Source: a virus. Taken from it: a stretch of 22,919 bases of DNA. The notes beneath the pieces were generated by a model. It was not told the DNA's origin. It made no database searches and saw only the letters and a program-made list of their open reading frames with translations. Position numbers and translations under genes: made by a program. Below are positions 1 to 22,919 of the stretch, piece after piece. Within the stretch, counting starts at the first letter, position 1. Each line of letters begins with the position of its first letter. The DNA lies in the IMG/VR virus record IMGVR_UViG_3300021197_000082, positions 1 to 22,919 of that record; one strand, given 5' to 3'.

Positions 1-600
1 ATGTACGACTTGGGTCACAAGGATTACTATTCAGAAGCACAGGGTACATACCTACCCATATCACACATGGACTTTCAGCACATGGTCAGAGCTTTCGTGA
101 AGCTGACTGAACAAGAAGAAGTTCTTGATAGGTCAAAGCATATGGGTAGAGTAAAAGACCAAGCTAAGTTTTATGATGATATTGTTGAAAACAATGACAA
201 GATATATAAGAAGAACTTAGCAGAACTTCAAGATAAGTATGATGAGTTACGTAAAACCTATGCAGTATTGTTAGAAGACTACAACACAGATACAGGCAGA
301 GGTATATGGAAAGAAAAGTATGAGGAAGAGGTTAAGAACGCAGAGTATTGGAAAAACACATACTATAACAGTCAACCTAAAGGATGTGGTTATGTCTTTA
401 GTGAGATACCTAATGATACTGATGGTCAAGAGTTTGTTGACAAGATGAAGAAGTTCTTTAACAAGAAGACATACAAGATGCGAGTACGTGGACAACACAT
501 CAAACCTGAACTCAAAGGTACAGGTGCTACCTATTGGGGTCAGAGTTTAGATGAATCTACACACATGAGAATATACATTGAAACAAAGAGAGGAGATTAA
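1..600 (+). CDS. Hypothetical coiled-coil protein, possibly 5'-truncated
   Basis: I do not recognise this 199-residue protein. It starts with an ATG at the first base of the window, so the true start could lie upstream and this Met could be internal. Residues about 55-120 are rich in Lys, Glu, Asp and Tyr, with spacing suggestive of an alpha-helical coiled coil. The C-terminal third is more mixed and basic (around MRVRGQHIKP) and may be a small globular domain. No signal peptide, membrane segment or catalytic motif is visible. It heads a run of four small unknown genes before the integrase, which suggests an early phage gene. An AGGAG near its 3' end (591-595) serves the next gene. Confidence 0.7.
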   Translation: MYDLGHKDYYSEAQGTYLPISHMDFQHMVRAFVKLTEQEEVLDRSKHMGRVKDQAKFYDDIVENNDKIYKKNLAELQDKYDELRKTYAVLLEDYNTDTGRGIWKEKYEEEVKNAEYWKNTYYNSQPKGCGYVFSEIPNDTDGQEFVDKMKKFFNKKTYKMRVRGQHIKPELKGTGATYWGQSLDESTHMRIYIETKRGD

Positions 601-602
601 GA

Positions 603-782
603 ATGGCTACAATAAATTTAACTGAGGGTACACAAATACATAAATCACCTGAGAGAACTAAGCTAGAAGAGATACGTAAAGCACTTATGGTATTAACAGG
701 TAATGATGGGTGTGTACAATACAACACAGAAGTAATTACTATATTGTGTAATCAGATAGAAGAAATAGAAAGGGAGATATAA
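603..782 (+). CDS. Small hypothetical protein (59 aa)
   Basis: A short ATG-to-TAA reading frame of 59 residues, beginning MATINLTEGTQ. AGGAG at 591-595, seven bases before the ATG, supports the start. It begins two bases after the preceding stop and ends one base before the next start, so it fits the tightly packed early operon. The sequence is mostly predicted helix, with LEEIRKALMVL in the middle and an acidic C-terminus (QIEEIEREI). It has two cysteines but no recognisable domain. Function unknown. Confidence 0.65.
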   Translation: MATINLTEGTQIHKSPERTKLEEIRKALMVLTGNDGCVQYNTEVITILCNQIEEIEREI

Positions 783-783
783 T

Positions 784-915
784 ATGTGGCACAGAATACA
801 AGATTTCCTTGAGAAAGATTTCAATAAAAAATATGGCGAGGGTACAAAGTTTGACCTTGACTATGGTAAGCTACTAATTATAGCACTATGTATCTATATA
901 GCATTTAAGGTGTGA
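784..915 (+). CDS. Small single-span membrane protein (43 aa)
   Basis: A 43-residue frame starting MWHRIQDFLEKDF and ending in a hydrophobic stretch (about residues 29-43, LLIIALCIYIAF). This would form one C-terminal transmembrane helix, leaving a charged N-terminal part in the cytoplasm. GGGAG at 772-776 is well placed as a ribosome binding site. Its stop lies just before the next gene's ATG at 918. Small tail-anchored proteins of this kind are common in phage early regions; no function can be assigned. Confidence 0.6.
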   Translation: MWHRIQDFLEKDFNKKYGEGTKFDLDYGKLLIIALCIYIAFKV

Positions 916-917
916 TT

Positions 918-1259
918 ATGAGTACACATAATTGGAAGTTTGTTAGAAACAATTCTAAAGGAGAAGCAGTATTTAGAAAAGATACTAATGAAACTCTAGA
1001 ATTTGTTGAGAAATATTTACAAGATAATAAAATTGATTACATGGTAAACATGGCTGCTTCCCTTCTTTGGATTACCAATCAGGAGAGTAAAGAGTATGTT
1101 TACTATTGGACTACAGGTAGATGGTCGAAGAGACAACGTGTTTATAATAATCATTATCACAGTAATGGTATAGAAGATTTTGTTACAAGATTTTTGAATA
1201 AATTTGTTGAGCAAAATAAAAAGGAGAAGCTAGATGCAATTAAAGAACTTAGTAAATGA
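918..1259 (+). CDS. Hypothetical protein (113 aa)
   Basis: An unrecognised 113-residue protein beginning MSTHNWKFVRN. A GTG at 912 would add two residues, but it overlaps the previous stop. The ATG at 918, preceded by AAGG at 907-910, is the better start. The sequence is rich in Asn, Lys and aromatic residues (for example YVYYWTTGRWSKR), suggesting a small soluble alpha/beta protein. Its 3' end overlaps the integrase start by 26 bases, implying translational coupling to the integrase. It could be an accessory or regulatory protein for the integrase, but nothing in its sequence, such as a clear helix-turn-helix, shows this. Confidence 0.6.
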   Translation: MSTHNWKFVRNNSKGEAVFRKDTNETLEFVEKYLQDNKIDYMVNMAASLLWITNQESKEYVYYWTTGRWSKRQRVYNNHYHSNGIEDFVTRFLNKFVEQNKKEKLDAIKELSK

Positions 1260-2151
1260 TTACTATTTATCCTTTGATTTCAAGAACTTACGAGAAGAAA
1301 CTAAGAAACAATATCAATATTTCTTGAACGTAATGCTTGATACAAAAATAGATGGTAAGTCATTATGTAAATATGATTACACCAAGTTACCCACACGTTA
1401 TGCAAAAACTGCATATAACATTTGGTGTGAAAAAGGTGTGCCAATGGCGAATCATGTTATGTCTGTAACACGAGTTGTGTTTAATCATGGTGTGAGAGAA
1501 GAACTATGTACTCTTAATCCTTTCGCTACTGTCCGTAAGAGAGTCTCTGAGAGGAGAAAGGTAGTATGGACTAAGGAAGATGTACAAAAGTTTTTAGATA
1601 CTGCCTACAGCGATTTTAACACACGTAATTTAGGTTTAATTGGACATATGGCATATGCTTGGTGTCAAAGATTAGGAGATATGAGGCTATTAGAATGGTC
1701 TACTATAGACTTTGATAAACAAACTGTACACATAGAGCAATCAAAACGTAAAGCAGACGTATATTTACCCATTGAGAATGACTTATTTGAAATGTTACAA
1801 CAACAAAACCAAGACTTTGGCTTTCAAAAGTATGTAGCACCTCGACCAAAAGCGATTAAGGGTGAATACAGACCATATTCTTTACACAAATTACCTGTTT
1901 TTGCTAGAAAACTTATGCAACAGGCAGGTTTATCAGATGAATTAAGATTATCTGACCTTAGACGAACAGGTACAACAGAAATGGTTGATGCAGGAGTAGG
2001 AATAGGGCAAATTATGTCAGTAACAGGGCACTCTAACCCTAATAGTGTTAAGCCTTACATGAAAAATACTTTAATGAGTGCAAATTTTGCATTGACAGAA
2101 CGAAAAAAGCATGGTACAAGCATAACAAATGCCGACAAAGAAAGTGTATAG
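1234..2151 (+). CDS. int: Tyrosine recombinase / phage integrase
   Basis: A 305-residue protein with the layout of lambda-type integrases. Residues 1-100 form a SAM-like core-binding domain, and about 115-290 form the catalytic domain. Visible catalytic residues are R146 (in CQRLGDMRLLEW), R243 (in LSDLRRTG), H266 (in TGHSN) and the nucleophile Y275 (in VKPYMKN). The usual first His of the HxxR motif is replaced by S240. Lysines around SKRK (about residue 170) fit the beta-hairpin Lys. AAGGAG at 1221-1226 supports the ATG at 1234. Such enzymes integrate or excise phage DNA at a host att site, often a tRNA gene. No repressor or recognisable attP lies next to it, so lysogeny is inferred, not shown. 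Confidence 0.9.
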   Translation: MQLKNLVNDYYLSFDFKNLREETKKQYQYFLNVMLDTKIDGKSLCKYDYTKLPTRYAKTAYNIWCEKGVPMANHVMSVTRVVFNHGVREELCTLNPFATVRKRVSERRKVVWTKEDVQKFLDTAYSDFNTRNLGLIGHMAYAWCQRLGDMRLLEWSTIDFDKQTVHIEQSKRKADVYLPIENDLFEMLQQQNQDFGFQKYVAPRPKAIKGEYRPYSLHKLPVFARKLMQQAGLSDELRLSDLRRTGTTEMVDAGVGIGQIMSVTGHSNPNSVKPYMKNTLMSANFALTERKKHGTSITNADKESV

Positions 2152-2154
2152 TAC

Positions 2155-2901
2155 ATGAATAATATATATAACATTGTAAGTGATATGAATATTAGTAATG
2201 GAGTTACAAAGAGAACTACATGTCCTAATTGTGGTAGTCGTAACACATTTACTGTTACTAATAATATGGGTAGTCTTGTATGGAACTGTTACAAGGCTTC
2301 TTGCAATGTAAAGGGTGGTACTCGTGTACACTTATCAGCAGATGACATACGAACTAGTTTCGGTGGAGTCAAAGAATTTGTTGAAGAAAGTTTTAGATTA
2401 CCTGATTACATTATTCCGTATGCAGGAAAAAGTTATTATGGTATAGATAATAAACATCTAATGTATGATGTAAAAGAAGATAGAATTGTGTTTGTTGTAA
2501 AACATAATGATGAAATTGTTGATGCTACAGGTAGGTCTTTACAAAATAAACTGCCAAAGTGGAAACGATATGGAAAAAGTGCCTTGCCTTATGCCTTTGG
2601 TTGTGGTAAGGTCGCAGTAGTTGTTGAGGATTGTGTGAGTGCGACACTTGTAGGTAATGATGTATTAGTTGGGGTAGCTGTGTTGGGTACATCACTCTCA
2701 GAATCGCATAAAAGTTATCTCTCACAATTCTCAACAGCAATTATAGCACTAGACCCTGATGCCCTACCTAAAACACTGTCTTTTGCTAAAGAATTGAGAG
2801 GATACGTAGATAATATAAAAGTATTAAAATTAAAAGATGATTTAAAATATCGCAATTCAATAGATATGTTAAATTTAACAAGCCTAACCCCAAAGGAGTA
2901 A
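2155..2901 (+). CDS. DNA primase (zinc ribbon plus TOPRIM, T7 gp4 N-terminal type)
   Basis: This 248-residue protein makes RNA primers for lagging-strand synthesis. The N-terminus carries a zinc ribbon (C23, C26, C45, C50) that would read the priming site on DNA. The TOPRIM catalytic core follows, with E158 in VEDCVSA and the D200-P-D202 pair in ALDPDALPK. These match T7 gp4's E157 and D207/D209 in order and spacing. Unlike T7 gp4, the helicase is a separate gene that begins four bases after this stop, so the primase-helicase is split. An in-frame ATG at 2185 is possible, but 2155, three bases after the integrase stop, keeps the operon packing. Neither start has a strong ribosome binding site. 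Confidence 0.88.
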   Translation: MNNIYNIVSDMNISNGVTKRTTCPNCGSRNTFTVTNNMGSLVWNCYKASCNVKGGTRVHLSADDIRTSFGGVKEFVEESFRLPDYIIPYAGKSYYGIDNKHLMYDVKEDRIVFVVKHNDEIVDATGRSLQNKLPKWKRYGKSALPYAFGCGKVAVVVEDCVSATLVGNDVLVGVAVLGTSLSESHKSYLSQFSTAIIALDPDALPKTLSFAKELRGYVDNIKVLKLKDDLKYRNSIDMLNLTSLTPKE

Positions 2902-2905
2902 ACAC

Positions 2906-4132
2906 ATGGAATTATCACTAATAAGAAGTCTAATGGACAAAGAGTTTTATGATGAACATAGAGGTGCTAAATGCCCTGATAGGTTGTTCAGTAAAGACAC
3001 AAGAAAGATAAAGCAATCAATAGATAAAGCGATGGAGAGATACAGCAGGTCAGTTACACCTGATGAAATAGAAGCATTATTTATGACAGCTAATCCTACA
3101 TTCACCACAGCACAAAAGTCTGTGTACTCAAGTTTGTTTAACAGGATAAAGAAAGAACAAGCTATGGGCACAGATATAGCACAAGAGGTACTATCAAAGC
3201 TGTTCCAACAAGTTATTGGTGAGGACATTGCTAATCTAGGATTTGATTATGTGAATGGAGACAAGAGTAGTCTTGAACCATTACGTAGTCTACTAGAAAA
3301 ATACGGAGATGACTTCACACCTAACTTAAACATACAATGGGATGATATAGATATGGATACACTACTAGAGAAGAATGATATGGAAGCACGTTGGAGTTTT
3401 AATATACCAACTCTCACTAGAGTTATAGAGGGTATCAATGCAGGACACTTGATTGAGATAGGTGCTAGACCTAACACAGGTAAGACATCTTTCCATGCTA
3501 GTTTAATTGCTAGTCCTAGTGGGTTTGCCCATCAGGGTGCTAACTGTATCATCCTATGTAATGAGGAATCTGCACATAGAGTTGGTGCTAGGTACTTGAC
3601 AGCGGCCACAGGTATGACAATGCAAGAGATTAGAAAGAATCCTAGCAGGGCGAGAGATTTATATGCACCTGTTAAAGAACGTATCAAGATAAAAGATGCA
3701 ACAGGTCGTGATATGTCTTGGGTTGAGAGTGTCTGCAAGTCATACAAACCTGACCTAGTTCTATTAGATATGGGAGATAAGTTTGCTACTACAAGTGGGT
3801 TTGCTAGAGCAGACGAAGCCTTGAAAGCAAATGCAATATATGCTCGACAGATAGCTAAACAGCATGAGTGTGCTATGTTTTATATGTCACAGTTGAGTGC
3901 AGATGCAGAGGGTAGAATTGAACTGAATCAATCTATGATGGAAGGCAGTCGTACAGGTAAGGCAGCCGAAGCCGACCTTATGATTTTAATAGCTAAGAAT
4001 CCTACTACAACAGTAGAAGGACAAGAAGAAGATACCGAGAGACATATTAATGTAGTCAAGAACAAACTAACAGGGTGGCATGGTCGTGTAAGATGCCAAC
4101 TCGAATATAGAACAGCGAGGTATGTAGTATGA
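2906..4132 (+). CDS. Replicative DNA helicase, DnaB / T7 gp4-like
   Basis: A 408-residue RecA-fold ATPase expected to form a hexameric ring that unwinds DNA 5' to 3' at the fork. The Walker A motif is GARPNTGKTS (G186 to S195, with K193 binding phosphate). Walker B is LVLLDMGD (D288). A downstream MFYMSQLSADAEG stretch, about residue 330, fits the helicase motif that senses DNA and nucleotide. Residues 1-150 are helical and divergent and lack a zinc ribbon or TOPRIM domain, consistent with the separate primase gene upstream. AAGGAG at 2894-2899 sets the ATG at 2906. The stop overlaps the next gene as ATGA, so translation is probably coupled. Confidence 0.92.
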   Translation: MELSLIRSLMDKEFYDEHRGAKCPDRLFSKDTRKIKQSIDKAMERYSRSVTPDEIEALFMTANPTFTTAQKSVYSSLFNRIKKEQAMGTDIAQEVLSKLFQQVIGEDIANLGFDYVNGDKSSLEPLRSLLEKYGDDFTPNLNIQWDDIDMDTLLEKNDMEARWSFNIPTLTRVIEGINAGHLIEIGARPNTGKTSFHASLIASPSGFAHQGANCIILCNEESAHRVGARYLTAATGMTMQEIRKNPSRARDLYAPVKERIKIKDATGRDMSWVESVCKSYKPDLVLLDMGDKFATTSGFARADEALKANAIYARQIAKQHECAMFYMSQLSADAEGRIELNQSMMEGSRTGKAAEADLMILIAKNPTTTVEGQEEDTERHINVVKNKLTGWHGRVRCQLEYRTARYVV

Positions 4133-4587
4133 GTTTGGAGTGTAGATTCTGTAAGATTAAACTGACAGAGGAGAATTGGGCAGTAGGAAATATTAAACAA
4201 AAACAATACAAATGCAGGACATGTGATGGAATTATAGGAAGACAAAATTACCTCAAAAGAAAAGCAAGACAGTTGTTTGATTATTCAATTAAATCATATA
4301 GTAAAATAAAAGATGGTTATGTATATGCTATTACGAATCCTGCTTGGGAAGGTTGGGTAAAAATAGGTATGGCTATTGATGCAGAAGATAGGTGTAATGC
4401 ATATCAAACATCTAGTCCTTTGAGAGACTATAAGATAGAAACATCCGTGATTGTAAAAGATAGAAGAAAGGCAGAATCAGAAGCACACAAAAAAGCTAAA
4501 CAAATAGCTGGACAATGTGCAGGAGAATGGTTTAAGATGCCTATAGAAAATGCAAAACATATAATAGAGGAGTTGAGATGCGATTAA
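4129..4587 (+). CDS. GIY-YIG / T5orf172-type endonuclease with N-terminal zinc ribbon
   Basis: A 152-residue protein. Two CxxC pairs (C5/C8 and C29/C32) form a probable zinc ribbon. The nuclease domain follows: GYVYAI at residues 63-68, WVKIGMA at 76-82, R88 and TSSP at about 94-97. E116 and H120 in an ExxxH arrangement and EWF at 133-135 fit the T5orf172 branch of GIY-YIG nucleases. It overlaps the helicase (ATGA) and extends 10 bases past the polymerase ATG, so it is fully built into the replication operon. It may be a free-standing homing-type nuclease, or one acting on host or rival DNA or branched DNA. The sequence does not say which. Confidence 0.85.
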   Translation: MSLECRFCKIKLTEENWAVGNIKQKQYKCRTCDGIIGRQNYLKRKARQLFDYSIKSYSKIKDGYVYAITNPAWEGWVKIGMAIDAEDRCNAYQTSSPLRDYKIETSVIVKDRRKAESEAHKKAKQIAGQCAGEWFKMPIENAKHIIEELRCD

Positions 4588-6620
4588 TAGTAGATGTAGA
4601 GAACACAGTAATAGAGAGAGATGGTAAGTTACACTTAGACCCTTTTGAAGAAACTAATTCACTAGTTATGGTTGGATTACTTACTGCCAATGGAGAAGAA
4701 ACAATAGTAACGTTTGACCACAGTGAAGCAGACCCTACACCAAATGGTCACGAGATTGTGCAAAAAGCATTAGATGATGCTACTATTTTAATAGGTCACA
4801 ATATAGCATATGATTTAGTGTGGTTGTGGGAGTCAGGTTTCAAATACAATGGTTCAGTCTTTGATACAATGTTAGGAGAGTATGTACTACAACGTGGGCA
4901 GAAACGACCACTGTCTCTTGAAGCATGTGCAGAGAAGTATGAGTTAGATACACAAAAAGAAGGTACACTTAAAAAGTATTTCAGTGAGGGTTATACGACT
5001 AGAGATATACCCCATGCTGAACTAAGTGATTATCTTAGTGCTGACTTACATGCAACTAAAGAGTTATCTGACAGAATATATGCAAGGTTAAATAGTCCTA
5101 GTGATGCATGTCTTATGGATACTGTACTTCTTACTAATGATGTAGCCTGCTGTCTAGCACGTATATATCTTAGAGGCTTCTCTGTAAACATGGAAGCACT
5201 AGATGCAGTTAAGAAAGAGTTTGAAGATGAGAGGAGAAAGTTAAATACAGATTTACAATTACATGTAGCTAATCTAATGGGAGATACACCTATTAATTTA
5301 AATAGTCCTGAACAGCTATCTTGGGTTATCTATGGTAGAAAAGTTATTGACAAAACAGAATGGGCAAACTCTATAGACCCATACATGACTGATGTAAACT
5401 TTAGAAACTTAATTATACAAGGAACTAATGTTGTTCATAAAACACGTGCAGTAAGGTGTAGTGAGTGTGATGGTAAGGGTGAGATATATAAGATGAAAGT
5501 AGATGGTAATCCATATGCTAATCCTAGTAGGTGCAAGACCTGTAATGGAGAGGGTTATGTATTCCAAAAGACTGACGCTGTTGCAGGTCTAAGATTTAGA
5601 CCCCCTAGTCCTAAGTGGGCAAGTGCTAATGGTTTCTCTACATCTAAACAAAACTTAGAGACTTTAGAAAGGGCAGCTCGTGGTAAGAACATGACAGATG
5701 CTGTAGACTTTCTGTATAAGGTTAGAAGACTTAGTGCAGTAGATACTTACTTATCTTCTTTCATTGAAGGTATTAAAATACATACGAAGAAAGATAGAAA
5801 GCTACACGTAAGATTGTTACAACATAGGACAGCGACAGGCAGGTTTAGTGGTGCTGACCCTAATATGCAGAACATGCCTAGAGGTGGTACATTCCCTGTT
5901 AAAAGAGTGTTTGTATCACGTTGGGAAGGTGGAAAGATACTTGAAGCTGACTTTGCACAGTTAGAGTTTCGCACTGCCGCTTACCTATCACAAGATAAAA
6001 CAGCTATGAAGGAGATTAAAGATGGCTTTGATGTACACGCATACACTGCTTCTGTCATTACAGAATCAGGTCAGAAGACTACTAGGCAAGAAGCAAAAGC
6101 TCATACCTTTGCACCCCTCTATGGAGCAACAGGATTTGGGAGAACGTCTGCTGAAGCAAAATATTATGAGCAGTTCACAAAAAAATACGAAGGGGTTGCA
6201 CTATGGCACTCCAGATTGGCTAAAGAAGCTATGACTAGCAAGGCTATAAGAACACCATCAGGTAGAGAGTTTTCTTTTCCTAATGTGTACAAGAACAAAC
6301 ATGGTAGGGTGTCTAACTTTACACAGATAAAGAATTACCCTGTGCAGTCATTTGCTACAGCAGATATAGTACCTTTAGCATTACTTTATATTGATAAATT
6401 ACTTGACACCATGAAGAGTTGTGTGGTAAATACAGTACACGATAGTATTGTAATTGACGTACATCCTGAAGAAGAGAGGGCAGTTTTGGAAGCTATAAAT
6501 ACTACAAACAGAAATCTGCCTAGTTTAGTTAATAATAAGTGGGGTATAGAGTTTAATGTTCCACTATTATTAGAATCAAAAATAGGTAATAATTGGCTTG
6601 ACACGAAAGACGTAAGCTGA
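4578..6620 (+). CDS. Family A DNA polymerase with DnaJ-type zinc-finger insert
   Basis: This 680-residue polymerase replicates the phage genome. The N-terminal 3'-5' exonuclease keeps its acidic residues: D6/E8 (VDVEN), D79 (IGHNIAYD) and Y152/D156 (YLSAD). The thumb starts near NLNSPEQL (240-247). Two CxxCxGxG motifs then form a partial DnaJ zinc finger (C294/C297 and C319/C322) before the STSKQNLETL segment (354 onward). Polymerase motifs follow: TGRFS near residue 420, motif A with D458 (ADFAQLEFR), the O-helix with R503, K507, F511 and Y515, and motif C with H621-D622-S623. All catalytic residues are present. A DnaJ insert between the exonuclease and polymerase parts is a published feature of phage HMO-2011. 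The start overlaps the upstream nuclease gene, with GAGGAG just before the ATG. Confidence 0.96.
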   Translation: MRLIVDVENTVIERDGKLHLDPFEETNSLVMVGLLTANGEETIVTFDHSEADPTPNGHEIVQKALDDATILIGHNIAYDLVWLWESGFKYNGSVFDTMLGEYVLQRGQKRPLSLEACAEKYELDTQKEGTLKKYFSEGYTTRDIPHAELSDYLSADLHATKELSDRIYARLNSPSDACLMDTVLLTNDVACCLARIYLRGFSVNMEALDAVKKEFEDERRKLNTDLQLHVANLMGDTPINLNSPEQLSWVIYGRKVIDKTEWANSIDPYMTDVNFRNLIIQGTNVVHKTRAVRCSECDGKGEIYKMKVDGNPYANPSRCKTCNGEGYVFQKTDAVAGLRFRPPSPKWASANGFSTSKQNLETLERAARGKNMTDAVDFLYKVRRLSAVDTYLSSFIEGIKIHTKKDRKLHVRLLQHRTATGRFSGADPNMQNMPRGGTFPVKRVFVSRWEGGKILEADFAQLEFRTAAYLSQDKTAMKEIKDGFDVHAYTASVITESGQKTTRQEAKAHTFAPLYGATGFGRTSAEAKYYEQFTKKYEGVALWHSRLAKEAMTSKAIRTPSGREFSFPNVYKNKHGRVSNFTQIKNYPVQSFATADIVPLALLYIDKLLDTMKSCVVNTVHDSIVIDVHPEEERAVLEAINTTNRNLPSLVNNKWGIEFNVPLLLESKIGNNWLDTKDVS

Positions 6621-6626
6621 TATAAC
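6598..6626 (+). promoter_or_regulatory. Sigma70-like promoter candidate upstream of the SSB-like gene
   Basis: A perfect -35 box TTGACA (6598-6603), a 17-base spacer, and TATAAC (6621-6626), which matches the -10 consensus at five of six bases. It straddles the polymerase stop codon and lies 32 bases before the next ATG, which has its own AAGGAG at 6644-6649. It is in the largest intergenic gap of the window and would start a separate transcript for the SSB-like and nuclease genes. Only sequence similarity supports it. Confidence 0.55.
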
Positions 6627-6658
6627 TTATAGACTTTATAAAAAAGGAGAAAGTAAAT

Positions 6659-7558
6659 ATGACAGAACTAACTACTATTGATACAAGTAACTATGCTGCA
6701 ATGGCAAAAGCTATGGGTATCGCAAATGAGGGAACTACTGCTAAACAAAAGAGTAGTACGTTACCTAGACTAAAAATAAATCACTCAGCTATTATGGGTG
6801 AAGCAGAAGTCAAGGGCAAGACAGTTAATATGGAAGTTGTCGAGGGTGGCACATATAAACTAGAAGTACCTGATACTGCGACTTACTATTCTAAGTCCAT
6901 AAAGATTAGACCTTTCCTACAAAGGTTTATGTATAAAAGATTCATTAAGGGTTTCAATGACCAACCTAATGAGTATGTCAAAACTATAATGGCAGACAAT
7001 CTTAATATAGACTTAAAAGATAATAAGGGTACTCTTAACTGTGGTAAACCAGCAGGATACATAGAAGACTTTAAAGCATTACCTGAAAAGACACAAGAAC
7101 TTATTAAGCAGATAAAAAGAGTTCGTGTAATATTAGGAACTGTAGAAATGCTTTCCCCTGTTAATGAAAAGGGAGAAGATGTTACTGTAGATGTATCTCC
7201 ATTTATTTGGGAAATAGATAATCGTGATGCCTTTAAGGATGTAGGAAAACCTTTTACAGACTTAGCTAAACATAAGAGATTACCTATACAGCATTTAATT
7301 ACTGCTAACACGCAAGAACGTAAGCTACCTAGTGGTAATGTGTTTTATCTACCTGTTGTGTCTCTTGATATAACTAATAGTATAACTCTTACGGATGCTG
7401 ACCAAGCTATGTTTTCAGACTTTATGCTTTGGATAGATAACTATAATACCTATATCGCTAATGCATGGCAAGAGAAGACAAATAAAGGATTGTCTGATGA
7501 AGATATGGATACTACTGATGATTTTGTCGATATAGAAATCGAAGAAGAAGTAGCCTAA
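6659..7558 (+). CDS. Probable single-stranded DNA-binding protein
   Basis: A 299-residue protein that I do not recognise by a clear motif. Two things suggest a ssDNA-binding role. It sits between the DNA polymerase and the recombination nuclease, where T7-like phages often encode SSB. Its C-terminal tail (about residues 277-299) is strongly acidic (DEDMDTTDD and EIEEEVA), as in T7 gp2.5 and bacterial SSB, where the tail recruits other replication proteins. The middle part is rich in beta-prone and basic segments, which would fit an OB-like fold. AAGGAG at 6644-6649 and a good upstream promoter candidate fit an abundant product. Its stop overlaps the next ATG (TAATG). The assignment is inferred from tail and position. 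Confidence 0.55.
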   Translation: MTELTTIDTSNYAAMAKAMGIANEGTTAKQKSSTLPRLKINHSAIMGEAEVKGKTVNMEVVEGGTYKLEVPDTATYYSKSIKIRPFLQRFMYKRFIKGFNDQPNEYVKTIMADNLNIDLKDNKGTLNCGKPAGYIEDFKALPEKTQELIKQIKRVRVILGTVEMLSPVNEKGEDVTVDVSPFIWEIDNRDAFKDVGKPFTDLAKHKRLPIQHLITANTQERKLPSGNVFYLPVVSLDITNSITLTDADQAMFSDFMLWIDNYNTYIANAWQEKTNKGLSDEDMDTTDDFVDIEIEEEVA

Positions 7559-8406
7559 TGAATCATCCTGCTGAAATCGCAGTACATCAGTATATGTCTG
7601 ATGCTGTAAAAGGTAACTCTACTATGTCTGAAGAAGTGATTCAACAAGTAGGTACTGACGTTATGGATGCCCTGCGAAGACAGTTTGGTGGGGGTAACAA
7701 AAGGGGTGACTTTCGTTTACGTATGTCTAATTTAGGCAGACCTACATGCCAATTATGGTATGATAAGAATAAGCCTGAAGTAGCTTTACCCTTCCCCACC
7801 ACATTCATTATGAATATGATGTTAGGGGATATAGTAGAAGCTGTATTTAAAGGCTTACTAAAAGAAGCAGGAGTCAAATATGAAGATTCAAAAGAAGTCA
7901 CCCTTGACTTACCTAACGCAAGTATTAAAGGAACATATGATATTATTATTGATGGTAGTGTTGATGATATTAAGTCCTCTTCACAATGGTCTTATAATAA
8001 TAAGTTTGATTCTTATACTAGCCTAAAAGAAATGGATGGTTTTGGATACGTAGCACAACTAGCAGGGTATGCAAAAGCATCAGGTAAAAAAGTAGGTGGT
8101 TGGTGGGTAGTTAATAAAGCTAATGGTGATTTTAAATATGTACCTGCTACAGGTCTCAACTTAAAAGAAGAGATACATAATATAGAGAACACTATTGATA
8201 CAGTAGAAAACAATACTTTTAAACGTTGTTTTGAGCCTGAGATGGAAACATTTCGTGGTAAAGAAACAGGCAATAAAGTATTAAATAAACATTGTACATT
8301 TTGTTCATACAGATTTGATTGTTGGAAAGGTTTGAAAGAACTTCCAGCAGTTATGTCTCAAGCAAAGTCACCTAAGACTGTTGCTTATATTGAAATGAAA
8401 GCATAG
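7558..8406 (+). CDS. Cas4/RecB-type PD-(D/E)XK nuclease with Fe-S cluster cysteines
   Basis: A 282-residue nuclease of the PD-(D/E)XK superfamily. Active-site candidates are D128 (in GTYDIIID), the D137-I-K139 motif, and a later QLAGY element that matches the QxxxY signature of RecB/Cas4 nucleases. Four cysteines are placed as in Fe-S members of the family: C64 (in CQLWY) and a C-terminal cluster C246-x2-C249-x5-C255. They would hold a 4Fe-4S cluster that staples the fold. The likely job is 5' or 3' exonucleolytic resection for phage recombination and host DNA breakdown, filling the place of T7 gp6. It overlaps the SSB-like gene by one base and is followed by the junction endonuclease. Confidence 0.85.
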   Translation: MNHPAEIAVHQYMSDAVKGNSTMSEEVIQQVGTDVMDALRRQFGGGNKRGDFRLRMSNLGRPTCQLWYDKNKPEVALPFPTTFIMNMMLGDIVEAVFKGLLKEAGVKYEDSKEVTLDLPNASIKGTYDIIIDGSVDDIKSSSQWSYNNKFDSYTSLKEMDGFGYVAQLAGYAKASGKKVGGWWVVNKANGDFKYVPATGLNLKEEIHNIENTIDTVENNTFKRCFEPEMETFRGKETGNKVLNKHCTFCSYRFDCWKGLKELPAVMSQAKSPKTVAYIEMKA

Positions 8407-8409
8407 TAA

Positions 8410-8868
8410 GTGTCTCCTCATAAAGTAAGAAGAGATGCTATAAAGCATGGGTATAGGAGTGGACTAGAGTTTAAAATTTCTATGGCTCTTGATACAATAA
8501 AGTATAAGTATGATTACGAAAGCATTAAGATAGAATGGGAAGACTTAGCTTATCGCACTTATACCCCTGACTTTATATTAAAAAATGGTATAATAATAGA
8601 AACAAAGGGAAGGTTTTTAACAACAGATAGAAGAAAACACTTGTGCATTAAGAAGCAACATCCAAAGCTAGATATTAGATTTGTATTTACAAACAGTCGA
8701 AGTAAACTAAGCAAAGGTGCGAAATCTACATACGCAGAGTGGTGCATTAAATACGGCTTCCGATACTATGACAGGATAATACCTGAAGATTGGCTAAAGG
8801 AAAAAGGCAAAAACAAACACCCTAATTTTATAAAGTTTAGTGGTACAAAAATAAAAAGGAGAAAATGA
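8410..8868 (+). CDS. T7 endonuclease I-type Holliday junction resolvase
   Basis: This 152-residue protein aligns along its length with T7 gene 3 endonuclease I, which cuts branched DNA before packaging. Conserved landmarks are YRSGLE, YTPDF, GIIIETKG, HLCIKKQHP and a C-terminal PEDWLKE. Counting from a GTG start at 8410, the catalytic residues are E20, D54, E64 and K66, almost the same numbers as T7's E20, D55, E65 and K67. That agreement is the main reason for choosing the GTG, since there is no nearby ATG or strong ribosome binding site. It starts three bases after the Fe-S nuclease stop. The C-terminus is strongly basic (KIKRRK). Confidence 0.95.
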   Translation: MSPHKVRRDAIKHGYRSGLEFKISMALDTIKYKYDYESIKIEWEDLAYRTYTPDFILKNGIIIETKGRFLTTDRRKHLCIKKQHPKLDIRFVFTNSRSKLSKGAKSTYAEWCIKYGFRYYDRIIPEDWLKEKGKNKHPNFIKFSGTKIKRRK

Positions 8869-9210
8869 ATGGATGAATTTAAAACAAGACCTGAAGACTT
8901 TACCATACGAGTTAGACCCCTACTAAACTCAAATAGTGATTGGACAGGAGAAATAGACGTAGTAATTATAACATCTCCACAGAATGATATGTCTGATGAT
9001 GATTATTACCAAGTAATGCATATATGTAAAATGATTTCATCTGTAATACCCTTAATGGAAAAAGATATTAGATTAAGAGAGACAATGAACGATTATGTTG
9101 TAAATAAACTTGACAAAGAATACACACATGATATAACTAATAGTTCCAAAGTCGAAAAGATTGAGGATAACGTAATTAGAATAAACTTTAAACCTGAGAC
9201 AAAACATTGA
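8869..9210 (+). CDS. Hypothetical protein (113 aa)
   Basis: Unrecognised 113-residue protein starting MDEFKTRPEDFTIRVRP. An AGGAG about ten bases upstream supports the start. A nearby ATG at 8865, in another frame, meets a stop after three codons and is not used. The N-terminal half has beta-prone stretches (EIDVVIITSP); the middle is helical (YYQVMHICKMISSVIPLM). It is acidic overall, without membrane segments or catalytic motifs. It lies between the resolvase and the DUF3310 gene, so a role in DNA or nucleotide metabolism is possible only by neighbourhood. A promoter-like sequence lies inside its 3' end. Confidence 0.65.
   Translation: MDEFKTRPEDFTIRVRPLLNSNSDWTGEIDVVIITSPQNDMSDDDYYQVMHICKMISSVIPLMEKDIRLRETMNDYVVNKLDKEYTHDITNSSKVEKIEDNVIRINFKPETKH
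9110..9137 (+). promoter_or_regulatory. Sigma70-like promoter candidate before the DUF3310 gene
   Basis: TTGACA (9110-9115), a 16-base spacer, and TATAAC (9132-9137), the same two boxes as the candidate at 6598. It lies inside the 3' end of the preceding coding region, about 70 bases before the DUF3310 ATG. It could drive the nucleotide-metabolism genes that follow. Its location inside a gene lowers confidence. Confidence 0.4.
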
Positions 9211-9485
9211 TGAGACATATGGAGTACATGAAAATGAAAAAACAACAAGCAGATATGCAGTCTGATAATTTAGATATGGTCAATAGTCCTGCACATTATA
9301 ACAAAGCAGGTATTGAAACTATAGATGCTCTAGAAGCCATGTTAACTAAGGGATTTGACTATTATCTACAAGGTAATATAGTTAAATATCTATGGAGATA
9401 CAGATATAAAAATGGTGTAGAAGACTTAAAGAAAGCACAATGGTATCTTAATAAATTAATTGAGGTATATAATGATAAAAGTTAA
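9210..9485 (+). CDS. DUF3310 protein (T7 gp1.7 nucleotide kinase-related)
   Basis: A 91-residue protein with the DUF3310 signature: VNSPAHYNKAGIETIDALEA, followed by GNIVKYLWRYRYKNG and EDLKKAQWYLNKLI. This domain is widespread in phages. T7 gp1.7, annotated as a nucleotide kinase for dTMP/dGMP, carries a related domain, so products are often labelled nucleotide kinase; whether this short version has that activity is unknown. The ATG at 9210 overlaps the previous stop (ATGA). A TTG at 9207 and ATGs at 9219 and 9228 are in frame and cannot be excluded. The ribonucleotide reductase downstream fits a nucleotide-supply role. Confidence 0.85.
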   Translation: MRHMEYMKMKKQQADMQSDNLDMVNSPAHYNKAGIETIDALEAMLTKGFDYYLQGNIVKYLWRYRYKNGVEDLKKAQWYLNKLIEVYNDKS

Positions 9486-9648
9486 AGTCATGCTTACCCT
9501 TGAAGTAGATGAGGATGAATACCCTGTACCTGCTGATGAAAATGTATCTGAAGAAATAGAAACAAGTATTACCGAATTTATATATGATATAGGTGGGATT
9601 AATATTAAAAATATGAGAACTATACAGGAGAATAAAGATGATAAATAA
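9472..9648 (+). CDS. Small hypothetical protein (58 aa)
   Basis: A 58-residue protein beginning MIKVKVMLTLEVDEDEYPV. The first half looks like a beta hairpin (alternating hydrophobic residues), and the second half like an acidic helix. The ATG at 9472 has GAGG at 9462-9465; an in-frame TTG at 9460 is less likely. It overlaps the DUF3310 gene by 14 bases and the ribonucleotide reductase gene by 11, so all three are probably translated as one coupled unit. Similar short acidic proteins are familiar from marine phages, but I know no function. Confidence 0.65.
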   Translation: MIKVKVMLTLEVDEDEYPVPADENVSEEIETSITEFIYDIGGINIKNMRTIQENKDDK

Positions 9649-11551
9649 TTACTTACCAACAGACTATCAAAATTTTATAGCACTCTCTCGCTATGCAAGA
9701 TGGAAAGATGATGAACAAAGAAGAGAGAATTGGGGTGAGACTGTAGACAGATACTTTAATTACATGGAAGACCATTTAGAAAAGAATCATGGTTACACTA
9801 TATCTAAAGCCTTAAAAGAAAAGATGTCCACGCAGATAATGTCTCTAGGTGTAATGCCTAGTATGAGAGCCTTAATGACAGCAGGACCTGCACTAGATAG
9901 ATGTCACGTAGGTGGATATAACTGTAGCTATATACCTGTAGATAGTCCACGTTCATTTGATGAGTGTATGTATATACTTATGTGTGGCACAGGTGTCGGC
10001 TTCTCTGTTGAACGTGAGAATGTAGACAAGCTACCCATAGTCAATGAGCACTTTGAAGACAGCACTACTATCATAACCGTGGGTGACAGCAGACCCGGAT
10101 GGGCAAAGGCATTGAGAGAACTTATTGCTATGCTATACGTAGGACAAGTTCCTACTTGGGATGTATCACAGGTTAGACCAGCAGGTGCAAGACTAAAAAC
10201 ATTTGGTGGTAGAGCATCTGGACCTGCACCATTAGTAGAGTTATTTCATTTCTGTATACAGAAGTTCAAGGGTGCTAAAGGTAGAAGATTGTTTCCTATT
10301 GAGTGTCACGACTTGATGTGCAAGATAGGTGAAGTCGTAGTTGTAGGTGGAGTAAGACGTTCTGCTCTTATCTCATTATCTAACTTAGGTGATGACCAAA
10401 TGAGACATGCCAAGTCAGGTCAGTGGTGGGAGAATGAAGGGCAACGAGCACTAGCTAATAACTCTGTAGCATTTAAGGGTAAGCCTGAGATGGGTACATT
10501 CATGCGTGAGTGGACATCATTATATGAATCTAAGTCAGGAGAACGTGGTATATTTAATAGACAAGCCGCCAAAGTAAAAGCACTTGAGAATGGTAGACGA
10601 GATGCTAATTATTATTTTGGTTGTAATCCATGTTCAGAGATTATACTTAGACCATATCAGTTCTGTAATCTTACAGAGGTAGTATGCAGAGCCACAGATG
10701 ACTTAGTATCCTTAAAAGAAAAGGTACGTATGGCTACTGTACTTGGTACATTTCAGTCTACTCTTACTAACTTTAAATATCTACGTAAGGTATGGAAAGA
10801 CAATACAGAAGAAGAAAGACTACTAGGAGTATCACTTACAGGTATTCTTGATTGTCCTATATGGAATGAAGAAATATTACAAATACTGAGAGATGTAGCA
10901 GTAGAAACTAATAAGAAAATGGCTAAAGACTTAGGCATACCACAGTCAACTGCTATAACTTGTGTCAAACCTAGTGGTACAGTTAGTCAATTAGTTGACA
11001 GTGCTTCAGGTATTCATGCTAGACATAATGACTACTACATTAGGACTGTACGTGGTGATAACAAAGACCCACTCACACAGTTTATGAAAGACAGTGGCAT
11101 ACCAAGTGAGCCATGTGTTATGAAGCCTGACAGCACAACAGTATTTAGCTTTCCTATGAAATCACCATCAGGTGCTACTACTAGGACAGAGATGTCTGCC
11201 ATAGAACAGCTAGAGTATTGGCTTATGTTTCAAAGACATTGGTGTGAGCATAAACCTTCTGTCACTGTGTCTGTTAAAGAAGATGAGTGGATGAGAGTTG
11301 GAGCATGGGTATATGATAACTTTGATGAAGTATCAGGTATATCTTTCCTGCCCTTCAGTGACCATACATATGCTCAAGCACCTTATCAGGATATAACAGG
11401 TGGAGAGTATGAGCAAGCATACAAACAAATGCCTGCTTCTATTGATTGGTCTAAGTTAGCAGACTATGAGAAGGAAGATACTACTAGTGGTGGAAGGGAA
11501 CTAGCTTGCACAGCAGATGCGTGTGAGATGGTTGACATACAGGCTAGTTAA
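9638..11551 (+). CDS. nrdJ: Adenosylcobalamin-dependent (class II) ribonucleotide reductase
   Basis: This 637-residue enzyme reduces ribonucleotides to deoxyribonucleotides using a B12-derived radical. It resembles the monomeric Lactobacillus leichmannii triphosphate reductase (RTPR). The thiyl-radical site is N330-P-C332-S-E334, matching RTPR N406/C408/E410. The redox pair is C96 (YNCSY) and C343 (FCNLTE); the 11-residue spacing from C332 to C343 equals that of C408 to C419. A C-terminal CX4C (C624, C629) matches the RTPR C731/C736 pair that reduces the active site. It is about 100 residues shorter than RTPR. It overlaps the upstream small gene by 11 bases and the next gene by one (TAATG). 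Activity would need cobalamin from the host or its surroundings. Confidence 0.93.
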   Translation: MINNYLPTDYQNFIALSRYARWKDDEQRRENWGETVDRYFNYMEDHLEKNHGYTISKALKEKMSTQIMSLGVMPSMRALMTAGPALDRCHVGGYNCSYIPVDSPRSFDECMYILMCGTGVGFSVERENVDKLPIVNEHFEDSTTIITVGDSRPGWAKALRELIAMLYVGQVPTWDVSQVRPAGARLKTFGGRASGPAPLVELFHFCIQKFKGAKGRRLFPIECHDLMCKIGEVVVVGGVRRSALISLSNLGDDQMRHAKSGQWWENEGQRALANNSVAFKGKPEMGTFMREWTSLYESKSGERGIFNRQAAKVKALENGRRDANYYFGCNPCSEIILRPYQFCNLTEVVCRATDDLVSLKEKVRMATVLGTFQSTLTNFKYLRKVWKDNTEEERLLGVSLTGILDCPIWNEEILQILRDVAVETNKKMAKDLGIPQSTAITCVKPSGTVSQLVDSASGIHARHNDYYIRTVRGDNKDPLTQFMKDSGIPSEPCVMKPDSTTVFSFPMKSPSGATTRTEMSAIEQLEYWLMFQRHWCEHKPSVTVSVKEDEWMRVGAWVYDNFDEVSGISFLPFSDHTYAQAPYQDITGGEYEQAYKQMPASIDWSKLADYEKEDTTSGGRELACTADACEMVDIQAS

Positions 11552-11560
11552 TGTTAGAAT
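11532..11560 (+). promoter_or_regulatory. Sigma70-like promoter candidate at the end of the reductase gene
   Basis: TTGACA (11532-11537), a 17-base spacer, and TAGAAT (11555-11560), which matches the -10 consensus at five of six bases. Transcription would begin just inside the 50-residue membrane protein gene, so it would serve the genes from 11700 onward (unknown, RMF-like, MazG-like). Sequence match only. Confidence 0.4.
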
Positions 11561-11703
11561 CTTCTGAAATACTGTGGTGGCAGTGGTGGTTACTTATAGC
11601 CATTTCCATCAATACGACAATAAATTTAATAGTGTTCTTTAGAGGAAGAAAGTTACACATACGAGAGTTATTACACTTAAAACCGAAAAGGAGAAGTAAA
11701 TGA
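11551..11703 (+). CDS. Small single-span membrane protein with basic tail (50 aa)
   Basis: A 50-residue frame overlapping the reductase stop as TAATG and the next start as ATGA. It begins MLESSEILWWQWW, has one transmembrane helix (about residues 12-30), and ends in a strongly basic tail (HLKPKRRSK) that should stay in the cytoplasm, giving an N-out, C-in topology. The Trp cluster marks the membrane interface. A single-span holin-like role is possible by size and topology, but there is no lysis gene beside it, so I leave it as a membrane protein of unknown function. Confidence 0.6.
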   Translation: MLESSEILWWQWWLLIAISINTTINLIVFFRGRKLHIRELLHLKPKRRSK

Positions 11704-11951
11704 GAGAGATGATACTACAAGCACTAAAGAGTAAGATATCAGGACAGATAAATGGTCATATAGCTAATATAGAAGCTATGATGACTAATCCTGTAGGTAT
11801 AGGAGACCATCCTACTATCGTAGAGACTATAGAAAAAGAATTATCATTACTAGAACATGAGAATGGTAAATTAAATAACTTAGTAAGATTTTTTGAAAGG
11901 AGACAAGATGAAGCCATTGAAGAGCAGAAAACGCAACCCAAATCTAAGTAA
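11700..11951 (+). CDS. Hypothetical helical protein (83 aa)
   Basis: An 83-residue protein that looks almost wholly helical, with two helices around a central NPVGIGDHP turn at residues 30-38, then an acidic to basic C-terminal part (ENGKLNNLVRFFERRQDE). AGGAG about eight bases upstream and an ATGA overlap support the start. Proteins with a central NPVGIG..P turn recur in marine phages in my recollection, but without an assigned role. It overlaps the next gene by 44 bases. Confidence 0.65.
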   Translation: MREMILQALKSKISGQINGHIANIEAMMTNPVGIGDHPTIVETIEKELSLLEHENGKLNNLVRFFERRQDEAIEEQKTQPKSK

Positions 11952-12150
11952 GTATGATGCACCCTTAAAAATACAATTTAGTAAGGGTATGTCTGACTTT
12001 AAGAGGGGTAAGGTAGTTAATCCTTATAACTCTAACACTATGCAGTCAAGAGAATGGGAGAGAGGATTTAATCTCTCCTTCTTACAAAGATTAGAAAGGG
12101 TCAAGAAAGATGAAGCTAGAAGAAGAAGCGAGGAAATACATGCAGGATAA
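11908..12150 (+). CDS. Small basic protein resembling ribosome modulation factor
   Basis: An 80-residue, very basic protein. The start at ATG 11908 has AAAGGAG just upstream; an in-frame TTG at 11893 is less likely. Residues about 26-56 follow the pattern of bacterial RMF: G-x3-F-x2-G, then NPY, then RxWxxGF (here KGMSDFKRG, NPY, REWERGFN). In E. coli RMF the matching parts are GYQAGIAG, CPY and SQWLGGW. RMF binds the ribosome and promotes hibernation dimers. A phage version might alter host translation, but the likeness is read by eye and could be a generic short motif. The N-terminus (MKPLKSRKRNP) and C-terminal helix are basic, which suits RNA binding. Confidence 0.5.
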   Translation: MKPLKSRKRNPNLSKYDAPLKIQFSKGMSDFKRGKVVNPYNSNTMQSREWERGFNLSFLQRLERVKKDEARRRSEEIHAG

Positions 12151-12499
12151 GTTATTTATAAACGAAGTTATAACTCCTGACTTGTACGAAAATTTAGCAG
12201 GGCAGACAGCTATCTTTCCAAAAGAAAAAGCCTTAGAGTATTTAGCTCTAGGCTTGACTAGTGAAGCAGGAGAAGTATCAGGCAAAGTAAAAAAACTTAT
12301 ACGTGATGGGGAAGATGTGGAAGGCTTTGAAATGAAGAAGATTGCCATAGCATCAGAGATAGGTGATGTACTTTGGTATTGTGCTATGATGGCAAAGGAA
12401 GTGGGAGTTCCCTTGAATACTATTATGCAGGAGAACTTGAAGAAGTTACACGGTAGAAAAGAACGTGGAACATTACAAGGTTCAGGTGATAATAGATAA
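12110..12499 (+). CDS. MazG-like nucleotide pyrophosphohydrolase
   Basis: A 129-residue protein of the all-alpha NTP pyrophosphatase group. The metal-binding signature is complete: E52-x-x-E55 in TSEAGEV and E83-x-x-D86 in SEIGDVLWY, separated by 27 residues, within the usual 12-28. MazG enzymes hydrolyse (d)NTPs to monophosphates. In marine phages they are proposed to tune nucleotide pools or (p)ppGpp, though the substrate here is unknown. The ATG at 12110 overlaps the previous gene by 41 bases. The ATG at 12140, with GAGG upstream, is a plausible alternative giving 119 residues. It is the last gene of the + strand module; its stop touches the stop of the converging - strand gene. Confidence 0.88.
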   Translation: MKLEEEARKYMQDKLFINEVITPDLYENLAGQTAIFPKEKALEYLALGLTSEAGEVSGKVKKLIRDGEDVEGFEMKKIAIASEIGDVLWYCAMMAKEVGVPLNTIMQENLKKLHGRKERGTLQGSGDNR

Positions 12500-15400
12500 C
12501 TATCTCTGTTTAGAATATATGGATTTAGAGCCTGTCAAAGCAAGTAGATAATCTACATCTTTTGCATCAAAAAAGTTAGGCTCTCTTCCTTCTTTAATTT
12601 TAAACTCTTTCAAGGCTGCTCTCTTAGTAACTTCATAGTTACCTCTAAATCTAGTTATAAGACCAGATAAAGCGGCATCTTCTGTGCCTGTCTTCATCTC
12701 TGCTCTAATCATCTGCTTCATAACTTTAATGTAATCTCTAACACGTGAAGCTGTTTCATCAGCACTTGCCTTATCTTCTAAGGCAGTAGCTAATACTTCA
12801 GGCATTTCTTTGTTCATGGCTTCGCCCATCTCTTTATTAGTATATTTATCTACAGTACTAGAACTAGTCCTAGACATAAAATCTCTGTAGGTAAAACCCA
12901 ACTGATTTAGTCTTTGTACATAGTCAGGTGGTACTCTGTTTAAAGTAGCACCAAACATTATTTTCATAAATGGTAATATTCTTTCAGGAACTTCCTCAAA
13001 CCGTGGGTCTTCCTTAAACGGAATATCATCTTGGTCAAAGCCTACAGATTCACCTACCCTACTTAATCTAGACTTAAATGGTTTAAATACACCAAGAAAA
13101 AAGGACTCAATGCCATCTCTTTTTTTAGGCTCTGAGTTATAATCTCTTTGTCTTTGGTATCCATCCCCTATACCTAATTGTTGAGGAGCCGCAGCAAAGT
13201 CAGCTATTTGATAAAAAGGTTGACCATAGCCACTTATAGCTTCGCCTAAATATCTACCTAAATTGTTGTACGTGTCCTGCATTTCTAGTGGGTCAGTTGA
13301 ACTACTAAGTAAGTCTTCTGTCATTAAAGATATAGGACCTTTACCTCTAAAGTTAGTTCCTGTAAAACCCTCAATCATTTCAGATATATTTCTTTTACTG
13401 CCAAAGTCATTTACTAACTTAGGATTAAATCCTCTGTGTATCATCTCACCTATTAACAAGTATGGTGTTATAGGAAAGAATGGTCTAGCATCAAACTCAT
13501 TACCCTTACCATCTTTTAAGTTGTACCATTCAGAACCTGCATTGCCACCATCAGGGTCACGTAGTAAATAGCCTAGTGCTATTAAAGGCATACCACCTGC
13601 AATACCTTCAGCTAACTGTCTATACATACCATCACTGATTTGTTGCCCTTTAAACTTAGATGCACCCATTCTAAATAAAGCAGTACCTGCACCTGTAATG
13701 TTGTAATTATAAGTCATCTCTATGGCTTTAAACATAAATCTAGGAAAAGGAATAGCTAATGTTAAACCTGATTTAACAATAAAGTTATTAGCCTGTCTAA
13801 ATAAAGAAAACTTTGGTTGTGACGCATACGTAAACTCTAAGGCATCATCAACAGCTTTAGCTATCATGTTCTCATCTATATTCTCTGTAAGCCTTCCTGA
13901 CTTTAAAACATCTACCATGTCAATATTTCTATTAAATAATTGACGTTGAATAGAGGTGGTAAATGCACCATTACGATATATAGCTTCTTGTAAACGGTTA
14001 AAGTAGTTTAGTGTAGTAATACCACTTTCCCACTTATCTAATACAGTATTTGTACCCTCACTTAGTTTACTCTGCTTATCAGCTAGTGCAGACTGAGAAG
14101 GATTTTTTTTATTTAAAATGTTCTTAACTTCTGAATATTGATTAAAGTATCTTGTTTTTTGTTCAGGAAAAGCATCTAGCATAAACTGTGCTATATTAGC
14201 TGCATCTTCTTGATTGCTGTAGGTATGTTTTAACTGTGCAATAGTGTTTTTAAAACCAAACTTTTTATTAGGATTAATACCTGATTCAAATGCATATACA
14301 AGAGTATCAACACCTGACCTTATTGTCTGTGACAGTGTATTACGTGTAGCAGTAGCAACACCACTAACTAATGTTAATCTTCTAATATCTTCTAGCTTTC
14401 GTAATGTAGTGCCGAGTCTATCCGTTGTCTCTGCTTCAACTTGTTCAGCCACTTCACCACTTGTTTTTCTTCTAGCAGCTTTAGTAAAATTTTTCTGTAG
14501 AGCACTTAAATTACCTAGAGTTTTACCTGCCATACTAGCATCTGTAAACAAAGCCGCAGCTATCTCTCTTCTAGTGACACCATACTTACCCATAATACTA
14601 GTCATTTGGTCTAGACTCTCTTCAGACATATTACTAGTTATGTTAAGCAGTCTCTCACTGACACGTTCTTTTGCTTGGAGTGGAGCAGTCAAGGATTTTA
14701 ATGTTACATTATCTCCTATTACTTCAGGCTCATCCACAAGTTTAAGTGTTTTGTCTTTTAATCCTGCAACTATTTCAGATACAGCGGCAGTAGTTCTTTC
14801 AAATATGTCAAAGCTAATAGTGGGTTCAATTACATCTTCATCTAAGTTCATGTTCTTAAAGAAACCTTTAGCCTTATCTGACTGCTTAATTACCTCTGAA
14901 TCAATTCCCTTAATCTTGCCCTTCTTAGGACCTTTCTTATATCTTAATATGGCTTTATCACCATAAATATTTGTTATACCCTTTGCTAAATTTTCTCTTA
15001 TATCATCCGATTGTACACCAAGTTCTAAATTCTTTTTTAGTGCAGACTCTGTTTGTTCTTCTCGTACTTGCTTCCATGCTTCATCAAGTTCACCACGAGT
15101 AGCTATAGATATTTTCTTCTCTGCATTATACTTACCAATACCTGATATAGTTCCAGCAGTTAGTCCACCAATACCTGCAACTGTTACAGTTCTACCATAA
15201 TCTATTTCTTTCTTAGCACCCATCTCAACTTCAGCACCCTGCACCATAATATCAGTTACTGCGGCACCTGCCGCCTCAATACCAAAAGTTATGCCTGCTG
15301 CTTTTAGTGCTTGTTTAAATGGAGATACTCCTAGTGCTCTTGAACTACCTGTTACTGCTCTACCAATACCTGCTGTAAGGGCAGTTAAAGGGTCAGATAA

Positions 15401-16123
15401 TGCAGCCAACACATTTCCACCTACGTTATCTGCTATATCTGATATAGTATCTAGTGCGTTCATACCCTCATATCTTTTAGAGTCATATATATTTCTTACA
15501 CTATCTGCTCTTTGATATAAACGTAATGCTCTTTCTCGTTGTTCAGCATACTGATTAGCTTTTTGAATACCTTCTTTTGTTCCTAATTCACTAGCTTCTA
15601 TTTCTTTTTCTTGTAAGCTCTTTAACCAAGACACTTCGGTAGCAGCATCTAAAGAGTTACCACTTATAAATCTATAATTGTCCATGAAATCATCAATGAC
15701 ATTTTCATTTGTTAATTCTTGACCACCGAATAGTTTACCAAATAGTAGATTATCTGATTTAGCATCTAGTGCTTGACCATATCTATCTTTACGATACTGC
15801 AATATGTCAGCAACAAGTTCATCGTCTTGTTCTAATGCTTTTATTGATGTGGGAGGAGGGGGAGTTTCACGTATATCTGCTAAACGTTCTTCTGTGGGTA
15901 CGTAACCTAAGTCTTGTACTGTAGCAGGTGCAGGGGGAACATATACATCTCCCTCTTGATAAAAGTCTTTATTTGACAAGGCATTAGAATCTTGACTAGA
16001 AACTACTTCGGCATCATCTTTGTCTGCCTGATAAAAGTCAGATGCACTTAAACCAGTGTTAGTAGTTTCTTCTTCATCAACCTTCTCTGCTTGATAAAAG
16101 TCTGAAGTACTCAATCCTGCCAT
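12500..16123 (-). CDS. Large internal / ejected virion protein (1207 aa)
   Basis: The largest gene in the window and last of the - strand virion operon. Residues 1-58 hold three copies of a short motif, LSxxDFYQ. An acidic, proline-containing linker and helical regions follow. Gly/Ala-rich hydrophobic stretches at about 233-257, 276-296 and 311-330 could insert in membranes. A later hydrophobic stretch includes SGLTLAIPFPRFMF. Size, position at the end of the tail operon and membrane-prone segments resemble T7 gp15/gp16, which leave the virion and build the DNA channel through the envelope. I see no lysozyme or transglycosylase motif. The stop of the preceding gene is immediately followed by this ATG (TAAATG). 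The role is inferred. Confidence 0.75.
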   Translation of the reverse strand: MAGLSTSDFYQAEKVDEEETTNTGLSASDFYQADKDDAEVVSSQDSNALSNKDFYQEGDVYVPPAPATVQDLGYVPTEERLADIRETPPPPTSIKALEQDDELVADILQYRKDRYGQALDAKSDNLLFGKLFGGQELTNENVIDDFMDNYRFISGNSLDAATEVSWLKSLQEKEIEASELGTKEGIQKANQYAEQRERALRLYQRADSVRNIYDSKRYEGMNALDTISDIADNVGGNVLAALSDPLTALTAGIGRAVTGSSRALGVSPFKQALKAAGITFGIEAAGAAVTDIMVQGAEVEMGAKKEIDYGRTVTVAGIGGLTAGTISGIGKYNAEKKISIATRGELDEAWKQVREEQTESALKKNLELGVQSDDIRENLAKGITNIYGDKAILRYKKGPKKGKIKGIDSEVIKQSDKAKGFFKNMNLDEDVIEPTISFDIFERTTAAVSEIVAGLKDKTLKLVDEPEVIGDNVTLKSLTAPLQAKERVSERLLNITSNMSEESLDQMTSIMGKYGVTRREIAAALFTDASMAGKTLGNLSALQKNFTKAARRKTSGEVAEQVEAETTDRLGTTLRKLEDIRRLTLVSGVATATRNTLSQTIRSGVDTLVYAFESGINPNKKFGFKNTIAQLKHTYSNQEDAANIAQFMLDAFPEQKTRYFNQYSEVKNILNKKNPSQSALADKQSKLSEGTNTVLDKWESGITTLNYFNRLQEAIYRNGAFTTSIQRQLFNRNIDMVDVLKSGRLTENIDENMIAKAVDDALEFTYASQPKFSLFRQANNFIVKSGLTLAIPFPRFMFKAIEMTYNYNITGAGTALFRMGASKFKGQQISDGMYRQLAEGIAGGMPLIALGYLLRDPDGGNAGSEWYNLKDGKGNEFDARPFFPITPYLLIGEMIHRGFNPKLVNDFGSKRNISEMIEGFTGTNFRGKGPISLMTEDLLSSSTDPLEMQDTYNNLGRYLGEAISGYGQPFYQIADFAAAPQQLGIGDGYQRQRDYNSEPKKRDGIESFFLGVFKPFKSRLSRVGESVGFDQDDIPFKEDPRFEEVPERILPFMKIMFGATLNRVPPDYVQRLNQLGFTYRDFMSRTSSSTVDKYTNKEMGEAMNKEMPEVLATALEDKASADETASRVRDYIKVMKQMIRAEMKTGTEDAALSGLITRFRGNYEVTKRAALKEFKIKEGREPNFFDAKDVDYLLALTGSKSIYSKQR
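15956..16102 (-). repeat. Three direct repeats encoding LSxxDFYQ motifs
   Basis: Within the 5' end of the 1207-codon gene, the 12-base string TTGATAAAAGTC (+ strand) occurs at 16091-16102 and 15956-15967, with a one-base variant (CTGATAAAAGTC) at 16028-16039. Spacings are 63 and 72 bases, so the frame is kept. They encode LSTSDFYQ (residues 4-11), LSASDFYQ (25-32) and LSNKDFYQ (49-56), separated by variable acidic linkers. Confidence 0.85.
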
Positions 16124-17227
16124 TTACTTAATGCCTGTTAAGTATATAGAAGTATCCATACTACCTGTCCAGATAATAGGTCCTTTACCTGAAGTAGTAT
16201 TATATATTTTACCAATTATAAATTGTGAAGGGTCAATTTTATTTTTTACAGTATCTATAGGAACTAAGTAGTCACTTTGTCCTAACGTTTTTAAAGTAGA
16301 CTTCATGCCCGGCATACTTAATGCATTTGTTCTTAATGCATTTTCAGTAACATTTTGTAAAGCATCTGCGTATACTTTCTGAACGTCTTTATACTGTTCC
16401 GTACCTGTTTTTATATCAAATTGAGGAGTTCCATCAGCACTTAAACTAACTGCTATACCTGCTGCTTTTATACCATCAGCTAAAACTCTGTTATAATCTT
16501 TATTTACTTGTTGTTTATCAATAGAGCCTAACATAGTATTTTCTCTTAATGTTTTATTTAAATTAGCTTTGGCTTGTTCATTGCCTAATTTTGCTGTTTC
16601 CATGCTTAATGAATATTCTTTAGCATCAACCATCTTTGACCTATCAAGACTTAATCCAGCTACATCAAATTTATCTGCTTGTTTAGTTGCACCAAATTGT
16701 GCATCCATTTCAGATTGTAAACCCTTAGTAATATCTGCCTTTTTAAGGAAACCTACACCACCCCTAAGATTCTCAGGAACTTTAATCATTGTTGATGGTC
16801 TTCTTACAAAGTTATTAATGTAGTCTCCCATACCCTTACCACCAGTAACAAGGTTTGCTTGATTGATTAGACCCTTCATATCACCTGCTTTAGATATATG
16901 TGTTCTTAAATCGCTGACTAACTGCTTGCCACTACTTAGTGTACCACCTGCTCCTGAATATAATTGGGCAGCAAAGTCAGCTTTAGTCATGCCTTCAGGT
17001 ATATCAACTCCTGCTTTACTCATAAAGGATGCTAAGTTAGAAAGTGTCTCTTCTAGCTCTCTTTGGTCTTCTTCAAATCTTTCTTCTTTACGACTAGCTC
17101 TAGTTACATGATACTCTCTTACCCTGTCTGAACGTTCAGCAGTTCTTCTCATATCATCTTTTAATCTTTCGTCAAGACTTTTAGATAGACCCCCTATGAA
17201 AGAGCCAATATTAAAACCTGCCGCCAT
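16124..17227 (-). CDS. Probable virion protein (367 aa), function unknown
   Basis: A 367-residue protein between two likely virion genes, with stop and start codons directly abutting on both sides (TAAATG). The N-terminus (MAAGFNIGSFIGGLSKSL) is a Gly-rich amphipathic stretch. A highly charged helix rich in Arg and Glu, about residues 18-65, probably forms a coiled coil. The remainder is mixed, with Gly/Ser-rich loops (YSGAGGTLSSG) and long Lys/Gln/Asn helices. No enzymatic motif is visible. Its place just before the large internal protein suggests a partner in the internal core or tail, like the smaller ejection proteins of T7-like phages. This rests on gene order only. Confidence 0.65.
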   Translation of the reverse strand: MAAGFNIGSFIGGLSKSLDERLKDDMRRTAERSDRVREYHVTRASRKEERFEEDQRELEETLSNLASFMSKAGVDIPEGMTKADFAAQLYSGAGGTLSSGKQLVSDLRTHISKAGDMKGLINQANLVTGGKGMGDYINNFVRRPSTMIKVPENLRGGVGFLKKADITKGLQSEMDAQFGATKQADKFDVAGLSLDRSKMVDAKEYSLSMETAKLGNEQAKANLNKTLRENTMLGSIDKQQVNKDYNRVLADGIKAAGIAVSLSADGTPQFDIKTGTEQYKDVQKVYADALQNVTENALRTNALSMPGMKSTLKTLGQSDYLVPIDTVKNKIDPSQFIIGKIYNTTSGKGPIIWTGSMDTSIYLTGIK

Positions 17228-17752
17228 TTATTTTCTCCTACCCATCAAGCCTTTAGGTTGTTCTTCAGGCATATCTTCTTCCATTTCTATGGGTTCATCT
17301 ACCATAGGTTTATCTTCTTTACCTTCTTGTTCATTTAGTTGCATTTGTAACTTACGTGCTGTTTTAGCTACAAGTGTATTCCTTGTGCGTTTTTCATTCA
17401 TTGGAGCTTCTTTACTCAAGCCACTGTCATACTTTATGCCTGCACTATCTCCTACAAGCATCATCATCTCTACTAACACAGGTAATACTAACATACCTAC
17501 ATCTACACTATGAACACCTTCCATAACGTTGCCTAGTTGCATTGTATTAGCAATACTTGTTACAGGAACACCCATTTCCATTACATCAGTTAATTGGTCT
17601 AAAAATTCTTCTGATGACATTCTTTCCAAGTAATATTCTATTGCATCATCTACTGTTGAATATTTAGGGGGAGACTGCCAAGGTCTAGCACCCAACTCAT
17701 GTGTCATAGACATTCCCGGGATAGGTGCATCAAAGGTTTGTTCTTTAAGCAT
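17228..17752 (-). CDS. Conserved marine-phage structural-type protein (174 aa)
   Basis: A 174-residue protein with the features IPGMSMTHELGARPW near the N-terminus, VDDAIEYYLERMS around residues 34-46, NVMEGVHSVDVGMLVLPVL near 75-93 and a charged, acidic C-terminal tail (EPIEMEEDMPEEQ). From memory, proteins with this arrangement occur in cyanophage and pelagiphage virion gene clusters, with no known function. The hydrophobic run at about 84-100 may be a buried or membrane-touching helix. It overlaps the upstream small gene by eight bases and abuts the downstream gene without a gap, indicating coupled translation in the virion operon. Confidence 0.7.
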   Translation of the reverse strand: MLKEQTFDAPIPGMSMTHELGARPWQSPPKYSTVDDAIEYYLERMSSEEFLDQLTDVMEMGVPVTSIANTMQLGNVMEGVHSVDVGMLVLPVLVEMMMLVGDSAGIKYDSGLSKEAPMNEKRTRNTLVAKTARKLQMQLNEQEGKEDKPMVDEPIEMEEDMPEEQPKGLMGRRK

Positions 17753-17960
17753 CTTTTAACTCGTTTCTTTTGTCACGTAATATTTTTACATGATTAGCTA
17801 CACGATACAAAGGATTATCAATTTTACTCTGTTCTTTATTCATCATAGATTTCTTAGGTGCTAATAGACCTGCTGATTTAGTAGGCTTCTTTTCATCACC
17901 TATAATTTGATTAAGGTCTAGATTCATGTGTGCTACAATAGCAGGATTAAACCCTCTCAT
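17745..17960 (-). CDS. Small hypothetical protein in virion operon (71 aa)
   Basis: A 71-residue basic protein starting MRGFNPAIVAHMNLDLNQ. A GTG at 17969 is possible, but AGGAG sits eight bases before the ATG at 17960, so I chose that start. The sequence is Lys/Asn-rich with a mid-region PTKSAGLLAPKKS and a C-terminal basic helix (VKILRDKRNELK). It overlaps the 3' end of the 706-residue gene by 14 bases and the next gene by eight. It may be a small virion or assembly protein; nothing in it shows a specific role. Confidence 0.6.
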   Translation of the reverse strand: MRGFNPAIVAHMNLDLNQIIGDEKKPTKSAGLLAPKKSMMNKEQSKIDNPLYRVANHVKILRDKRNELKDA

Positions 17961-20067
17961 ATACTGCACTCCTTTTCTTCTCTACTACAAAGTCCATTAA
18001 ATATTTAGTTATACTTTTTAATACAGGTTTATCTGCAATGAATGTTGCATATTTTTTACCATATGTACCATATAGTTTCTGAAACCATTCAGGTGCATCA
18101 AACTTAACCCACATACGAAATACAAACCATCTTGGGTCATTCTTACCATACACTTCACGTGCTACCCAACAGAATAGATTACCAAAACCATGTTGTATAC
18201 CTGCTCCTAGAACAGTACCAACTAAACCACCCACAGCTTGTCCTGTCTGTGAGCCTGATTGTTCTGCCTGTACTTGTTTACGTGTCTCTGCATCTAACTG
18301 TGCTATAGCCATATCTGCTACTCTATCCTGTGAGTTTTCAGCAGATGTCCATGCCCATTCCATTGTATCACCATAGTATGTCCACAAGTTATTATATGCT
18401 TGATTACCTATATCCAATATAGCATTAGCATTTAATTCGTTGGCACGATTAACTGCGGCAGTATCTGCTGTAGCTAACTCTCTTCGCCATTGTGCATTGT
18501 TCTGTGCTATAACTAGTTGATTTTGTGCATTAAATTGGTCACGTTGATTATTTAATTCAGAGTTAAATCTTTCTATAGTATTCACTTGACCTGCATTATA
18601 TTGTGCTTGAGCATTAGACTGTGATGCATTAAACTGTGCAACTTGTGATGCTAAGTTAGAAAAGAATTGGTCAGTTTGTTGTTGACTTGTAGCATTAAAC
18701 TGCCTACTAGCATTTGTAGCAGCTTGGTCTGTAAACATAGATTGTATTCTTTGTTGTGCCTTAAACATTTCTGTCTGTTGTTGATTAGTTAAATTAGCCA
18801 TATCAGACTGCAAAAAAGACTGTGCATTTTGTACAGCAGCCTGTTGTCTGTTGTTTAAGTTAGATAAATCCATATTAGCTAAAGCAGAAGCCTGTGCTAT
18901 TACAAGAGCTTGATTATTATTTAAGTTTTCTAAGTTAGCTGTATTAGTTAGTCTACTATTTTCTAATTGTACTTGTTGTTCAGCAGTAAAGTTTTGGTTA
19001 GCTATATCACCTATTTTAGATGCATTAGCAACTCTTGCTTGAAATGCTTGGTCAAATTCCTGACCTATAAACTGTGCTCTTTGCTGTGCGGCAAGCATAG
19101 CTCTTTGTTGTCTGTTAGATAAGTTCTGTGTCTCAAATTGTGCCTGTATACTAGCATCAGCTTGTGCTATAGGTAATGCAGATTCTAGTGCACCCTGTAT
19201 AAGTGCCTGACCTGCCATGCTAGATGCACCTAAACCTCTAGCCGCCATCTGTGCTTCAATACCACGTAATGTTCCTGCTGCCCATGCAGGTGGATTGCTT
19301 GCATCAAAGTTTGCAGTAAGCTGTGCTAACTGTCCTTGTACTGTTGCTTGTGCAGAAGGTGTAGCTGTAGCAGCCTGTATCTGTTCTGCATATGTGGAAG
19401 CTGTTTGAGCATTAGCTACACCACCACTAATTAATTCACCTGATTGTACTTGTCTTTGTACAGGATTATCTATTAATGTAGCATTACCTTGAGCAGCCGT
19501 TAAACTACCAACACTTGATGCTGTCTGTTGAGCTGCCGTAACTTTAGCTCTAGGGTCATCTTCATTTACTTGAGCAGCTTGAGTAGCACTTAATGCTGAA
19601 TCTACAGCAGGTGCGGCAGTTTGTGCCTGCATTGTCTGTGCTTGTTTTTCCTGTGTAGGACTAGCTTGTGCAGTAGTAGCTAAAGCAGTCGGTACTGCTA
19701 CACTACCTGTAACTGTACCCATACCTGCTTGTACATTTTGACTTGCATCTTGGGGTATTCCACTAGCGACTGTTACACCACCTTGAGGAACTCCGGGTTG
19801 ATACATTCTTTGAATTGTTGTTTGACCAATAGTTTGACCTGTAGCTTTAGGAGTTATAGGTGTAGTTGTCTGACCACCATTAGCCATCTTAACTACAGAG
19901 CCACCACGAGCCATCTCCTGTGCTTTCTCTTGATATGTAATCATCTCACGTTGTTTATCAGGATTCTGTTGTAGATAGCTGTCAAACTCTTCCATGCGAC
20001 CTGCATATCCCATGCGACTAGCTATCTTTTGCATCCCTTGTGGCTTGAAGCCTTTAAACATTGCCAT
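17947..20067 (-). CDS. Ala/Gln/Asn-rich structural protein with 11-residue repeats (706 aa)
   Basis: A 706-residue protein in three parts. Residues 1-60 are charged and probably helical. Residues about 60-290 are low-complexity, rich in Ala, Gln, Thr and Gly, and likely extended. Residues 315-546 keep an 11-residue rhythm in which Asn recurs at the same position (315, 348, 359, 370, 381, 403, 414, 425, 458, 480, 491, 502, 513, 524, 546), giving long helices. The C-terminal domain (about 610-706) has a Gly-rich hydrophobic segment (AVGGLVGTVLGAG) and then an aromatic, basic region (FCWVAREVYG, RWFVFRMWVKF). I recall the latter from other marine phage structural proteins. It is probably a virion filament, tail or ejection component. 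Its ATG overlaps the upstream stop (TAATG). Confidence 0.72.
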   Translation of the reverse strand: MAMFKGFKPQGMQKIASRMGYAGRMEEFDSYLQQNPDKQREMITYQEKAQEMARGGSVVKMANGGQTTTPITPKATGQTIGQTTIQRMYQPGVPQGGVTVASGIPQDASQNVQAGMGTVTGSVAVPTALATTAQASPTQEKQAQTMQAQTAAPAVDSALSATQAAQVNEDDPRAKVTAAQQTASSVGSLTAAQGNATLIDNPVQRQVQSGELISGGVANAQTASTYAEQIQAATATPSAQATVQGQLAQLTANFDASNPPAWAAGTLRGIEAQMAARGLGASSMAGQALIQGALESALPIAQADASIQAQFETQNLSNRQQRAMLAAQQRAQFIGQEFDQAFQARVANASKIGDIANQNFTAEQQVQLENSRLTNTANLENLNNNQALVIAQASALANMDLSNLNNRQQAAVQNAQSFLQSDMANLTNQQQTEMFKAQQRIQSMFTDQAATNASRQFNATSQQQTDQFFSNLASQVAQFNASQSNAQAQYNAGQVNTIERFNSELNNQRDQFNAQNQLVIAQNNAQWRRELATADTAAVNRANELNANAILDIGNQAYNNLWTYYGDTMEWAWTSAENSQDRVADMAIAQLDAETRKQVQAEQSGSQTGQAVGGLVGTVLGAGIQHGFGNLFCWVAREVYGKNDPRWFVFRMWVKFDAPEWFQKLYGTYGKKYATFIADKPVLKSITKYLMDFVVEKKRSAVYERV
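18430..19125 (-). repeat. Hendecad (11-residue) protein repeat region
   Basis: Codons for residues 315-546 of the 706-residue protein. Asn falls on one register of an 11-residue period at 14 of the 20 positions from 315 to 524, and again at 546. It is usually followed by Leu, Phe, Ala or Ser. Units are often paired into 22 residues (NLxNxQQ-type in the first half, FNAxxxxxxxQ-type in the second). Such hendecads form straight or right-handed coiled coils. Confidence 0.8.
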
Positions 20068-20303
20068 TATCTATTTCCAATCAATATCTTATCCAACTTA
20101 TCTTCTAATCTTTTGAGTGCATCCATAAGATTGTGCATATCATCTTTCACATCATCCTTACGTGCATAGTCCTCACGTGTCTTGTTCAAGAGTATCTGTA
20201 TGCGTTTGACCTCTTGGAACATCTTGTTAAATGCCCAACCGAATGGTAGTACAACCATAGTCAGGATTATGTTCCAAAATAACATTGGGTCTATGCTGTC
20301 CAT
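20067..20303 (-). CDS. Small membrane-anchored coiled-coil protein (78 aa)
   Basis: The chosen ATG at 20303 follows the previous stop closely (TAACATG) and gives 78 residues. An ATG at 20315 would add four residues but leaves almost no space after GAGG. Residues about 8-26 (LFWNIILTMVVLPFGWAF) form one transmembrane helix. A charged coiled coil follows (KRIQILLNK, then DVKDDMHNLMDALKRLEDKL). This plan of an N-terminal anchor plus a C-terminal coiled coil resembles XhlA-like and holin-accessory proteins that phages encode near tail genes. A role in lysis or membrane contact is possible but unproven. The stop overlaps the next ATG. Confidence 0.65.
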   Translation of the reverse strand: MDSIDPMLFWNIILTMVVLPFGWAFNKMFQEVKRIQILLNKTREDYARKDDVKDDMHNLMDALKRLEDKLDKILIGNR

Positions 20304-20304
20304 G

Positions 20305-20481
20305 TTAGTCGGCATCCTCTATTGTGAGTGTGCCATCATCAACTTGTTTCATTATTTCTACATAATGTCTGTTGTTAGTATTTATAGGTATAGACATATA
20401 CTGACCATCCCACATACAATTTACAGCACATACTTTATTACTTATTACATCTTTCATGTATTTTGCATTTTCTATTGCCAT
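20305..20481 (-). CDS. Small hypothetical protein (58 aa)
   Basis: A short gene filling the space between the membrane-anchored protein and the tail-fibre gene. It encodes 58 residues starting MAIENAKYMKDVISNK, with a GAGG six to seven bases before the ATG (in AGAGGAATAAAATG). The C-terminal half (MSIPINTNNRHYVEIMKQ, then DDGTLTIEDAD) resembles a family of short phage proteins that end in an acidic [I/A]xDAD-type tail and lie beside tail genes. Two Cys in CAVNC could be chance. Function unknown. Confidence 0.65.
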   Translation of the reverse strand: MAIENAKYMKDVISNKVCAVNCMWDGQYMSIPINTNNRHYVEIMKQVDDGTLTIEDAD

Positions 20482-20490
20482 TTTATTCCT

Positions 20491-21618
20491 CTATAGTTCT
20501 GCATCAAATGCTATAGAAGTAGAAGTACTATTATTAGATATAATAGCTACTGCTTCTCCTGCAACTAATCCTGAACTTACCACTGGTGTTATTTCTATTT
20601 GATTGTTAAAAGTTCCTCCATCAGAATCCGTTGCTATAATTAAACTAGTCAAAGCATCTGTACCCCCTGCACTATGAGCTAAAAAAGTATTGACGTTACC
20701 ACTTAAAACTATACTAGGAACATCACGTAATGGGGTAGATAAAGGTACAGTACACGAACCCTGTGTTGTGGTGTGTGCACCACCATGAGCATATCTTTTA
20801 AAAGTTCCCCCTGTGCCATCTTTTTCAATGTTAAAATACCTTTGACACAATCTTAGTTCTTCCCCAAATGACCTATGCTCAAATGGTGTGGCTTGTGAGC
20901 CTACTTCTAGTTGGACTCCTGTAATTTCTAGTGTGTTATCTGTTGATGCAAATATGCTTCCTATACCTGCTGCTCTATTGGCAGGAGTATCTGATTCAAG
21001 AGTAGCACTTACAGTTCCCCCTGTAAATGTAGAACCTCCATGAATAAAAAAATTTGCTTGTAATCCAGTTGTGTTATCATTGTCTATTTCTGTGCTAGAT
21101 GCTGCAGCAACAGTAAAAGTATATCTTGCCCATGATGTACCTATTGTGTGTACTTTAACAGCCTGTCTATTTGTGCCACTACTAAGTCTTAATTCTGAAG
21201 CTATAACTCTACTAGCATTTGATTTTGCATAAAAGGATAAAGTAAAGGCATTTGTAGAAGTGCTAGATGCTTTTAGCTGTTGGCAATTTAAACCTTCTAT
21301 ATGTTGTCTAATAATTAATACTTCTCCTGCTGCAATAGAAGTATCTGCTGTAGTACAATCTATTTTTAAAGCATTTGAAAATCCATCTAAATCTGTAACA
21401 GCAGATTGTGACATAGTAAATCTTCCTGCTGAAGCATCACCTTCTACCATAGTAAATCTATCTAATGTAAAATAGCCAGAAGCAGCACCTAATCCAGTAA
21501 CACTAGTTGCCCTCTGTGCCACTTGCATTGCACCATTGATGATAATATTCCTTCGCCCACCAATCTGTCCATTGGTTAGGACTTCACCCATCTTTGCTAA
21601 TTCTGCTGCTTTGGTCAT
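20491..21618 (-). CDS. Tail fibre-like receptor-binding protein (375 aa)
   Basis: A 375-residue protein rich in Ser, Thr, Gly and Ala with beta-sheet character. The N-terminal segment has GGRRNIIINGAMQVAQR (about 20-36). The middle region (about 45-230) looks like a carbohydrate-binding-module-type beta sandwich, with FTLSFYAKS and RYTFTVAA strands. At about 235-262 is ITGVQLEVGSQATPFEHR then LCQRYF, a module I know from many phage tail fibres. The C-terminal 110 residues are also beta-rich and may hold the receptor-binding tip. It overlaps the upstream paralogue gene (ATGA). It probably attaches to the tail and binds host surface glycans; the receptor is unknown. Confidence 0.78.
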   Translation of the reverse strand: MTKAAELAKMGEVLTNGQIGGRRNIIINGAMQVAQRATSVTGLGAASGYFTLDRFTMVEGDASAGRFTMSQSAVTDLDGFSNALKIDCTTADTSIAAGEVLIIRQHIEGLNCQQLKASSTSTNAFTLSFYAKSNASRVIASELRLSSGTNRQAVKVHTIGTSWARYTFTVAAASSTEIDNDNTTGLQANFFIHGGSTFTGGTVSATLESDTPANRAAGIGSIFASTDNTLEITGVQLEVGSQATPFEHRSFGEELRLCQRYFNIEKDGTGGTFKRYAHGGAHTTTQGSCTVPLSTPLRDVPSIVLSGNVNTFLAHSAGGTDALTSLIIATDSDGGTFNNQIEITPVVSSGLVAGEAVAIISNNSTSTSIAFDAEL

Positions 21619-21998
21619 GCTGAGTCTCCGTTGATTTGTCCAAAATTCTGTGATGTATCTGTAAGAGCATCAGCAGCTGTACCACTTCTAGTTTCCATTT
21701 TAATAGTTGAAGTCGTAGCAGTATTAAAATTAGTTTGTGAATTGTTAGCTTCAACAGAGGAATTTGTAGTTGCAAGACTATAATTTACATTACCCATATT
21801 TGTAGAGAATCCAAATGTAGTTAAGCCTGTTCCATTATCTGTTATTCCACTAGAATTAAAACTGTCACTTGTTGCTACTGTACCTGTTCCGTTCCATTTA
21901 ACCCAAAACTTTGCTGTTCCCTGATTAACAGTAGCCATAGGTGTTGAATTATTACTACTTGCATCTGTTAATGTGTTTACTCTTAATATACTAGCCAT
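21615..21998 (-). CDS. Tail-type paralogue 1 (127 aa)
   Basis: Starts at ATG 21998, overlapping the previous stop as TAATG; a longer frame exists upstream but would run into the neighbouring gene. It begins MASILRVNTLTD and shares with the next two genes a core of the type KFWVKWNGTGTV, SDSFNSSGITDNGTG. This beta-rich module is common in marine phage tail fibres and appendages. It is the most diverged of the three: the C-terminal half is Thr/Asn/Ser-rich (ATTNSSVEANNSQ). Probably a small fibre, cap or adaptor subunit. It overlaps the tail-fibre gene as ATGA. Confidence 0.72.
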   Translation of the reverse strand: MASILRVNTLTDASSNNSTPMATVNQGTAKFWVKWNGTGTVATSDSFNSSGITDNGTGLTTFGFSTNMGNVNYSLATTNSSVEANNSQTNFNTATTSTIKMETRSGTAADALTDTSQNFGQINGDSA

Positions 21999-22411
21999 TA
22001 TGCGAGGTCTCCATTTACTGTAGCACACGCTTGATTTGCGTCATCTGCGTTACCAGAAGAATTAGCACCCTGTATTCTTAATACTGTAGTTGTTGGTGCT
22101 GTGTCATTCTTTACTGCTAAATTATTAGAATTGTTATCATCTGTGAATGAACCAAATGTATAACAATAAAGAGCGTTTGACATAGCATTACTAAAAGTTA
22201 CTACATAATCTCCAGTTCCTCCATCACTTAAAGAGGTCACATTAAAACTATCTCCAGATTCATTAAATGTACCTGCACCATCTAGGTTAACCCAAACTTT
22301 ATTTAACCCTTGTTGCAGATTAGTTGTTGTACTATTGCCTTCACCTGTAACAAGTATAGAACCTGCTGTGGTTACACCTGTGAGTGTATCTACTTTTAAT
22401 TGTGATGCCAT
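21998..22411 (-). CDS. Tail-type paralogue 2 (137 aa)
   Basis: A 137-residue protein beginning MASQLKVDTLTGVTTAG, then QGLNKVWVNLDGAGTF, DSFNVTSLSDGGTGDY and NAMSNALYCY. These align with the flanking genes, showing a tandem duplication. Both ends overlap neighbours by one base (TAATG). The short N-terminal segment (QLKVDTLTG) resembles the start of many phage fibre proteins and may be the attachment part, with the GTGDY core as the beta domain. Likely a virion surface or tail appendage protein; specific role unknown. Confidence 0.72.
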   Translation of the reverse strand: MASQLKVDTLTGVTTAGSILVTGEGNSTTTNLQQGLNKVWVNLDGAGTFNESGDSFNVTSLSDGGTGDYVVTFSNAMSNALYCYTFGSFTDDNNSNNLAVKNDTAPTTTVLRIQGANSSGNADDANQACATVNGDLA

Positions 22412-22845
22412 TATGCTAAATCTCCTTGTGCAATTACTTGAACTTGAGCAACATCAATCGCAGAACCTCCGGAATTACTAACATCCACTTGTCTGTTTCC
22501 TGTGGCAGAAGTACCTTTTCCACATACTCCTCTGAGACCACCCCCACTATCTCCTTGTGCAAAACCACCAAAGGCATAGTCATTTGCACCATTAAAAGCG
22601 TTAGTCCATGCAGGAGTATAATCTCCTGTACCATTATCAGTAACACCTGAAGTATTAAAGCTATCATTAGTACTTATAGTGCCAGTGCCTGTAAATGCAA
22701 CCCAAGCCTTTGCTATTCCTTGCACAGTATTCTGTGTGACTGCACCACCATCAGATACATAGGTTGAGGTATTAGCCATCTTAACATTTGACCCACCACT
22801 ACCTGCTTTATCTACAATGGTGTCTACATTTAATTGTGAACTCAT
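22411..22845 (-). CDS. Tail-type paralogue 3 (144 aa)
   Basis: Starts at ATG 22845 with GGAG six bases upstream; a TTG at 22857 is in frame but unnecessary. It begins MSSQLNVDTIVDKAGSGG, a familiar phage fibre N-terminus. The core is QGIAKAWVAFTGTGTIS, DSFNTSGVTDNGTGDYTP and a NAFNGANDYAFGG segment, then a Gly-rich loop (GDSGGGLRG). It aligns with the two genes that follow. Its start overlaps the stop of a further tail-type gene cut by the window edge (ATGA), so the array may continue. Confidence 0.75.
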   Translation of the reverse strand: MSSQLNVDTIVDKAGSGGSNVKMANTSTYVSDGGAVTQNTVQGIAKAWVAFTGTGTISTNDSFNTSGVTDNGTGDYTPAWTNAFNGANDYAFGGFAQGDSGGGLRGVCGKGTSATGNRQVDVSNSGGSAIDVAQVQVIAQGDLA

Positions 22846-22919
22846 ACTATACTCCAATATCCATTAACAGTGACTGTTGCCGACTGTGTTATAGGACCAC
22901 CTGATACACCATTCTCATC
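22842..22919 (-). CDS. 3' end of a tail-type gene, cut by the window edge
   Basis: An open frame entering from the right edge on the - strand encodes the last 25 residues of a protein (ending GPITQSATVTVNGYWSIV) and stops at 22842-22844, overlapping the next ATG as ATGA. The ending GPIT...VTVNGxW is typical of C-termini of phage fibre-type proteins that fold as a terminal beta strand. The rest lies outside the window. The identification rests on a short stretch and on its tail-gene neighbours. Confidence 0.6.
   Translation of the reverse strand, partial: DENGVSGGPITQSATVTVNGYWSIV

Follow-up and report, generated by a model that had tools for sequence, protein, structure and literature searches.

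A rod of 11-residue repeats in a late protein of HMO-2011-type marine podophages: length variation in whole units and a possible role in DNA delivery

The window analysed here is a 22,919-base virus record (IMGVR_UViG_3300021197_000082; one strand, 5' to 3'), the genes of which match Puniceispirillum phage HMO-2011. On its minus strand, an open reading frame at 20067-17947 encodes a 706-residue rod protein (hereafter gA), which opens a conserved late block composed of the rod protein, a small gene, and proteins of approximately 175, 370-930, and 800-1,890 residues. The other members of this block in the window, all on the minus strand, are gB (17745-17969, a small gene of 74 aa by ORF call), gC (17228-17752, 174 aa, with one transmembrane-like segment according to ORF and segment analysis), gD (16124-17227, 367 aa, mostly helical in an AlphaFold2 model with a pLDDT of 83.8, and in a gp15/gp20-like position), and gE (12500-16123, 1207 aa, with hydrophobic segments and, from its ORF and location, in a gp16-like position). 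HMO-2011-type phages share the gene order gA-gB-gC-gD-gE with phiM6 (genes 25-28 and 30) and CHOED (genes 13-17), and HTVC103P keeps it with extra small genes (gp59 to gp52). Tail fibre genes are located upstream of the gA block.

Proteins of the gC family (~175 aa, unnamed) start with FDAPIPGxSLT...PWxxPP, contain a single hydrophobic stretch, and finish with an acidic tail, which in many cases stops close to GLM. The N-terminus of gE (15950-16123, minus strand) contains three LSxxDFYQ copies (LSTSDFYQ, LSASDFYQ, and LSNKDFYQ) with acidic linkers between them, a triple pattern for which no match was found among the ORFs of the other loci compared. At 21615-22857 (minus strand) lies a series of tail-fibre-like genes, small (137-148 aa) and similar to one another, which start like MASQLKVDTLTG; two of them match phrog_11355, and about a dozen small tail-fibre-like genes also occur in a row in HMO-2011 (gp29-gp41). 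On the plus strand, the gene at 4578-6620 encodes a DNA polymerase A that includes a zinc domain of the DnaJ type (residues 282-330), as annotated in HMO-2011 too. A 152-aa ORF at 4129-4587, between the helicase and polymerase genes, has a Cys4-like start and a GIY-YIG-like look and is possibly a homing-type nuclease.

In a tblastn comparison, gA is 65% identical to HMO-2011 gp25 (YP_008320287, annotated as hypothetical) across residues 1-703, and a search of IMG/VR yielded 80 relatives. Homologs are present in roseophages, pelagiphages, Sinorhizobium phiM6 and rhizobial phages, Vibrio CHOED, and Aeromonas MQM1, and all but one are labelled hypothetical protein. Full-length similarity and the same late-gene neighbourhood place gA in the HMO-2011-type gp25 family, and the source is a marine short-tailed phage (podophage) of the abundant HMO-2011 type. 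The coat protein of HMO-2011 itself is P22-like, and genes for a long tail were not seen there. No match to gA was found in Pfam, PHROGs, or PDB, either by sequence or by profile; when the single sequence was searched against PDB with E-values up to 1, the sole match was an unrelated NUDIX hydrolase, and a Foldseek search of the gA model against PDB returned nothing at E < 0.001, the top matches being generic long helices. In the literature, we found neither a published function for gp25-family proteins nor any virion proteomics of the HMO-2011-type group or of gA, and the label "virion protein" given in the initial annotation is thus something that we infer. In a bacterial genome search with an alignment of closer gA relatives, matches were detected only in contigs of marine metagenome bins. 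Two pairs of these contigs (L310 and L311, L309 and L312) are identical in name, length, and match but are assigned to MAGs from two phyla (Flavobacteriales TMED123 and Neomarinimicrobiota MED589), and they are probably phage contigs misbinned into both. One rod homolog, from a Manatee Spring podovirus (L092, 7378-9969; MW202701), is named "huntingtin", evidently a low-complexity misannotation.

The hendecad rod of gA covers residues ~301-548 (18424-19167, minus strand), as delimited by repeat analysis, anchor lengths, composition, and conservation. Asn occupies 14 of the 20 register positions 315+11k through residue 524 and occurs again at 546; residues 315 and 546 correspond to window positions 19125 and 18430, in agreement with the interval 18430-19125 first assigned to the repeat. 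When residues 300-560 were shuffled 20,000 times, the best 20-position run at period 11 never reached 14 Asn (maximum 11), and any other period from 5 to 29 gave at most 8 Asn per best run in the real sequence. Autocorrelation likewise gives an 11-residue signal, with maxima at lags 22, 33, 44, and 11 for identical residues and at lags 22, 44, 33, and 11 for Asn. Units resembling NLxNxQQ lie at residues 315, 359, 403, 425, and 458, and FNA or FNS units are found at 457, 479, 490, 501, and 512. Since all of these units share one phase, the initial proposal that the repeat type switches without a phase slip is genuine. A 33-base tandem repeat is absent from the DNA of the window, so the 11-residue pattern is maintained at the protein level. 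The 11-residue repeat in gA is confirmed, and the case for it is stronger than first claimed.

A comparison of repeat number among relatives, which had been proposed as a check, was based on rod length, taken as the distance between two anchors (from the Ala of PIA, residue 301, to Asn 524) in profile alignments. The distances observed in 246 distinct sequences are 135, 146, 157, 168, 179, 212, 223, 278, 311, 312, and 333 residues, of which all but the 312 are equal modulo 11; in other words, rods differ by whole 11-residue units in 245 of 246 homologs, which form ten length classes from 135 to 333 residues. The exception (L208) has one additional residue in the final unit beside the C-terminal anchor. 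The chance that ten of eleven distinct lengths fall into one modulo-11 class is about 4e-9, and as a control, the C-terminal lengths of the same 246 proteins fill all eleven modulo-11 classes, with 44 distinct values. As many homologs are environmental fragments and close relatives, we quote distinct lengths and changes on the tree and not raw counts alone; at least 10-11 length changes are required on the anchor tree. Among 74 close IMG/VR sequences (the query included), whose total lengths range from 610 to 1282, query residues 270-575 correspond to exactly 306 residues in every case, and no indel of any size was detected across them in relatives down to 57% overall identity. Pelagibacter phages include both the 157 and 311 classes, an approximately two-fold difference; hence, the idea that rod length tracks the host is not supported, and length is not simply fixed by envelope width.

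Neither Pro nor Cys occurs in 51,812 rod residues from the 246 homologs (Pro accounts for 5.3% of residues outside rods), and across the family the rods contain about 18% Gln, 17% Ala, and 15% Asn. Charged residues are concentrated at register positions 5 and 9 (45% versus 18% expected). In the C-terminal half of the rod, hydrophobic residues at positions 11 (Phe), 8 (Ile/Val), and 4 (Leu) form one helix face with 11 residues per 3 turns (3.67-residue spacing), and in the N-terminal half they occupy positions 2 and 10, others cluster near 8 and 11, and a 2.75 spacing is also followed, a pattern consistent with two seams. Within the 223 and 157 classes, conservation is highest at register position 1, the Asn (0.96 and 0.79, respectively); positions 4 and 6 narrowly exceed it in the 311 class. 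The periodic Asn layer reported earlier is real, and it ranks first in conservation in two of these three large classes. In all three, Asn is on average more conserved than the large hydrophobic residues, which is unusual in comparison with an ordinary coiled coil.

An AlphaFold2 monomer model of gA, of low confidence (pLDDT 62, pTM 0.28), places helices at residues 284-334, 384-456, and 462-575 and no strands in the rod, with low-confidence helix breaks near 335-339, 360, 380, and 457-461. It neither proves a single unbroken helix nor supports a compact globular fold. Whole-unit length changes, the lack of Pro in rods, and predicted helices without strands together support a hendecad helical rod, so residues ~301-548 are well supported as a long alpha-helical rod. 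Of the continuous helical rod originally proposed, the long hendecad helix therefore stands, whereas its unbroken course is questioned by the breaks in the model.

The rod is flanked by several distinct regions, all on the minus strand. At the N-terminus is a helical domain (residues 1-53, 19909-20067; pLDDT 85-94 at residues 11-50), which occurs in the 223, 212, and 333 classes, followed by a linker (residues 55-240, 19348-19905) whose pLDDT is mostly 32-64 and which is probably disordered, judging from the model. Immediately before the rod, alignments and AlphaFold2 helices define a conserved helical domain (residues 244-312, 19132-19338) with the consensus IPxWAxGA...RGLxxSS...ALPIAQ, which served as the N-terminal anchor. 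After the rod, both approaches identify a conserved segment (residues 549-605, 18253-18423) with the pattern WxxxxDxxxWxWxSxEN, overlapping the C-terminal anchor. Next is a Gly/Ala-rich, uncharged hydrophobic segment (residues 609-628, 18184-18243), detected by a segment scan of homologs; such a segment lies at or near the C-terminus in 114 of 142 proteins of the 223 class, versus 12 of 246 for an N-terminal control region; members of the 157 and 311 classes have a weak or amphipathic one. The segment may contact a membrane. The last region is an aromatic domain (residues 633-693, 17989-18171; pLDDT 85-95) starting with CWVAREVYG, whose pattern CWVAREVYG...W..FR.W...AP.W...LY has no Pfam or PHROG name. 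Of the 161 ORFs in the 223 class, 70 carry it; none from other classes or among the other ORFs compared does. The Gly-rich segment and the aromatic domain thus do follow the rod, as initially described, but the latter is an optional extension, and we rejected it as a part of the machine.

The neighbours of gA offer some indication of its function. The typical podovirus ejection operon encodes a small membrane protein (gp14-like), a tunnel protein (gp15-like), and a larger muralytic gp16-like protein (PMC8954989), and the gA-gE block fits this layout. By position, gC, gD, and gE could be the three classical ejection proteins, with gA as an additional one. The protein in the gE position of pelagiphage HTVC103P (gp52) ends in a phage lysozyme domain (PF00959), as expected of a muralytic ejection protein; the window's own gE showed no phage lysozyme domain match. 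No match was found for gC, gD, and gE of the window in Pfam or PHROGs, nor for the gD fold in PDB at E < 0.001 by Foldseek, where the top matches were generic long helices. Profile-to-sequence comparison of gA, gC, gD, and gE with P22, T7, and P-SSP7 proteins gave probabilities of about 1% or below throughout, with sensitivity limited by the use of single sequences as targets. Because neither profile nor fold matched the ejection proteins of T7, P-SSP7, or P22, we did not file gA as a member of those families.

Of the three functions offered earlier for the rod (ejection tube, fibre shaft, and tail ruler), gene context favours the first; a fibre shaft is possible, and a ruler is unlikely in a short-tailed phage. 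We give about an even chance to the hypothesis that gA acts as a pilot protein or is ejected, and that its rods come together as a DNA conduit. It would be a structural protein in which residues ~301-548 form a hendecad helix (11 residues per 3 turns), and several copies of it would most likely bundle side by side. The virion would hold the protein until infection, on which it would be released; its rods could then form or line part of the conduit that takes DNA through the envelope of the cell, while the Gly/Ala-rich segment at the C-terminus would engage a membrane. Candidate polar faces lining the lumen are register positions 3 and 7, or 1, 5, and 9. By analogy, such an action would parallel that of the phiX174 H pilot tube or of the helical channels in podovirus ejectosomes. 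Against the conduit hypothesis are the lack of any sequence or profile match between gA, gC, gD, or gE and T7 gp14-16, P-SSP7, or P22 gp7/gp20/gp16 proteins, the lack of a PDB fold match for gA and gD, the chance that gC, gD, and gE by themselves make up the gp14/gp15/gp16 set and leave gA another role such as a tail needle, the low confidence of the helix model, the weak C-terminal hydrophobic segment in the 157 and 311 classes, and the two-fold rod difference among Pelagibacter phages.

The main alternative, albeit doubtful, is a tail needle, plug, or thin fibre: gA would then use the hendecad rod as a shaft in the form of a parallel (perhaps trimeric) right-handed coiled coil, closing the tail and contacting the host surface, and the variable C-terminus would be the tip. 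P22 gene 26 sits between tail genes and ejection genes 7, 20, and 16, and gA is similarly placed before gC-gD-gE with the tail fibre genes upstream of it; moreover, known tail needles are coiled coils, including that of SU10 (PMC9509320), and the C-terminal part of gA is highly variable, given its 44 distinct lengths and its optional aromatic domain. However, gA has no profile match to P22 gp26, its typically Gly/Ala-rich hydrophobic C-terminus would be odd for a solvent-exposed tip, and a low-confidence linker of ~190 residues together with an amide-conserved, hydrophobic-poor rod is unlike a simple needle.

Somewhat more improbable in our opinion is a role inside the head, where gA would arrange DNA or the ejection proteins as part of a core stack, a portal extension, or a scaffold-like rod and would not itself be the conduit. 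The ejection proteins of T7 and phiM1 stack on the portal as an internal core (PMC8954989, PMC11440229), and the occurrence of gA and gC in nearly identical sets of phage records would suit such a component, but the strictly kept register and the rows of conserved amides point to an assembly that is long and regular, and the hydrophobic C-terminal segment suggests membrane contact.

The quantum of 11 might instead be a by-product of 33-base duplication or deletion in a flexible, low-complexity Asn/Gln-rich linker with no structural register. A 33-base tandem array is carried in the DNA of one gA relative (L191) and suggests a route of unit addition; however, the window and ctYwJ313 have no such array. 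No indels occur in the 306 aligned residues of the 74 relatives, a single rod out of 246 falls out of phase, and the absence of Pro and the register-specific conservation require selection. This explanation is very unlikely and, given the lack of off-register indels, largely refuted. Although a long repetitive helical protein changing length by units looks ruler-like, the idea of a tail-length ruler or tape measure has almost no probability because these phages are short-tailed podoviruses, genes for a long tail were not seen in HMO-2011, whose coat protein is P22-like, and the 9.2 nm tail of MQM1 (PMC10410586) is far below the span of its own 179-residue rod (~27 nm if fully helical; lengths in nm assume 0.15 nm per residue).

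Returning to the conduit hypothesis, the strict register, whole-unit lengths, and conserved Asn rows predict a long regular helical assembly and are sharply testable, and natural length variants of gA make it possible to ask what fixes the length of a DNA conduit. We would even suggest, as a bolder and rather unlikely proposition, that this abundant group of marine dsDNA podophages delivers its genome through an amide-rich, hendecad-only alpha-helical barrel with a length in quanta of ~1.6 nm (about 20 to 50 nm), convergent with the phiX174 H tube. If the conduit hypothesis is true, amide-rich helical DNA-delivery tubes arose independently in ssDNA and dsDNA phages.

The phiX174 H tube (PDB 4JPP) is a decameric helical DNA tube of 17 nm with an amide-lined lumen (PMC7354561). 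Similar to H (PMC7354561, Table 1), the gA rod is long and helical, with 11-residue repeats and Gln/Asn-rich faces. Unlike H, which belongs to a small ssDNA phage and whose coiled coil combines eleven heptads and three hendecads (PMC7354561), the gA rod consists of hendecads only, about 12 to 30 units across the family, and a search of PDB chains with the single sequence and with the profile revealed no homology between the two proteins. With the T7 gp14/gp15/gp16 and P22 gp7/gp20/gp16 operons, the block shares adjacent late genes of rising size and, in some members, a muralytic last protein (PMC8954989), but it differs from both in having an extra rod protein and in lacking detectable sequence or profile homology. 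In SU10, five ejection proteins lie next to each other (PMC9509320). The ejection channels of DEV (gp73/gp72) and N4 (gp52/gp51) are all-helical, similar to the rod of gA, and the lumen in DEV is lined by the long helix of gp73 (PMC10925440, PMC12633501); unlike gA, DEV gp73 has only about 155 aa, the available part of its description mentions no hendecad array, and gA matches no PDB chain. The closest counterparts are HMO-2011 gp25 and the other gA homologs, which share the anchors, the hendecad register, and the gene block and differ in their terminal domains and, by multiples of 11, in rod length.
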